From assembly GCA_023266575.1 (NCBI GenBank), contig JAHFPV010000001.1:1-64000 (forward strand): a DNA stretch of 64,000 nt. The letters are read 5' to 3'. Position numbers and translations under genes: made by a program. Below the pieces are notes generated by a model. That model made no database searches, was not told where the DNA came from, and was given only the letters and a program-made list of their open reading frames with translations. Origin of the DNA: Sphingobium sp. GTDB taxonomy: Bacteria > Pseudomonadota > Alphaproteobacteria > Sphingomonadales > Sphingomonadaceae. This document shows, piece after piece, positions 1 to 64,000 of this stretch; positions within the stretch are counted from its first letter, which is position 1, and each line of letters opens with the position of its first letter.

Positions 1-111
1 GAACCTGAGCCTCTGCAAGCTCAACCAAACCCAAAAATGTAGTGGTAACACTCGCGCCGGTGCGTGCATGTCATTGAACAAAAATGCCTTTTCCAAAAGC
101 ACTGTTCAAGT
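1..111. other. Unassigned left-edge sequence, possibly the end of an insertion element
   Basis: This stretch does not encode the missing N-terminal part of the DUF3034 protein that follows. Its base composition (an ACTGTTCAAGTTGGG-like end abutting the coding sequence near position 115) differs from the downstream gene. It could be the outer end of an insertion sequence or a recombination scar. No transposase is visible because the window starts here, so this assignment is inference. Confidence 0.25.
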
Positions 112-762
112 TGGGTCAAGGATTATGACTATCAGAGCGCGGGCGTGGCGATCGGCATCCGCGACCGGATCGAGCTGAGCTACACGCATCAGGATTTCAA
201 CACGAACGAGATTGGCGCAGCGCTGGGGCTAGGCAAGGATTTTGCCTTTTCGCAGGATATTTTCGGCGCGAAGGTCAGGCTTGCAGGCGATCTTGTCTAT
301 GACCGGCTGCCGGCCATCGCAGTCGGCATCCAGTATAAGAACAACAATCAGGGCGCGATCGTCCGCGCGGTTGGCGCGAAGAGTGACGAGGGCGTCGATT
401 ATTATGCCTCCGTCAGCAAATTATTCCTCTCTCGCTCCATCCTGCTGTCCGGCACTGCGCGGCTGACAAAGGCGAACCAGATGGGGTTGCTCGGCTTTGG
501 TGGCGGCAAGCAGGGCGGCCATACGCTTCAGTTTGAAGGATCGGCCGCCTGGCAATTGTCCCGCCGCATCGCGATTGGCGGCGAATATCGGCGCAAGCCC
601 GACAATCTGAATATCGCGCGGGAGGATGACTGGTTCGACGCCTTCGCCGCCGTCGCGATCAGCCGCAATGTCACCGCGACCATTGCCTATGCCGATCTGG
701 GTTCGATCGCCACGGTGAAGAGGCAGCGTGGCGTGTTTCTCCAGCTCCAGACCGCCTTCTAA
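112..762 (+). pseudogene. DUF3034 family outer-membrane-like protein, 5' end missing
   Basis: The translation from about position 112 reads as the central and C-terminal part of a DUF3034 protein. It has repeated beta-strand-like segments, including GVAIGIRDRIELSY near the start, GLLGFGG in the middle and a terminal aromatic residue (ending QTAF) typical of outer-membrane beta-barrels. The expected signal peptide and roughly the first 60-70 residues are absent. The open frame continues upstream only to a GTG at 64, through sequence that does not look like the family. The truncated haemoglobin gene follows after 13 bp, as is common for this family in sphingomonads. I read it as a gene truncated by an insertion or rearrangement to the left, although a frameshift is possible. 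The function of DUF3034 is unknown. Confidence 0.6.
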
Positions 763-775
763 AGGACGCAATCCC

Positions 776-1246
776 ATGTCCATCATATTGTCGCTGCTGC
801 TGTTGCAGGCCCCCCATGCGCTGCCGGGCGAAACTGCCGTCGACCCCTATGTAGCCGATAACCGCCATGCCGGGGCCGCGCCGTTTGAGGGGGATGGCAT
901 GGCGCTGGCCTTTGGCGGGCAGGACGGCATCCGCCGCATCGTCGACCGCTTCGTTACGATCAACTTTGCCGATCCGGTCATTGGCGAGATTTTCGCCAAT
1001 CATGATCAGGTCCGCTTGAAGCGCACCTTGTTTGAGCAATTCTGTTTCATCCTGAACGCCGGGTGCAACTATACCGGGCGGGACATGGCCAGCGCGCATA
1101 AGGATCTGGGCGTGCAGAAGGCGGACATGAACCGCCTGGTCGAAACGCTCCAGCGGGCGATGGGGGAGGAGGGTGTGAGCTTTCAGGCGCAGAACCGTTT
1201 TCTGTCCAAACTCGCGCCGATGCGCCGCGATGTGATTGAAAAGTAA
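776..1246 (+). CDS. Exported group I truncated haemoglobin
   Basis: This 156-aa protein begins with a short hydrophobic signal-like segment (MSIILSLLLLQ), so it probably acts in the periplasm or at the membrane. The globin fold covers about residues 46-155, with the early GG..IRRIVDRF helix. The proximal haem ligand is probably His108 in SAHKDLG. Group I truncated haemoglobins bind oxygen or nitric oxide, but the substrate here is not shown by sequence. An AAAGGA ribosome binding site lies 8 bases before the ATG at 776. The longer in-frame start at 728 lies inside the upstream gene and is rejected. The gene probably forms a transcription unit with the DUF3034 gene. Confidence 0.8.
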   Translation: MSIILSLLLLQAPHALPGETAVDPYVADNRHAGAAPFEGDGMALAFGGQDGIRRIVDRFVTINFADPVIGEIFANHDQVRLKRTLFEQFCFILNAGCNYTGRDMASAHKDLGVQKADMNRLVETLQRAMGEEGVSFQAQNRFLSKLAPMRRDVIEK

Positions 1247-1267
1247 CGTTACGCCTGCGTTCCGGCG

Positions 1268-1293
1268 GAAACCCTTTCTCCATGCGCTCGTTT
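1268..1293 (+). promoter_or_regulatory. EcfG-type general stress response promoter before the CsbD-like gene
   Basis: GGAAA(C) at 1268-1273 and CGTT at 1290-1293, 16-17 bases apart, match the alphaproteobacterial EcfG consensus (GGAAC - about 17 - CGTT). The -10 element ends 33 bases before the ATG at 1326. CsbD-like proteins are typical general-stress genes, which supports the reading. The motif match is seen directly; sigma-factor use is inferred. Confidence 0.55.
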
Positions 1294-1325
1294 AACATGT
1301 GGAAATCACGCAAGGAGTAAATCAG

Positions 1326-1508
1326 ATGGGTGAAGCAACCGACAAGCTGAAGGCCGCTGGCAACAAGGCCGCTGGTGCCGTCAAGGAAGGCATCGGCAAG
1401 GCGACCGACAATGAGCGTCTGGAGTCCGAAGGCAAGGCGCAGAAGGCCAAGGGCACGGCACAGGACGTCGCCGGTTCGGTCAAGGGCGCACTTGGCGACA
1501 AAATCTGA
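1326..1508 (+). CDS. CsbD-like stress protein
   Basis: This is a 60-aa, highly charged, Ala/Gly/Lys-rich protein with the CsbD pattern: MGEATDKLKAAGNKAAG, an internal KAKGTAQ and a terminal VKGALGDKI. Family members are small soluble helical proteins induced by general stress; their biochemical role is unknown. The ATG at 1326 is chosen because AAGGAG lies 8 bases before it. The in-frame start at 1299 lies on the far side of that site. An EcfG-like promoter precedes the gene and a strong hairpin terminator follows. Confidence 0.85.
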   Translation: MGEATDKLKAAGNKAAGAVKEGIGKATDNERLESEGKAQKAKGTAQDVAGSVKGALGDKI

Positions 1509-1533
1509 ATTTGAGTTGCTCCCAAGCAGGAGA

Positions 1534-1566
1534 AAGCCCCGCCCTTATCCGGCGGGGTTTTCTTTG
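1534..1566. terminator. Terminator after the CsbD-like gene, overlapping the convergent symporter gene
   Basis: A GCCCCGCC stem (1536-1543) pairs with GGCGGGG(T) (1551-1558) across a 7-base loop and is followed by TTTTCTTT. It ends plus-strand transcription. The stop codon of the convergent symporter gene (TAA at 1547-1545) lies in the loop, so the structure also sits at the 3' end of that mRNA. Confidence 0.85.
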
Positions 1567-2924
1567 TCCGCGAGATAGGTACGCACCTCCCGCCGCAACT
1601 CGCCTGCGCACAAATATAGCGCGATGACATTGGGAATCGCCATCAGGAAGAAGCTGCTGTCCACGATGCCGACGACCCGGCCAAGGTCGATCGCGGCGGC
1701 GGGTGGCAGGGCGACGATGTAGAGGATCTTGTAAGTCCACTGCGCGCGCGGACCATGGCCGAACAGATAGCCCCACGCCTGCAAGCCATAAAAGCCCCAC
1801 GCCACCAGCGTGGAATAGGCAAACAGGAACACGACGACTGCGAGCAGCCAGGGGAACCAGGGCGACACCTGCGCAAAGGCGGCGGACGTGATTGCGATGC
1901 CCTCCAGCCCGGTATTCCAAGTTCCTGCGACGACCAGCGCCAGCCCGCCCAAGGCGCAGACGATCATGGTGCCGAGCAGCGGTTCGAGCAGCGCGACCAG
2001 TCCTTCGGATACAGGGTGCCGCGCCCGCGCGAGGCTATGTGCCATCACCGCCGATCCGACGCCCGCTTCACTGGCGAACACAGCGCGGCGCATCCCCGCG
2101 ACGAACGCACCCACCGCGCCGCCGGTCGCCGCCTGACCGCTCCATGCCCCGTCCCAGATCAGGGCCAGCGCGCCGGGAATAGCGCCTGCATGCAGGATCA
2201 GAATCGCCAGCACGCCCGCCAGATAGACCGCGACCTTCAAGGGGGTCAGCCGCTTGGCGACCTCCCCCAGCCATGCCGCTCCGCCCAGCGTCACTAGCGC
2301 CACGGCACCGGCCAGAAACACGCCATAGGCCCAGCCATTGGTCAGGCCGGTGACAACCTTCACCTGCGCGAAACTCTGGTTCACCTGCACCATCGGAATC
2401 GCGCCGAACAGGGCGAAGAAGGCATAGGCGCCGCCCAGCATCATGCCGATCCTTGGCCAGCCGCGCGCGGCACCGACGGCTTTCAAGACATACATAGGCC
2501 CGCCATGGACATGGCCAGCCTCATCGAAGATGCGATATTTAAGGCCCAGCGTGACCTCCGCCATCTTCACCGTCATCGCGAACCAGCCGATGATGAACAT
2601 CCACAAGATAGCGCCCGGCCCGCCCATCGTCAGCGCCACCGCGACCCCCGCGATATTGCCCAGGCCGATCGTGCCGGACAGCGCGGTGCTGAGCGCCGCC
2701 CACTGGCTGACATCGCCCTGTGCCTCGCCCTTGTCCGGCTGGGTGCGCAGGATGCGGATCGCCCGTCCGACCTGGGTGATATTGGGGAAGCCCAGCCACA
2801 GGGTGAAAAACAGCATCGGCAGCGCCAGATACAGCACGATCAATTCGATCTGCGCGCCCGCGACCGGCACCTTGAAGAACACCGCGCCCGAAAGCGCGTC
2901 GATAAACGCATTGAAACTGTCCAT
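1545..2924 (-). CDS. Alanine/glycine:cation symporter (AGCS family)
   Basis: This 459-aa polytopic membrane protein has about 10-11 hydrophobic segments. It takes up alanine or glycine with sodium or protons. Family marks include FNPITQ-like [10 protein letters not shown] near residue 47, the [12 protein letters not shown] sequence near 80 and the helix containing [15 protein letters not shown]. The length is typical. I chose the ATG at 2924 ([11 protein letters not shown]) because the longer frame to 3194 only adds sequence complementary to glmM. The Shine-Dalgarno sequence is weak. The gene is divergent from glmM and convergent with the CsbD-like gene, and its 3' end lies inside the shared terminator. 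The substrate choice (Ala or Gly) is inferred from the family. Confidence 0.85.
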
Positions 2925-3048
2925 CGCGCCGGGATGCCGCGAGGCCGCTGGAAAGTCGATCAAGAAAAACTTGGGCTTTCTCTCCTCCCGCTCAGCCCGA
3001 ACGGTTCTGGGGTTGATACGGGGCGCCTCCCCGGTGCATGAGAAACGC

Positions 3049-4389
3049 ATGACCAGACGATATTTCGGCACCGACGGCATACGCGGGCGCACCAACGCAT
3101 GGCCGATGACGGCGCAACTGGCGATGCAGGTCGGCATGGCGGCGGGGACCCATTTCCAGCGCGGCGACCACCGCCATCGCGTGGTGATTGGCAAGGATAC
3201 GCGCCTGTCGGGCTATATGGTCGAAAATGCGCTGGTCGCGGGCTTTACCGCCGTGGGCATGGACGTGGTACAGTTCGGGCCGATCCCGACGCCCGCCGTG
3301 GCCATGCTGGCCCATTCGATGCGTGCGGACCTTGGCGTCATGATCTCCGCCAGTCACAATCCCTATTTCGACAATGGTATCAAACTGTTCGGGCCGGACG
3401 GCTATAAGCTGTCGGACGAGGATGAGCTGAAGATCGAGGCGCTGATCGATCAGCAGGTGCCGCTCGCCGCGTCTAAGGATATTGGTCGCGCCCGACGGGT
3501 CGAGGATGCGCGCGGGCGCTATATCCACGCGGTCAAATCCAGCTTCCCCGCCGACCTGCGGCTCGATGGCCTGAAAATCGTCATCGATTGCGCCAATGGC
3601 GCTGCCTATCAGGTCGCGCCGTCGGCCTTGTGGGAACTGGGCGCGACCGTCGTGGCGGTCGGCGTCAATCCCAACGGCACCAATATCAATGACGGCTGCG
3701 GATCGACCGCGCCCTTGCTGTGTCGGGAAACGGTCGTCTCGTCGGGCGCGGATATCGGCATCGCGCTGGATGGCGACGCGGACCGGCTGATCGTGGTCGA
3801 TGAGAAAGGCCAGATCGTCGATGGTGATCAGATCATGGCGCTGATCGCCGCCAATTTCGCCCGCGCTGGCACGTTGCGCGGCGGCGGGCTGGTGGCGACG
3901 GTGATGTCCAATCTGGGGCTGGAGCGCTTCCTGACCGGGCAGGGCATCGGGCTGGAGCGCACCAGCGTGGGCGACCGTTATGTGCTGGAGCGGATGCGCA
4001 GCGGCGGCTTCAATGTCGGCGGCGAACAGTCGGGTCATATGATCCTGTCCGACTATGCGACCACCGGCGATGGGACGGTCGCTGCGTTGCAGGTGCTGGC
4101 CGCGCTCGTCCGATCCGGCAAGCCCGCCAGCGAGACGCTGCACCAGTTCGACCCGGTGCCGCAATTGCTCAAAAATGTGCGCTTTTCCGGGGGCAAGCCG
4201 CTGGAGCATGACGACGTCAAGCGCGTCATTGCGCAGGCGGAGGCAGAGCTGACCGGGGTTGGCCGTCTGGTCATCCGCCCGTCCGGCACCGAACCGGTGA
4301 TCCGGGTGATGGCTGAGGGCGACCGCGAGGAACAGGTGCGCGACGTGGTCGATCGCATCTGCGCGGCGGTCGAGAAGGCGGCGGCGTGA
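3049..4389 (+). CDS. glmM: Phosphoglucosamine mutase
   Basis: GlmM converts glucosamine-6-phosphate to glucosamine-1-phosphate on the way to UDP-GlcNAc for peptidoglycan and LPS. The protein is 446 aa, the normal length. FGTDGIRG opens it. The phosphoserine loop is SASHNP with catalytic Ser102, the magnesium loop DGDADR lies near 241, the sugar loop GGEQSGHM near 324 and the phosphate-binding [11 protein letters not shown] near 410. The ATG at 3049 gives the canonical [11 protein letters not shown]-terminus; the long upstream extension is antisense to the symporter gene. It is followed 12 bp later by the zinc-ribbon gene and thiD, probably as one operon. Confidence 0.96.
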
Positions 4390-4401
4390 GGAGGTTCAAA
4401 C

Positions 4402-4626
4402 ATGCTTGAAATGCGCCCCGATTGCGAACGCTGCGGCACGGACCTGCCCGCCGATGAACCCGGCGCGTTCATCTGCTCGTTCGAATGCACATACTGCGCG
4501 CCCTGTGCCGAGGCGCTGGACGATCGCTGCCCCAATTGCGGCGGCGAGCTGATGGACCGGCCCAGTCGGACGGGCAAGGCGCTGGCGGGCAATCCCGCGT
4601 CCACCATGCGCCATTATAAGGGATGA
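4402..4626 (+). CDS. DUF1272 zinc-ribbon-like small protein
   Basis: This 74-aa protein carries eight cysteines within its first 46 residues: a CxxC pair at 8/11, then 25, 29, 32 and 35, and CxxC at 43/46. This pattern fits binding of two zinc ions and the DUF1272 family. The family is uncharacterised. A GGAGG-like site precedes the ATG, and the stop overlaps the thiD start (ATGA), which indicates translational coupling. No function can be assigned. Confidence 0.8.
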   Translation: MLEMRPDCERCGTDLPADEPGAFICSFECTYCAPCAEALDDRCPNCGGELMDRPSRTGKALAGNPASTMRHYKG

Positions 4627-5390
4627 GCATCGCGCGCATCCTGATCATTGCCGGGTCCGACAGCGGCGGCGGCGCAGGTATCCAGGCGGACTTGAAGGCA
4701 GTGACGATGCTGGGCGGCCATGCCATGACCGCGATCACCGCGATCACCGCGCAGAATACGCTGGGGGTGCAGGGCGTGCATCCGGTGCCGACGGACATGG
4801 TGCTGGCTCAGATGCACAGCTGCATCAGCGATATTGGCGTGGATGCGGTGAAGATCGGCATGATCGGATCGGCGGACACGGCGATGGCAGTGGCGGAACT
4901 GCTCACCGGCCTGAGCGACGTGCCGATCGTCTTTGATCCGGTGATGGTGGCGACCAGCGGATCGGTGCTGGCTGATGCGGCGACGATTGCGGCGTTCGAG
5001 AAGCTGATGGCGATCGCGACGCTGGTGACGCCCAATATCCCCGAACTGGCGGCACTGGGCGGCGAAGGTATTGCCGCGCGGTTCGGCACGTATGTGCTGG
5101 CCAAGGGCGGGCATGGTGTGGGTGCGCTGCTGGTGGACCGGCTGGTCGGGCCAGAGGGGCTGGTCACCGACTGGACTGACCCGCGCATCGACACGCCGCA
5201 CACCCACGGCACCGGCTGCACGCTGGCCAGCGGCATTGCGACCGGGCTGGGGCAGGGGATGGCGATGGGTGCCGCGATTGCGCGCGCGCGCGCTTATGTG
5301 CGCGCGGCGCTGACGATCGCGCCGGGGCTGGGCGGCGGGCATGGGCCGATGGGTGCGCCGCCAGAATTTCTTGCGCATTTTCATGCCTGA
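4623..5390 (+). CDS. thiD: Hydroxymethylpyrimidine/phosphomethylpyrimidine kinase
   Basis: ThiD phosphorylates HMP and HMP-phosphate to HMP-pyrophosphate for thiamine synthesis. The 255-aa ribokinase-fold protein shows the N-terminal [14 protein letters not shown] substrate loop, the central [10 protein letters not shown] segment and the C-terminal [12 protein letters not shown] anion-hole/catalytic motif. It overlaps the previous gene by 4 bases and the next by 8, so it is translated as part of a compact operon. No thiamine riboswitch was seen upstream. Confidence 0.94.
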
Positions 5391-5982
5391 TTTTGTCTAT
5401 GAACTGCGCCACCATCCGGGGCTTGTCGCCGGGGTGGATGAGGCGGGGAGGGGACCGCTTGCCGGACCGGTGGTTGCCGCTGCCGTGATCCTGCGGGCGG
5501 AGGATTGCCCGGAGGGACTGAACGACAGCAAGAAACTCTCGGCCAGTCGCCGCGCGGCGCTGGAGGTGGAGATCAAGGCGCGCGCGATCTGCTGGGGGCT
5601 GGGGGTGGCCAGTGTCGAGGAGATCGATCGGATCAACATCCTCTGGGCGACAATGCTGGCGATGACGCGGGCGGTCGAGGCTCTGGGGCAGGAGTGCCAG
5701 CATGTGCTGGTCGATGGCAACCGGGTGCCGGACTGGCGCTGGGCTGCTACCGCGGTCATCGGCGGTGACGCAAAGTGCCTGTCGATCGCCGCTGCCTCCA
5801 TCCTGGCCAAGGAAGCGCGGGACCGGATGATGCTGGAGGCGGCGGCCAGCCACCCTCATTATGGATGGGAGAGCAACAAGGGCTATGGCAGCGCGCAGCA
5901 TCTGGCCGCGCTGCGGACCCATGGACCGACGCCGTTGCACCGGCGCAGCTTTGCGCCTGTCGCGCAGATGCTGCTGATTTAG
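5383..5982 (+). CDS. rnhB: Ribonuclease HII
   Basis: This 199-aa enzyme removes ribonucleotides from RNA/DNA hybrids. The acidic DE pair of [15 protein letters not shown] (Asp18/Glu19), the DG of LVDGNRV near 107 and the [10 protein letters not shown] helix mark the type 2 RNase H active site. I chose the ATG at 5383 (MPDFVYEL); the start at 5341 would put 42 more bases inside thiD. A long perfect palindrome lies 10 bp after the stop and may end the transcript. Confidence 0.95.
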
Positions 5983-5991
5983 GGGAGAGTT

Positions 5992-6079
5992 CCACCCCAC
6001 CTCCGTTCGTTTCGAGCGAAGTCGAGAAACTTGTGCGCCCCGTTTCTCGACTTCGCTCGAAACGAACGGGAGGCGGTGG
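5992..6079. repeat. Long palindromic repeat, family A
   Basis: Two nearly perfect arms of about 38 bases (5992-6030 and 6041-6079) flank a 10-base loop. The core is CGTTCGTTTCGAGCGAAGTC followed by GAGAAAC. One arm recurs alone at 14590-14622. This is a REP-like intergenic element that could also act as a terminator for rnhB. Confidence 0.85.
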
Positions 6080-6162
6080 CCCCCTGTCCCAAGTCGGGAC
6101 CGATGCGGTAAAGCGCTTGGCTCCCCTCTGGCGCGCGGCGGGGTTATGGTTAAGAAAGGCTT

Positions 6163-6810
6163 ATGCTTTTCCCCCGGCTGTTCGTCCTGCTGTGCTGCCT
6201 GGCTTTGGGCGTTCCGTCCGCGCGGGCGGAGCTGGCGGATTTGCCGCTGGCACCCGGCGCGTTTCGCTGGGCGGATGACGCCACCGCCAGCGGACCGCTC
6301 TATCTGATCGTCAGCATCGCGCGGCAGCGTGTACATGTCTATCGCGGCGATCGGCTGATCGGCGCGGCCAGCGTGTCGACGGGGACGAAGGGCCACCGCA
6401 CCCCCACCGGCAGCTTCCCCATCCTGCAAAAGCGCCAGTGGCACCGCTCCAACCTCTACAGCAATGCGCCCATGCCGTTCATGCAGCGGCTAACCTGGGA
6501 CGGCATCGCGCTCCATGCCGGGCATAATCCCGGCTACCCCGCCAGCCATGGCTGCATCCGCCTGCCCTATGCTTTTGCCCGGCAACTCTTCGCGCTGACG
6601 CGGATCGGCACGCTGACGGAGGTTACGAGCGACCGGCTGAACGCCGCGATCCTGCTCGACCTGCTGGTCGTGGGTGATGCAGGGAGCAGCGTGGTAACCT
6701 TTGGCATGGGGGGCGGCATGGGCAGTGGCGACAGGCGGGTGGGCGCGGGGACGCGGGTGCCGCTGCTGGAGATCGACCCGGATATTTTCGGGGTCTGGGG
6801 CCGGCGTTGA
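6163..6810 (+). CDS. L,D-transpeptidase (YkuD domain)
   Basis: This 215-aa exported protein has a signal peptide (about residues 1-22, cleavage after SARA). A YkuD catalytic domain follows at about 46-155. The active site is HAGHNPGYPASHGCIR, with His118, His129 and nucleophile Cys131. Such enzymes make 3-3 peptidoglycan cross-links or attach proteins to the cell wall in the periplasm. The C-terminal tail after 160 is Gly-rich with no recognised domain. The gene is preceded by the family A palindrome and appears to be monocistronic. Confidence 0.9.
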   Translation: MLFPRLFVLLCCLALGVPSARAELADLPLAPGAFRWADDATASGPLYLIVSIARQRVHVYRGDRLIGAASVSTGTKGHRTPTGSFPILQKRQWHRSNLYSNAPMPFMQRLTWDGIALHAGHNPGYPASHGCIRLPYAFARQLFALTRIGTLTEVTSDRLNAAILLDLLVVGDAGSSVVTFGMGGGMGSGDRRVGAGTRVPLLEIDPDIFGVWGRR

Positions 6811-7391
6811 AGGGACGGGCGGGACTTATGCAGTCTTGCCAAATCAGCAAAGTTCACGCCATCGCAGGCCACGCAAAAGCGTGGGAGCAGACTCCGCTTA
6901 TGGACTTCGCAATAGGATATTTTTTGCAAATTGTGCCGCGACGCCCGTAGGCGCGCGGAGACGATCAACCGGACGGAGAGAAAGAGCCGGGGGGATTATG
7001 GCATGGGGTGGGGGGTAGGACAGGGGGGTATTGGTCGGCTCCCGTCTGCAAGGGGGGCGGGCTGCAAATATGGACCGTCGGCCGTTAGGCATGATGTCTG
7101 GGCGCGTCAGACGGTCACAATGCAAGGCCCGCATACGGCGCTGAACTCAAATACCGCGATCCGTCACCACAGAGGTGCGTGGCGATCTGCTCCTCGCCAA
7201 ACGGCCGACGATGTTTGATACTCTTGAGAAACAACCGATTGTTTGGGAATGGCTCCAGTCCTGACACATTCCGGCTAGCTTCCAACGGCTTCAGCAATCT
7301 ATAGTTGATCTTCAGTTTAGCCGACGCGAGGCACTGAAAGTCTTAAATTGGTCGGTTCGGCGCGGCGGACGCTAGGTTGTAGGGGGCAAAC
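6811..7391. other. Gene-free 581-bp stretch at the left edge of the accessory island
   Basis: No convincing coding frame is present. The composition changes from the GC-rich housekeeping type to mixed. At 6984-7041 a GAGCCG/CGGCTC stem encloses four runs of four to six Gs, a potential G-quadruplex on the plus strand (or a C-rich loop on the minus strand). The last 100 bases should contain the promoter of the SIR2-like gene, but no clear motif was found. Confidence 0.6.
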
Positions 7392-8012
7392 GTGTTGCAA
7401 ATTCCAGAATCCGGCCTTTTCAAGGCCGACATCCGCAAAGGTTTAAATCTCTTCGTCGGCGCAGGTTTTTCTACTCTCGCTCGCAACAAATTTAATCATC
7501 TTCTTCCAGTTGGTGATGAATTGAAGAATGGATTGATTGAAGAATTCAAATTGTATTCATATGCAGAACTCGATTTGGCAAGTATATACGCAATTTTGCT
7601 TGCTGATCGCCGCGATTCTCTCCGTACATATCTTTAAGATGTATTCACTGTTTCTAAGTATGACAATCGATATGATGCTCTGAGATCACTTGATATTGAT
7701 TTTCTGTACACGACAAACATCGATGATCTGCCGTATCATATTTTTGATGCCCGAGGTGACGACGAAGGCCGGGTTTTGCATGACCTCTCGATGTACGGCG
7801 CACCTAGGCAACCTTCACAAGTTGCTCAGTTCATTGCTTTACATGGTAACGTGCGTCATGAAGATGCCGACTATCTTTTTACGCCGGGGCAAATTTCATC
7901 TGCATTCGCTTCAGATAGGCAGACTTGGTACGTCTTTCAGCGTGAGTTACAGGCGCGCCCTACTTTTTTCGTCGGCTATGGAATGAGAGACGCTGGCGTT
8001 CTGCAGGCCTTA
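7392..8012 (+). pseudogene. SIR2-like domain, N-terminal part of a broken SIR2-STAND defence gene
   Basis: From the GTG at 7392 (preceded by AGGGGG) the frame encodes a SIR2-like fold. FVGAGFS is at about 21-27, LYTTNIDD at about 105-112, LHGNV at about 150-154, and TFFVGYGMRD follows: the NAD-binding marks of this family. An in-frame TAA at 7635-7637 (codon 82, in context RTYL-stop-DVFTV) interrupts it. The same frame then runs on without further stops to the IS insertion point at 8012. SIR2 domains in phage-defence proteins deplete NAD+. Codons are AT-rich compared with the flanking genes, a sign of horizontal transfer. The second half of the gene resumes at 8970. Confidence 0.85.
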
Positions 8013-8966
8013 GAGCCTGATTCAAAATTATCCTTCGTAAATTCATAACCTTGCGATGCGGCGGGCGAAGAGCTGGATCGAGGCTATGAACAGCCATGCA
8101 GTTGCTGACGCGATGGTTTGCTCGAAATCCTTGGCCAGTCGGCGGTTTCGATTCAGCCATGCCAGCGTCCGCTCCACGACCCAACGGCGTGGAAGGACCA
8201 CGAAACCCCTGGCGGTATCGGACCGTTTGACGATCTCGAGGGTCCATTTGCCGATCCGGCTCAGCGCCTGCCGGAGTTTGTCTCCAGCATAGCCGCCATC
8301 GGCAAACACATGGCGCAGCCACGGGAAGCGCTTGATGATCTCGGTCAGCACCAGCGGTGCACCGTCTCGGTCCTGAATGTCGGCGGTGTGGATAACGGCG
8401 TGGACCAGATTGCCCTCGGTGTCGGTGAGGATGTGGCGCTTGCGGCCCTTGATCTTCTTGCCCGCATCATAGCCGTGAGGACCGCCGGATTCGGTGGTTT
8501 TGACGCTCTGGCTGTCGATGACCCCGGCACTGGGCGAGGCATCGCGCCCGGTCGCCTCGCGCCCGATCAGCAATAGGGCATGATTGAGCGACAACCAGAG
8601 CCGGTTGTCCCGCCAAAGGTAAAACCAGCGCCGCACTGTCGAGACCGGCGGAAAGCACGGTGGCAGCATCCGCCACGGCAGACCGCCGCGCAACAGATAC
8701 AGGATCGCCTCGACAATCCGCCGCAGCGGCCACTTGCGCGGACGGCCCACATGCGACGGCGGCGGCAAAAACGGCTCAAGCAGCTCCCATTCAGCGTCGG
8801 TCAAATCACTTGGCAAAGCCAAGTCCGCGCGGGCATACTGCGCCCGAGTGGTGTCGGTCCACATCGTTGATCTCCGGTAGTCTTCGCAAAACCACCTGAA
8901 TCAACGACTTGGGCTGGCGTCAAGCTAACCCACTGATACCACTCAACTTAGTTTCGGATCAGGCAC
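8013..8966 (-). mobile_element. IS5-family insertion sequence (IS1031-like)
   Basis: This 954-bp element is bounded by imperfect inverted repeats: GAGCCTGATTCAAAATTA at the left, and GTGCCTGATCCGAAACTA when the right end is read in reverse complement (14 of 18 identical). It is flanked by a TTA duplication (8010-8012 and 8967-8969), which fits the TNA target rule of the IS1031 subgroup. It contains one transposase gene on the minus strand. Removing the element plus one TTA (957 bp, 319 codons) restores a continuous reading frame in the host gene. Confidence 0.9.
8043..8864 (-). CDS. IS5-family transposase
   Basis: This 273-aa single-ORF transposase has an N-terminal DUF4096-type helical region (SDLTDAEWELLEPFLPP) and a DDE nuclease domain. 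The acidic residues are in VIDSQSVK, in FADGGYAGDK and in the terminal WVVERTLAWL helix. It appears intact, so the element may still be active. It is transcribed against the interrupted gene, so its promoter near the right end points away from the downstream half of that gene. Confidence 0.92.
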   Translation of the reverse strand: MWTDTTRAQYARADLALPSDLTDAEWELLEPFLPPPSHVGRPRKWPLRRIVEAILYLLRGGLPWRMLPPCFPPVSTVRRWFYLWRDNRLWLSLNHALLLIGREATGRDASPSAGVIDSQSVKTTESGGPHGYDAGKKIKGRKRHILTDTEGNLVHAVIHTADIQDRDGAPLVLTEIIKRFPWLRHVFADGGYAGDKLRQALSRIGKWTLEIVKRSDTARGFVVLPRRWVVERTLAWLNRNRRLAKDFEQTIASATAWLFIASIQLFARRIARL

Positions 8967-8969
8967 TTA

Positions 8970-10706
8970 CAGGACGGTGGGGTGCAAACGCAGGTCAATC
9001 GTTGGATATTACTTCGGAAAGACGATGAAGCAGCGCGAGCCCTCTATACCAGCCTCGGCTTTCACATTGCAGTGGGTGATACCGAAGATTTGTTGAAGTT
9101 TATTTCCATAGACCTTCCTGATAAAGTTGGAACAAAATCGACCAACAGCCGCCGTATATTTACTGGTCATGTTCCAAGTGTGGCGGAGGTCGCACAGCGT
9201 CCCATTCGCAATTTTTTTCTCGGCGCTGAGCCGGAATGGTCGGATGCTTATTCTAGCCAAGTGGTTCGGCGGCGGATTAATTCTGCAGTTAAGAATTCAA
9301 TTTACAACGGGAGGCACGTGGCGATCGTCGGTCTTCCACTGTCAGGTAAATCAACAATTTTACGGCAGGTCGCTGCGGAAATTGGGGCTGATCGCCCTAC
9401 ACTCTTTTTCGAGAGGATCACTGAGCCTCAAACTGACAAGATCGTCGCTGAGCATACCGGACAGTCCAGCCGCGCGCTGATTTTCGTTGATAATCTAATT
9501 GATTCTCGTGAAGCAATCGACCGTTTGGTGGGTTCAATCGGAGCGCAAATCGTATCTGCGGAACAGAGTATCTACTTTGACTCGGTTACACTCAGGTCGA
9601 TGCAGGGAAAGCTTGACGTCCATTCCAGCTCCGAAATAGCAAATCAAGACCTGCAAATTATTATAGATTCAATACCAGTTGATATAAGGCGATGGCATCC
9701 AGACAGTTTAGATTCCGTTTTTAATGATAGCGGGGAATTTGGACTATTTGAGTCGTTTCGAAGGCATGTTTACGATGAGAATCTTACGAGTAGATTTCGT
9801 TCAAAATTAAATGAATTTGAAGCAAAAGATCAGGAAGCATTCGATGTATACATAATGGCTTGCTATGTAGCATCATGCAGAACTATAGTTTCATTTGATA
9901 TGATATATACGTTTTTGCCTAAAAGAGACAAGACGTATATTGATGTTTATGATATAGTAAAACGTATTGGTAGCTTTCTTGTGGAAGTCGATCTTGCAGA
10001 TGATCCTGATCAAGATCACTTTTCCGTTAGATCCGGCGCGCTGGCTCGAATTGCGCTGAGAGAGTGTAAAGCCCAATCCTTTGGTCGAATTTACAGTCGC
10101 TTTCACAATTCTGTACCGCCTCGACTTACGGTAGATTACGAGGTCTTCCGCAGGTATGCATACGATAATGACCATGCACGTCGAGCCTTTCCAAAACTAG
10201 AGGATGGCCGAAAGTTCTACGAGCAGTTGGTTAGAGTTAGCGACAATGCTTACGACTATCAGCACGGTGCTATATACCTCTCAAAAATGAAAAGCTTTAC
10301 AGAAGCTTTTTCATGGATTGATAAAGCGATTTCTAAAAGCCGTGGAAGAGTATTTTCAATCAGAAATACTCATGCTCGAATTTTGTTCGAAGCAAACATC
10401 GACATTCTTAAGCTCAACACATCCGACAGCACGGCGCTCGACGGAATCGAAGAAAGCATGAGTGTTTTAGAGGGCTGCATTAAAAATGATGCAAGGCGCT
10501 CATATCATCTTCTCAGATTTAGTGACCAAGCACTCCAATATTCCTCAATAATGGATGATGAGAATCGTAGAATATGGCTTAACCATTCCTATGATAACCT
10601 TCAGCAAATGGTAGAAAAAGCGGCGATATCTAACAGTAGAGAAATTTATAATCTCCGGAAATACAGAAATTTGTACAATGAAGCGCGAATTGCGCTTGGA
10701 CGATAA
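8970..10706 (+). pseudogene. STAND-type P-loop NTPase and C-terminal sensor, second half of the broken SIR2-STAND gene
   Basis: This part continues in the exact frame of the SIR2 part once the IS and one TTA are removed; the rebuilt protein would be about 785 aa. An open frame from the GTG at 8982 gives 574 aa. Its Walker A is GLPLSGKST (residues 117-125 of that frame), the Walker B-like strand is RALIFVDNLID (about 164-174), and a long helical C-terminus without recognised repeats follows. SIR2 plus STAND NTPase is the layout of Avs5-like and related anti-phage proteins, in which the C-terminus senses a phage product. AT-rich codon use suggests foreign origin. A start inside the IS junction could still yield the NTPase half alone, but no good ribosome binding site supports that. 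Confidence 0.8.
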
Positions 10707-10945
10707 GCCAATGATGGAAGCGTCGAAATGGCCCGGATGCTATCCTGAAGCCATCGGCATATTCGGTACGGAGCGACGAACCTGTCGCTTTGCCCCGATG
10801 GGCAACTATCCACATTTAGAGTTTTTTGACGCACAGCAAAATGCTTACCGATTCAGCATTCGGTGATCTAGGGAGCCTCCGTTTCTAGGGAGCTCACGGT
10901 CTCCGTGCAACGGTCACAAGTGGGGTATCCGACCACGCCACCCCC
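10707..10945. other. Non-coding right edge of the accessory island
   Basis: No supported gene. A 62-codon frame at 10678-10866 overlaps the preceding coding sequence and lacks coding character. Direct GGGAGC repeats (CTAGGGAGC at about 10869 and 10887) are too short to call attachment sites. Confidence 0.5.
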
Positions 10946-10981
10946 AAAAAAAACGGCCAACCCGTCCCCGGATCGGCCGCT
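10946..10981 (-). terminator. Terminator of the ahpC-ahpF unit
   Basis: On the minus strand, CGGCC (10979-10975) pairs with GGCCG (10958-10954) over a 16-base loop and is followed by eight Ts (10953-10946). It lies 36 bases past the ahpF stop. Confidence 0.75.
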
Positions 10982-11016
10982 TCACATATGTCCAACTCGC
11001 TGTCGGACTTATCTCG

Positions 11017-12597
11017 TCACGCTGCCTGTGCGGCTTCTTCGCTCGCGGGCAGGCGGATCAGATAGTCGAAGGCTGACAGGCCCGCCGTTGATCCCGCGCC
11101 CATGGCGATGACGATCTGCTTGTAGGGGACCGTCGTACAGTCGCCTGCCGCGAAGATGCCCGGCACGCTGGTTTCGCCACGGACGTCGATTTCGATTTCG
11201 CCGCGGGGGGAGAGGGCGACGGTGTCTTTCAGCCATTCGGTGTTGGGAACCAGGCCGATCTGGACGAAGATGCCTTCCAGTTCGATGTCATGTTCGGTGC
11301 CGCTGTTGCGGTCCTTGTAGGACAGGCCGGTAACGCGATCGCCATTGCCGTCGACCTTGGTGGTGAGCGCCGAGGTGATGATCTTGACGTTGGGCAGGCT
11401 GGCGAGCTTGCGTTGCAGCACCGCGTCGGCGCGGAGCTGGCTGTCAAACTCGATCAGCGTCACATGGGCGACAATGCCCGCCAGGTCGATCGCGGCTTCG
11501 ACACCGCTATTGCCGCCGCCGATCACCGCGACGCGCTTGCCCTTGAACAGGGGGCCGTCGCAATGGGGGCAATAGGCCACGCCTTTGTTGCGATACTCTT
11601 CCTCGCCCGGCACGCCCATCTGCCGCCAGCGCGCGCCGGTGGAGAGGATGAGGGTGCGGCCCTTGAGCGACGCGCCATTTTCCAGCACGACCTCATGATA
11701 GCCGCCTTCGGTGCGGGCGGGGATCAGCTTGGTCGCCTTCTGCAGGTTCATGATCTCGACATCATAATCCTTCACATGGGCTTCCAGCGCGGACGCTAGC
11801 TTTGGCCCTTCGGTGCGGGACACAGAGATGAAATTTTCGATGTCCATCGTGTCGAGCACCTGGCCCCCGAAGCGTTCGGCGGCGACGCCGGTGCGGATGC
11901 CCTTGCGCGCGGCATAGATGGCTGCCGCCGCGCCCGCTGGCCCGCCGCCGACGATCAGCACCTCGAACGGCTCCTGTTTTTTGATCTTCTCGGCGGCGCG
12001 GGTGGCGGCGCCGCTGTCGATCTTCGCGACGATCTGTTCCAGCTCCATCCGGCCGGAGCCAAAGGGTTCGCCGTTCAGGAAGATGGTGGGGACGGCCATC
12101 ACCTTGCGCTCGTCCACCTCCGCCTTGAACAGTGCGCCGTCGATGGCGACGTGGCTGATGCGGGGGTTGAGGACGCTCATCAGGTTGAGCGCCTGCACCA
12201 CGTCCGGGCAATTCTGGCAGGAGAGGGAGAAATAGGTTTCAAAGGCGAAGTCGCCGTCCAGCCCCTTGACCTGTTCGATCAGGTCCTGCGCGGCCTTTGA
12301 CGGGTGACCGCCGACCTGGAGCAGGGCGAGGACCAGCGACGTGAATTCATGGCCCATGGGAATGCCAGCGAAACGGACGCCGATATCGGTGCCCACGCGG
12401 CGGATCATGAAGCTGGGGACGCGCTTGTCGGTGCCGGTGGTCACGCTGACCTTGTCGGACAGGGCGGCGATTTCGCCCAGCAGGTCATTGAGTTCGCGCG
12501 ATTTGGCGTCGTCACCCAGAGAGGCGACGAGTTCGATAGGCTCACGGATGTTTACCAGATAGGCCTTGAGCTGCTGCGTCAGGGTGGCGTCGAGCAT
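11017..12597 (-). CDS. ahpF: Alkyl hydroperoxide reductase subunit F
   Basis: This 526-aa flavoprotein passes electrons from NADH to AhpC. The N-terminal thioredoxin-like domains carry the CQNC redox pair (127-130). A Rossmann FAD domain ([12 protein letters not shown], near 217), the thioredoxin-reductase-like CPHC pair, the NADH-binding [10 protein letters not shown] and the C-terminal GIFAAGDCT follow in order. I chose the ATG at 12597 ([14 protein letters not shown], preceded by AAGGAT); the longer frame to 12651 lacks family support. It is downstream of ahpC, 91 bp away, on the same strand. Confidence 0.96.
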
Positions 12598-12688
12598 GGA
12601 ATAATCCTTCGTTAGATACAAATATGGCCCGGAGCGGAGGAGAGGTTCCACTCCGAGCCACTTTGCGACCCGCTTGGGGAACTATGTT

Positions 12689-13252
12689 TTAGATCTTGCC
12701 GACCAGGTCGAGCGAGGGGGCGAGGGTTTCTTCGCCTTCTTCCCACTTGGCGGGGCAGACTTCACCGGGGTGCGCGGCGACATACTGGGCAGCCTTGACC
12801 TTGCGGAGCAATTCGGTCGCGTTGCGGCCGACGCCTTCGGAGGTGATTTCCATGAACTGGATCACGCCTTCGGGATCGACCAGGAAGGTCGCACGGTCGG
12901 CCAGGCCAACGCCGGGGCGCATCACGTCGAAATTGTTGGTGATCGTGCCCGACTGGTCACCCAGCATATAATAGTTGATCTTGCCGATGGCAGGCGACGT
13001 GTCGTGCCAGGCCTTGTGGCTGAAATGGGTGTCGGTCGAGACCGAAAAGACTTCTACGTTCAGACCCTGCAGCGTCGGGTAGATGCTGGCCAGATCTTCC
13101 AGCTCGGTCGGGCAGACGAAGGTGAAGTCGGCGGGGTAGAAGAAAAAGATCGCCCACTTGCCCTTCACGTCCGCGTCGGTGACGTCCACGAACTTGCCTT
13201 CCTTATAGGCGGTCGCGGCGAACGGCTTGATGGTGGTGTTGATAAGAGCCAT
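12689..13252 (-). CDS. ahpC: Alkyl hydroperoxide reductase subunit C (peroxiredoxin)
   Basis: This 187-aa, 2-Cys peroxiredoxin reduces hydrogen peroxide and organic peroxides in the cytoplasm. The peroxidatic Cys47 lies in FVCPTE and the resolving Cys166 in [10 protein letters not shown], and the length matches enterobacterial AhpC. The ATG at 13252 follows AGAAGGA, and the frame upstream of it to 13405 is spurious. It is followed by its reductase partner ahpF. No OxyR site could be recognised with confidence upstream. Confidence 0.97.
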
Positions 13253-13358
13253 GGGCTTGTCAGGTCCTTCTGAGGGGTTGCTGTTGCGAACACCATGTAG
13301 GGAAGCCGACGGCCCAAGGGAAATTGGTTTTCTCGGACTTGGAGAGTGAGAAAAGCGA

Positions 13359-14048
13359 TCACGGCATATCGGATTGATCGACCCAGTCGCCGCGCCCCCC
13401 GTCACCCCTCCATTGACCTAGTGCCAGCATCATGGCGCGTTCGACCATGGCCTGTGCTTCCTCTGCCGAGAATGTTGTCGAGTCGAGGCAGATTTCCAGC
13501 CACAGGCCATCGACCAGCGCAGTCAGACTGATCGCGGCCAGGCGGGCGCGGTCCTGCGGCATTTCGGGAACGATGGCGCACAAAAGCGATTCGAGCTGGG
13601 CGCGGGTGCCGCCATAGACATCGGCGTGTATCGCGGCGATGCGGGGGTCGGTCTTGACCAGACTCCAGAAGGCGGTCCAGGTCGCGAGCAGATCGGGATC
13701 GAGGATTGGCGCGCGAAAATTGGCCTGGAGGCAGGCGCGCAACTGGTCGCGCGGATCGTCGCCCGCTTCCTCGACCGCCTGTTCGAGCGCAGCGGAGACT
13801 CGCGCGCCGACATCCTCATAGGTGGCGACGATAAGCGCATCGACGCCGTCGAAATAATGGGTGAGCAGGCCCGACGACACGCCTGCGCGGGCGCAGATGG
13901 CGCGGACGGACGTGCCAGCGACGCCCTTCTCGGCAAGGCAGCGCGCGGTCGCCTCGATCAGGGCCTGCCGTCGCACGTCTGCCGTCTCGCGGATGAAGCG
14001 CGCTCTTGGTTTTGCAATTACGCTACGTTTTGCTAGATTTTCTGTCAT
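13359..14048 (-). CDS. TetR-family regulator, BetI-like
   Basis: This 229-aa protein has an N-terminal helix-turn-helix domain (about 20-75). It includes [17 protein letters not shown], then the recognition region [16 protein letters not shown], closest in pattern to BetI. The C-terminal half (ligand-binding, helical) resembles the BetI C-domain. The ATG at 14048 follows a GGGGGG tract. It lies between rnhA and ahpC on the same strand. No choline or betaine genes are nearby, so the ligand and targets are unknown and the BetI name should not be transferred. Confidence 0.8.
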
Positions 14049-14121
14049 TATTCCCCCCGAAGACTCCCTTTGGGGTCTGGCGGCGTGGCTGGCAAGATAG
14101 GCCGTTGCTTGGGATATGTCT

Positions 14122-14568
14122 CTAGCGACGAAAATCGTCGGCGGCTGCACTGGCCAGCCGGTCGGCGCGTTCATTTTCGGGGTGGCCGGCATGACCCTTG
14201 ACCCATTTCCACGTTACCTGATGCGGGGCGGCGGCTTTCAGCAGCGCCTGCCAGATTTCGACATTCTTGACCGGCTTGTTGTCCGCGGTGCGCCAGCCCT
14301 TCTTCTGCCAGCCGAACACCCATTTGGTGATGCCGTCCATGACATATTTGCTGTCGGTGTGGAGCGTGACGCGGCAGGGTTTCTTGAGCGCGTTGAGCGC
14401 CTCGACCGCGGCCATCATCTCCATGCGGTTGTTGGTGGTGAGTGCTTCGCCACCCGACATTTCCTTTTCCGTATCACCAAAGCGCAGCACAGCGCCCCAG
14501 CCGCCGGGGCCGGGATTGCCCTTGCACGCGCCGTCGGTGAAAATGTCGACTGTGGGGGTATCGGTCAT
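14122..14568 (-). CDS. rnhA: Ribonuclease HI
   Basis: This 148-aa enzyme degrades the RNA strand of RNA/DNA hybrids. The four catalytic acids are visible: Asp12 (FTDGAC), Glu50 (NNRMEM), Asp72 (HTDSKY) and the Asp of NERADRLAS near the C-terminus. The basic-protrusion region WQKKGW is present. The gene order ispH-thrB-rnhA on one strand is common in alphaproteobacteria and suggests co-transcription. A single arm of the family A repeat lies between thrB and rnhA. Confidence 0.96.
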
Positions 14569-14589
14569 TATTAGCCTTGCGCTGCCAGT

Positions 14590-14622
14590 CGGTTTCTCGA
14601 CTTCGCTCGAAACGAACGGATG
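14590..14622. repeat. Single arm of repeat family A
   Basis: The core GTTTCTCGACTTCGCTCGAA followed by ACGAACGGA is the same as the right arm of the palindrome at 6041-6068. No partner arm is present here. It lies between the thrB stop and the rnhA start. Confidence 0.8.
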
Positions 14623-14628
14623 TTGGAG

Positions 14629-15606
14629 TTAGGTGCCCAGCAGGTCCGCCGGATTGGCGCTGGAGTAGAAATCGAGGCGGCGCAGATAGGCGAGCGGGTC
14701 CTTGCGGGTCACCAGCGCGTCAGGCGGCGTGTTGATCCAGTCATAGGCGCGGGTCAGCAGGAAGCGCAGCGCTGCGCCCCGGCACAATATCGGGAAGGCG
14801 GCGCGTTCGGTGTCGGTTAGACCATGGGCGGCGTCATAGCCTGCGGCTAGCGCTACCGCACGATCGCCAAAGAAGGTCCCGCCGTCATGGCTGAACACCC
14901 AGGCGCTGTGGGTGATGGCGAGGTCATAGGCGCGAATGTCGGTGCAGCTGAAATAAAAGTCAATGAGGCCCGTGACCTGATCACCCAGCATCAGCACATT
15001 GTCGGGAAACAGATCGGCATGGATGACGCTGCGGGGCAGGTCGGCGGGCCAATGGGCGTCGAGAAAGGCAAGTTCGTCGCGGACGCGGGCGGCAAGGCCC
15101 GGCGCGATCTGGTCGAAATTCTCGCCGCATTTGTCCGCTAGATCATGCCAGCCTGCAAGGTCCAGCGTATTGCGCCGTTCAAGCGGAAAGCCTTCCGCTG
15201 CGCGATGCAATTCGCCCAGCGCCGCGCCGGTCGCGCGCGCCTGCTCCGGGGTCGGTTCAGTGAGCGAAATGCCGGTCAGAAATTCGATGAGGCAGGCGGG
15301 GCGCCCCGACAAGGTCTGGAGCCGCTGGCCGTCCCGGTCGGCGATGAAGCGCGGGACGAGGCAGCCGCGCGCGCCCAGATGATCGAGCAGGTCCATGAAG
15401 AAGGGCAGGTCCGCCTCATCCACCCGCTTTTCATAGAGGGTCAGGATATAGCGGTGGCCGGAGCCATCATGGCCGGTGGTTTCGAGCAGATAATTGCTAT
15501 TCTCCACCCCTTCGGCAATGCCCTTGGCCGACACGAGGCGGCCTGCGTCATAGCGGGTGAGGAAAGCGTCAATCTCTTCGGCGGGAACATGGGTATAGAC
15601 GGCCAT
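14629..15606 (-). CDS. thrB: Homoserine kinase (APH-fold, ThrB type II)
   Basis: This 325-aa enzyme phosphorylates L-homoserine in threonine synthesis. It belongs to the aminoglycoside-phosphotransferase-like class. The catalytic loop VIHADLFPDNVLM and the metal-binding LIDFYFSCTD are clear, and the N-terminus MAVYTHVPAEEIDAFL is typical of this proteobacterial form. It is 3 bp downstream of ispH, so the two are almost certainly co-transcribed. Confidence 0.93.
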   Translation of the reverse strand: MAVYTHVPAEEIDAFLTRYDAGRLVSAKGIAEGVENSNYLLETTGHDGSGHRYILTLYEKRVDEADLPFFMDLLDHLGARGCLVPRFIADRDGQRLQTLSGRPACLIEFLTGISLTEPTPEQARATGAALGELHRAAEGFPLERRNTLDLAGWHDLADKCGENFDQIAPGLAARVRDELAFLDAHWPADLPRSVIHADLFPDNVLMLGDQVTGLIDFYFSCTDIRAYDLAITHSAWVFSHDGGTFFGDRAVALAAGYDAAHGLTDTERAAFPILCRGAALRFLLTRAYDWINTPPDALVTRKDPLAYLRRLDFYSSANPADLLGT

Positions 15607-15609
15607 GAC

Positions 15610-16569
15610 TTATGCCGTCTCCAGCCCGCGCGGCAGCTTGAAGGCAATGGTTTCGCGCGCGGTTTCGACCTGCTCCTCGGTCACGGTGAAGCGAGTGGCG
15701 ATGGCTTCAACCACTTCGCGCACCAGTATTTCGGGCGCGGAAGCCCCAGCGGTAAGGCCCAGCGTCGTGACGCCTTCGAGCCAGGCAAAGTCGATCTCGT
15801 CCGCGCGCTGGATCAGGCGGGCAGGCGTGCCTTCGCGTTCGGCCACCTCGACCAGCCGCAGCGAATTGGAGCTGTTGGGCGCGCCGATGACATAGAGCGC
15901 GTCGCAGCGCGGCGCGATCGCCTTCACTGACGTCTGCCGGTTGGACGTGGCGTAGCAAATATCCTCCCCCTTGGGCGCGACGATCGAAGGGAAGCGCTCC
16001 AGCAGGGTGGCGACGATCGCGGCGGTGTCATCGACCGACAGGGTGGTCTGCGTCAGGAAGGCAAGATTGGCGGGATCGGCCGGGGTGAAGGCCTGCGCAT
16101 CCTCGACAGTCTCGATCAGGGTCATGGTGCCGTCCGGCACCTGGCCGAAGGTGCCGATGACTTCGGGATGCCCCTTATGCCCGATGAACAATATGTGGCG
16201 GCAATCCTTTACCTGCCGTTCGGCCTGACGATGAACCTTGCTGACCAGCGGGCAGGTGGCGTCGAGATAGGAGAGGCCGCGTTCTTCCGCCTTGGCAGGC
16301 ACCGCCTTGGGAACGCCATGGGCGGAAAAGACGACCGGCACGCCGTCCGGCACCTGATCCAGTTCCTCGACAAAGATCGCGCCCTTGGCCTTCAGACTGT
16401 CCACGACATATTTGTTATGGACGATTTCATGGCGGACATAGACCGGCGCGCCATAGGTTTCGATCGCCCGTTCGACGATGATGATGGCGCGGTCGACCCC
16501 GGCGCAGAAACCGCGCGGGGCGGCGATCAAAAGGGTCATGGGCGGGCGGGCGGCGGCGCTGTCGGTCAT
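15610..16569 (-). CDS. ispH: 4-hydroxy-3-methylbut-2-enyl diphosphate reductase
   Basis: IspH makes IPP and DMAPP in the last step of the MEP isoprenoid pathway with a 4Fe-4S cluster. The 319-aa protein has the three cluster cysteines in GFCAGV (Cys22), DATCPLV and ICYATSNRQ. Conserved histidines lie in VRHEIVHN and GHKGHPE, and SAHGV is also present. I chose the ATG at 16569 ([11 protein letters not shown]); an internal Met at 11 is also possible. It is first in the ispH-thrB-rnhA run. Confidence 0.96.
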
Positions 16570-16638
16570 GGCTTTGCGCTTAGGCGAATGTAGGCCGGGA
16601 GGAAAGCCGCTTCCTTGCGGTTGCGCGAGGGGCGGGGG

Positions 16639-17376
16639 ATGGATAAGGAAGCGCAAAGCTTCTGGCCGACGGGCCATGCCAAGGAATTTCTGCCTGTGCC
16701 AAGGAATATCAGCCTGTCTCATACTGCCCCGTCTCGCGCCGTGCTGGCCCGGATCGTCACGACCGGCATGGTGGCGCTGGCCCTGGCAGGTTGTTCGCGC
16801 CGGGGTGAAATTGATGCGACCGGCGGCATTGTCGCGGTGCGCTCCGCCTGCCCGACTGCGGCTGTGCCGGCCTATACCGGCGACATCACCTTGTTCAATC
16901 CGGCGCAGAGCCGCGACGCAGCGGCGATCGACGTGGTGGCGGACATCACCAATTTGCGGTCGACCTGCACCGATGGCGCGCAATTCTACACCGAGGCCAG
17001 CTTCACCGTGAACGCCCGGCGCAGCGACGCCAGCGTGGCGCGGCAGGTGACCTTGCCCTATTTCTCCGCCGTGGTGCGCGGCGGCAATGCCGTGGTCGCC
17101 AAGCGGGTTGGCCAGGTGACGCTGAACTTTGCCGCAGGCGACTATCGCGCCAGTGCGCAGGCGAAGGCCGGTTCCTATGTCGACAAGGCATCGGCGTCGC
17201 TGCCCGCCGACATTCAGGCCAAGATCACCCAGAAGCGCAAGGCAGGCGACGCGGATGCCGCGATCGATCCCTTCGCCCAGCCCGACGTCAAGGCGGCGTT
17301 GCAGCGAACCAGCTTCGAGCTGCTCGTGGGGTTCAACCTGACCCAGGACCAGCTCAAATATAACGCCACGCGTTAA
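16639..17376 (+). CDS. Hypothetical lipoprotein
   Basis: The protein has a clear lipobox, LALAGC, just before its mature domain, so it is a predicted lipoprotein facing the periplasm. The mature part is about 195 aa and mostly beta-like, with two cysteines (VRSACPT, RSTCTDG) that could pair. The start is uncertain. The ATG at 16639 gives an unusually long leader (Cys near 53), whereas the GTG at 16741 would give a normal 18-residue lipoprotein signal peptide. It lies between ispH (divergent) and argS, from which a family B repeat separates it. No family recognised. Confidence 0.7.
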
Positions 17377-17392
17377 CGGCTAGCCCCATCAT

Positions 17393-17470
17393 CCGTTCGG
17401 GCTGAGCTTGTCGAAGCCTTGCACTTCTTGAAGAAAAGAGCAGCCCTTCGACAGGCTCAGGGCGAACGGG
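17393..17470. repeat. Palindromic repeat, family B
   Basis: The arms CCGTTCGGGCTGAGCTTGTC... and ...GACAGGCTCAGGGCGAACGG (about 27 bases each, imperfect) flank a 24-base spacer. Related copies lie at 34061-34160, 40447-40547 and 56805-56883. This copy ends 21 bp before the argS start. Confidence 0.85.
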
Positions 17471-17491
17471 ACTTTTAGAAAGTTTCGTCTC

Positions 17492-19219
17492 GTGTCCCTC
17501 TATACCCGTTTCACCGCCCATCTCGACACTGTGCTGGACATATTGGAGGCCGATGGCATCCTGCCGGCTGGTCTCAATCGCAAGCCGGTGACGGTCGAGC
17601 CGCCGCGCGATGCGTCCCATGGCGATCTGGCGACCAATGCCGCGATGGTGCTGGCCAAGCCTGCGGGAACGAACCCGCGTGCGCTGGCCGAGGCGATCGT
17701 GGACAAGCTGGAGGGGCTGACCGAGGTGGCGAGTGCGTCGATCGCCGGGCCGGGCTTCATCAATCTGACGCTGACCGATGTGACATGGCGGTCGGAACTC
17801 GCCGTGCTGGCAGCGGAGGGTGACGATTATGGCCGCTCCGACATCGGGCAGGGCGTGACCGTCAATGTCGAATATGTTTCCGCCAACCCGACCGGTCCGA
17901 TGCATATGGGCCATTGCCGGGGCGCGGTGGTGGGCGATGCGCTGGCGACGCTGCTGGAATATGCTGGGCATAAGGTGATCCGCGAATATTATATCAATGA
18001 CGCGGGCGGGCAGGTGGATGTCCTCGCCCGGTCGGCGCATCTGCGGTATCGCGAGGCGCTGGGCGAAGATGTCGGCGCGGTGCCCGAAGGCCTGTATCCG
18101 GGCGACTATCTGGTGCCGGTGGGGCAGGCGCTTGTCCAGGAATATGGCGATAGGTTCGTTGGCGCGCCTGAAGCCGACTGGCTGGTGACGTTCCGCAGCT
18201 TTGCCGTCGCCAAGATGATGGACATGATCCGCGCCGATCTGGCGCTGCTGGGCATCCATCACGACATCTTCGCGTCCGAAGCCGAATTGCAGGCGGCTGG
18301 CAAGCCCGACGAGGCCGAAGCCTGGCTGCGCGCGCATGACCTGGTCTATGACGGGGTGCTGGAAGCGCCCAAGGGCGAATTGCCTGACGACTGGGAGCCG
18401 GTCGTGCTGCCGCTGTTCAGGTCGACCAAGTTCGGCGACGATCAGGACCGGCCGATCAAGAAGTCGAACGGCAGCTGGACCTATTTCGGTGCCGACATGG
18501 CATACCATTATCAGAAGGCCCAGAGCGCCGACCAGTTGATCGACATATGGGGCGCGGACCATGCCGGCACGGTCAAGCGCATCCAGGCGGCGGTTGCCGC
18601 GCTGACGGAGGGCAAGGCGCGCTTCGACGTCAAGCTCATCCAGATGGTGCGGCTGCTGCGCGATGGCGAGCCGGTGAAAATGTCCAAGCGCGCGGGCAAT
18701 TTCGTGACGCTGGCCGATGTCGTGCAGGAAGTGGGCAAGGATGTCGTCCGCTTCACCATGCTGACGCGCAAGGCCGACGCGCAGATGGATTTCGACTTTG
18801 CCAAGGTGGTGGAGGCGTCGAAGGACAATCCTGTATTCTACGTCCAATATGCCCATGCGCGCATTTCCTCGCTGGGGCGGCGGGCGGAAGAGGCGGGGAT
18901 CGTGCTGCCAGCGCCTGACCTGTCCCTGCTTGGGACAGCGGAACTGGGGCTGATCAAGCTGGCGGCGCAGTTCCCGCGTGTGGTCGAAGGAGCGGCGCTG
19001 ACCCGCGAACCGCACAGAATTGCATTTTATCTTAACGACTTGGCTTCGGCTTTTCATGGTTGGTGGAATATGGGCAATGACGATCCGCGCGCGCGCGTGA
19101 TTCTGGCCGACGATCCGGCGCTCACGTCGTCGCGGCTTTTCCTGAGCCGTGGAATAGGGCAGATTATACGCAATGGCCTTGCGCTCATGGGCGTGGCGGC
19201 ATTGACTGAGCTGAACTAG
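17492..19219 (+). CDS. argS: Arginyl-tRNA synthetase
   Basis: This 575-aa class I synthetase charges tRNA-Arg. The N-terminal ArgRS-specific domain spans about 1-115. The HIGH-equivalent HMGH (138-141) sits in SANPTGPMHMGH, the KMSK motif is VKMSKRAGN, and the DALR anticodon-binding domain forms the C-terminus. The start is GTG at 17492 (MSLYTRFTAHL). It is followed 20 bp later by a SPOR protein gene and then nagZ, a common alphaproteobacterial order. Confidence 0.96.
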   Translation: MSLYTRFTAHLDTVLDILEADGILPAGLNRKPVTVEPPRDASHGDLATNAAMVLAKPAGTNPRALAEAIVDKLEGLTEVASASIAGPGFINLTLTDVTWRSELAVLAAEGDDYGRSDIGQGVTVNVEYVSANPTGPMHMGHCRGAVVGDALATLLEYAGHKVIREYYINDAGGQVDVLARSAHLRYREALGEDVGAVPEGLYPGDYLVPVGQALVQEYGDRFVGAPEADWLVTFRSFAVAKMMDMIRADLALLGIHHDIFASEAELQAAGKPDEAEAWLRAHDLVYDGVLEAPKGELPDDWEPVVLPLFRSTKFGDDQDRPIKKSNGSWTYFGADMAYHYQKAQSADQLIDIWGADHAGTVKRIQAAVAALTEGKARFDVKLIQMVRLLRDGEPVKMSKRAGNFVTLADVVQEVGKDVVRFTMLTRKADAQMDFDFAKVVEASKDNPVFYVQYAHARISSLGRRAEEAGIVLPAPDLSLLGTAELGLIKLAAQFPRVVEGAALTREPHRIAFYLNDLASAFHGWWNMGNDDPRARVILADDPALTSSRLFLSRGIGQIIRNGLALMGVAALTELN

Positions 19220-19239
19220 AGCGGGCGGAGTTTCGGACG

Positions 19240-19962
19240 ATGGGCGATTATGCACGGGGCCGGCTGGATTTTGACGATGAGGACCGGCTGCCCTGGCTGG
19301 AGCCTGCGGTCGATGACGAGGATGAAAATGGCATCTCGCCGCTGCGTCTGCTGTGCCTGATCCTGCTGGGCCTTGCGCTGATCGGCGTGGTCGTGGCGGG
19401 CATATGGTGGGTGCAGAATCGCAATGGTCCGAGCGCAGCGGGCGAGGGCCAGCTGATCGCCGCGCCTGCGGACAATTACAAGATCGCCGCCAATGAAGCC
19501 GACGCCAAGAAGTTCGATGGCGAGGGCGACGCGAGTTTCGCGGCAAGCGAGGGCGTGCTGCGCGACGGGCGGATCGATGCCAGCCGGGTGCCGGAAGCGC
19601 CGATCACCAAGACCGCGCCCGCGCCGACCGGGACCAAGCCGGTCGTCCCGGCCAAGCCTGCACAGAGCGTGAGCGCGCGCGTCGCTGACGAAACCAGCGA
19701 ACGCGCAGCGGTCGCGCCCAAGGCGGCCAGTGGCGGCGCGCTAATCCAGCTGGGCGCCTATGGCAGCGCGGCGGGGGCCAAGGATGCCTGGACCCGGCTG
19801 TCCAAGCGCTTTGCCTATCTCGCCCCGCTCACCATGGTCGTAGAGCCGGCGGAAGTGGGCGGCAGCACCGTCTATCGCCTGCGGGCTAGCGCGGGCGGGC
19901 AGGCCAGCCTGATCTGCGGCAAGCTGAAAGTCGCTGGCGAAAGCTGCATGGTGGTCAACTGA
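19240..19962 (+). CDS. SPOR-domain membrane protein
   Basis: This 240-aa protein has an acidic cytoplasmic N-terminus (1-33), one transmembrane helix (about 34-57, LRLLCLILLGLALIGVVVAG) and a Pro/Ala-rich linker. A SPOR domain covers about 165-238 (ALIQLGAYGSAAGAKDAW, then VYRLRASAG). SPOR domains bind septal peptidoglycan lacking stem peptides. The position between argS and nagZ is conserved in sphingomonads and Caulobacter relatives and links it to cell-wall turnover or division. Confidence 0.88.
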   Translation: MGDYARGRLDFDDEDRLPWLEPAVDDEDENGISPLRLLCLILLGLALIGVVVAGIWWVQNRNGPSAAGEGQLIAAPADNYKIAANEADAKKFDGEGDASFAASEGVLRDGRIDASRVPEAPITKTAPAPTGTKPVVPAKPAQSVSARVADETSERAAVAPKAASGGALIQLGAYGSAAGAKDAWTRLSKRFAYLAPLTMVVEPAEVGGSTVYRLRASAGGQASLICGKLKVAGESCMVVN

Positions 19963-20001
19963 GCCTTCGACATCGGGCATCCTGCCCGTTACCATTGGCC
20001 T

Positions 20002-21015
20002 ATGAAACCCGTCATCTTCGGCCTGTCCGGCGCAACCCTGACCCCTGACGAGCGCGCGTTTTTCGCCGACTCACAACCTGCCGGATACATTTTGTTCCGG
20101 CGCAATATCGTCGATCGGGCGCAGCTGCGCGCGCTGACCGATGATTTGCGGGCGTTGCATGGCCGCGACGACCTGCTGATCATGATCGATCAGGAGGGTG
20201 GCCGGGTGGCGCGGATGCAGGCACCGGTCTGGCCGACCTTTCCGGCTGGGGCGCTGTTCGACCGGCTCTATGACGTCGCGCCGTCGAGCGCGATCGCGGC
20301 GGCCCGCGCCAATGCCCGTGCGATTGCGCTGACGCTGGCGGAGGTCGGCATCACGGTCGATGCGCTGCCCTTGCTAGATGTGCGGCAGGAGGGCGCGAGC
20401 GACATCATGGGCGACCGCACATTGGGCGCTGAGCCGATGCGGGTCGCGGCGCTGGGGCGGGCGACGCTGGAAGGGCTGGCCGATGGCGGCGTGGTCGGCA
20501 TCGTCAAGCATATGCCGGGCCATGGCCGCGCGCTGGTCGACAGCCATCTGGAACTGCCGGTGGTGCGGGCGGAGCCGCAAGCGCTGGCGAGCGACCTGCA
20601 ACCCTTCGAGCGGTTGCGCGACGCGCCGATGGGGATGACCGCGCATGTCGTTTATACCGCATGGGACGCGGAGCGCCCGGCCAGCCTGTCCCCGACGGTG
20701 ATCGAGGAGATTATCCGCGGGCGAATCGGCTTTGACGGGCTGTTGATGTCGGACGATCTGGACATGAAGGCGTTGCAGGGCAGCATCCCCGATCTGGCGG
20801 CGGGCGTGGTGGCGGCGGGGTGTGACCTGGCGCTCAATTGCTGGGGGCGGATGGAGGATATGGTCGGGATTGCCGACCGGCTGCCGGAGATGACGGACTC
20901 GGGCCGGGTGCGGTTCGACCGGGCGATGACGTCGGTGGTGCGCGGCGGGGATCAGCCGGAACTGGGCGAGTTGTTGGCGACGCGGGACAGTCTGCTGGGG
21001 TTGGTGGCGGCTTGA
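20002..21015 (+). CDS. nagZ: Beta-N-acetylhexosaminidase
   Basis: This 337-aa cytoplasmic glycoside hydrolase family 3 enzyme releases GlcNAc from anhydro-muropeptides in peptidoglycan recycling. The family signature KHMPGHG (catalytic His loop) and the nucleophile Asp in MSDDLDM are present, along with IDQEGGRVARM. It has no signal peptide, which fits a cytoplasmic recycling role. It is 39 bp after the SPOR gene. A compound repeat separates it from scpA. Confidence 0.95.
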   Translation: MKPVIFGLSGATLTPDERAFFADSQPAGYILFRRNIVDRAQLRALTDDLRALHGRDDLLIMIDQEGGRVARMQAPVWPTFPAGALFDRLYDVAPSSAIAAARANARAIALTLAEVGITVDALPLLDVRQEGASDIMGDRTLGAEPMRVAALGRATLEGLADGGVVGIVKHMPGHGRALVDSHLELPVVRAEPQALASDLQPFERLRDAPMGMTAHVVYTAWDAERPASLSPTVIEEIIRGRIGFDGLLMSDDLDMKALQGSIPDLAAGVVAAGCDLALNCWGRMEDMVGIADRLPEMTDSGRVRFDRAMTSVVRGGDQPELGELLATRDSLLGLVAA

Positions 21016-21032
21016 GGGGCGGTCTTGAAAAT

Positions 21033-21235
21033 TCCTCCCCTGCAAGGGGATGGGGGAGGACTATTGCGCATGACGTTCGGTTATCCCTCCAACGTCATGC
21101 TGAATTTATTTCAGCATCCATTTCTCGTTACAAGCAACTGTGTGAGCTGGAAAGATGGATCCTGAAACAAGTTCAGGATGACGGTGAAATAGAGGGCCGT
21201 TTCATATGCCATAGCCCTGGCCCATGGGGGAGGGA
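21033..21235. repeat. Compound nested repeat, family C, copy 1
   Basis: An outer pair (CCTCCCCTGCAAGGGGATGG near 21034; CCATAGCCCTGGCCCATGGG near 21210) encloses an inner pair (AACGTCATGCTGAA...TTTCAGCATCC and GGATCCTGAAAC...GTTCAGGATGAC). The same nested plan recurs at 25735-25925. The right end (GGGGGAGGG) lies directly before the scpA start. Confidence 0.8.
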
Positions 21236-21241
21236 CTAGAC

Positions 21242-22018
21242 GTGGACGACCTGTTCATTGCCCCCGCCATCCCAAGCCCCGACACGCTGACCGTCAGTTT
21301 CGACGCATGGGAGGGACCGCTTGATCTGCTCTTGACGCTGGCGCGGTCGCAGAAGGTGGATTTGCGCGAGATTTCGATCCTGGCGCTGACCGAGCAATAT
21401 CTGCAATTCATCGACGGTGCGCAGCAGATGAAGCTGGAGCTGGCGGCGGATTATCTGGTGATGGCGGCGTGGCTGGCCTATCTCAAATCCGCCTTGCTGT
21501 TGCCGCGTCAGGAACAGGCCGATCCCAGCCCCGAAGAACTGGCGCTGCGGCTGCAATTGCGGCTCCAGCGGCTGCACGCGATGCGTGACGCGGCGGCGCG
21601 GCTGATGGCGCGCGACCGGGTGGGGCGTGACGTGTTCGTGCGGCGCAATCCCGAAGGATTGCGGCTGGTGCGCAAGGCCAAGTGGCAGGCGAGCCTTTAT
21701 GACCTGATCCAGTCCTACGGCCAGATTCGCGCCCGGACCCAGCCTGCCGTCCATGTGATCGCCGTGCGGCCGGTGATGACGCTGGATGAGGCGATCCAGC
21801 GGGTTGGCGCGCTGGTCGGCGCAGCGATCGATTGGACGCGGCTGGAGGCGTTTTTGCCGACCGGGCTGGACAGCGCCAAGGCGAAGTCGGCGTTGGCGAG
21901 CAGTTTCGTCGCGGCGCTGGAACTGGCGCGGCAGGGGCGGCTGGAAATCCAGCAGGACGGGATTTTCCAACCCATCTTCTTGCGCGCCGGGGTGCCGGAT
22001 TTGGAGACAGGGGTATGA
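21242..22018 (+). CDS. scpA: Segregation and condensation protein A
   Basis: ScpA is the kleisin subunit that links SMC and ScpB in the chromosome condensin. The 258-aa protein has the diagnostic FDAWEGPLDLLLTLARSQKVDL near its N-terminus and a winged-helix C-terminus. I prefer the GTG at 21242 (MDDLFIAPAIPSPDTL) because GGGGGAGGG lies before it. The ATG at 21224 would place that site inside the gene and begin in repeat sequence. It overlaps scpB by 4 bases. Confidence 0.92.
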   Translation: MDDLFIAPAIPSPDTLTVSFDAWEGPLDLLLTLARSQKVDLREISILALTEQYLQFIDGAQQMKLELAADYLVMAAWLAYLKSALLLPRQEQADPSPEELALRLQLRLQRLHAMRDAAARLMARDRVGRDVFVRRNPEGLRLVRKAKWQASLYDLIQSYGQIRARTQPAVHVIAVRPVMTLDEAIQRVGALVGAAIDWTRLEAFLPTGLDSAKAKSALASSFVAALELARQGRLEIQQDGIFQPIFLRAGVPDLETGV

Positions 22019-22608
22019 ACGGGGAACCGGACGATTATCTGCGGGCGGTGGAAGCCGCCTTGTTCGTTGCCGAAACGCCGCTGACGCCCGCTGAGTTGCG
22101 GCTGCATGTCGGCGACGCGGGCGATCTGGCGGCGGCGCTCCAGCAACTGACGGACGACTATGCCGGGCGCGGTATCAATCTGGTCGAGCGGGGCGGGCGC
22201 TGGCATTTCCAGACCGCCGCGGACCTGGCCCATATCTTGCGGCGCGAGAAGGATGAGGCGCGCAAATTGTCGCGGGCGGCGATGGAGACGCTGGCGATCA
22301 TCGCCTATCATGAGCCGGTCAGCCGGGCCGAGATAGAGGCGATCCGCGGCGTGCAGGTGGCCAAGGGGACGCTGGACGTATTGATGGAAGCAGGATGGGT
22401 GCGGCCAGCGGGGCGGCGCGAAGTGCCGGGGCGGCCGCTCATCTATGCGACAACCGTAGATTTTCTGTCACATTTCGGGCTTAGCAGCCGCCGTGACCTG
22501 CCCGGTATTGACGATCTGCGCGCGGCCGGGCTGCTTGATCCGGTGGATTTGGCGCTGGAGGGTCTGGGCGGGCAATCCGTTCTGGAAAATGACGATGATG
22601 TGGCCTAG
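22015..22608 (+). CDS. scpB: Segregation and condensation protein B
   Basis: This 197-aa partner of ScpA forms tandem winged-helix domains (about 10-85 and 90-165). LAIIAYHEPVSRAEIEAIRG is the family's signature helix-turn. The start ATG overlaps the scpA stop (ATGA), so translation is coupled. tatA begins 27 bp downstream, which suggests one scpAB-tatABC transcript. Confidence 0.94.
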   Translation: MNGEPDDYLRAVEAALFVAETPLTPAELRLHVGDAGDLAAALQQLTDDYAGRGINLVERGGRWHFQTAADLAHILRREKDEARKLSRAAMETLAIIAYHEPVSRAEIEAIRGVQVAKGTLDVLMEAGWVRPAGRREVPGRPLIYATTVDFLSHFGLSSRRDLPGIDDLRAAGLLDPVDLALEGLGGQSVLENDDDVA

Positions 22609-22635
22609 ATAGGTTGCCTTACAGGAGTATTTGAA

Positions 22636-22875
22636 ATGGGTTCCTTCTCGCTGATGCACTGGGTGATCGTGCTCCTGGTCGTCATGCTGCTGTTCGGTGG
22701 CGGCCGGATTTCCGGCCTGATGGGTGACGTGGCCAAGGGTATCAAGAGCTTCAAGAAGGGCATGGCCGACGATGACGACGTCGCCACCCCGGCCAAGCCC
22801 GCGACCCGGCTGGAGGGCCATCGCGTGCCCGAACAGGATGCGACCACGGCTACCGAAGAAAAGACCAAGGCCTGA
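22636..22875 (+). CDS. tatA: Sec-independent translocase subunit TatA
   Basis: This 79-aa protein has one N-terminal membrane helix ([18 protein letters not shown]), a hinge and an amphipathic helix ([18 protein letters not shown]), then a disordered charged tail. TatA oligomers form the path for folded twin-arginine substrates across the inner membrane. It starts the tatABC group. An AGGAGTATTTGAA sequence precedes the ATG. Confidence 0.95.
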
Positions 22876-22907
22876 CGCTCAGGCGCCGGGTGGTAGGGTA
22901 GCCACGC

Positions 22908-23315
22908 ATGTTTGGTATCGATTCGACCGAATTCCTGCTGATCGTCATCGTTGCGGTGATCGTGATTGGCCCGAAGGATTTGCCGCGCGCACTCTATAAG
23001 GTGGGGCAGATCGTCGGCAAGGCGCAGGGCATGGCGCGCCATTTCCGCACCGGGCTGGACGCCATGGTGCGCGAGGTCGAGCTGGAGGAGCTGGAAAAGA
23101 AGTGGGCCGCGCAGAATAAGCGGATCATGGACGAGCATCCGCCGGAGATTGCCGCGCCTGCGATGGAGGCGCTGCCCTCGCCGGAAGCTGAGGCCGCGCC
23201 CGACGGGCCGCCGCCTTTTGTGGCGCAGTCGGCACCCGTGGCGTCGGCCAATGATGCGCCGCCCTATCTGGCCGGGGAAGCGGCGGCTGACGGCAAGAGC
23301 GGGTCGGCGGCATGA
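22908..23315 (+). CDS. tatB: Sec-independent translocase subunit TatB
   Basis: This 135-aa protein starts with MFGIDSTEFLLIVIVAVIVIG, the typical TatB membrane helix with an early Glu, then the GPKDLPRAL hinge and amphipathic helix. It has a longer Ala/Pro-rich acidic tail than TatA. TatB forms the twin-arginine signal receptor with TatC. It overlaps tatC by 4 bases. Confidence 0.94.
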   Translation: MFGIDSTEFLLIVIVAVIVIGPKDLPRALYKVGQIVGKAQGMARHFRTGLDAMVREVELEELEKKWAAQNKRIMDEHPPEIAAPAMEALPSPEAEAAPDGPPPFVAQSAPVASANDAPPYLAGEAAADGKSGSAA

Positions 23316-24091
23316 TCGGTGATATTGACGAGAGCAAGGCGCCTTTGCTCGACCACCTGATCGAATTGCGCGGACGGTTGTTGAAATGCGTCTATGCGCT
23401 GGTGCTGACTGGCGCGATCTGTTTCTATTTTTCCGCCGAATTGTTCGCGATCCTGGTCCATCCGCTCAAGGAAGCCTTTGGCGATGGCGGCGGCAAGCTG
23501 GTCTATACCAAGCTGTACGAGGCCTTTTTCGTGCAGGTGAAGATCGCCTTTTTCGGGGCTTTCTGCTTGTCCTTCCCGATCATTGCCAACCAGCTATGGG
23601 CGTTCGTCGCGCCGGGCCTTTATGCCAAGGAAAAAAAGGCGCTGCTGCCCTTCATATTGGCGACGCCCTTCCTGTTCGGTCTGGGCGCGAGCCTGGCCTA
23701 TTTCGTGGTGATGCCGACCGCCTTCCACTTCTTTCTGGAGTTTCAGGGCAATAGCAGCGGCCTGCAGGTCGAGGCCTTGCCGAGCGCGGACGCCTATCTG
23801 GGGCTGGTAATGCAGTTCATCCTGGCGTTTGGGATCAGTTTCCTGATGCCGGTGCTGCTGATGCTGCTCAACCGGGCCGGGTTCGTCAGCCGGGCGCAGC
23901 TGATTGGTCTGCGCCGTTACATGATCGTGGCGGCGTTCATCGTCGCGGCGGTGCTGACCCCGCCCGATGTCGTGTCGCAGCTGATGCTCGCGATTCCGCT
24001 GCTGCTGCTCTATGAGATCACGATCGTCGCGATCTGGTTCACCGACCGGCGGCAGGCGAAGATGCAGGAAGCCGAAGAAGCGTCCGCCTGA
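23312..24091 (+). CDS. tatC: Sec-independent translocase subunit TatC
   Basis: This 259-aa protein has six transmembrane helices. Family marks are the N-terminal HLIELRGRLLKC, the first periplasmic-loop region LYAKEKKALLPF (with the F..PGLY..E pattern) and the LTPPDVVSQLMLAIPL stretch in the last helices. TatC recognises twin-arginine signals. A terminator hairpin lies directly after the stop. Confidence 0.96.
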   Translation: MIGDIDESKAPLLDHLIELRGRLLKCVYALVLTGAICFYFSAELFAILVHPLKEAFGDGGGKLVYTKLYEAFFVQVKIAFFGAFCLSFPIIANQLWAFVAPGLYAKEKKALLPFILATPFLFGLGASLAYFVVMPTAFHFFLEFQGNSSGLQVEALPSADAYLGLVMQFILAFGISFLMPVLLMLLNRAGFVSRAQLIGLRRYMIVAAFIVAAVLTPPDVVSQLMLAIPLLLLYEITIVAIWFTDRRQAKMQEAEEASA

Positions 24092-24095
24092 AACA

Positions 24096-24127
24096 AAAAG
24101 CGGCCCGCCTTTTTGAGGGACGGGCCG
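24096..24127 (-). terminator. Terminator of the entericidin-like gene (possibly bidirectional)
   Basis: CGGCCCG (24101-24107) pairs with CGGGCCG (24121-24127) over a 13-base loop. Read on the minus strand it is followed by CTTTTTGTTT. It is 4 bases past the tatC stop and 38 bases past the entericidin stop. The loop itself carries five Ts on the plus strand, so tatC transcripts may end here too. Confidence 0.75.
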
Positions 24128-24164
24128 ATGCTTGGGAGTCGGGTAATCGTAAAGCAGACGGCGA

Positions 24165-24293
24165 TCAGTCCGCCGCCTTCTCCACGGCCTGGCCAGCGCT
24201 CTGCACGTCGCGGCCTGCGCCTTCGACAGTGTTGCAGGCGGCGACCATCAGCGAGCCGGTGAGCAGCAGGGCTGCGAGAATCTTTTTCGTCAT
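24165..24293 (-). CDS. Entericidin A/B-like small lipoprotein
   Basis: This 42-aa lipoprotein has a signal peptide MTKKILAALLLTGSLMVAAC with the lipobox Cys at 20, then NTVEGAGRDVQSAGQAVEKAAD, the entericidin pattern. Such peptides sit in the cell envelope; EcnB in E. coli is stress-induced and membrane-active. The ATG at 24293 follows AAGGAG with 8-base spacing. The longer frame to 24488 is not credible. An EcfG-like promoter about 60 bases upstream suggests general stress control. Confidence 0.88.
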   Translation of the reverse strand: MTKKILAALLLTGSLMVAACNTVEGAGRDVQSAGQAVEKAAD

Positions 24294-24355
24294 CGAAACT
24301 CTCCTTGAGAAACGTGCGACCGCATGGGGTGAGCCATACCAGTGACGGGATACAG

Positions 24356-24380
24356 AACCCGCCGCTAGCCCAAGCGTTCC
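24356..24380 (-). promoter_or_regulatory. EcfG-like promoter of the entericidin-like gene
   Basis: On the minus strand, GGAAC (24380-24376) and GGTT (24359-24356) are 16 bases apart, close to the EcfG consensus GGAAC - 16/17 - (C/G)GTT. The -10 element ends 62 bases before the start codon. The motif is seen; sigma-factor use is inferred. Confidence 0.5.
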
Positions 24381-24421
24381 GACCGCGAAAAATTTAATGA
24401 TGTCAAGAAGAAAAACGCCCC

Positions 24422-24520
24422 AAAAAATCTGAGCCCGGAACGCGTCGGGGGGGGGAGGCGTTCCGGGCTCATATTGTGTGGATAGCAAGAGCGGGGGGCA
24501 AAAGATTTGCTATCCGAAAT
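24422..24520 (-). ncRNA. Candidate small RNA with C-rich loops (GsrN-like)
   Basis: On the minus strand a transcript starting near 24517-24520 would begin with a 9-bp hairpin (GGATAGCAA at 24515-24507 with TTGCTATCC at 24488-24480). Its 18-base loop contains six consecutive Cs. A 9-base linker follows, then a perfect 13-bp hairpin (GAGCCCGGAACGC with GCGTTCCGGGCTC, 24470-24431). Its loop carries nine Cs in a row, and AGATTTTTTG follows, a strong intrinsic terminator. The total is about 95-100 nt. C-rich single-stranded loops are the target-binding parts of alphaproteobacterial trans-acting RNAs such as Caulobacter GsrN. No coding frame explains the structure. The identity is inference from structure and promoter. 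Confidence 0.55.
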
Positions 24521-24524
24521 AGAG

Positions 24525-24550
24525 AACCCACAATATCGCCATCCGGTTCC
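24525..24550 (-). promoter_or_regulatory. EcfG-like promoter of the candidate small RNA
   Basis: On the minus strand, GGAAC (24550-24546) and GGTT (24528-24525) are separated by exactly 17 bases. This puts the expected start point at 24517-24520, immediately before the first hairpin of the candidate RNA. It has the same GGAAC...GGTTC form as the promoter at 24356-24380. Confidence 0.5.
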
Positions 24551-24560
24551 CGTAAACGCC

Positions 24561-24622
24561 CAAAAAAATGCATTTTTAATCCCCCGCGATTCCAGATATT
24601 TGGCTGGTATCGCGGGGGTTAA
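24561..24622 (-). terminator. Terminator of the cell-wall hydrolase gene
   Basis: The stem AATCCCCCGCGAT (24578-24590) pairs with ATCGCGGGGGTT (24609-24620) over an 18-base loop. On the minus strand it is followed by AAAAATGC and a run of seven Ts (24568-24562). It lies about 20 bases past the stop of the minus-strand hydrolase gene. Confidence 0.75.
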
Positions 24623-24640
24623 CCGCAAAAAAGTTGAGGA

Positions 24641-25591
24641 TCAGACGATCGGGCGGCCGCTGTTGCGATATTCCGGGCGGATGGTGGATTCCGGCAGATT
24701 GTCGTCGCGATTGGCGGGGGCCGGGCGCGTGACGGGCGCGGTCCAGCCGGTCGATGGCAGGGTGGGCGCAGCGCTGCCGAACGGGGCGACGAACGCCCCG
24801 ACCGGGGCAACCGGTTTGGCGGGCCAGACGCGGCGCGCCGGGCCGGATATCGTTTCGCGCCCCAGATAGGCGGCGCGGAAGGCGGCGGGGGTGCCGTTGA
24901 AGCCAGGGTTGCGGTAGAAGATATGCGCGCCGATGACGGCGACGGGCTGGAGGCTGGACGACCAGTTGGGGCGCACCGCCAGCGTATGATAATGGGTAGC
25001 GAGGCCTACGGGGGCATAGACGCGGCCCGCCAGCGCATCCTCCGCCACCCGGCGCGCGCGCACCCATTGGGTAGCGGCGGGCAGGCGCGCCATCGCGCCG
25101 TCGCAGCTGAAGGTGAACTGGCATTTATAGTCGGTGCGTTCCGACCCTTCATAGACCACGCCGCACACTGTGTTGGGCCAGAGCTGGCTGCGCACGCGGT
25201 TGAGGACCACTTGCGCCACGGCGCGCTGGCCATCGTCCGGCTCGTTCCCGGCTTCATAATAGATGGCCGATGTCAGGCAGTTGAGCGCGCGATAGCTGTC
25301 GAGGCCGGTGATGCCGCGAAACACGGCAGCGGGCGCGGCTTTCACTTCCTCCAGCCCCATGACATGCTCGCTCTGGACGGTCAGCGCGCCGGGAACTGGA
25401 TCGAAAGCGCCCTCTGCGAAGAAGAAGGCGGAGCCGGGGAAGTTGGCGGCGGCTTCCTCCGCCGGGTCGTCCTGGGCGTGATTGCCGTCGAGCATGTCGA
25501 GCGGGGCGGCGGTGATGAAGCGCGGCGCGACGAGCGCGGCGAGGACAAGCGCGATGATGCCGCTACGTCCTTTCCATCCGATCGCCTGCAT
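24641..25591 (-). CDS. Cell wall hydrolase, SleB family
   Basis: This 316-aa exported protein has a hydrophobic signal region (about 10-29). A SleB/hydrolase_2 domain lies in the middle (about 105-215), including SAIYYEAGNEPDDGQRAVAQ with the catalytic Glu in YYEA, and VLNRV. A Pro-rich C-terminus without a recognised domain follows. SleB enzymes are lytic transglycosylases on peptidoglycan; in non-sporulating alphaproteobacteria they probably remodel the wall. The gene is transcribed toward the candidate small RNA, and its own terminator separates the two. Confidence 0.87.
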   Translation of the reverse strand: MQAIGWKGRSGIIALVLAALVAPRFITAAPLDMLDGNHAQDDPAEEAAANFPGSAFFFAEGAFDPVPGALTVQSEHVMGLEEVKAAPAAVFRGITGLDSYRALNCLTSAIYYEAGNEPDDGQRAVAQVVLNRVRSQLWPNTVCGVVYEGSERTDYKCQFTFSCDGAMARLPAATQWVRARRVAEDALAGRVYAPVGLATHYHTLAVRPNWSSSLQPVAVIGAHIFYRNPGFNGTPAAFRAAYLGRETISGPARRVWPAKPVAPVGAFVAPFGSAAPTLPSTGWTAPVTRPAPANRDDNLPESTIRPEYRNSGRPIV

Positions 25592-25734
25592 ATGAAGCCC
25601 TCATGTGCCGCGACCCGCTGTCGCCCATGCCGCCCATAGACGCATTTCCTTTCCACTTCCTCCCCCGATTCTGCGCTGTGCCGCGATGGGACAGGGAGAG
25701 GGGCCGGGGTTAACGCGGCGGTGAAACAGCAAGA

Positions 25735-25925
25735 TCCTCCCCTGCAAGGCAGGGCTATCGCATATGACGTTTCGTTATCCCTCCAACGTCATGCTGAACT
25801 CGTTTCAGCATCCATCATGCCTCAAAAGCCGCAGTTCGAGACGAGAAATGGATCCTGAAATAAATTCAGGATGACGGTGAAGGAGGGAGCAGTTTCATTG
25901 CGATAGCCCTGCCTTAAGGGCGAGG
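25735..25925. repeat. Compound nested repeat, family C, copy 2
   Basis: The outer arms CTCCCCTGCAAGGCAGGGCT and its inverted partner near 25905-25925 (GCGATAGCCCTGCCTTAAGG) enclose an inner inverted pair (AACGTCATGCTGAA...TTTCAGCATCC; GGATCCTGAAA...TTCAGGATGACGG). The inner pair also occurs at 21033-21235 in the same arrangement. Confidence 0.85.
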
Positions 25926-26008
25926 ATTTGGAGTATGAAACGCGCTCTTTTGAGCGGCCATCATTCCCTTGCTTGGCAAAGGTGCGCGGGGTCCGCTATG
26001 CGTGGGGG

Positions 26009-27004
26009 ATGCTGCTACAACCCCATAGTCTCGCGCTGATCGGCAATACGCCGATGGTGCGCCTTGCCGGTCCCTCCGATGCGACCGGTTGCGATATTTT
26101 CGCCAAGTGCGAATTTGCCAATCCCGGTGCTTCGGTGAAGGACCGTGCGGCTTTGTTCATCGTCAATGATGCCGAAGAAAAGGGGCTGCTCCAGCCCGGC
26201 GGCACCATTGTCGAGGGGACGGCAGGCAATACCGGCATCGGTCTGGCGCTGGTCGCCAATGCGAAGGGGTACAAGACGATCATCGTCATGCCCGAAACCC
26301 AGAGCCGCGAGAAGATGGATACGCTGCGCGCGCTGGGGGCGGAATTGGTGACGGTGCCGGCTGCGGCCTATTCCAACCCTGGCCATTTCGTCCATACCTC
26401 GCGCCGCCTGGCGGAGGAAACGGAGGGGGCGATCTGGGCCAACCAGTTCGACAATATCGCCAATCGCAAGGCGCATATCGTCGGCACCGCCGAGGAAATC
26501 TGGACCCAGATGGAAGGCCGGATCGACGGCTTCACCTGCGCGGCGGGGACCGGGGGGACGATTGCGGGCGTAGGGCTTGGCCTCAAAGCCAAGGATGAGG
26601 CGATCACCATTGCGCTCAGCGATCCGCATGGCGCGGCTTTGTATGCATATTATGCCTGTGGCGAGTTGAAAGCCGAAGGTAGTTCGGTTGCCGAAGGGAT
26701 TGGGCAGGGGCGGATCACAGCCAATCTGGAAGGTGCGCCGATCGACGCGCAATTCCGCATTTCCGACGAGGAAGGGCTGGAATGGGTTCGCCGCCTGCTG
26801 GCCGAGGAAGGGCTGTGCCTGGGCCTCTCATCGGGCATCAATGTTGCGGGCGCGGTCGCGCTCGCGCGGCAATTGGGGCCGGGCAAGCGGATCGTGACGA
26901 TCCTGTGCGACACGGGGTTCCGCTATCTGTCGACGCTGTATAACCGGCAATGGCTGGAATCTAAGGGCTTGACGGTCTTTCCCTGGCTGGCGCAGACTGC
27001 ATGA
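26009..27004 (+). CDS. cysK: Cysteine synthase A
   Basis: This 331-aa PLP enzyme makes L-cysteine from O-acetylserine and sulfide. PLP-binding Lys44 lies in GASVKDRAAL, the substrate loop is GTAGNTGIGLAL, the phosphate loop AAGTGGTIAGVG, and the C-terminal Ser/Gly loop LGLSSGINV. INTPMVRL-like GNTPMVRL opens the fold. I chose the ATG at 26009 (MLLQPHSLALIGNTPMV); the frame back to 25928 runs into repeat sequence. Its stop overlaps the start of the next small membrane protein (ATGA). Confidence 0.88.
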   Translation: MLLQPHSLALIGNTPMVRLAGPSDATGCDIFAKCEFANPGASVKDRAALFIVNDAEEKGLLQPGGTIVEGTAGNTGIGLALVANAKGYKTIIVMPETQSREKMDTLRALGAELVTVPAAAYSNPGHFVHTSRRLAEETEGAIWANQFDNIANRKAHIVGTAEEIWTQMEGRIDGFTCAAGTGGTIAGVGLGLKAKDEAITIALSDPHGAALYAYYACGELKAEGSSVAEGIGQGRITANLEGAPIDAQFRISDEEGLEWVRRLLAEEGLCLGLSSGINVAGAVALARQLGPGKRIVTILCDTGFRYLSTLYNRQWLESKGLTVFPWLAQTA

Positions 27005-27348
27005 TCGCCGACACGGGTCGCGGCGAAGAGCATAAGAGCGCAGGCATGGCTGAAACACCCCGCCGACTGGAAGGGTTGCAGCGCGTCCAGATCGGGCTGA
27101 CCGGTCTGGCGGGTGTCGTGTTGCTGGTGGGGTTGGCGAACATCGTCATCGACAAGGCGCGGCAGGATGATGCCGCGCTGCCGCCGCCGGTGGTGCCGAC
27201 GCTGTCGTCGACCAATGCCGTGTCGCCCAAGGATCCGCTCGCCGAACTGGGTGTGCAGCCCGCGCCGGAACAGGCACCGGTCGTGCCAGACCTCCAGCCC
27301 GATCCCAATCTGCGCAAGCCGATGGACCGCGATCCGCAGCAGCGCTGA
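27001..27348 (+). CDS. Small membrane-anchored protein of unknown function
   Basis: This protein is 115 aa from the overlapping ATG at 27001, or 100 aa from the ATG at 27046. It has one transmembrane helix (about 31-50, IGLTGLAGVVLLVGLANIVI) followed by a Pro-rich periplasmic tail (LPPPVVPTLSS, QAPVVPDLQPDP). No known family is recognised. It is coupled to cysK and sits 11 bp before the next membrane protein gene. Confidence 0.65.
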   Translation: MIADTGRGEEHKSAGMAETPRRLEGLQRVQIGLTGLAGVVLLVGLANIVIDKARQDDAALPPPVVPTLSSTNAVSPKDPLAELGVQPAPEQAPVVPDLQPDPNLRKPMDRDPQQR

Positions 27349-27359
27349 ATGATGGGCGG

Positions 27360-28565
27360 ATGAGGGTGCCGCGCCGCCTGACGATTTTTCTGGTCCTGTT
27401 GCTGCCCGTCCTCGCCGTGCTGATGGCGGGGATGGCGCGTGCGTGGCGATCGGGCGGGCAGGCCGATCCTTGGAGTTGGGCCTTGCCCGCTGCGCTGATG
27501 GTAGCGCTGATGGCACAATTGCTGGCCAGGGATTTATGGCGGTGGCTGGTGTGGATCGCGGTTGGCGCGGCGGGGGCGGCGTTGATTTTCTGCATGATCG
27601 CGGCGGGGCGGCTGCCTGATCCTCTCGCAGCTGTTGGGCTGTTGATCGTGGCGCTGTTGGGGGGCTTTGGCAGTCGGGCGTTGCGCACGCCCGGCACGCG
27701 GCTGATCGGGGTCGGGCTGCTGGCGCTCGCCGGCTTGCTATTATGGCGCGGCCCGGCGCAACCGATCGCGCCGATGGCTCAGCGGCCAGCGTTGGCTGTC
27801 ATTACCGCCTTGCCCTTGTTTTGGGATAAGGCGGGACTGGCTGACGCGCCGATTGTCACCCTGTTGCGGACACGCTTCACCGTTCAGCCGCTGGATGATC
27901 CGCGCGCATTGCCCAAGTCGGGTGCGCGCGCCTTGCTCCTGGCGCAGCCGCGCGCGATGACGCCCGACCAGCTGGTGGCGATCGATACATGGGTGCGGGC
28001 GGGCGGCACGGCGCTGGTGCTGGCCGATCCGTTGCTGCGCTGGCCGTCCGACCTGCCAGCGGGCGACCGGCGGCGCGCGCCATCGGCCAGCCTGATCGAC
28101 CCGCTGTTGCGGCATTGGGGCGCTGTGCCGGATGCGCTGGTGGAAGTGGAGACGCGGCAGTTTCTGGACGATGGTTGGCTGGTCACTCTGTCCGGGGCGC
28201 AATCGTTCAAGGCAGGCGGAGCATGTGCGGCGGGGCGGGGTGGCGCGATCGTCCGTTGCCGGGTCGGGCAGGGGCGTGCCGTGCTGGTGGGGGATGCCGA
28301 CCTGATCGATGACCGGCTCTGGCTTGCCGATCCGGTCCGTCCGCTCGACCCGCGGGCATGGGCAGCGGATACGCCTGCGTTGGTGGCGCAATGGCTGGGC
28401 GGATCGATAACGGGCGAACGGCGCTGGTTGCGGGATGGGCGCGATGTGGTTCTAGGGCTGCGCTGGGTGTTAATCCTTGGGATAGTCTGGGCGATGGTGG
28501 GAATGGCGCTGTTCGGCCGAACGGGACAGCGAGCTGGACATAGCGACGATGGGAACAAACCATGA
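27360..28565 (+). CDS. Membrane protein with a GldG/DUF4350-like domain
   Basis: This 401-aa protein has about four N-terminal transmembrane helices (within 1-130). A soluble middle domain (about 140-345) contains ALLLAQPRAMTPDQLVAIDTWVR and GGTALVLADPLLRWP, the pattern of GldG/DUF4350-type domains of uncharacterised ABC-type systems. A final transmembrane helix lies near 367-385. No ATPase partner is next to it. It ends 218 bp before mraZ. The function is unknown; a cell-envelope role is suggested only by position. Confidence 0.6.
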   Translation: MRVPRRLTIFLVLLLPVLAVLMAGMARAWRSGGQADPWSWALPAALMVALMAQLLARDLWRWLVWIAVGAAGAALIFCMIAAGRLPDPLAAVGLLIVALLGGFGSRALRTPGTRLIGVGLLALAGLLLWRGPAQPIAPMAQRPALAVITALPLFWDKAGLADAPIVTLLRTRFTVQPLDDPRALPKSGARALLLAQPRAMTPDQLVAIDTWVRAGGTALVLADPLLRWPSDLPAGDRRRAPSASLIDPLLRHWGAVPDALVEVETRQFLDDGWLVTLSGAQSFKAGGACAAGRGGAIVRCRVGQGRAVLVGDADLIDDRLWLADPVRPLDPRAWAADTPALVAQWLGGSITGERRWLRDGRDVVLGLRWVLILGIVWAMVGMALFGRTGQRAGHSDDGNKP

Positions 28566-28599
28566 AAATATGCTGGAAATGCCGATGAAAATCAGTTAG

Positions 28600-28644
28600 A
28601 CCCATTTTCTAACGACTGATCCCAGTTTCTCCCGACTTTTCCCT
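28600..28644 (+). promoter_or_regulatory. MraZ operator boxes
   Basis: (A/T)CCC boxes start at 28600 (ACCCA), 28620 (TCCCA), 28630 (TCCCG) and 28640 (TCCCT), exactly in 10-bp phase with one skipped position at 28610. On the other strand this reads TGGGN repeated every 10 bp, the known MraZ binding pattern. The boxes lie about 140-185 bp before the mraZ start, consistent with autoregulation of the division cluster. Confidence 0.7.
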
Positions 28645-28783
28645 TTCCAGTTACCCCCTTGCTTGATAGGTAATCAGCAATTGGGGTTAATCAGGTGTTG
28701 GCGATTCCTGCGGGCCGGATATCCATTCAGTGATTCCGGCGACAGGTGGCCTGTGCCCCGCATGAAAGGGGCGAATTTCCAGC

Positions 28784-29281
28784 GTGTCGGACGTCATTCT
28801 CTATTCGGGCAACGCATTCAGCGTCGCGGACGGCAAGGGCCGTTTCGTGCTGCCCCTGGAGATGCGCAAGCTGGTCCGCCAGGCCAGCGGCGATGAAAAT
28901 CGCCTGTGCCTGTCCGTCCACATGGATAATGGCTGCGCCACCGGCTTTGGCCTGTCGCACAAGCGCTTCCTGTTCGATGAGGTTGCTGAACTGGAACGGC
29001 TGGCGCGCGAGGCGAACCGGCCCTTCAACGGCGATCTGGAACGCGAAAATCGCCTCGGCACGATCGAGGACGTCAATTTCGATGATGGCGGCCGCTTCTT
29101 CCTCCACCCCGATATCAAGGATGAAGCCGGCATCACCGACGTGGCGTTCTTCTATGGCGTGGGCCGCTATTTCCAGATCTGGAACCCGCAAGCGCTGGTC
29201 GAAAGCCCCGATCGCCCGGCGCTGATCCGCAACAAGGTGAAGCGCTGGCTCGACGCGCGCGTAGCGGAGGGCGGCAAGTGA
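28784..29281 (+). CDS. mraZ: Transcriptional regulator MraZ
   Basis: This 165-aa protein has two SpoVT/AbrB-like DNA-binding halves (about 8-60 and 85-140). It is the usual first gene and repressor of the division cluster. It begins with GTG at 28784 after AAAGGGGCG. The stop overlaps the GTG start of rsmH (GTGA). The phased boxes upstream are probably its operator. The protein is slightly longer than the E. coli form because of a C-terminal extension. Confidence 0.93.
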
Positions 29282-30237
29282 GCCTGCCCGACGCTGATAC
29301 TGCGCCGCATATCCCGGTTCTGCTCGACGAAGTCCTCCATGCCCTGGCCATTACCCCTGGCGAGATTCATGTGGATGGCACGTTCGGCGCGGGCGGCTAT
29401 TCGCGGGCCATGGCGCTGGCGGGGGCAAGCGTCTTTGCGCTCGATCGCGATCCCGACGCCATCCGTGAAGGGCAGGCCTTGGCCGAGACGCATGGCATCA
29501 CGCTGATCGCGGGCGAATTTTCGCGCATGGCGGAATTGCTGGCGGAGCGCGGCATCGAGAAAGTGTCGGGCATCACGCTCGATATCGGCGTGTCGTCGAT
29601 GCAGCTCGACCGGGCCGATCGGGGCTTTTCCTTCCAGTCCGATGGTCCCCTGCTCATGACCATGAGCCAGGACGGTATGAGTGCAGCCGATTTCCTGAAC
29701 AATGCGCCGGAAGAGGAGATCGCTAATGTCCTCTACCGTTATGGCGAGGAGCCGCGGTCGCGCCGGGTTGCCCATGCCATTGTCGATGCGCGCCCGCTGG
29801 AGCGCACGGGGCAGCTGGCGCATGTCATCCGCCGCGCGCTGGGCCACAAGCCGCATGACAAGAAAGACCCGGCGACCCGCGCCTTTCAGGCGATCCGCAT
29901 CCATGTGAATCGCGAGCTGGAGGAGCTGGAACGCGCGCTGGAGGCGGCAGAGGCGCTGCTGGAGGAAGGCGGGCGTCTGGCCATCGTCAGCTTCCACAGT
30001 CTGGAAGATCGCATCGTCAAGCAATTCCTGCGCAACCGCAGCGGCGGCGAGGGCGGCTGGTCGCGGCACATGCCCGAAAAGCGCGCCGCCGATGCTCCGA
30101 CCTTTGCCAAGCCTGCCAAGGCGGTACGCGCAGGTGAGGCGGAGCTGGCGCGCAACCCCCGCGCCCGGTCCGCCACGCTGCGCAGCGCCGTCCGCACATC
30201 TGCCCCTGTTTCGTCCTCCGGGAGTCCCCGCTCATGA
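29278..30237 (+). CDS. rsmH: 16S rRNA (cytosine-1402-N4)-methyltransferase
   Basis: This 319-aa SAM-dependent enzyme methylates C1402 of 16S rRNA. Marks are [10 protein letters not shown] at the N-terminus, the SAM-binding [21 protein letters not shown] and the catalytic-region [15 protein letters not shown]. The start is GTG overlapping the mraZ stop, and the end overlaps ftsL by 4 bases. Its C-terminal tail is rich in Arg, Ser and Ala. Confidence 0.96.
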
Positions 30238-30884
30238 TCGCCGTCAAAAGGTTGCAGAGCCTGATCTGGGTGCTGCTGGTCGCGCTGGGCGCGCTGGGCG
30301 CCTATCTGGTATCCCTGAAGGTCGCGACCGAGCGCAACGAACTGATGCAGGTGCGGATGCAGATCGCGCGGGCGAAGGGCGATATTCGCTATCTGGAGAC
30401 CGAATTCAGCGCGCGCGCGTCGATGCGGCAGCTGGAAAGCTGGAACCAGCATGACTTCATGTATGGCACGCCGACCGCCGGCCAATATCTGGCTGGCGAG
30501 CGGGCGCTGGCGCAGCTCGATGGGGTGCAGCCCAACGGGCCGGACTATGTCGCGCCGCCGGTGATGGTGGCGATGGTCGAGACCCCCGCCGACCTGCCGT
30601 CCGCGCCGCAGGCCGCGCCCGCCAGTCCCGCCGCGACCCAGATTCGCAGCGACATTGCCGTAATCCGCGAGGCGCACGCCGCTGACAATGTCGAGAAGCT
30701 GGCCAAGCCCGCGCCGCGCACCCCGGCGGTGCAGGCCAAGGCCGATGCCGACGTGTCGAAGCCCAATCCGGTCGCGCGCAAGGCGGAGCGGATGGCGATG
30801 CTGGACGCCAAGCTGCTGGACGACAGCACGCTGGGCGAGTTGAGCGCCACGGCGGCGCGCGAGCGCAAGAAGGGAGCGCGCTGA
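30234..30884 (+). CDS. ftsL: Cell division protein FtsL-like
   Basis: This 216-aa protein has one N-terminal membrane helix (about 9-27). A short coiled coil ([22 protein letters not shown], about 37-58) follows, then a long Ala/Pro-rich C-terminal extension. Position between rsmH and ftsI plus topology identify it as FtsL, a partner of FtsB and FtsQ that activates septal synthesis. The extension makes it about twice the size of E. coli FtsL, which is common in alphaproteobacteria. Confidence 0.82.
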
Positions 30885-30885
30885 T

Positions 30886-32592
30886 ATGGCCACGATCATC
30901 GTCCAGCCCGGCGGGGCGCGGGCGGGACGGCAACGGGTCAGTCTGACCGCCATCGCCCATAACCGGCTGATGTTGCTGCTGATCCTGTTCATGGCGGTGA
31001 CGACGGTGTTGATCGGCCGGCTCCTGTGGGTCGGCGTTTTTGCGCATGGCGCGACAGGGGACGATGCCCTGTCGGCCTTCCTGCCCGCGCGCGCTGACAT
31101 TGTGGATCGCAACGGCGTGCCGCTGGCGCGGACGATGGACGCCTATTCGGTGGCGGTGCGCCCTTCCAAGCTGATCGGCGAACCGGCCGAACTGGCGCGC
31201 AAGCTGCACGAGATTTTCCCCGATGAGGCCGAGGCTGTCTTTTACAAGAAGCTGACCGGTCGGGGCTGGGCCTATCTACGCCGCCGCGCCATGCCGGAGC
31301 AGGTGGCGGCGGTGAATGCGCTGGGCGAAATCGGCATCGAATTTCCGCGTGAGAAGGAACGGCTCTATCCGCAGCGCACGCTGGCGGCCCATGTGCTGGG
31401 CTTTGCACCCGATGCCAATGGCGTCGGCGGTATGGGCGTCGAATCCGCCTTTAACGACCGGCTGACCGACGCGGCGCTGCGCGGCCAACCCTTTGCCATT
31501 TCGATCGACAGCCGGGTGCAGGGCGCGCTGGAAAGCGAACTTTACGCCCAGATGGTCGCGCAACATGCCAAGGGCGCGGGCGGCATCATATTGGACGCCA
31601 ACACGGGCGAAGTGATCGCCATGGCCTCCATCCCGGTGTTCGATCCCAACAAGCTGCAAAATTATGCGGGCAAATCGTGCAGCCAGTCGCCTTTGTGCAA
31701 CCAGATGGTGCAGGCCCGTTATGAGCTGGGGTCGACCTTCAAGCCGATCTCGATCGGGGCGGCCATGGACCATGGCGTCGTGACGTCGATGAGCAAGCGC
31801 TATGATGCGACCGCGCCGATCGCCATCGGCGGCTTTCGCATCAAGGACGACCATTCGCTTGGCCGCTGGATCAACGTGCCTGAAACATTGGTCCACAGCT
31901 CCAACATCGCGACTGCGCGCATCGCCGACGAGATGGGCGCCGCGCCGATGCAGCAGATTTTCCGCGCTCTGAAATTCGACCAGCGCGCGCCCATCGAGCT
32001 GAAGGAACAGGCCGGGACGATCTGGCCCAGCAATTGGGGACGGATCACCACCATGACCGTATCCTATGGTCATGGCATTGCGGTGACGCCGCTGCATCTG
32101 GCCAGCGCCTATGCCGCGCTGGTCAATGGCGGCATGTATCGCCCCGCGACGCTGCGCAAATTGAAGCCGGGCGAAGCGCCGGAAGGACAGCGCGTCTTTT
32201 CCGCCGCGACCAGCGCGCGGATGCGCCAGCTGTTGCGATTGATCGTTGCGGCGGGTACAGGGCGTAGCGCCGACGCCACGGGTTTCCGGGTGGGCGGCAA
32301 AACGGGTTCCGCCGAGAAACCTGAGGATGGTCGCTATAATAAGAGTTCGCTGGTGACGACATTTGCTGCCGCTTTCCCGATGGATAATCCGCGCTATGTC
32401 GTGCTGACCATGATGGATGGCGCGACCAGCGCGATCGGCCTGCGCACCGCCGCCTGGACCGCCGCGCCGGTGGTCAAGCGGGTGATAGAGCGCACCGGGC
32501 CGATGCTGGGCGTGATGCCGGACGAGCGCCGCGACGTTGATATTTCGGACCTGACGCCATTGCTGTGGAAGCCCAAGGGAGAGAGCGAATGA
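30886..32592 (+). CDS. ftsI: Septal peptidoglycan transpeptidase FtsI (PBP3)
   Basis: This 568-aa class B penicillin-binding protein cross-links septal peptidoglycan. It has one membrane helix near 25-45 and a dimerisation domain opening with RADIVDRNGVPLA. The transpeptidase domain carries SxxK as STFK (Ser283), SSN near 338 and KTGS near 471. It works with FtsW, encoded downstream. The gap to ftsL is 1 bp, and the stop overlaps the murE start. Confidence 0.96.
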   Translation: MATIIVQPGGARAGRQRVSLTAIAHNRLMLLLILFMAVTTVLIGRLLWVGVFAHGATGDDALSAFLPARADIVDRNGVPLARTMDAYSVAVRPSKLIGEPAELARKLHEIFPDEAEAVFYKKLTGRGWAYLRRRAMPEQVAAVNALGEIGIEFPREKERLYPQRTLAAHVLGFAPDANGVGGMGVESAFNDRLTDAALRGQPFAISIDSRVQGALESELYAQMVAQHAKGAGGIILDANTGEVIAMASIPVFDPNKLQNYAGKSCSQSPLCNQMVQARYELGSTFKPISIGAAMDHGVVTSMSKRYDATAPIAIGGFRIKDDHSLGRWINVPETLVHSSNIATARIADEMGAAPMQQIFRALKFDQRAPIELKEQAGTIWPSNWGRITTMTVSYGHGIAVTPLHLASAYAALVNGGMYRPATLRKLKPGEAPEGQRVFSAATSARMRQLLRLIVAAGTGRSADATGFRVGGKTGSAEKPEDGRYNKSSLVTTFAAAFPMDNPRYVVLTMMDGATSAIGLRTAAWTAAPVVKRVIERTGPMLGVMPDERRDVDISDLTPLLWKPKGESE

Positions 32593-34046
32593 CGCGCCTT
32601 GGCGGTCTGATCGACGGGCTGGATGCGGCGGTGAGCGACGGGGCGGCGCTGGACGCCAACGTCACCGGCTTTGCCATCGACAATCGCAAGGTCGCGCCCG
32701 GCACAGTGTTTGGCGCATTCCAGGGGCTGCGCGTCAATGGCGAGGATTATATTGCCGACGCGGTGAAGGCGGGCGCGATCGCGGTCGTTGCCCGGCCTGA
32801 GGCCAAGGTCGACGGCGCGATCCATATCGCCCACGCCAATCCGCGCCGCCTGTTCGCGCAACTGGCCGCGCGCTATTTCACGCCCTTTCCCGACGTGACC
32901 GTTGCCGTCACCGGCACCAATGGCAAGACGAGCACGGTCGAACTGACCCGGCAATTGTGGCGGATGATGGGGCATCATGCCGCGTCGATAGGCACGCTGG
33001 GCGTCACCACATCGGTCGATCAGGTATCGACCGGGCTGACCACGCCGGACATCGTCACTTTCCTGTCGAACATGTCGGGCCTGCGCCGCGAGGGCATCAC
33101 CCATGCCGCGTTCGAAGCGTCGAGCCATGGCCTGGCGCAATATCGCACCGAAGGGCTGCCGGTGCTGGCGGGTGGGTTCACCAACCTGTCGCGCGACCAT
33201 CTCGACTATCATGGCGACATGGACAGCTATTTCGACGCCAAGATGCGGCTGTTCGATGAAGTCGTGGCGTCGGATGGCGCGGCGGTGGTCTGGGCCGATG
33301 ACGCATGGTCGGACAAGGTGATCGCGCGGGTTGCCACGCGTGGCCTGCGGTTGCTGAGCGTCGGCGAGAAGGGTGAGGCGTTGCGGCTGGTCACGCGCAC
33401 GCCGACGCAATTGGGGCAGACGCTTGGCATCGAGGCGCCAGGAGACGGTGGCGGCAAGACATATAAGGTCAATCTGCCGCTGATCGGTGCCTATCAGGCG
33501 GCCAATGCGCTGACGGCGGCGGGGCTGGTGATCGCGACCGGCGGCGATACTGCCAAGGTGCTGGAACTGCTGGGCCGGGTGCAGCCGGTGCGCGGCCGGC
33601 TGGAACGTGCGGTCATCAGCAAGGCGGGCGCGCCGGTCTATGTTGATTATGCCCATACGCCCGATGGCCTGCGCGCCGCGATCGAGGCGTTGCGGCCGCA
33701 CACCAAGGGCAGACTGATCGCGCTGTTCGGCGCGGGCGGGGATCGCGATGCGGGCAAGCGGCCGCTGATGGGGCAGGTTGCCGCCGAACTGGCCGATCAT
33801 GTCATCGTCACCGACGATAATCCGCGGTCGGAGGAACCGTCTGCGATCCGCGCTGCGGTGATGGCGGGGGCGGCTGGCGCGCAGGAAATTGGCGGGCGTC
33901 GCGCGGCTATCGCTGCTGCCATTGCGCTGGCCGGGGCTGACGACATCGTGCTGCTGGCGGGCAAGGGGCATGAACAGGGCCAGATTATCGGCGATCGGGT
34001 GCTGCCGTTCGATGACGTGACGGTGGCGCGGGAGTGCGCGGGTTGA
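32589..34046 (+). CDS. murE: UDP-MurNAc-L-Ala-D-Glu:meso-diaminopimelate ligase
   Basis: This 485-aa Mur ligase adds meso-diaminopimelate to the peptidoglycan precursor. The ATP loop GTNGKTS (109-115), the central EASSHGLAQYR and the DNPR motif near 410, which selects meso-DAP over lysine, are all present. The ATG at 32589 overlaps the ftsI stop. Before murF there is a 125-bp gap filled mostly by a family B repeat. Confidence 0.96.
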   Translation: MTRLGGLIDGLDAAVSDGAALDANVTGFAIDNRKVAPGTVFGAFQGLRVNGEDYIADAVKAGAIAVVARPEAKVDGAIHIAHANPRRLFAQLAARYFTPFPDVTVAVTGTNGKTSTVELTRQLWRMMGHHAASIGTLGVTTSVDQVSTGLTTPDIVTFLSNMSGLRREGITHAAFEASSHGLAQYRTEGLPVLAGGFTNLSRDHLDYHGDMDSYFDAKMRLFDEVVASDGAAVVWADDAWSDKVIARVATRGLRLLSVGEKGEALRLVTRTPTQLGQTLGIEAPGDGGGKTYKVNLPLIGAYQAANALTAAGLVIATGGDTAKVLELLGRVQPVRGRLERAVISKAGAPVYVDYAHTPDGLRAAIEALRPHTKGRLIALFGAGGDRDAGKRPLMGQVAAELADHVIVTDDNPRSEEPSAIRAAVMAGAAGAQEIGGRRAAIAAAIALAGADDIVLLAGKGHEQGQIIGDRVLPFDDVTVARECAG

Positions 34047-34060
34047 TGCAGTTCTCAATT

Positions 34061-34160
34061 CCGTTCGCCCTGAGCGAAGTCGAAGGGCTCGGCCGACCGA
34101 TAGGGAGGCCACTTCGCTCCGCTCAGCGGAGGGCTTCGACTTCGCTCAGCCCGAACGGAT
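34061..34160. repeat. Palindromic repeat, family B, between murE and murF
   Basis: CCGTTCGCCCTGAGCGAAGT + CGAAGG on the left and its inverted partner at 34130-34158 (GCTTCGACTTCGCTCAGCCC + GAACGG) flank a spacer. The spacer contains another small hairpin (TTCGCTCCGCTCAGCGGAGG). It lies inside the division operon, 11 bp before the murF start. Confidence 0.85.
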
Positions 34161-34170
34161 GGGGCGAGTA

Positions 34171-35562
34171 ATGGCGGACCTGTGGACCTCTGCCGAGATC
34201 GCCGAGGCAACAGGCGGCGGCGCGTCGGCGCCGTTTGCCGTTTCGGGCGTGGCGTTTGACAGCCGCGAGGTGACCGGCGGCGACCTGTTCGTCGCGATGA
34301 AGGGCGAGGCGACCGACGGGCATAAATTCATCGGCAAGGCCTTTGCGCAGGGGGCGGCGGGTGCGATCGTCAGCGAGCCGGTCGATCATCCGCATATATT
34401 GGTGCCTGACAGCGCCGCCGCCCTCGAAGCTTTGGGCCGGGCGTCGCGGGCGCGGATGGATGGCAAGGTGATCGGCGTCACCGGATCGGTTGGCAAGACC
34501 GGGACGAAGGAAGCGCTGTTTCAGGCGTTGGACCGCGCCCATCCGGGGCAGATTCACCGGTCGGTCAAAAGCTATAACAACCATGTCGGCGTGCCGCTGA
34601 GCCTGGCGCGGATGCCGCGCGAGACGGCATTCGGCGTATTCGAGATGGGGATGAACCATGCGGGCGAACTGGCCGCGCTGACCCGGCAGGTGCGGCCCCA
34701 TGTCGCGATCGTCACCGCTATCGCGCCCGCCCATATCGAATATTTCGGCACCGAAGCGAAGATTGCCGAGGCCAAGGCGGAGATTTTCGAGGGGTTGGAG
34801 CCGGGCGGCACCGCGATCATCCCCTATGACAGCCCGCATGTGGCACTGCTCTACAACAAGGCGGAACGGCACGCCGCTAATATATTGACCTTTGGCCTGA
34901 GTGACGAGGCTGACGTTCATGCGCGCGAGACGGTGCCGGCGCCCGGTGGCGGCACGCTGGTGACGGCGAAGCTGCCGGACGCCGAACTCTGCTTTACCGT
35001 GGCAGCGCCGGGCGATCATTGGGTGTCCAATGCGCTGGCGGTGCTGGCCGCGGTGTCGGCAGTGGGTGGCGATCTGGCGGCGGCGGGGCTGGCGCTGGCG
35101 GAAATGCCGGGGCTGCCGGGGCGGGGCGAGCGGCGGATATTGCCGGTCGCGGGCGGCGAGGCGCTGCTGATCGATGAAAGTTACAACGCCAACCCGCTGT
35201 CCATGGCCGCGACGCTCAAGCAATTGGGGCGTGAAACGGCCGACCGGCGGATTGCGGTGCTGGGCGGGATGCGCGAACTGGGTGCGCGCAGCGCTGAACT
35301 GCACGCCGATCTGGCCGGGCCGCTGGAGGCGGGGCAGGTCGATTATGCCATCCTGGTCGGCGCGGAAATGGCGCCGCTGGCCGATGCGCTGGACGGTAGC
35401 ATGGCCTATGCCCATGTCCCCGACACGGCGAGCGCCATCACCCTTTTGACCACTGACATGCGCGCGGGCGATGCTATCCTCGTCAAAGGCTCCAACGGCA
35501 TCGGGCTGTCCCGGCTTGTCGCGGCGCTTGGCGAACGCGCCTGCGACGGAGACACACACTGA
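34171..35562 (+). CDS. murF: UDP-MurNAc-tripeptide:D-Ala-D-Ala ligase
   Basis: This 463-aa Mur ligase adds the D-Ala-D-Ala dipeptide and completes the pentapeptide precursor. The ATP loop [13 protein letters not shown] (about 104-116), [13 protein letters not shown] and the C-terminal [12 protein letters not shown] are family marks. I chose the ATG at 34171 ([16 protein letters not shown]); the frame from 34159 starts within the repeat. The stop overlaps the mraY start by one base. Confidence 0.95.
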
Positions 35563-36635
35563 TGCTCTACTGGCTGGCCCAGACCATGGATTTTGCGGGC
35601 GGGTTCAACCTGATCCGTTATCTGAGTTTCCGCGCGGGCGCGGCGATCTTTACCGCTTTGTTCATCGGCCTGCTGATCGGTCCCAAATTCATTGGCTGGC
35701 TGCGCGTGCGGCAGGGCAAGGGGCAACCGATCCGCACCGACGGGCCACAGACCCATCTGGCCAAGCGCGGCACGCCGACCATGGGGGGGCTGATGATCCT
35801 GACCTCCATGGTGATTTCGGTGCTGCTGTGGATGGACCTCAACTCCATTTATGTCTGGGCCTGCCTGTTTGTGACTTTGGGGTTCGGCGCGATCGGTTTT
35901 CTGGACGATTATGACAAGGTGACCAAGGCCAGCCACAAGGGGCTGTCGGGCAAGGCGCGGTTGTTGTTCGAATTTCTGATCGCGGGCTTTGCCGCCTGGC
36001 TGATCGTGTCGCAGCATGGCAATACCGCGCTGTACGTGCCTTTCTATAATGGTCCGGCGATCGAGCTGGGGCCGTTCTATTTCCTGTTTGCGGCCTTTGT
36101 GATCGTGGCGTTTGGCAATGCGGTGAACCTGACTGACGGGCTTGACGGGCTGGCGACGATGCCGGTCATCATCGCCTGCCTTGCCTTCATGCTGATCGTC
36201 TATCTGGTCGGGCGCGCGGATTTTGCCGAATATCTGGGGATTCCGCATGTGCCGGGGGCGGGGAACCTGACGATATTGTGCGGGGCGATCATTGGCGCGG
36301 GGCTGGCTTTCCTGTGGTTCAACGCGCCGCCAGCGGCTGTGTTCATGGGCGATACCGGCAGCCTGGCGCTGGGCGGGACGATCGGCGTGATCGCGGTGAC
36401 CGCGCATCATGAAATCGTGCTGGGCATCATCGGTGGGCTGTTCGTGGTGGAGGCGATGAGCGTCATCATCCAGGTGTTCTTCTACAAACGCACCGGCAAG
36501 CGCGTGTTCAAAATGGCGCCGATCCACCATCATTTCGAACAATTGGGCTGGGCCGAACCGACCGTGGTGATCCGTTTCTGGATCATCGCCTTCATCCTGG
36601 CGCTGGCCGGTCTTGCGACGTTGAAGCTGCGATGA
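35562..36635 (+). CDS. mraY: Phospho-MurNAc-pentapeptide transferase
   Basis: This 357-aa membrane enzyme with ten predicted helices makes lipid I from UDP-MurNAc-pentapeptide and undecaprenyl phosphate. The catalytic aspartates are in FLDDYDK and [10 protein letters not shown], and the C-terminal [13 protein letters not shown] motif is the HHH signature. It overlaps murF by one base and murD by four. Confidence 0.97.
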
Positions 36636-38026
36636 TCGTTTCGGACGTTTTTGCGGGCAAGACCTACGCGGTGCTGGGGCTGGCACGGTCTGGCCTGGCC
36701 ACCGTCGATTGCCTGTCGGCCAGCGGCGCGCGGGTCGTGGCATGGGACGGGCGTGAGGAAGCCCGGGCGGCGGTTGCGGGCAAGGCGGAACTGGGCGATC
36801 CGATGGAGATCGACCTGACAGGCTTTGACGGTATCGTCGTGTCGCCGGGCGTGCCGCTCAATCGTCACCCGATCACCATGCGCGCCAAGCTGGCGGGCGT
36901 GCCGATCATCGGCGACATCGAACTGTTCGCGCTGGCCCGTCCCACGCTGCCGCCGCACAAGGTGGTCGGCATCACCGGCACCAATGGTAAGTCGACCACC
37001 ACGGCGCTGATCCACCACATCATCGAGCAGGCTGGCTATCCCACTGTGATGGGCGGCAATATCGGCCTGCCGGTGCTGGGCCAGCCGCCGCTGGAGCCGA
37101 ACCTGCATGGCGTGGGCGTCTATGTGCTGGAACTGTCGAGCTATCAGATCGACCTGACGCATAGTTTGGACTGCGATGTGGCGGTGCTGCTGAATATTAC
37201 GCCGGATCATCTGGATCGCTATGATGGGTTTGAGGGGTATGTTGCGAGCAAGGCGCGGCTGTTTGCGATGCAGTCGGCGGACCATGTCGCGGTGATCGCG
37301 GCGGAGGATGAATCGAGCCGGGCTATCCTTCATTCCATCCGTCATTCCCGCGAAAGCGGGAACCCATCTCCCGATATCACGGGCCAAGGCGAGGCTGGGG
37401 AGATGAGTCCCCGCCTGAGCGGGGATGACGTGAAAGAGGTTGGGTCGAGTGACATTGATCCCGTCGCGCAACTCGGCTGGCCTGCCCTGCAAGGCCCGCA
37501 TAATGCGCAAAATGCTGCCGTCGCGATCGCTGTCGCACAAGCGTTGGGCATTGATGAGGCGACGATCGCCAATGCGCTGATTAGCTACGCAAGCCTCCCC
37601 CACAGGATGCAGGCGGTCGCGACCCGCAATGGCGTCCTCTACGTCAATGACAGCAAGGCGACCAATGCCGCCTCGACTGCGCCTGCGCTGGCCGCATGGC
37701 CAGCGATCGACGGCAAGCCCCGCATCCACTGGATATTGGGCGGGGTCGCCAAGTCGGACAATCTGGACGAGTGCGTGCCGCATTTCGGCAATGTCGCCCA
37801 TGCCTATACGATCGGTGAGGCGGGGCATATGTTCGCTGACCTGCTGCGCGGGTCTATGGCGGTGGACGATAGCGAGATGCTAAGCGCCGCCGTGCGCCGT
37901 GCGGCGCGCATCGCGCAGCCCGGTGACATCGTGCTGCTGTCGCCCGCCTGCGCCAGTTTCGACCAGTTTCGCGATTTCGAAGCGCGCGGCGATGCTTTTG
38001 TCGCGGCCGTCGCGGCGCTGGAATAG
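36632..38026 (+). CDS. murD: UDP-MurNAc-L-alanine:D-glutamate ligase, with an in-frame palindromic insertion
   Basis: MurD adds D-glutamate to UDP-MurNAc-L-Ala. The 464-aa protein has an N-terminal Rossmann domain ([10 protein letters not shown]), the ATP loop [12 protein letters not shown] and the conserved [10 protein letters not shown] and YVNDSKATN motifs. Residues about 237-267 ([10 protein letters not shown]... to ...RLSGDDV) are the translation of a palindromic repeat at 37340-37431. They sit between the central-domain strands and LQGPHN, in what is probably a surface loop. The frame is kept and all catalytic motifs are intact, so the enzyme is probably active. Confidence 0.94.
37340..37431. 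repeat. Palindromic repeat, family D, inside murD
   Basis: CGTCATTCCCGCGAAAGCGG + GAACCCATCTCCC pairs with GGGAGATGAGTCCCCGCCTG + AGCGGGGATGACG, arms of about 33 bases. It is read in frame within murD without a stop. The same class (GTCAT... ...ATGAC ends) occurs in a diverged form at 61039-61123. Confidence 0.9.
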
Positions 38027-38064
38027 GGTGATGGCGCGGGACCAGCAGGGAAGGGACGGGGCAC

Positions 38065-39267
38065 ATGTCTAGGGCAGGCGAACTGGTGAAGGGGTTTCGC
38101 ACCCGCACCGTGCCGCGCGAACGCACCGCGCTCGCCATCTGGTTCTGGGAGATTGACCGCGTCCTTCTGTCACTGATCGTCGCGCTGATGGCGATCGGGC
38201 TGGTCGCGGTCGCGGCAGCGTCGCCTGTGGCGGCGATCGATCGGTCGACCGCGCAGATCGCCGTCAATCCGCTCAATTATTTCTACCGCCAGCTCGTCTG
38301 GGTCGGCATCGGCCTGCCGATCATGCTGGTCATATCGATGCTGCCCCGGCCGCAGGCGCGGCGGCTGGCGACGTTTCTGTGTGTCTTTTTCTTCGTCATG
38401 CTGCTGTTCGTGCCGCTGCTGGGCAGCACGGTGAACGGGGCCAAGCGCTGGATCGACCTGCCCGGTTTCCGCTTCCAGCCGTCGGAGTTTCTGAAACCCG
38501 TCTATGTCGTGACTTTGGCCTGGCTGCTGTCGCTGCGCGGCAAGGATGCGACCCTGCCGGTCATTCCGCTGACCGGCGCATTGACGCTGCTGATCGCCGC
38601 GATCCTGATGCGCCAGCCCGATTTCGGCCAGACCGTCATTTTCCTAGCCTGCTGGGGATGCCTGTTGCTCTTGTCGGGGATGCCGATGCGCTGGATCGCG
38701 GCGCTGGGTGGCATGGGGCTAGCGGGCCTGGTCGCGGTCTATATGTTCTATGAAAATGGCCGTCAGCGGATTAACGATTTTCTGGGTATCGGCGTCGACC
38801 AGAGTGCCGGGCCGGACCAGACGGACCTTGCCTTCCGCACCATCACCCATGGCGGTTTTACCGGGGTGGGGCCGGGTGGCGGGCAGCACAAGTTCCGCCT
38901 GCCCGAAGCGCATACCGACTATATCTTCTCGGTCATCGGGGAAGAGTTCGGCCTGCTGGCCTGCATCGCCATCGCGCTTGTCTATCTGGCCATCGTCGTG
39001 CGGGTGCTGCTGCGCCTGCTGGATGAGGAGGATAGTTTCACCATTTTGGCGGCGGCGGGGCTGACGACGCAGTTCGGATTGCAGGCGATCATCAATATGG
39101 GCGTCAATGCGCAGATATTTCCGTCCAAGGGGATGACGCTGCCCTTTATCAGCTATGGCGGCTCCTCTATGCTGGCGCTTTGCATCGGCGTCGGCCTGTT
39201 GCTCGCCTTCACGCGACGCAACCCCTTCATGGGTCGGCATACGGTCGTCAAATGGAGTGGTCGATGA
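38065..39267 (+). CDS. ftsW: Septal peptidoglycan polymerase FtsW
   Basis: This 400-aa SEDS-family glycosyltransferase has about ten membrane helices. It polymerises lipid II at the septum together with FtsI. Marks include NGAKRWIDLPGFRFQPSE, TDYIFSVIGEEFG and the C-terminal LPFISYGGSSM. The ATG at 38065 is 38 bp after murD. The stop overlaps murG (ATGA). Confidence 0.96.
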   Translation: MSRAGELVKGFRTRTVPRERTALAIWFWEIDRVLLSLIVALMAIGLVAVAAASPVAAIDRSTAQIAVNPLNYFYRQLVWVGIGLPIMLVISMLPRPQARRLATFLCVFFFVMLLFVPLLGSTVNGAKRWIDLPGFRFQPSEFLKPVYVVTLAWLLSLRGKDATLPVIPLTGALTLLIAAILMRQPDFGQTVIFLACWGCLLLLSGMPMRWIAALGGMGLAGLVAVYMFYENGRQRINDFLGIGVDQSAGPDQTDLAFRTITHGGFTGVGPGGGQHKFRLPEAHTDYIFSVIGEEFGLLACIAIALVYLAIVVRVLLRLLDEEDSFTILAAAGLTTQFGLQAIINMGVNAQIFPSKGMTLPFISYGGSSMLALCIGVGLLLAFTRRNPFMGRHTVVKWSGR

Positions 39268-40430
39268 GCATTTCCCGTCACTTCGTCCTAGCCGCCGGCG
39301 GGACGGGTGGTCATATGATTCCGGCTCATGCCGTGGCCGAGGAGCTGATGGCGCGCGGCCATCATGTAGCCCTTGTCACCGATGAGCGGGGAGCGAAGAT
39401 CCCCGGCATCTTCGACAAGGCGCAGGTGCATGTGCTGCCCGCCGGGCGCATGACGCCCAATCCGAAAAGCTGGCCGGGAGCGCTGAAAGCCATATTGGCG
39501 GGCCGGGCGATGGCGCGGCGGCTCAATGAAACGTTCCGCCCGACCGCCGTGGTCGGCTTTGGCGGCTATCCGGCGATGCCTGCGCTGCTGGCGGCGCTGG
39601 CCGATGGCGTGCCGACTGCGGTGCATGAGCAGAATGCGGTGCTGGGCCGGGTCAACCGGCTGCTGGCCGGGCGGGTCGATGCGATTGCGACGGCCTATCC
39701 GGGGGTCGAGCGGTTGAAGGACAAATATACTGCCAAGGTCCACCTGATCGGCAATCCGGTGCGTGAGGAAGTCAAGCAGCTGCGCGAGGAGGATTTCCCC
39801 GTGCTGACCGACGAGAGCGTGTTCCGGGTGCTGGTGATCGGCGGCAGCCAGGGCGCGTCGATCTTGTCGAGCGTGGTCCCTGAAGGCCTGTCGATGCTGC
39901 CGGTCGCACTGCGCCGCCGCTTGCAGGTGACGCAGCAATGCCGGGCCGAGGATATTGAGCGGGTGCGCAAAGTCTATGCGGAGATGGAAATTCCCGCGGA
40001 CCTGGCCACCTATTTCAACGATGTGCCGGAGAAACTGGGCTGGTCGCATCTGGTGATTGCGCGGGCTGGGGCATCTACGCTGGCGGAACTGACCTGCGCC
40101 GGACGGCCTGCGATTCTTGTGCCATTGCCGAGCGCGATGGACGATCATCAGACCGCTAATGCCCGCGAAATGACCGAGGCGGGCGGCGCGCGCACGATAC
40201 CGCAGGCGCGCTTTACCGCAGTGGAACTGGCCAAGCAGATGCAGAAGATGGCGATGGAGCCGGGCGCGTTGCAGAATGCAGCGAAGCGCGCGCGCGGCTG
40301 CGGCCGCCCCAATGCGGCGCGGGATATGGCGGATTTGCTGGAAAGCATCGGCCATGCGCCGATCGTCAACGATCCGGTACGGGTCGGGCCGACGCCTACG
40401 ACGCTGAATCTGGCGGGGGTTCCGGCTTGA
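39264..40430 (+). CDS. murG: UDP-GlcNAc:lipid I N-acetylglucosaminyltransferase
   Basis: This 388-aa peripheral membrane GT-B enzyme makes lipid II. GGTGGH (12-17) forms the G-loop, HEQNAVLGRVNR and VIGGSQGA follow, and the donor-site ARAGASTLAEL...LVPLPSAMDDHQTANA is near 265-300. The ATG at 39264 overlaps the ftsW stop. A tail after about 370 extends beyond the usual end. A family B repeat separates it from murC. Confidence 0.96.
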   Translation: MSISRHFVLAAGGTGGHMIPAHAVAEELMARGHHVALVTDERGAKIPGIFDKAQVHVLPAGRMTPNPKSWPGALKAILAGRAMARRLNETFRPTAVVGFGGYPAMPALLAALADGVPTAVHEQNAVLGRVNRLLAGRVDAIATAYPGVERLKDKYTAKVHLIGNPVREEVKQLREEDFPVLTDESVFRVLVIGGSQGASILSSVVPEGLSMLPVALRRRLQVTQQCRAEDIERVRKVYAEMEIPADLATYFNDVPEKLGWSHLVIARAGASTLAELTCAGRPAILVPLPSAMDDHQTANAREMTEAGGARTIPQARFTAVELAKQMQKMAMEPGALQNAAKRARGCGRPNAARDMADLLESIGHAPIVNDPVRVGPTPTTLNLAGVPA

Positions 40431-40446
40431 GGCGGACTGCCCTTTC

Positions 40447-40547
40447 CCCGTTCGGGCTGAGCCTGTCGAAGCCTTCTGCTGAGCGAAGCGAAGCTGCTTC
40501 GCCTGCGGCTCTGCATGGCCCTTCGACTTCGCTCAGGGCGAACGGAA
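40447..40547. repeat. Palindromic repeat, family B, between murG and murC
   Basis: CCCGTTCGGGCTGAGCCTGT + CGAAGCC and the inverted GGCCCTTCGACTTCGCTCAG + GGCGAACGG bound a 45-base centre. The centre includes a smaller hairpin (GCGAAGCGAAGC / GCTTCGCCTGC). It ends 22 bp before the murC start. Confidence 0.85.
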
Positions 40548-40569
40548 ATTCTTATAAGGAAATATACTC

Positions 40570-41997
40570 ATGAAGGGTGTCGGCACGGACATCGGCACGA
40601 TCCATTTCATCGGCATTGGCGGCATCGGCATGTCGGGCATTGCCGAGGTGATGCACAATCTGGGCTATGATGTGCAGGGGTCGGACGTGGCCGAAGGCTA
40701 TGTGGTCGAGGGGCTGCGGGCCAAGGGCATCCGCGTGATGATCGGCCATAAGGCGGAAAATCTGGGGGATGCGGCGGTGGTGGTGACATCGACTGCGATC
40801 AAGCGTGGCAACCCGGAGGTTGAGCTGGCGCTGGAAACGCGCGTGCCGGTGATCCGTCGGGCGGAAATGTTGGCCGAGTTGATGCGTCTCAAATCCACCG
40901 TCGCGGTGGCGGGGACGCATGGCAAGACCACGACGACCTCCATGGTCGCGGCGTTACTGGACGCGGGCGGGGTGGACCCGACGGTCATCAACGGCGGCAT
41001 CATCAACAGCTATGGTTCCAACGCGCGGCTGGGCAATAGCGACTGGATGGTGGTGGAGGCCGACGAGAGCGACGGCAGCTTTTTGCGGCTCGACGGCACG
41101 ATCGCGGTCGTCACCAATATCGATCCTGAACATCTCGATCATTATGGCAGTTTCGACCGGGTGAAGGACGCCTTTGTCGAATTTGTCGGCAATGTGCCTT
41201 TCTATGGCGCGGCCTTGCTGTGCCTCGACCATCCCGAAGTGCAGGCGATTTTGCCGCGCGTGCAGGACCGGCGGATCGTGACCTATGGCTTTTCCGCGCA
41301 GGCGGATATTCGCGGCGACAATGTGGTGAGCTTCCCCGGCGGCAACCGCTTTGATGTGCAGATCCGTGAGCGGGACGGGTCCACGCGCAGGATCGAGGGG
41401 ATCGAAATGCCGATGCCCGGCCGTCACAATGTGCTGAACGCCATGGCGGCTATCGGCGTGGCGCTGCACATGGGGATTGACGACGCGACGATCCAGACCG
41501 GCTTTGCCAAATTTGGCGGGGTCAAGCGGCGCTTCACCAAGGTTGGCGAGATTGCGGTCGGTGACGGTTCGGCCACGGTTATCGATGATTATGGCCATCA
41601 CCCGGTCGAAATCAAAGCCGTGCTGGCGGCTGCTCGTGAGGGCGCGCAGGGACGGGTGATCGCCGTGGTCCAGCCGCACCGCTTCACCCGGCTGCGCGAC
41701 CTGATGGATGATTTTCAGCAGGCGTTTAATGACGCCGACATCGTCTATGCCGCGCCCGTCTATACCGCGGGTGAACAGCCGATCGAGGGCGTGGACAGCG
41801 CGGCTCTGGTCGCGGGATTGAAGCGGCGCGGGCATCGCCATGCATCGACCATTGCCGACGCCGATGCGCTGGCGAGCGCGCTGGCGGCGGACATTCAGGC
41901 GGACGATATGCTCATCTGCCTGGGGGCGGGCGACATCACCAAATGGGCGGCGGGGCTGGCGGCTGCTGTCTCTGCCAAAGCGAAGGAAGCAGTCTGA
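40570..41997 (+). CDS. murC: UDP-MurNAc:L-alanine ligase
   Basis: This 475-aa Mur ligase adds the first residue, L-alanine. [16 protein letters not shown] opens it, the ATP loop is [13 protein letters not shown] (about 115-127), EADESDGSF follows, and the C-terminal domain carries [12 protein letters not shown] and [25 protein letters not shown] precedes the ATG, a plain ribosome binding site outside the repeat. The stop shares one base with the next small ORF. Confidence 0.96.
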
Positions 41998-42194
41998 TGT
42001 TCGAGCTGTTCGCCGTAGGACTGGAAATGCAGAAGCGCATGATCGACGTCCAGATGCAGGGCGTGGAGGCTGCGCGCGACATGGTGCAGGCGGCGCAGCA
42101 AAATGCCAAGGCCGGGATGGCCGCCAATCAGGCGGGCGAGGCGGGGCTGAAGGCGATGAAAAGCTGGATGAATTTGTGGGGCGTGCGCGGTTGA
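41997..42194 (+). CDS. Small helical protein of unknown function between murC and murB
   Basis: This 65-aa ORF begins [20 protein letters not shown] and continues with Ala/Gln-rich amphipathic helices rich in Met. It has no signal peptide or membrane helix. It overlaps murC by one base (TGATG) and the murB TTG start by four, so translation coupling through it may be how ribosomes reach murB. No family is recognised. It vaguely resembles phasin-like or other coiled small proteins, which is not enough for a call. Confidence 0.6.
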   Translation: MFELFAVGLEMQKRMIDVQMQGVEAARDMVQAAQQNAKAGMAANQAGEAGLKAMKSWMNLWGVRG

Positions 42195-43090
42195 GCGACA
42201 GCATTGCCCTTCCGCCGGTGCGCGGCAGTTTGAAGGCGGATGCGCCGCTGGCTCCGCTCGTCTGGTTCAAGGCGGGCGGCGCGGCGCAATGGCTGTTCGA
42301 GCCGAAGGATGCCGACGATCTGTCGGATTTTCTGGCCATGCTCGACCCGGCGGTGCCGGTCATGGCGCTGGGGCTGGGGTCCAACCTGATCGTGCGCGAT
42401 GGTGGGGTGCCGGGCGTGGTGGTGCGGCTGGGCAAGCCGTTCGCCAAGGTTGAGCGGTTGGACGAGGTGACGCTGACCTGTGGCGGCGGGGCGTCGGGCA
42501 TTTTGGTGTCATCGACCGCGCGGGACGCGGGCATAGCGGGACTTGAGTTTCTGCGCTCGATCCCCGGCACGGTCGGCGGTTTCGTGCGGATGAATGGCGG
42601 CGCTTATGGCCGTGAGACGCGCGATATCCTGATCGAGTGCGAGGTGGTTCTGCGGTCGGGCGAGCAGGTGACTCTCTTGAACCGTGACCTGCGCTACACC
42701 TATCGCCATTCGAACCTGACGGACGGGGCGATCGTCGTCAGCGCGACCTTTCGCGGCGAACCGGGTGAACCGGCGGCGATCCAGGCGGAGATGGACCGCA
42801 TCGCCGCCGCGCGCGAGGAAAGCCAGCCGCTGCGCAGCAAGACCGGCGGATCGACCTTCAAGAACCCGGATGGGCACAAGGCGTGGCAGCTGGTGGATGA
42901 GGCGGGCTGTCGCGGGCTGCAACTGGGCGGCGCGCAGGTGAGTGAGAAGCACACCAATTTCCTGCTGAACACCGGCGAGGCGACCAGCAGCGACATCGAA
43001 GCGCTGGGCGAGGAAGTGCGGCGGCGGGTGAAAGACAAGAGCGGCGTGGAACTGGAATGGGAAATTCAGCGGGTGGGGTTGGTGAAGTGA
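42191..43090 (+). CDS. murB: UDP-N-acetylenolpyruvoylglucosamine reductase, TTG start
   Basis: This 299-aa flavoprotein reduces UDP-GlcNAc-enolpyruvate to UDP-MurNAc. The FAD region (GLGSNLIVRDGG), RSIPGTVGGFVRMNGGAYG and the C-terminal GGSTFKNPDG...AWQLVDEAGCRG identify it. No ATG or GTG fits the N-terminus. The TTG at 42191 overlaps the preceding stop (TTGA) and gives MSDSIALPPVRGSL, matching relatives. A GTG at 42218 is the alternative. A family E repeat follows. Confidence 0.93.
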   Translation: MSDSIALPPVRGSLKADAPLAPLVWFKAGGAAQWLFEPKDADDLSDFLAMLDPAVPVMALGLGSNLIVRDGGVPGVVVRLGKPFAKVERLDEVTLTCGGGASGILVSSTARDAGIAGLEFLRSIPGTVGGFVRMNGGAYGRETRDILIECEVVLRSGEQVTLLNRDLRYTYRHSNLTDGAIVVSATFRGEPGEPAAIQAEMDRIAAAREESQPLRSKTGGSTFKNPDGHKAWQLVDEAGCRGLQLGGAQVSEKHTNFLLNTGEATSSDIEALGEEVRRRVKDKSGVELEWEIQRVGLVK

Positions 43091-43103
43091 GTGGCGGAAT
43101 GAA

Positions 43104-43222
43104 GTTCCTCCCCGGCACGGGGAGGTGGCTGCGCGCAGCGCAGACGGAGGGGGCGTGCCATGCCTCACTCCCCCTCCACCACGCCCTTCGGGCGCGGTCC
43201 CCCTCCCCGTGCCGGGGAGGAA
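43104..43222. repeat. Palindromic repeat, family E, between murB and ddl
   Basis: GTTCCTCCCCGGCACGGGGA + GG at the left and CCTCCCCGTGCCGGGGAGGA + AC at the right form inverted arms about 75 bases apart. Smaller CCCCCTCC/GGAGGGGG arms lie inside. Its right arm GGGGAGGAAC sits 5 bases before the ddl ATG and supplies its ribosome binding site. Confidence 0.87.
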
Positions 43223-43226
43223 CGGC

Positions 43227-44177
43227 ATGACCCGTGGCCCCTGGCATGTCGCTGTCCTGATGGGCGGTTGGTCGGCGGAGCGGCCCGTTTCCCTCATGAG
43301 CGGCGAAGGCGTGGCCAAGGCGCTGGAATCGCGCGGGCATCGGGTCACGCGGATCGATATGGACCGTGATGTCGCGGCGCGGCTGGCTGAGGCCAAGGCC
43401 GACGTGGTGTTCAACGCGCTGCATGGCGTGCCGGGCGAGGATGGCACGGTGCAGGGGATGATGGACCTGATGGGGCTGACCTACACCCATAGCGGCCTCG
43501 CCACCTCGGTCATCGCGATCGACAAGCAGCTGACCAAGCAGGCGCTGGTGCCGCATGGCATCCCGATGCCCGGCGGGCATATCGTGCAAAGTGAGAGCCT
43601 GTTTGCGGGCGATCCGCTGCCGCGCCCCTATGTGTTGAAGCCCGTCAATGAGGGCAGCTCGGTCGGCGTGGCGATCGTCACCGCCGAGGGCAATTATGGC
43701 AATCCGATCGGCCGCGACAGTGTGGGGCCGTGGCAGGATTTCCCCGAATTGCTGGCCGAACCCTATATTCGTGGGCGCGAACTGACCACCGCCGTGCTGG
43801 GCGATGAGGCTTTGCTGGTCACCGAATTGCGGCCCAAGAGCGGCTTTTATGATTTCGACGCCAAATATACCGATGGCATGACCGAACATGTTTGCCCTGC
43901 CGAGGTCCCTGACGACATCACGGAGGCGTGCAAGGCGCTGGCGCTGCGGTCGCATCAGTTGCTGGGGTGCAAGGGGGCGTCTCGATCCGATTTCCGCTGG
44001 GATGATGAACAGGGCGTCGAAGGGCTGTTCCTGCTGGAGGTCAATACCCAGCCGGGGATGACCCCCTTGAGCCTGGTTCCCGAACAGGCCGCGAAGCTGG
44101 GCATTGACTATGCCACGCTGGTGGAGACTATTGTCGAGGAGGCGCTGCACCGCGCCGGGGGTGAGAAACATGGCTGA
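43227..44177 (+). CDS. ddl: D-alanine:D-alanine ligase
   Basis: This 316-aa ATP-grasp enzyme makes D-Ala-D-Ala for MurF. VLMGGWSAERPVSL, HGVPGEDGTVQG, the KPVNEGSSVGV ATP loop and the metal-binding LEVNTQPGMTPLSL are present. The ATG at 43227 (MTRGPWHVAVLMGG) is right; the longer frame back to 43125 only translates the repeat. The stop overlaps ftsQ by 8 bases. Confidence 0.96.
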   Translation: MTRGPWHVAVLMGGWSAERPVSLMSGEGVAKALESRGHRVTRIDMDRDVAARLAEAKADVVFNALHGVPGEDGTVQGMMDLMGLTYTHSGLATSVIAIDKQLTKQALVPHGIPMPGGHIVQSESLFAGDPLPRPYVLKPVNEGSSVGVAIVTAEGNYGNPIGRDSVGPWQDFPELLAEPYIRGRELTTAVLGDEALLVTELRPKSGFYDFDAKYTDGMTEHVCPAEVPDDITEACKALALRSHQLLGCKGASRSDFRWDDEQGVEGLFLLEVNTQPGMTPLSLVPEQAAKLGIDYATLVETIVEEALHRAGGEKHG

Positions 44178-45114
44178 GGCACGGATCCGGCGCGGCGGCA
44201 CTGCGCGGCTGAGCAGCGCGAAGGGTAGGGCGACGAAGGGCGGTCGCGGGCGCACGCTCAAGCGCCAGTCGACGCTCGACCGGCTGATCGAAGCACTGCC
44301 GGTTAGCGAAGCGACGCTGCAACGTCTGGCCAGCTGGACGATCGTGGGGATTTTCGGGGCGATCCTGATCGGCTTTGCGATCTTCTTTGGCCTGCCCGCC
44401 ATGGCGCAGCAACAAGCTGCCCTGATCGCCGCGCGCGCGGGTTTCGAGGTCGACAAGGTCGAGGTGCGCGGCGTCGAGCGGATGGACGAGCTGCCGGTCT
44501 ATAACATTGCGCTGGGGCAGGTGGATCGTTCGATGCTCTCGCTCGATCTGCCCAAGGTCCGCGCGGATATGCTGAAACTGGGCTGGGTCAAGGATGCGCG
44601 CATTTCCCGCCGTCTGCCCGATACGCTGGTGGTCGATATCGTCGAGCGTGATCCGGTCGCGGTGTGGCAGCATGGCGGGCAATTGCATCTGATCGACGTG
44701 GCGGGGGTGGTGCTGCAACCGGTGTCGGCCAGCGCGATGCCGGACCTGCCGCTGGTCGTCGGTCCCAATGCTAATCGCCAGACTGCGGGGCTGAACCGGC
44801 TGATGGAAAATGCGCCTGCGTTAAAGCCCATGCTGGCGGGCGCGACCTGGGTCGGCAACCGCCGCTGGGATCTGCGCTTCCAGTCGGGCGAGACGCTGTC
44901 GCTGCCCGAAGGGGACAAGATTTCTGCCGCCGCTCTGGTCAATTTCGCACGGATGGACGGCGTCAACCGGCTGCTGGGCCGGGGGATCGTGAAGTTCGAC
45001 ATGCGCGATCCCGACCGCTTTGTCCTGCGCCTGCCGCAGGGCAGGGTCGAGGAGAAGCCGGTGGATGCGGCCGACACGGCGGCCAGCACCGTTGCGCTGG
45101 GCGAGGAAGGCTAA
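44170..45114 (+). CDS. ftsQ: Cell division protein FtsQ
   Basis: This 314-aa bitopic protein has a basic cytoplasmic N-terminus (1-55) and one membrane helix (about 57-80). A periplasmic POTRA domain (FEVDKVEVRGVERMDELPV, about 93-160) and the FtsQ beta domain follow. It is the FtsL/FtsB-binding scaffold of the divisome. The ATG at 44170 lies 8 bases inside ddl. ftsA follows after 5 bp. Confidence 0.93.
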   Translation: MAEARIRRGGTARLSSAKGRATKGGRGRTLKRQSTLDRLIEALPVSEATLQRLASWTIVGIFGAILIGFAIFFGLPAMAQQQAALIAARAGFEVDKVEVRGVERMDELPVYNIALGQVDRSMLSLDLPKVRADMLKLGWVKDARISRRLPDTLVVDIVERDPVAVWQHGGQLHLIDVAGVVLQPVSASAMPDLPLVVGPNANRQTAGLNRLMENAPALKPMLAGATWVGNRRWDLRFQSGETLSLPEGDKISAAALVNFARMDGVNRLLGRGIVKFDMRDPDRFVLRLPQGRVEEKPVDAADTAASTVALGEEG

Positions 45115-45119
45115 GCCCC

Positions 45120-46406
45120 ATGGCGCAGCCCAAGGTCGAAAAGCTCATCACCGCGATCGACATCGGATCGTGGAAGGTATCCGCGTTGATCGCGGGGCGG
45201 ACCGACACGGGTGAGCTGGCGATTTTGGGCACCGGCCAGCGCGAAAGCCGGGGCGTGCGGCGCGGTTTCATCGCCGACATGGAGCGCACCGAACTGGCGG
45301 TGCGCGAAACGATCGAGCAAGCCGAGCGGGTGGCTGGCACCAATATCGAGGATGTCTGGGTCAGCTTTTCGGGCGGCAGCCTGGTCAGCGATGTTGTGAC
45401 GGTCGAGCGCGATATGGGCGGATACCGCATCGAACAGGCCGATATTGACGATCTGCTGACCACTGGCCAGCAGGGGATCGACCCCGATGGCCGGGTCGTG
45501 CTGCACGCGCAGCCCACCTGCTTCACCATCAATGGCAAGGTGCCGGTCAAGAAACCCGCCGGGATGCACGCCGACCTGCTGGGCGTGGATATTCATGTCG
45601 TGCTGGCCGACGGCGCGCCGCTCGCCAATCTGGACCTGTGCGTGCGGGGCGCTTATCTGAACGTCAACTCCATCGTCGCCTCGCCGATCGCGACGGGGCT
45701 CGCCTGCTTGTCCGAAGAAGAGCGCGATCTGGGCGTGGCGCTGGTGGAATTGGGGGCGGGGGTCACCAATGTGTCGCTTTACGCGGGCGGGATGCTGGTG
45801 GGACTGCATTCCATTCCTATCGGCGCGTCCGACATTACCGACGATATCGCGTCGGCCTTTGGCATTCGCCGCAGTCAGGCCGAGCGGATCAAATGCTTCT
45901 ATGGCTCCGCAATGCAGAATCGTCGCGATTTCCGCGAGATAATCGAGATCGCAGCCCCCCATGGCGATGTCGCGGTGCCGGGGCAGAGCGCCGGTCCCAA
46001 TGCCGAAGGGGGCAAGATCACCCGCGCCGCGCTGGTCGGGGTCATTTGCGAGCGGCTCAATCAGCTGATGTCGGAAGTGAATGCGGCGCTGGCGGGCATG
46101 GGCTTCAATTCGCCCACCGGGCGGCAGGTGGTGCTGACCGGGGGCGGCGCGGAAATGAAGGGCATTGCCGATTATGCGCAGGGTGCCTTGGGCCGGGCGG
46201 TGCGGATCGGGCGGCCACGGGGCTTGTCCGCCATGCCCGAAGCGCATAGCGGCCCGGCCTTTGCGACTTTGGCGGGGCTGGCGCTTTACGGCGCTTCCAA
46301 CCCGGTTGATCTCCGCACGATGGCGCCCGCGCCGCAAACCGTGCATCGTCTGGGCGCACCCTTGTGGTGGCAACGGATGATGCGGGCGATAAAGACCAAC
46401 TATTGA
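45120..46406 (+). CDS. ftsA: Cell division protein FtsA
   Basis: This 428-aa actin-like ATPase tethers FtsZ to the membrane. Phosphate-1 loop AIDIGSWKVSALI, the 1C domain region with FSGGSLVSD and the phosphate-2/adenosine region VVLTGGGAEMKGI are visible. The C-terminus (LWWQRMMRAIKTNY) is the amphipathic membrane-targeting helix. An AT-richer gap of 108 bp before ftsZ may hold a separate ftsZ promoter. Confidence 0.95.
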   Translation: MAQPKVEKLITAIDIGSWKVSALIAGRTDTGELAILGTGQRESRGVRRGFIADMERTELAVRETIEQAERVAGTNIEDVWVSFSGGSLVSDVVTVERDMGGYRIEQADIDDLLTTGQQGIDPDGRVVLHAQPTCFTINGKVPVKKPAGMHADLLGVDIHVVLADGAPLANLDLCVRGAYLNVNSIVASPIATGLACLSEEERDLGVALVELGAGVTNVSLYAGGMLVGLHSIPIGASDITDDIASAFGIRRSQAERIKCFYGSAMQNRRDFREIIEIAAPHGDVAVPGQSAGPNAEGGKITRAALVGVICERLNQLMSEVNAALAGMGFNSPTGRQVVLTGGGAEMKGIADYAQGALGRAVRIGRPRGLSAMPEAHSGPAFATLAGLALYGASNPVDLRTMAPAPQTVHRLGAPLWWQRMMRAIKTNY

Positions 46407-46514
46407 ACGAAATTACAGTAAGACGAAAATAGCTGGTGAAATACTCCAGTTTCTGGTGTTAACATTTGGTGTTGGTTGTCGCTTCCTGACGAGGAAGCTG
46501 AGGGAGCAGAATAT

Positions 46515-47936
46515 ATGAGCATTGAGATCAGCCCTCCGCATGTGGATGAACTGAAGCCGCGCATCGCGGTGATCGGTGTCGGCGGCGCGGGCGGCAATGC
46601 CATCGCAAACATGATCGCGGCCCATGTCGAGGGCGTGGATTTCATCGTGGCGAACACGGATGCGCAGGCCTTGAACGCCTCGCCCGCCGAGCGCCGCATC
46701 CAGCTTGGCCCGCAAATTACCGAGGGTCTGGGCGCCGGGTCGCGCCCCGAAATCGGCAAGGCGGCGGCGGAAGAAACCATCGCCATGGTCGAAGCCGCGC
46801 TGGAAGGCGCGCATATGTGCTTTATCGCCGCTGGCATGGGCGGCGGCACCGGCACCGGTGCTGCTCCCGTCATTGCCAAGGCGGCGCGGGAACGCGGCAT
46901 CCTGACCGTTGGCGTGGTGACCAAGCCCTTCACCTTCGAAGGCAATCGCCGCATGAAGTCGGCGGAAGCGGGCATTGACGAGCTGCAAAAGCATGTCGAC
47001 ACGCTGATCGTCATTCCGAACCAGAATCTGTTCCTGATCGCCAACCCGAACACGACCTTCAAGGAAGCGTTCCAGATGGCGGACGAAGTGCTTCAACAGG
47101 GCGTGCGCGGCATCACCGACCTGATGGTCATGCCCGGCCTTATCAACCTCGACTTTGCTGACGTCCGCTCCGTGATGGGCGAAATGGGCAAGGCGATGAT
47201 GGGCACCGGCGAGGCGGAAGGCGATGGTCGTGCGCTTCAGGCGGCGGAAAAGGCGATCGCCAACCCGCTGCTCGACGGCGTGTCGATGCGCGGCGCGAAG
47301 GGTGTCATCGTCTCGATCGTCGGTGGCGAGGATATGCGCCTGATGGAAGTGGACGAAGCCGCCAACCATATTCGCGAACTGGTGGACCCGGACGCGAACA
47401 TCATCTGGGGCAGCGCGTTCAACGATAACCTCAATGGCAAGATCCGCGTGTCGGTGGTCGCCACCGGGATCGACAATGATGTCGGCAATCATGCCGCGCC
47501 GCTGACCCAGCCGTTCAGCTTCGCCAGCCGCCCCGCCGTGTCGGTGCCGCAGTCGGCGACGCCCAAGGTCGCTGCGCCTGCGCCACTGGCGGCTCCTGCG
47601 CCTGCCCCTGCGCCAGAACCTGAAACGCTGGAACTGGACGTGCCGGAAGCGCCTGCGCCCGCTCCTTTGGAGGCCGCAGCACCCGCACCCTTTGCCCCGC
47701 CGCGTCCGGCCGCCGTCTTTTCGGACGACGATCCGGCCGAGGACGAGCTGGTATTGGGCGCTGAAAGCGCTGCCCCGGCTGCGCCGGTGGAACCTGCGCC
47801 GCGCGTCGCATCGGGCGGCACCTTGTTCGAGCGGATGGCGGGCCTGACCCGTGGCACGGAAAAGGCACCAGGGGCGGACGAGCCTGCACCGGGTCTGGAC
47901 ATTCCGCGCTTCCTCAATCGCCAGAACAACCAGTAA
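46515..47936 (+). CDS. ftsZ: Cell division protein FtsZ
   Basis: This 473-aa tubulin-like GTPase forms the Z-ring. The GTP loop GGGTGTG is at 109-115, VGGAGGNAI at about 22-30, and the synergy-loop region ends before a Pro/Ala-rich linker (about 340-450). The conserved C-terminal peptide [14 protein letters not shown] binds FtsA. I chose the ATG at 46515 ([13 protein letters not shown], after AGGGAG); the start at 46476 has no family support. A strong terminator follows. Confidence 0.97.
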
Positions 47937-47967
47937 GCGATCCGCTTGCAGGGGCATCTGTCCCGCC

Positions 47968-48012
47968 AAAAGCGCGCCGTCGGTCCCACAAGGCAACCGG
48001 GCGCGCTTTTTC
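47968..48012 (+). terminator. Terminator of the division and cell-wall cluster
   Basis: AAAGCGCGCC (47969-47978) pairs with GGGCGCGCTTT (47999-48009) over a 20-base loop and is followed by TTTTTCG. It lies 32 bases after the ftsZ stop. Confidence 0.85.
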
Positions 48013-48075
48013 GTGGGGGGTCATTTCCCATTCAGCACGGCATCGGCTAGTACTAAATCCGATGATGGTGACTCA

Positions 48076-48184
48076 TCTCCCCTCCCTGGCGGGGAGGGGT
48101 TGGGGGAGGGGGAGCGAGGCGAAGCCGAGCGTCCACGCTGGCGGCCGCACACCCCCACCCAACCTCCCCCTCAAGGGGGAGGGG
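48076..48184. repeat. Palindromic repeat, family E, after ftsZ
   Basis: TCTCCCCTCCCTGGCGGGGA + GGGG near the left and the inverted CCTCCCCCTCAAGGGGGAGG + GG at the right, with an inner TTGGGGGAGGGGG / CCCCCACCCAACC pair. It lies between the ftsZ terminator and the TPR/SPOR gene. Confidence 0.85.
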
Positions 48185-48227
48185 CCTTATAGGTCGCGAT
48201 CAATGAGGCTTCGTATAAGGCACGGAT

Positions 48228-50066
48228 GTGAAACGCTCTCTTCCCTGGATCATTGCCGCGCTCATGCTTTCGGGCGGGGCGCAAGCGCAGGTTGACCAGT
48301 CGCAACTGGTGCGTCCGCCGGATGCGGCGGACCTCAACACATATCTTGCCCGCCTGTCCACCAATCCGCGCGACGTGGCGGCGCTGATCGGGGCGGGGGA
48401 GGCGGCGCTGGCGTTGGACGATCCGCGCGCCGCGGCCGGTTTCTTCGCCCGCGCCGATGCGATTGCCAGCGGCAATGGGCGGATCAAGGCCGGGCTTGGC
48501 CGGGTGATGCTGAAGCTGCAAAATCCGGGCGAAGCGCTGCGGCTGTTCGATCAGGCCGCACGGCTGGGCTATCCCGACGCGACCATGCTGGCCGATCGCG
48601 GGCTGGCGCGCGACATGACGGGGGATCAGGCCGGGGCGCAGCGCGATTATCAGGCGGCGCTGCAACGCACGCCCAATGATCTGGAACTGCTTCGCCGCTA
48701 TGCCGCGTCATTGGGGATAGCGGGCCAGGTCGAGGCCTCGGACAAGGTGATGCAGCCGCTTTTCTACAAGAGCGACCGTGCGGCCTGGCGGTCCCGCGCG
48801 TTCATATTGGCGATGAACAACCGGCAGGCTGAAGCGCAGAAGATTGCCGAGCAGACCATGCCCGCGCAACTCGCTGCCGCCATCATGCCCTATATGCGCA
48901 AAATGCCCTATCTGACCCCGGCGCAAAAAGCCGCTGCGATCCATTTTGGCCATTTCCCAACGCAGATCGGCACGACCATCGCCGCGATCGTGCCAACTCC
49001 GCCGGCACCCGGCTACAGCCAGCCGGTTGTCGCCAAGACGCCGCCGGTTGCAGTGGCGGCGGCACCGACCAGCCCGGCGCAGGATCGCCGCGCGCGCCGT
49101 GCCGAACAGCAGCGCCAGCGCCGCGAAGCGACCCGGCTGGCACAGGCCGGCACGGTGCGCCCGGCGATGGTTCAACCAGCAGCGGCACCCACGCCTACGC
49201 CCACACCGACCCCCGCGTCGCAGCCGCCCGCGCCGCAACCGGTGCAGCCGCCACCGGCGCAGGTGCAGATGGTCCAGCCGACGCCCGCCGCGCCCGCTCC
49301 GGTCCAGACCGCGCCGCCGCAACAGGTTGTCGCTGCTTCCCCGCAAGTGCAGGGGCCGCCTGCGCCGGGCTTTGAATCGGTCGATACGTCCCGGCCGGCT
49401 GCCCCTGCCGCGAGCCAGGCTGCGCCTACAACACCGCTGAATGCCATCAGTCTGGCGCAGGCGACCGTCCCGCCGTCCACGCCCCCCAGCGCGCCGCCTT
49501 CGTCGCCGGTCGTGCAACCAACGCCAACGCCTGCCGCGCCGCCACCTCAGCCCGATCCGCAGGCGACCCGCACCCTGGCCGACATCATCCGCGCGATCGA
49601 CGTGCCGGAAACCGAACGTCAGTCGGCGGTCGCAGCCGTCGATCTCGCCGAGATCGAGAAGATCCAGGCCGCGCGCCGGGCCGAGCGTCTGGCCGCGGCC
49701 GACAAGGTGAAGAAGGCCGCCGCTGCCAAGGCCAAGGCGGAGGCTGACGCCAAGGCGAAGAAGGAAGCCGAGGAAAAGAAGCGCCTGGCCGACAACCCGG
49801 CGCGCAACTGGCTCCAGATCGCGACCGGCGCGAGCAAGAGCGCGTTGGGCTTCACGCTCAAGAAGATGCGCAAGAAATATGACGCGCTGGCCCCGCAAAG
49901 CGCCTGGGTCGCCAGCTGGGGCCGGACCAATCGTCTGGTCGTTGGTCCCTTCGCCAGCTTCACCCGCGCCAAAACGCTTGAAACCAAGCTTAAGGGCGAG
50001 GGCGCGGACGTTTTTGCCTGGCAAAGCGATGCGGGAGAGGTAGTCGAAAGGCTGGGCGGCGAGTAG
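48228..50066 (+). CDS. Exported TPR and SPOR-domain protein
   Basis: This 612-aa protein has a signal peptide (1-20, cleavage after AQA) and TPR-like helical repeats (about 38-235: FFARADAIASGNGRIKAGLG, EALRLFDQAARLGYPDA). A long Pro/Ala/Gln-rich linker (about 250-450), an Ala/Lys coiled segment (about 480-525) and a C-terminal SPOR domain (about 530-605) follow. SPOR domains bind septal peptidoglycan, so a division or wall role is likely. The start is GTG at 48228 with AAGG upstream. It is followed 11 bp later by the dGTPase gene. Confidence 0.85.
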   Translation: MKRSLPWIIAALMLSGGAQAQVDQSQLVRPPDAADLNTYLARLSTNPRDVAALIGAGEAALALDDPRAAAGFFARADAIASGNGRIKAGLGRVMLKLQNPGEALRLFDQAARLGYPDATMLADRGLARDMTGDQAGAQRDYQAALQRTPNDLELLRRYAASLGIAGQVEASDKVMQPLFYKSDRAAWRSRAFILAMNNRQAEAQKIAEQTMPAQLAAAIMPYMRKMPYLTPAQKAAAIHFGHFPTQIGTTIAAIVPTPPAPGYSQPVVAKTPPVAVAAAPTSPAQDRRARRAEQQRQRREATRLAQAGTVRPAMVQPAAAPTPTPTPTPASQPPAPQPVQPPPAQVQMVQPTPAAPAPVQTAPPQQVVAASPQVQGPPAPGFESVDTSRPAAPAASQAAPTTPLNAISLAQATVPPSTPPSAPPSSPVVQPTPTPAAPPPQPDPQATRTLADIIRAIDVPETERQSAVAAVDLAEIEKIQAARRAERLAAADKVKKAAAAKAKAEADAKAKKEAEEKKRLADNPARNWLQIATGASKSALGFTLKKMRKKYDALAPQSAWVASWGRTNRLVVGPFASFTRAKTLETKLKGEGADVFAWQSDAGEVVERLGGE

Positions 50067-50077
50067 AGGAGCGTCTC

Positions 50078-51232
50078 ATGACGATCCTTGCTTCCTATGC
50101 CTGCCACCCCGCCGCCAGCCGTGGCCGCCTCCACCCCGAAGAGGGCGGGGAGGTGCGCGGCCCGCGTGACATGTTCCAGCGCGACCGCGATCGCATCATC
50201 CATTCGATCGCGTTCCGCCGCCTGCGCCACAAGACGCAGGTGTTCATCTCGCCCGACGGCGATCATTTCCGCGTCCGCCTGACCCATAGTCTGGAAGTCG
50301 CGCAGATTGGCCGCACCACCGCGCGCACGCTGGGGCTGAACGAGGATCTGACCGAGGCTTTGTGCCTGGCCCATGATATCGGCCATCCACCGTTCGGCCA
50401 TGCGGGCGAGGATGCGCTGGAGGCGGCGATGGAGGCGCATGGCGGCTTTGATCATAACGCCCATACACTGCGCACGCTGATGCTGCTCGACAGTCCCTAT
50501 CCACGCTTTCGCGGGCTGAACCTGAGCTGGGAAATGCTGGAGGGGCTGGCCAAGCATAATGGGCCGATCGCCAATCCCGGCTGGGCAATGCGTGAACTGG
50601 ATGGGCTGTTGTCGCTCGACCTGACCAGCCATGCCTCGCTGGAGGCGCAGCTGGCGGCGATTTCGGACGATATCGCCTATGACAATCACGATATTGACGA
50701 TGGCCTGCGTGCCGGGCTGCTGTCGCTGGAGCAGTTGCTGGAGGTGCCGTTCGTGGCGCGCTGCTGGGACCGGGTGCGCAGCCGCTATCCCGATGTCGCG
50801 CAGGACCGGCTGCTGCGCGAACTGGTGCGCGAGCAGATTGGCGTGATGGCCAATGACCTGATCGCCGCGACCCGCGCCAATATCGCGGAGTCGGGGGTGC
50901 AGACGGTGGAGGATGTCCGTGCGCTAGGCCACACGCTGGTCGCCTTCTCGCCGGAACTGGCGGCGCAGGAGCGCGACCTCAAGCGTTTCATGTATGCCAG
51001 CCTTTATCATCATCCCGAACAGCTGGCCGCTGCCGACCGGGCGCGGGTGATCGTCACCGACCTGTTCGCCGCCTATCAGGCAGATCCCGCGCTGATGCCG
51101 GACGAATGGCGCGACGAGTGCGTCCTGCAAGAACCCGATCGCAGCCGCCACATAGCCGATTTCATTGCGGGCATGACCGACCGCTACGCCGAAAAGCGCC
51201 ATGTGGAGATATTCGGGGCGCTGGCGGATTGA
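50078..51232 (+). CDS. dgt: Deoxyguanosinetriphosphate triphosphohydrolase-like protein
   Basis: This 384-aa HD-domain metalloenzyme cleaves dNTPs to nucleosides and triphosphate. The metal ligands are His70 (RLTHSLEV), His99-Asp100 (LAHDIGHPPFGH) and the Asp of SDDIAYDNHDIDD near 192. The length and YACHPAASRGR N-terminus match the alphaproteobacterial dGTPase-like type rather than enterobacterial Dgt. It lies just upstream of the glycine riboswitch but is not part of that unit. Confidence 0.92.
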   Translation: MTILASYACHPAASRGRLHPEEGGEVRGPRDMFQRDRDRIIHSIAFRRLRHKTQVFISPDGDHFRVRLTHSLEVAQIGRTTARTLGLNEDLTEALCLAHDIGHPPFGHAGEDALEAAMEAHGGFDHNAHTLRTLMLLDSPYPRFRGLNLSWEMLEGLAKHNGPIANPGWAMRELDGLLSLDLTSHASLEAQLAAISDDIAYDNHDIDDGLRAGLLSLEQLLEVPFVARCWDRVRSRYPDVAQDRLLRELVREQIGVMANDLIAATRANIAESGVQTVEDVRALGHTLVAFSPELAAQERDLKRFMYASLYHHPEQLAAADRARVIVTDLFAAYQADPALMPDEWRDECVLQEPDRSRHIADFIAGMTDRYAEKRHVEIFGALAD

Positions 51233-51296
51233 CGCGCCGGTGCGTTTGACGCAATGCAACACATGTCTCCGGCGCTGAGGATTCGGCACCGGGCAC

Positions 51297-51495
51297 GATG
51301 CGGGAGAGCATGGGCGGTCTTTCAGGCCAGGCCCGTCGCCGAAGGAGCAACCGCCCCGGAATCTCTCAGGCCAAAGGACCGCATCGCGCGCAGACACTCT
51401 GGAAAGCGGACGGGGAAACCTGTCCCACCGAAGGGGTAAGCCGTTTCCTGCACCAGGACGGTCAAAGCTCTCAGGTTCCCGTGACAGAGGGGGTG
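51297..51495 (+). promoter_or_regulatory. Tandem glycine riboswitch
   Basis: Two consecutive glycine aptamers. The first (about 51297-51386) runs from ATGCGGGAGAG to GGACCGCAT with the core CCGAAGGAGCAA and ATCTCTCAGGCCAAAGGACC. The second (about 51391-51495) runs from ACACTCTGGAAAG to CAGAGGGGG with CCGAAGGGGTAAG and AAGCTCTCAGGTTCCCGTGA. The pair precedes gcvT by 68 bp and should turn on glycine cleavage when glycine is high. Confidence 0.95.
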
Positions 51496-51562
51496 ACGAA
51501 CAGGGCGGTCCCTTGCGGGCCGGGTTGATCGTCGCTGCGCCCTCTCACGGAAAGGCCGTCCT

Positions 51563-52714
51563 ATGACCGCCAATGATACCATCGCTACGCTGGAAGACGC
51601 TCTGCCGCTGGAGGCCTTGCCGCTCGACGCCTGGCATCGCGCGCGCGGCGCGCGGATGGTCGGTTTTGCCGGTTATCATATGCCGATCCAATATGATGGC
51701 ATCATGGCCGAACATGGCTGGACCCGCGAACATGCGGGCCTGTTCGACGTCAGTCATATGGGGCAGTTGACCTTCACAGGTGAGGGCGTGGACGATGCGC
51801 TGGAACTGCTGCTGCCCAGCGATATAAAGGGGTTGAAGCCCGGTCGTCAGCGCTATTCGATGCTGCTGGATCAGGATGGCGGCATCCTCGACGACCTGAT
51901 GGTGTCCCGTCCCGCAGACGGCGCGTTCGATGATGCGGCGATCTATGTGGTCGTCAACGGCGCGACCAAATATGACGATATTGGCTGGATGATCGAGCAT
52001 CTCCCCGACGACGTCATCATGAACCATATGGCCGATCAAGCGCTGCTGGCGTTGCAGGGACCGGAAGCGGGCGAGGCGATGGCGGTGCTGGTGCCGGGGA
52101 CTACTGACCTCGTCTTCATGCAGTGCGGCGCGTTCGACTGGAATGGGGTGCCGCTGTGGATCAGCCGGTCGGGCTATACCGGCGAGGACGGGTTTGAAAT
52201 CAGCTTGCCTGCGGACGCCGCCGTCGCCTTTGCGGATGCCTTGTGCGCGCTGCCCCAGGTCAAGCCGATCGGCCTTGGCGCGCGCGATTCGCTGCGGCTG
52301 GAGGCGGGCTTGCCGCTCTATGGCCATGACCTGACGCCCGCGGTCAGCACGATCGGCGCGGATCTGGGCTTTGCGATCCAGAAGCGCCGTCGCGAGGAGG
52401 GCGGCTTTATCGGCCATGGCCGGGTGATGAAGGAACTGGCAGACGGTCCGGGCGCAAAGCGGGTGGGCCTGACGATCGAGGGTCGGTTGCCTGCGCGCGA
52501 GGGCGCACAGATTTATCTCGGCGATGTGCAGGTCGGCGATGTCACCTCCGGCGGGTTCGCGCCCAGCGTCGGCGCGCCGATCGCGATGGGCTGGGTCAGC
52601 CTGCCCCATAGCGCCATCGGCACCGCGCTGGAGATTGAGGTGCGCGGCAAGCGCATCGCCGCTGTGGTTGCGCCCATGCCGTTCGTGCCGCACCGTTACC
52701 GCCGCAAGGCCTGA
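51563..52714 (+). CDS. gcvT: Glycine cleavage system T protein (aminomethyltransferase)
   Basis: This 383-aa enzyme transfers the methylene group from aminomethyl-lipoyl GcvH to tetrahydrofolate and releases ammonia. [17 protein letters not shown] and LFDVSHMGQ at the N-terminus, [13 protein letters not shown] and the folate-region [18 protein letters not shown] mark the family. First gene after the riboswitch; gcvH follows after 32 bp. Confidence 0.96.
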
Positions 52715-52746
52715 TTCTCACGCAAATCATTCCGGGGAGACTATCC

Positions 52747-53118
52747 ATGAGCCGTTATTTCACCGACGAACATGAATGGATCGACGTCGAGGGCGAGATC
52801 GCCACGGTCGGCATCACCGATTATGCGCAGGAGCAGCTGGGCGACATCGTGTTCGTCGAACTGCCCGCCGAAGGCACGACGTTCGACAAGGGCGACGACG
52901 CCGCCGTGGTCGAATCGGTCAAGGCCGCGTCGGACGTCTATGCGCCGATTTCGGGCGAAGTGATCGAGGCCAATGGCGCGCTGGAGGATGAACCCGCGCT
53001 GGTCAACAGCGATGCCGAGGAAGATGGCTGGTTCTTCAAGCTGCGCATGACCGACCCGTCCGAGCTGGAAGGGCTGATGACCGAGGCGGCCTACAAGAAG
53101 TTTGTGGCCGCGCTTTAA
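52747..53118 (+). CDS. gcvH: Glycine cleavage system H protein
   Basis: This 123-aa lipoyl carrier shuttles the aminomethyl group between P, T and L proteins. The lipoylated lysine lies in [27 protein letters not shown] at the N-terminus is typical. GGGGAG precedes the ATG. A family E repeat separates it from gcvPA. No lipoate or L-protein gene is in the window. Confidence 0.97.
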
Positions 53119-53124
53119 TCTTTA

Positions 53125-53222
53125 GTTCCCCTCTCGCTTGCGGGAGGGGTCAGGGGAGGGCGTGTCGCGCCTCTCCGTCACATGCCCTCCCCCACCCCCC
53201 CCGCAAGCGGGAGGGGGGATGA
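53125..53222. repeat. Palindromic repeat, family E, between gcvH and gcvPA
   Basis: CCCCTCTCGCTTGCGGGAGG + GGTCAGGGGAGGGCGTGTCGC pairs with CATGCCCTCCCCCACCCC... and CCCGCAAGCGGGAGGGGGGA. The left half shares its core with the copy inside hrpB (62806-62905), including AGGGGAGGGCGTGTCGC. It ends 24 bp before the gcvPA ATG. Confidence 0.9.
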
Positions 53223-53246
53223 AGGGGCGAGGGGGGAGTATTGGAC

Positions 53247-54605
53247 ATGCGCTACCTACCCCTGACCGACACCGACCGGCAGCAGATGCTGTCCGTCATC
53301 GGCGCGGCGTCGATCGATGATCTGTTTGTCGATGTTCCCGCCGAGGCCCGGCTTTCGGCCAAGATCGCGGGCCTGCCCGATCATGCCAGCGAACTGGCGG
53401 TCGAACGCCATATGAGCAAGCTCGCGCGGCAAAATCTGTCGGCGGGGGAAGCGCCCTTCTTCCTGGGTGCGGGTGCCTATAAGCATCATGTCCCGGCCAG
53501 CGTCGATCATCTGATCCAGCGCGGCGAGTTTCTGACCGCCTACACCCCCTATCAGCCGGAAATCGCGCAGGGGACGTTGCAGGTGTTGTTCGAGTTCCAG
53601 ACGCAGGTCGCGCGCCTGCTGGGCTGTGATGTGGCGAACGCATCCATGTATGACGGGTCGACCGCCTGTTGGGAAGCGATCGGCATGGCACGGCGGATCA
53701 CCAAGCGGAGCAAGGCGATATTGTCGTCGGGCCTGCACCCCCATTATGTGTCGGTCGCCAACACGATGGCGAAGTTCACCGGCGACCAGTTGGTCCATGA
53801 CGCGCCGACGTTGAGCGCCGACGCTGATATCGAGGCGCTGATCGCGGGGATCGACAAGGACACAAGCTGCGTCGTCGTCCAATATCCCGACATATTGGGC
53901 CGTATCGCCGACCTGACCCCGCTAGCCGAGGCGGCCCATGCCGCCGGTGCGTTGCTGGTCGCGGTGGTGACCGAGCCGGTGGCGCTGGGGGCGCTGATCC
54001 CGCCGGGCGAGATGGGCGCGGACATTGTGGTGGGTGAGGGCCAGTCGATCGGCGTCGGCCTGCAATTTGGCGGGCCTTATCTCGGCCTCTTCGCGTGCAA
54101 GCAGAAATATGTCCGCCAGATGCCCGGTCGCCTGTGCGGCGAGACGGTGGACGCGGCGGGCAAGCGCGGTTTCGTGCTGACGCTCTCCACCCGCGAACAG
54201 CATATCCGCCGCGAGAAGGCGACGTCGAATATCTGCACCAATTCAGGGCTTTGCGCGCTGGCGTTCAGTATTCACATGACCCTGTTGGGGGAAAAGGGGC
54301 TGCGCGAATTGGCGGCGCTCAATCATGGGTTGGCGGTGCAGGCCGCCGATCGATTGGCGCGGGTGCCGGGCGTGACTTTGCTCAACGACAGCTTCTTCAA
54401 CGAATTCACGCTGGTCCTGACCAAGGACGCGCGTGAGGTCGTGCGTAGCTTGGCCGACAAGGGCGTGCTGGCGGGCGTGTCGCTGGGTCGCCTGTTCCCG
54501 CAACACACGTCCGTGGGCAACGGTCTGGTCGTCGCGGTGACCGAGACGGTCACGGCGGAGGATATCGAAACACTGGCCCAAGCGCTGGAGGAGGAACTGG
54601 CATGA
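53247..54605 (+). CDS. gcvPA: Glycine dehydrogenase (decarboxylating) subunit 1
   Basis: This 452-aa alpha subunit of the split P protein decarboxylates glycine with the beta subunit and loads Gcv[34 protein letters not shown] and [13 protein letters not shown] near the N-terminus are diagnostic. It lacks the PLP lysine, which is on the beta subunit. The ATG at 53247 is preferred over the TTG at 53241; GGGGGGAG lies about 10 bases before. It overlaps gcvPB by four bases. Confidence 0.95.
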
Positions 54606-56170
54606 CCATGCTTAAGGAAGGCCGCCCCACCGCGCCTGTCGCCGTTGCAGACGCGCATATGGCCCCGGCCACCGTCACCGGCAACCGTGCGCTGATGCTG
54701 GAAGAGGCGCTGATCTTCGAGATTGGATCGACCGACACTACCGGCGTCGATTTCGCGCCCGCGCCCAAGGTGGCCAGCCGCCTTGCCGGGCTAGAGCGCC
54801 GGGCGATCGGCCTGCCGGGCCTGTCGGAACAGGAAACGGTGCGGCACTATACGCGCCTTAGCCGCCAGAATTACGCCATCGACCTCGGCCTCTTTCCGCT
54901 CGGCAGCTGCACGATGAAGCATAATCCGCGCCTCAATGAAAAGGTCGCGCGGATGCCCGGTTTTGCCGATCTGCACCCCCTTGCCCCGCAATCGACGGTG
55001 CAGGGCGCGTTGGCGGTGATCCATGAACTGGCGGAGTGGCTGGTGACGCTGACCGGGATGCATAGCGTCGCGATGTCGCCCAAGGCTGGGGCGCATGGGG
55101 AATTGTGCGGCCTGCTGGCGATCCGTGCGGCGCTCGAAGCGCGCGGTGACGCACGCAGCGTCGTGCTGGTGCCTGAAAGTGCGCATGGCACCAATCCCGC
55201 CACAGCGGCTTTTTGCGGCTATAAGGTCGAGGATATTCCCGCGACCCCCGAAGGCCGGGTCGATCTGGCGGCGTTAACTGCGCGGCTGGGACCGGATGTG
55301 GCGGCGGTGATGATCACCAACCCCAATACGTGCGGCCTGTTCGAGCGCGACCTCAAGACCATTTCCGACGCGGTCCATGCGGCGGGGGCCTTCGTCTATT
55401 GCGACGGCGCGAATTTCAACGCCATTGTAGGCCGGGTACGCCCCGGCGATCTGGGCGTCGATGCAATGCACATCAATCTGCACAAGACCTTCTCCACCCC
55501 CCATGGCGGCGGCGGTCCCGGTTCCGGCCCGGTCGTGCTGTCGGCAGCGCTCGCGCCTTATGCGCCGCTGCCCTTCGTGGAGAAGCAGGGCGACACATTC
55601 GTCCTGATCGAGGAGGAATCGGCGCAGGATCATCATGCCGGGACGTTCGGCCGCATGGTGGCTTTCCATGGCCAGATGGGCATGTTCACCCGCGCTTTGG
55701 CCTATATCATGAGCCATGGCGCGGACGGGCTGCGGCAGGTGGCAGAGGATGCGGTGCTGAACGCCAATTATATCCTGCGCAGCTTGGACGATGTGCTGGA
55801 CGCGCCGTTCGGCGACAGCGGTCCCTGTATGCATGAAGCCTTGTTCAGCGATAGGGGGCTGGCCGACGGCTTCACCACGCTCGACATTGCCAAGGGGCTG
55901 ATCGACGAGGGTTTTCACCCGATGACCATGTATTTCCCGCTGGTCGTGCATGGTGCGATGCTGGTTGAACCGACCGAGACCGAAAGCAAGGCCGCGCTCG
56001 ACCAGTTCATCATGGCGCTGCGCAGCCTGGCGCATCGGGCCAAGGCGGGGGATGAGGCCTTGAAGGGCGCGCCCTATCATGCGCCGCGCCGTCGCCTGGA
56101 TGAAACACTGGCGGCGCGCAAGCCGGTGCTGACCTGGGAAGCGCCGACGCTCGCACAGGCGGCGGAATGA
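54602..56170 (+). CDS. gcvPB: Glycine dehydrogenase (decarboxylating) subunit 2
   Basis: This 522-aa beta subunit carries PLP on Lys295 in [35 protein letters not shown] and [17 protein letters not shown] are family marks. With GcvPA it forms the two-subunit P protein found in alphaproteobacteria and Gram-positive bacteria. The start overlaps gcvPA (ATGA) and the stop overlaps the DUF938 gene. Confidence 0.96.
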
Positions 56171-56802
56171 CGCTCTGGGTTCCGGGCGAAGCGGGCGGCG
56201 AGGCGCAGAAACGCCACGCCCCCGCGACGCTGCGGAACCGGGACGCCATCCTGACCGTCCTGCGCGACGCATTGCCGCCCGCCGAGCTGGTGCTGGAAGT
56301 AGCGAGCGGCAGTGGCGAACATGCGATCCACTTTGCCGCCGCGCTGCCCGCGCTTGAGTGGCAACCCAGCGATCCCGATCCCGCCGCTTTGGCTTCGATC
56401 GCGGCGTGGCGGGCGGAGGCGGGGTTGCCGAATGTGCGCGCTCCGATCCTGCTCGACGCGGCGGGTGACTGGCCGATCGACCGGGCCGATGCGATATTGT
56501 GCATCAACATGGTGCATATCAGTCCGTGGGACGCGACTTTGGGATTGCTGCGCGGGGCAGGGCGGGCATTGCCGACCGGCGGTCTGCTCTATCTCTATGG
56601 TCCCTACATCCGCGACGATGTGGAGACCGCGCCCAGCAATCTGGCGTTTGATGCCTCGCTCAAGGCGCGCGACCCGCGCTGGGGCGTGCGGCGGCTGGAG
56701 GATGTCGTGGCGGCGGCGGAGCGCCAAGGGTTGCGCTTTGACCGGCTGGTCGAGATGGCGGCGAACAATCTGTCAGTGATTTTCAGGCGAGCGGACTTCT
56801 GA
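56167..56802 (+). CDS. DUF938 SAM-dependent methyltransferase-like protein
   Basis: This 211-aa protein has a Rossmann methyltransferase fold with the SAM loop LEVASGSGEHAIHFA (about 43-57), then an acidic PSDPDPAAL and ILCINMVHISPW. The DUF938 signature RHAPATLRNRDAIL is near the N-terminus. The substrate is unknown. It overlaps gcvPB by four bases, so it would respond to the glycine riboswitch, which hints at a link to one-carbon metabolism (inference). Confidence 0.85.
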   Translation: MTLWVPGEAGGEAQKRHAPATLRNRDAILTVLRDALPPAELVLEVASGSGEHAIHFAAALPALEWQPSDPDPAALASIAAWRAEAGLPNVRAPILLDAAGDWPIDRADAILCINMVHISPWDATLGLLRGAGRALPTGGLLYLYGPYIRDDVETAPSNLAFDASLKARDPRWGVRRLEDVVAAAERQGLRFDRLVEMAANNLSVIFRRADF

Positions 56803-56804
56803 AA

Positions 56805-56883
56805 TCCGTTCGCGCTGAGCCTGTCGAAGCGCTTTATTGTCCAGCGAGCAAGAACCGGCCTTCGACAAGTTCGGGCCGAACAG
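56805..56883. repeat. Palindromic repeat, family B, after the DUF938 gene
   Basis: TCCGTTCGCGCTGAGCCTGT + CGAAGCG pairs imperfectly with CCGGCCTTCGACAAGTTCGG + GCCGAACAG over a 25-base centre. It closes the gcv unit and ends 14 bp before the next start codon. Confidence 0.75.
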
Positions 56884-56897
56884 ATAAGGGGAGCGCA

Positions 56898-57773
56898 ATG
56901 TCCAGCCAACTCCTCCCCCTCGTCACCGCCGAACTTGCTACCCCCGCCGATGCGCGCGCGGCGGCGATGGCGGGTGCGCTGGCGGCGAAATATCCAGAGG
57001 CGGCGCGGGCGGTGCTATTTTACGGCTCGTGCCTGCGGGAGGCCAATCTCGACGGGCTGATGCTCGATTTCTACCTGATCGTGTCGGACTATCGCGCCGC
57101 TTATGGCAAAAGCTGGCTGGCGCGGGCCAATGCGCTGATCCCGCCCAATGTCTTTCCGTTCGAGCATCAGGGGCTGATCGCCAAATATGCGGTGCTGTCG
57201 GAGGCTGACTTTGCCCGGCTGTGCAGTCCGGCGGCAGATAATGTGTCGGTCTGGGCGCGCTTTGCGCAGCCGTCGCGGCTGCTTTGGGTCGCGGATGATA
57301 GCGCGCGGAAACTCGCCATTGCTGCCGTGGCGCAGGCTGCGCCGACTTTGCTGTCGCTGGCCCGGCCAATGGCGCAGGGTCAGGACGCCCTGTCCTTGTG
57401 GAAGCAGGGCTTCACCCTCACCTATGGGGCCGAATTACGCGCCGAGCGCAAGGGGCGGTCGCTCTCGATCGTGGATGCTGACCCGGATCGCTATCGCCGT
57501 TTCGGTGAGGCGGCGCTGGCCGACGGCCTGCCGCCGTCGCCCGATCAGGCCGCCCGGCGCTGGCATCAACTCCAGCGGCGCGGCAAGTGGCTGTCGGTGG
57601 TGCGGCTGGCCAAGGCGAGCTTCACCTATGCGGGCGGGATCGACTATCTGGCATGGAAGATCAATCGCCACGCCGGAACCGCGATCGTCATCAAGCCCTG
57701 GCAAAGGCGCTGGCCGCTGCTGGGCGCGCTCACTCTGCTGCCGCGACTGTTCCGCTCTGGGTCGATCCGCTAA
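56898..57773 (+). CDS. Nucleotidyltransferase-fold-like protein of unknown function
   Basis: This 291-aa soluble protein carries LFYGSCLREANLDGLMLDFYLIV (about 39-61), which resembles the G-S-x(n)-D-x-D active site of nucleotidyltransferases. It recalls TAM41-type CDP-diacylglycerol synthases, with DYRAAYGKSWLARANAL following. A basic C-terminus (WQRRWPLLGALTLLPRLFR) may touch the membrane. No close family is recognised with confidence. Its position near the sphingolipid genes suggests a lipid role, which is inference. The 3' end overlaps the convergent histidine kinase gene by 44 bases. Confidence 0.6.
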   Translation: MSSQLLPLVTAELATPADARAAAMAGALAAKYPEAARAVLFYGSCLREANLDGLMLDFYLIVSDYRAAYGKSWLARANALIPPNVFPFEHQGLIAKYAVLSEADFARLCSPAADNVSVWARFAQPSRLLWVADDSARKLAIAAVAQAAPTLLSLARPMAQGQDALSLWKQGFTLTYGAELRAERKGRSLSIVDADPDRYRRFGEAALADGLPPSPDQAARRWHQLQRRGKWLSVVRLAKASFTYAGGIDYLAWKINRHAGTAIVIKPWQRRWPLLGALTLLPRLFRSGSIR

Positions 57774-59724
57774 GCGCGGTCGACAGCGCATTGGCCAGCG
57801 CCATCAGCGTATAGGGTTTGCGCAGCACTTCATGGCCGACAAAATCGGCGCTGGCGGTCGCGTCCCCGGCATAGCCGGTCACGAACAGCACCGGCAGATG
57901 GCGATATTGGGCGGGCAGCGCGCGGATCATTTCCGGGCCGGTGAGGTCGGGCATCAGCACGTCGCTCATGATCAGGCCAATGTCGCTGTTGTTGGCCAGC
58001 AGCTTGGCGGCCTTGGACGGATGATCGCAGGCGATGGGCAGGTGGCCCAGCTCCGCCAGCGCCGCGATCGTCTGGTTCAGCACACGCGGATCATCCTCCA
58101 CCACCAATATGCGCGTGGGCGGATGGAGCGTTGCGACGCGCGCGGGTGATGCCGTATCGACCGCATCGTCCGCCGCGCTGCCCATGCGGCGGGGCAGATA
58201 GATATGGACGCTGGTGCCTTTGTCGGGTTCGGATTCGATGCGGATTTCGCCCTCGCACTGGCGCACGAAGCCGAAAATCTGGCTGAGGCCAAGGCCGGTG
58301 CCCTTGCCGACCGGCTTGGTGGTGAAGAAAGGTTCGAACACGCGGGCCAGCACTTCCGCGCTCATGCCGCAGCCATCGTCGGCGACGGTCAGCACGACAT
58401 AATCGCCCGCCACGCAATCGCCCACTTCGCCCGCGGCCAGCACCGCCTGGCCGGTGCCGATGGTCAGCCGCCCGCGCCCGTCCATCGCGTCGCGCGCATT
58501 GACGCACAGGTTCAGGATCGCATTTTCCATCTGATGCTGATCGACGAAGATGCGCCAGCCCTGTGCCTTGGGTGCGAGGGCCACGATAATCTGGTCGCCG
58601 ATGGTGCGGTCGATCAGGTCCGCCATGCCCGACACCAGCGCGTCGGGATCGACCGCGCTGGGCAGCAGAGGTTCGGACCGGGCAAAGGCGAGCAGGCGAC
58701 GGGTGAGGGCGGAGGCGCGGTTGGCCCCCTCCATCGCATTGTCGAGATGGCGGGATGCTTCTGTCGGCTTCAAGCGGATATTGCGCTTGGCCAGTTCCAG
58801 TCCGCCGACAACAACGGCCAGCATATTGTTGAAATCATGGGCGATGCCACCGGTCAGCTGACCCACTGCGTCCATCTTGTGCATCTGGCGCAGATTTTCC
58901 TCCGCCGCCTCGCGTTCGATCGATTCCTGTTTCAGCCGTTCATAGGCGTCGGTCAGTTCAGCCGTCCGCGTGCGCACCGCAAGGTCCAGCCGGTCGGCGC
59001 GCTCGGCCTCCGCCTCCGCCAGCCGCCGGGCGTTGCGGCGGTCGCTATAGGCGACATGGGCGAACCAGGCGGCGAACAACACGCACACCAGCATCGCCAG
59101 CCCCAGCAGGCGCGATGTCTGCCCCATCCATTCGGTGCGATCTCCCGCCAGCGTCACCGCCAGGCTGCGTTCGCGCAGGCGCAGATTTTCCGCCTGGATC
59201 ACCCGGTCGAGCAAAGCGGTGATGCGTTTGAGGTCGCGCGATGTCCCGGCCTCATGAAAGCGGCCCAGCGCGGCCATTTTCTGGTCATAGGTGGTGCGCA
59301 GCCCGATTTCGTTGAGCGTCTTGCCGCGCGCCATATAGGCATGTTGCAATGCCTCGACATTACCGCGCTGCCAGCCGGTGCCGCGCGTCGCATAGCCCAA
59401 CGCCTTCAACTGCGCGCCAGCGGTGCGCCACTGGTCCTGAAACAGGCGGCCCGTATCCGGGTTCAGCCCGATGACATAGCGGGCCAGCGTCACTTCGGCG
59501 CGCGCGGTCTGGGCCTCGAACGCGCGGGCGAGGGCAATAATCTCGAAACTGCGCTGTTGTTCGGCCAGCGCCTGCTGATGTTCGCGCGACGCGTTGCTGG
59601 CACTATAGAGCAAGGCGCCGAGCGACCCGACCAGCAGAATGCCGAGCAGGAACGGCAACAGGCGTCGTATCGCCACGCGCCAGCCCCTTTCATGATCGTC
59701 CATGGTGTCGCTGTCCGCCATCAC
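57730..59724 (-). CDS. Hybrid sensor histidine kinase
   Basis: This 664-aa membrane kinase has a transmembrane helix (about 21-43) and a CHASE3-like periplasmic helical domain (about 45-203). A second helix (about 205-226), a coiled linker and HisKA with His296 in GGIAHDFNN follow. HATPase_c (NLCVNARDAM N-box, ADDGCGM, GKGTGLGLSQIFGF) and a C-terminal receiver domain with the phosphoryl Asp in MSDVLMPDLTG complete it. A start at 59703 (MDDHERGW) is also possible. The signal and output are unknown; no separate response regulator gene is adjacent. Its end overlaps the convergent gene. Confidence 0.92.
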   Translation of the reverse strand: MMADSDTMDDHERGWRVAIRRLLPFLLGILLVGSLGALLYSASNASREHQQALAEQQRSFEIIALARAFEAQTARAEVTLARYVIGLNPDTGRLFQDQWRTAGAQLKALGYATRGTGWQRGNVEALQHAYMARGKTLNEIGLRTTYDQKMAALGRFHEAGTSRDLKRITALLDRVIQAENLRLRERSLAVTLAGDRTEWMGQTSRLLGLAMLVCVLFAAWFAHVAYSDRRNARRLAEAEAERADRLDLAVRTRTAELTDAYERLKQESIEREAAEENLRQMHKMDAVGQLTGGIAHDFNNMLAVVVGGLELAKRNIRLKPTEASRHLDNAMEGANRASALTRRLLAFARSEPLLPSAVDPDALVSGMADLIDRTIGDQIIVALAPKAQGWRIFVDQHQMENAILNLCVNARDAMDGRGRLTIGTGQAVLAAGEVGDCVAGDYVVLTVADDGCGMSAEVLARVFEPFFTTKPVGKGTGLGLSQIFGFVRQCEGEIRIESEPDKGTSVHIYLPRRMGSAADDAVDTASPARVATLHPPTRILVVEDDPRVLNQTIAALAELGHLPIACDHPSKAAKLLANNSDIGLIMSDVLMPDLTGPEMIRALPAQYRHLPVLFVTGYAGDATASADFVGHEVLRKPYTLMALANALSTALSGSTQSGTVAAAE

Positions 59725-59783
59725 TCGTCACACTAGCCGAATAAGGATAGCAGCGAAACGATCGCGATCAATGGCGCACCGGG

Positions 59784-61016
59784 TCAGGCGATTGCGCCGG
59801 TCGCTTTGCCTGCGACCTCGAACATGCCGATAATCTGTTCGACCTGTTCGTCGCTATGGTCCGCGCAGAGCGAGCAACGCAGCAGGAAGGTGCCGGCCGG
59901 GGTCGCGGGCGGGCGGGCCATGTTGACGTAGAGGCCCAGTTCCAGCAGCGTCTGCCAGATCGCAACCGCCTGGGCCTGATCGGTCAGGATCACCGCGATG
60001 ATCGCCGATTGCGGCGTCTTGGTCCCCAAGGTGAAGCCAAGATCGGTCAGTCCCTGATGCAGGCGACGGCTGTTCTTCCACAGATGGGCGCGCTTTTCGC
60101 CTGCGTGCATCAGCTTGCGGATGCTGGTCGCGGCGGTCGCGACCACGCTGGGCGGCAGCGAGGCGGTGAACACATAGGGTCGGCAGACCAGGCGCATGAT
60201 TTCGAACTTGGGATGGTTGGAGACGCAGAAGCCGCCGACCGTGCCGACCGATTTGGAGAAGGTGCCGACGACGAAGTCGACGTCCTTCTCGACGCCCTGC
60301 TCCTCATAGACGCCGCGACCATTGGGACCGAAAAAGCCCATGCCATGGGCTTCATCGACCAGGATCATGCAATTCTGATGCTTGCGCACCGCCGCCACCA
60401 TATCGGGCAGGGGAGCGATGTCGCCCAGCATCGAATAGACGCCTTCCAGCACGACCAGCTTGAGCGCGTCGGCGGGCAGGCGGCCAAGGCGCTTGTCCAG
60501 ATCCTCGACGCTATTGTGGCGGAAGCGGACGATTTCCGCGTCACCCAGGAAGCAGCCATCATAGATGGAGGCATGGCTGTCGGCGTCCAGCACGACATAG
60601 TCGCCGCGCCCGGCCAGCGTTGAAATCACGCCCAGATTGGCCTGATAGCCGGTCGAAAAGACCATGGCCGACGATGTGCCGTAAAATTCCTTGAGCGCAT
60701 CCTCGACTTCGCGATGGCCCTGATAGGTGCCGTTGAGGACGCGGCTGCCGGTGGTGCCAGCGCCAAATTCGTCCAGCGCCTTCTTGCCCGCCGCCACCAC
60801 ATCGGGGTCGAAGGTCATGCCCATATAATTATAGGTGCCGAGCAGGATCGTTTCCTTGCCCTTGATGATCGCGCGGGTTGGCGAGAGCACCTGATCCATC
60901 ACGATCGAGAAGGGATCGCGCACACCCGTGTCCAGCAGCGCCTGACGCTCGGCGATCAGGGGATCGAATTTGGACAATAGGTCGCGGGTTTCGGCGGCGA
61001 TGGCGGTGTCGGTCAT
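59784..61016 (-). CDS. spt: Serine palmitoyltransferase
   Basis: This 410-aa PLP enzyme condenses L-serine with palmitoyl-CoA or acyl-ACP to 3-ketosphinganine, the first step of sphingolipid synthesis. Key residues: His148 (DADSHASIYDG), Asp221 and His224 (VDEAHG), PLP Lys255 (GTFSKSVGTVGGF) and the C-terminal PPATPAGTFLLRC. The sequence pattern closely follows the soluble enzyme of Sphingomonas paucimobilis, which fits the organism. AGAAGAGA precedes the ATG. It lies downstream of the acyl carrier gene, separated by a repeat. Confidence 0.93.
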   Translation of the reverse strand: MTDTAIAAETRDLLSKFDPLIAERQALLDTGVRDPFSIVMDQVLSPTRAIIKGKETILLGTYNYMGMTFDPDVVAAGKKALDEFGAGTTGSRVLNGTYQGHREVEDALKEFYGTSSAMVFSTGYQANLGVISTLAGRGDYVVLDADSHASIYDGCFLGDAEIVRFRHNSVEDLDKRLGRLPADALKLVVLEGVYSMLGDIAPLPDMVAAVRKHQNCMILVDEAHGMGFFGPNGRGVYEEQGVEKDVDFVVGTFSKSVGTVGGFCVSNHPKFEIMRLVCRPYVFTASLPPSVVATAATSIRKLMHAGEKRAHLWKNSRRLHQGLTDLGFTLGTKTPQSAIIAVILTDQAQAVAIWQTLLELGLYVNMARPPATPAGTFLLRCSLCADHSDEQVEQIIGMFEVAGKATGAIA

Positions 61017-61038
61017 ATCTCTTCTGTCTTTCCCAATT

Positions 61039-61123
61039 CGTCATGCCGGACCTGATCCGGCATCCAGGGCTCCATGCGGAGTGCCTGGCGCACTGGACCC
61101 CGGATCAAGTCCGGGGTGACGAC
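61039..61123. repeat. Palindromic repeat, family D-like, between acp and spt
   Basis: TCGTCATGCCGGACCTGATC + CGGCATCC at the left and GGACCCCGGATCAAGTCCGG + GGTGACGA at the right form imperfect arms around a 30-base centre with TCCATGCGGAGTGCCTGG. It has the same GTCAT...ATGAC-type ends as the murD copy but a different body. Confidence 0.8.
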
Positions 61124-61127
61124 AATC

Positions 61128-61373
61128 TCAGGCGGCCTTCAGCTTCGCGACGGCATCCACCAGCTGGCCGATCGTCTCGATCTCGGCCTGCATGTTCATG
61201 GTGATCAGGATATCGAATTCATCCTCGATCGCAGCGACGAAATCCATCACGGTCAGGCTGTCCCATTCCAGATCGCCTGCAAAGGTGGTGGTTTCGGTCA
61301 GCGCGACGCCCTTTTTGTTGAAGGGGGCAACCTGCGCAGTGACGCTGTCGAAAATTTCGGTGCGATCCGTCAT
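61128..61373 (-). CDS. Acyl carrier protein for sphingolipid synthesis
   Basis: This 81-aa acidic helical protein has the phosphopantetheine site Ser39 in LEWDSLTVMDF. It is distinct from the housekeeping AcpP and matches the AcpR-type carrier that feeds serine palmitoyltransferase in Caulobacter and sphingomonads. The spt gene follows on the same strand. The 13-base leader GGAAAGACAGAAG before its start also occurs before the spt start. Confidence 0.88.
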   Translation of the reverse strand: MTDRTEIFDSVTAQVAPFNKKGVALTETTTFAGDLEWDSLTVMDFVAAIEDEFDILITMNMQAEIETIGQLVDAVAKLKAA

Positions 61374-61492
61374 CTTTTGCTTCTGTCTTTCCGTAAAGCA
61401 CGGCTTTTGCCGCCTCGGCCTGCCCTATGGCAAGGGAATAAGGCGGCAATCGGGCAGCATCGCGCCCGAATTTGCGCGGTGCTTTTGCGCCT

Positions 61493-61771
61493 TTACCGGA
61501 AATTGTCGGCGTAGGCCTGCAATTTCAGCGTCTTGGGCGGGGTCGCGATGACGGTATAGGCCACGCCCTGCTTTTGCGCATAGGCAATGGCGGCCTCCTG
61601 CGAGGGGAAGCTGAGCTTGAGCTGCTGCTGCGTGTCGCCAGAGCCAGCCCAGCCGGTCAGGGGATCGGCCTGCTTGGCTTCGGCAGGCACATATTCCAGC
61701 ACCCATTTATGGGTCAGCGCCTTGCCCGATTGCAGGGCGTTCTTCTGGATCTGGTAAATGCGCGCGCTCAT
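61493..61771 (-). CDS. Complex I-associated ETC subunit (NDUFS4/AQDQ family)
   Basis: This 92-aa protein carries the family pattern MSARIYQIQKNALQSGK, WVLEYVPAE and GWAGSGDTQQQLKLSFPS...EAAIAYAQKQG. It corresponds to the alphaproteobacterial homologue of the 18-kDa accessory subunit of NADH:ubiquinone oxidoreductase, on the cytoplasmic side. The ATG at 61771 gives the canonical N-terminus; the longer frame up to 62191 is antisense to hrpB and unrelated. Confidence 0.87.
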   Translation of the reverse strand: MSARIYQIQKNALQSGKALTHKWVLEYVPAEAKQADPLTGWAGSGDTQQQLKLSFPSQEAAIAYAQKQGVAYTVIATPPKTLKLQAYADNFR

Positions 61772-61826
61772 CGCGAAAGACTCCGGTAAATCGTCATGCT
61801 GCGTTGCACCAGCGTCCGGCGTGAAG

Positions 61827-64000
61827 TCAAGAGCGGGTGCGGGCATCGGCGCGCTTGGTGCGCAGCGTGGGCGGCGCGGCGGTCGGATCGTCGGGCCAGG
61901 GATGACGGGGATAGCGGCCGCGCATTTCCTTGGCGACATCGCGCCAGTTGCCCGCCCAGAAGCCGGGCAGGTCGCGCGTCGTCTGGATCGGGCGGCCAGC
62001 GGGCGAGGTGAGCGAGAGGATGAGCGGGATGCGCGCGCTGCCAACGGTCGGATGCTCGGCCAGGCCATAGAGCGCCTGCACCCGCAATTCGACGCGCGGG
62101 CCGCCATCGGCCATATAGTCGATCGCGTGGCTACTGCCTGCGGGGGATCGGAAATCGGGCGGGGCGAGCCGGTCCACCTGCTGCTTGCCATCCCAGCCGA
62201 TCAGCCCGTCCAGCACGCCCGACAGTTGCGACCGGTCTATGTCGGACAGGCGGCGCTTGCCCGCCAGCAAAGGCGGGAGCCAGTCGTCGAGGCTGGCCAT
62301 CAATGCTGCGTCGGACAGCGCCTCGACCCCGGCGAAATCGGCGCGCATCCGCAGCGATTGGGCGGCCTCCGACCAGGGGAGCAGGTCCAGTCCGCCCTGC
62401 CGTACCCCGTCCAGCAGCGCCGCGACCACTGCCGCCGGATCGGGCCGGTCGTCGGAGCCGGACGACAGGCGCACCGCGCCCAGCCGCCGTTCCCGCAGCG
62501 CCTCTATCCCGCCATTGGCGGGTCGGAAGCGGACGGTGCGGCTGGTCATGATCCGGTCGGGGAACAGCGCCAGCACGTCGGCTTCGCTGATCGGCGCGGC
62601 GGACAATATGCGTGCGCCCGCCGCGCTGCCCTGCACCTCGCCCACGGCCAGCCATTCTTCGCGCGCTAGGGGTGAGAGGGGGTCAAGCCGGAAGCCGCGC
62701 CCGCCCACGCTCGCCCAGTCCGCGCCATCGGCGGAGCGGCGCTTGGATACGCGATCGGGGAAGGCGAGGGCGAGGCAGAGGCCGGTCGCTTCCGTAGCGC
62801 TGACTGTCCCCCTCCCGCTTGCGGGAGGGGCTAGGGGAGGGCGTGTCGCTAGATTAGCTGTTACAGACCCTCCCCCGACCCCTCCCGCAAGCGGGAGGGG
62901 AGCAAGACGGTCGGGCGTCGCCACCAGTCTCGCCCACCGTTTCGCCAGCGTGCGGCCTGCGTCCGCGCGTTTGCCGCTTTCGCGCCGCCAGCGTTGCAGG
63001 CGCAGGGTGAGGTCGGTGTCCTGCCCGCCAATGCCGCGCTCACCCAGCAGCACGGCGATTTCGGCGGCGGTCTGGGCCAGACCCATTTCGCCCGCCCGCA
63101 CCAGCATATGGGCGATGCGGGGGCTGAGCGGCAGTTTGGCCAGCGCCTTGCCATGCGGGGTGATGCGCCCGTCGCTATCCAGCGCCTCCAGCGCCGTCAG
63201 CCGGGTGCGCGCCTCCGCCACCGCCGCAGCGGGCGGCGGGTCCAGCCAGCGCAGCGTCGCCGGATCGCTCACCCCCCACAAAGCGCAGTCGAGCAGCAGG
63301 CTGGAGAGGTCGCTTTCCAAAATCTCCGGTGGATCGAAGGGTGGCATTCCCGCGCTGGCGGCTGCCTCCCACAGGCGATAGGCGACGCCGGGCCGCTGGC
63401 GGGCGGCCCGGCCCGCGCGCTGGGTCGCCGAAGCCTGACTGGCGCGTTCGGTGACCAGCCGGGTGACGCCCGCCGCCCGATCATAGCGGGGGCGCCGCGC
63501 CAGCCCGCTATCGACCACGATCCGCACCCCGTCGATCGTCAGACTGGTTTCGGCAATGCTGGTCGCCAATATGATCTTGCGCGCGCCCGACCGCGATGGC
63601 CTGATCGCGGCGCGCTGGGCCGCCGGGTCGAGCGATCCGTGGAGCAGATGGACCTCATAGGGACCGCCTTCGATCCGTTCCGCCGTCCGCTCAATCTCGC
63701 GCACGCCAGGCAGGAAGGCGAGCAGGTCGCCCTCTGCTTCCTCGCTGATGGCGCGGCGGATGGCGGCGGCCATCTCATCCTCGATTCTGCGTTCGGCATT
63801 GCGACCGATATGGCGCAGTTCGAGCGGCTGGATGCGGCCTTCGCTCTCAATCACCGGCGCGTCGCCCAGCAAGGCGGCGAAGCGCGCTCCATCCAGCGTT
63901 GCCGACATCGGCACGATGCGCAGGTCGGGGCGCAATCCCTCCTGCGCGTCGAGTGCTAGGGCGAGGCCGAAGTCGCTGTCCAGGCTGCGCTCATGGACTT
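61827..64000 (-). CDS. hrpB: ATP-dependent helicase HrpB, 5' part beyond the window, with in-frame palindromic insertion
   Basis: The frame is open to the right edge. It begins there with VHERSLDSDFGLALALD (end of the DEVH Walker B region), so the N-terminal helicase motifs lie outside. Visible parts are motif III MSATLDG, helicase motifs V/VI (ILATSIAETSLTIDGV, RASQASATQRAGRAARQRPG), the HA2 region and the HrpB C-terminal domain ending ADARTRS. Residues translated from 62905-62806 (LAPLPLAGG... to ...PPASGRG) are a repeat inserted in frame between LVATPD and GLCLALAFPDR. HrpB is a DEAH-box RNA helicase of uncertain role. Confidence 0.92.
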   Translation of the reverse strand, partial: VHERSLDSDFGLALALDAQEGLRPDLRIVPMSATLDGARFAALLGDAPVIESEGRIQPLELRHIGRNAERRIEDEMAAAIRRAISEEAEGDLLAFLPGVREIERTAERIEGGPYEVHLLHGSLDPAAQRAAIRPSRSGARKIILATSIAETSLTIDGVRIVVDSGLARRPRYDRAAGVTRLVTERASQASATQRAGRAARQRPGVAYRLWEAAASAGMPPFDPPEILESDLSSLLLDCALWGVSDPATLRWLDPPPAAAVAEARTRLTALEALDSDGRITPHGKALAKLPLSPRIAHMLVRAGEMGLAQTAAEIAVLLGERGIGGQDTDLTLRLQRWRRESGKRADAGRTLAKRWARLVATPDRLAPLPLAGGVGGGSVTANLATRPPLAPPASGRGTVSATEATGLCLALAFPDRVSKRRSADGADWASVGGRGFRLDPLSPLAREEWLAVGEVQGSAAGARILSAAPISEADVLALFPDRIMTSRTVRFRPANGGIEALRERRLGAVRLSSGSDDRPDPAAVVAALLDGVRQGGLDLLPWSEAAQSLRMRADFAGVEALSDAALMASLDDWLPPLLAGKRRLSDIDRSQLSGVLDGLIGWDGKQQVDRLAPPDFRSPAGSSHAIDYMADGGPRVELRVQALYGLAEHPTVGSARIPLILSLTSPAGRPIQTTRDLPGFWAGNWRDVAKEMRGRYPRHPWPDDPTAAPPTLRTKRADARTRS
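62806..62905. repeat. Palindromic repeat, family E, inside hrpB
   Basis: CCCCCTCCCGCTTGCGGGAG + GGGCTAGGGGAGGGCGTGTCGC and the inverted CCCTCCCCCGACCCCTCCCG + CAAGCGGGAGGGG bound a 17-base AT-rich centre. It is read through in the hrpB frame without a stop. The left half matches the intergenic copy at 53125-53222. Confidence 0.92.

Follow-up and report, generated by a model that had tools for sequence, protein, structure and literature searches.

A candidate small RNA gene of the general stress response, with two C-rich hairpin loops, in Sphingobium and other Sphingomonadaceae

In this Sphingobium genome, the space between a cell-wall hydrolase gene and an entericidin-family gene holds two hairpins with C-rich loops behind what looks like a stress promoter. 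This raises the question of whether these elements make up a small RNA gene and, if so, how that RNA would act and to which known RNA it would be related. The original prediction saw in it a sphingomonad counterpart of GsrN, the small RNA of Caulobacter crescentus. The window that was analysed, by which we mean the whole stretch of 64,000 nucleotides, and its relatives indicate that the locus is almost certainly a real RNA gene. Its product is probably a trans-acting small RNA of the general stress response, controlled by EcfG and pairing through its loops with G-rich mRNA. The features of the locus are as follows.

24525–24550, minus strand: EcfG-type promoter, read directly, with a -35 element GGAAC (24550–24546) and a -10 element GGTT (24528–24525)
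24422–24520, minus strand: small RNA gene, with a predicted transcript of about 97–99 nt whose presumed start near 24520 is placed by its distance from the promoter
24480–24515, minus strand: hairpin 1, 9 bp with an 18-nt loop (24506–24489) holding six Cs (24498–24493), the proposed main pairing site
24431–24470, minus strand: hairpin 2, 13 bp with a 14-nt loop holding nine Cs (24455–24447), the terminator stem and a possible second pairing site
24422–24427, minus strand: run of six Ts, read directly, which completes the shape of an intrinsic terminator
24580–24619, minus strand: hairpin 3' of the cell-wall hydrolase gene, read directly, its role presumed
24356–24380, minus strand: EcfG-type promoter of the entericidin gene, GGAAC-N17-GTT
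24165–24293, minus strand: entericidin-family gene (Pfam PF08085, E 5.7e-10)
23312–24091, plus strand: tatC (Pfam PF00902), the convergent neighbour
24641–25591, minus strand: cell-wall hydrolase gene (Pfam PF07486), the upstream neighbour

The layout that had been described for this place is exact in every count: GGAAC and GGTT stand 17 bases apart on the minus strand, a 9-bp hairpin with six loop Cs is followed by a 13-bp hairpin with nine, and six Ts close the series. The stem of hairpin 1 is formed by GGATAGCAA (24515–24507) and TTGCTATCC (24488–24480), a 9-nt linker separates it from hairpin 2, and the perfect 13-bp stem of the latter consists of GAGCCCGGAACGC (24470–24458) and GCGTTCCGGGCTC (24443–24431). 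The predicted fold of 24520–24424 has an energy of -42.2 kcal/mol, compared with -18.25 ± 2.68 for 200 shuffled sequences (z -8.94), none of which folded as well. The place is intergenic, with the hydrolase gene ending at 24641 and the entericidin gene starting at 24293, both on the minus strand, and the view that nothing coding explains the hairpins holds up. A coding reading of the small frame from an ATG before hairpin 2 was rejected, as its start is missing in two of 35 relatives and variation in loop length shifts the frame. The adjoining entericidin-like gene does carry an EcfG-like box of its own, as had been proposed. On the other side, the hairpin at 24580–24619 is probably the terminator of the hydrolase gene, and if it ends that transcript the RNA gene would be a separate unit. 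No sigma-70-like site was found in 24000–24800.

Conservation within the genus is extensive. When 61 genomes were searched at the DNA level, 34 of the 36 other Sphingobium genomes (all but G028 and G034) proved to carry a strong copy, as did the own genome (E 2.2e-7 or better), and the 24 genomes of other families gave no match better than E 0.06. Among 35 aligned same-genus copies, 8 of 22 pairs are changed on both sides while 99.7% of cells pair, and none of 500 shuffles, which take no account of relatedness, equalled the genus set in double-changed pairs, in double-changed cells or in covariation score; in further pair types, 349 of the 500 shuffles had as many. The core of loop 1, UUUGCCCCCCGC, is invariant across these copies and its C run measures six in all 35, whereas the C run of loop 2 ranges from 5 to 11. 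A nearly fixed loop on freely varying stems is the pattern of a base-pairing RNA. The 35 copies also share a T-rich tail, which varies in length and interruption. The promoter is kept in place as well, since GTT lies at a constant distance from hairpin 1 in 33 of 33 Sphingobium copies printed, with GGAACC 17 or 18 bases before it, and the box is also present in L034 and L035, the copies that diverge most. The original prediction had made itself depend on conservation of the hairpins and of the GGAAC element among relatives, and both are conserved. One observation counts against this reading of the locus: the promoter spacer is one base longer in 27 of the 33 Sphingobium copies than in most of the family.

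Beyond the genus, a covariance model built from the Sphingobium set matched 148 of 397 family genomes, and a second model built from 56 family sequences matched 171 of the 397, in 47 of 96 genera (E 0.01 and own genome included in both cases); some weak matches are among both counts, and other matches are missed because of the search filters. Drawn from the whole order, 296 genomes gave 80 with a match to the first model, every one of them a member of Sphingomonadaceae. In the family alignment 14 of 17 consensus pairs are double-changed (6 of 8 in hairpin 1 and 8 of 9 in hairpin 2), with 77 double-change cells against 17.5 in shuffles that ignore relatedness and at most 5 pairs and 19 cells in slid versions of the alignment. 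This alignment was built from sequence alone. Its members had been detected with a structure model, which biases the set towards paired stems, and the diversity of the compensated pairs carries more weight than pairing itself. The C run of loop 1 measures 6–8 in 55 of the 56 members of the family set. This set (alignment A3) was formed from 58 family hits by leaving out L078, L080, L068 and a second copy, L094, and by adding two Sphingobium copies. The first three score 40–42 bits, have no promoter box even with a relaxed pattern and are probably false hits. L094 is a second copy of the RNA gene in genome G284; its stems differ, but it shares the 22-base stretch of loop 1 and has an EcfG-type box too.

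The distribution of the gene is patchy, with no match at E 0.01 in 226 of the 397 family genomes, Sphingobium-group genomes among them. A search of 18 non-carrier genomes for a hidden copy at tatC gave no match to the model at E values up to 1, and the EcfG-type boxes downstream of tatC in these genomes have no C run behind them. NepR is present in all 18 of these non-carriers, which indicates that the RNA is not indispensable to the stress system. Two weak class-wide hits in other alphaproteobacterial families (L102 and L103) have two hairpins with C loops and no GGAAC in the upstream bases printed. Their genomes, one of which is 83% complete, gave no NepR match, and the two are possibly convergent.

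The EcfG consensus is given as GGAAC-N16-CGTT with a flexible -10 element (PMC7083833), from which the own copy deviates in having GGTT and N17. Within the window, GGAAC-N16/17-GTT occurs 4 times against 1.77 expected, with at least 4 in 11 of 100 shuffles, and the own box (18 bases from GGAAC to GTT) falls outside this pattern. This frequency by itself is unremarkable, and the weight of the promoter rests on its conservation in place. In 52 of the 58 family hits GGAAC-N15-19-GTT is found within 60 bases upstream, as opposed to 141 of 16582 control windows from the same loci (0.85%), and of the six hits lacking the strict box three have one under a relaxed pattern, the other three being weak and probably false. 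A separate search with a 24–25-base pattern of loop and 3' stem yielded at least 119 loci, and because this pattern excluded the promoter, the box test on the listed loci is independent of it. The box stands upstream in 117 of the 119 matches listed, and the other two have ATT at -10. Over 118 listed loci, the footprint shows GGAAC and CGTT conserved, with a spacer close to background level between them and sequence rich in A/T upstream. The genera named among the matches listed are Sphingobium, Sphingomonas, Sphingomicrobium, Sphingosinicella, Allosphingosinicella, Stakelama, Parasphingopyxis and Rhizorhapis, the rest being titled less exactly. Judged from these sequences, it is very likely that EcfG drives the candidate RNA.

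The neighbourhood of the RNA gene links it to the stress regulators. Among the 119 matches listed, tatC is convergent in 92 (95 have at least 1500 bases downstream), an entericidin gene follows on the same strand in 83 (105 have at least 800 bases downstream), and a cell-wall hydrolase gene lies upstream in 23 (101 have at least 1500 bases upstream). Pfam identifies the genes that precede the RNA gene in Sphingomonas leidyi and Stakelama pacifica as a divergent phyR and a histidine kinase of the HWE/HisKA_2 type, with nepR identified between the two in Stakelama. This gene order matches that of the S. melonis phyR locus, which is described as having the kinase-like PhyT, formerly PhyP (PMC5898713), and the upstream kinases are presumably PhyT orthologs. 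Of 99 listed loci with enough room, 70 have a gene resembling the Stakelama kinase (PhyT-like) whose end is no more than 600 bp upstream of the RNA gene, and 17 of the 29 listed loci that do not are titled Sphingobium; phyR occupies its expected position in 57 of 72 listed loci. NepR is located 1.5–2.9 kb upstream of the RNA gene in 21 of 39 carrier genomes, on the same strand in 20 of these 21, two of the matches (G081 and G131) being below the Pfam cut-off. Split by genus, the carriers with NepR within 3 kb upstream number 21 of 28 outside Sphingobium and none of 11 within it. The Sphingobium carriers have it more than 1 Mb away (5 of 11) or on another contig (6 of 11, including the genome of the window), and the remaining seven carriers of other genera have it on another contig (five) or 509 kb away (one) or, in G063, whose RNA hit is doubtful, give no match. 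The linkage to the stress locus was probably ancestral and would have been broken in the Sphingobium line.

A mechanism that fits these features can be proposed. Stress would free the sigma factor EcfG from NepR, RNA polymerase with EcfG would transcribe about 97 nt up to the terminator at hairpin 2, and the RNA would fold into two stable hairpins that present their C-rich loops. Loop 1 (UUUUGCCCCCCGCU) would then pair with G-rich stretches in the leaders or ribosome-binding regions of several mRNAs, and this pairing would alter how these mRNAs are translated or how stable they are. A looser second contact may be provided by loop 2 (CUCCCCCCCCCGAC), which is complementary to ribosome-binding sequences of the GGGAG type. 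Action through loop pairing appears likely. The C runs of the loops are mostly unpaired in predicted ensembles (means 0.88–0.97, lowest single member 0.5), that of loop 1 having a mean of 0.88–0.89 and a lowest value of 0.5, and GsrN, as described, is a proven precedent for pairing through a 5' C-rich loop (PMC5869019). What the DNA itself shows is a gene whose fold is under selection and whose loop 1 is nearly fixed, with an EcfG-type promoter in front of it and, in many relatives, linkage to the stress locus; we infer transcription, EcfG dependence, pairing with mRNA, the direction of regulation and the targets. In the sphingomonad stress response, the gene may represent an RNA arm.

Searches for mRNA partners brought up no convincing target, though they provided a lead. 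In the own genome, loop-1 complements with at most one mismatch number 39 versus 25 for the reversed control, the 39 including the RNA gene itself (1) and a repeated sequence (3). Three contigs of this genome (L232, L234 and L237) have one sequence in common, located some 100 bases in from the contig start, which may mark the boundary of a mobile element. Across 41 genomes, a 12-base loop-1 complement lying 10–40 bases ahead of an ATG was found in 32 rows, of which 14 are the opposite strand of the RNA gene. This leaves 18 rows, two pairs of them overlapping, where the reversed pattern gave 6; no conserved target emerged among the 18, a single leader being seen more than once, in two genomes. 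The best loop-1 complement, 12 bases long, lies 44 bases before the ATG of a gene for a TonB-dependent receptor, in its leader (L233:1500–1545). It was met again only in G014 and is to be taken as a lead, not as a result. Long loop-1 complements were set aside as targets, as their excess over the reversed control is modest and they are not conserved between species. A KatG-family (PF00141) match is absent in 5 of 15 RNA-carrying Sphingobium genomes, the own genome among them. Where katG is present, the longest uninterrupted complement to loop 1 in its leaders is 7 bases, and these leaders have no G-rich site in common; since GsrN itself pairs through 7 bases, the katG leaders of relatives alone would not decide the matter. 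With no PF00141 match in the own genome and no shared site in the leaders of its relatives, katG was rejected as the target.

How the candidate RNA relates to known RNAs can be judged by comparison with GsrN, whose 5' loop is reported to pair seven nucleotides, four Cs included, with the katG leader, raising KatG (PMC5869019). According to that account, GsrN shares with the candidate an EcfG-family promoter and a short RNA in which the exposed 5' C-rich loop is the most conserved part. GsrN homologs are also typically found beside stress regulators, as is the candidate in three quarters (21/28) of its carriers of other genera, and the position of the candidate away from the stress locus in Sphingobium has a likeness in C. 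crescentus, where gsrN is likewise exceptional (PMC5869019). Unlike GsrN, the candidate has two C-rich hairpin loops, the first nearly fixed across the family, and its own genome has no KatG-family match. Outside Caulobacteraceae, the same paper uses stress-locus position as one criterion, proposing GsrN-like RNAs of Rhizobiaceae from position, EcfG promoter site and expression and of two further bacteria from position and promoter alone (PMC5869019). The candidate resembles the Rhizobiaceae RNAs in its EcfG site and position, although Rhizobiaceae are another bacterial family and are likened here by description only. Homology aside, its position and promoter mean that it would count as GsrN-like in many sphingomonad genera. 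The two further bacteria we take to be Bradyrhizobiaceae. The GsrN-like label of the original prediction is borne out in part, by the EcfG-type promoter, the C-rich loops and, in many carriers outside Sphingobium, the proximity of nepR, whereas the missing KatG-family matches and the katG leaders that share no G-rich site speak against full equivalence with GsrN. Whether the candidate is GsrN by descent, as an ortholog that diverged from the Caulobacteraceae RNA while keeping its place at the stress locus, is a separate matter and seems doubtful. Promoter, conserved 5' C-rich loop and, in 21 of the 28 carriers outside Sphingobium, stress-locus position match the description of GsrN and its putative relatives, yet a similar layout can arise independently, the own genome lacks a KatG-family match, and the class-wide search with the second model matched 4 of 385 genomes, 2 of them in Sphingomonadaceae. 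As published, BLASTn homologs of GsrN are confined to Caulobacteraceae, and the outgroup Erythrobacter litoralis is noted as having no apparent gsrN-like gene (PMC5869019).

Other readings fare less well. At the gathering threshold, Rfam gave nothing at the RNA locus in the window and no match in ten family loci, and the best match of any score was ar14 (RF02344), with E 0.016 on 701 bases. The alpha-r14/NfeR1 RNAs of this family are described as having three hairpins, each carrying the same CCUCCUCCC motif, and a promoter of the sigma-70 type (PMC10746234), and C-rich single-stranded motifs presented by hairpins and able to pair with ribosome-binding regions, which are typical of that family, are also seen in the candidate. 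It is nevertheless unlikely that the latter is a general anti-Shine-Dalgarno RNA of this kind, silencing by covering ribosome-binding sites and merely placed under a stress promoter, as the match reaches 24.8 bits against a gathering score of 58.8, the loops number two and not three, the promoter is EcfG-type and not sigma-70, and the own copy lacks CCUCCUCCC, its invariant loop core being GCCCCCCGC and not CCUCC. Because entericidin so often follows on the same strand, the hairpins might belong to a 5' leader or attenuator of its mRNA and not to a free RNA, and a strict GGAAC-N15-19-GTT box is found in between in only 20 of the 83 listed loci (0 of 83 on the opposite strand). This is very improbable, however, given that the hairpin-2 terminator intervenes and that, in the listed loci, GGAAC lies between the RNA gene and entericidin in 81 of 83 versus 10 of 83 on the opposite strand and GGAAC together with a wider -10 ([CG][GA]TT) in 74 of 83 versus 2 of 83; the leader reading was rejected on the ground that entericidin has its own GGAAC-type box. 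The least credible reading takes the place for a repeat element or a palindrome in the DNA, or hairpin 2 for two EcfG promoters that face each other. The stem and loop of that hairpin (24431–24470) do read GGAAC-N17-CGTT on both strands, but four of 35 relatives, with GGAATG/CATTCC, keep the stem and lose the box, loop length varies, and the covariation contradicts such a reading. A repeat element was discarded, as the RNA gene has a single place in the own genome, the second match being the opposite strand of that palindromic place.

A bolder version of the preferred reading, that of an EcfG-controlled RNA pairing through its loops, can be put forward tentatively. The candidate could be a core ancestral RNA of the sphingomonad general stress response, encoded beside phyR-nepR-phyT and arisen independently of GsrN, with two loops that follow different rules and perhaps with feedback on the mRNAs of stress regulators or outer-membrane receptors. 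In such a case, the nearly fixed loop of six or seven Cs would serve specific targets and the length-variable C loop would serve ribosome-binding sites, and the combination of EcfG with a C-loop RNA would be a module that evolved more than once. The finding also matters for how control of the GsrN type is to be understood, as a single inherited system or as a solution that arose repeatedly. Sphingomonads are soil, leaf and pollutant-degrading bacteria whose EcfG response has so far been described mainly through proteins, and an RNA gene close to nepR in 21 of the 28 carriers outside Sphingobium is a concrete candidate for a post-transcriptional arm. Among the open-licence PMC papers listed, no description of a sphingomonad stress RNA of this kind was found, and a word search of the main text of the S. 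melonis and Sphingopyxis EcfG regulon papers returned neither 'sRNA' nor 'small RNA' nor 'GsrN'. Elsewhere in the window, a glycine riboswitch aptamer (RF00504, 65.3 bits) is located at 51291–51391 on the plus strand and is the only Rfam match of the window at threshold.
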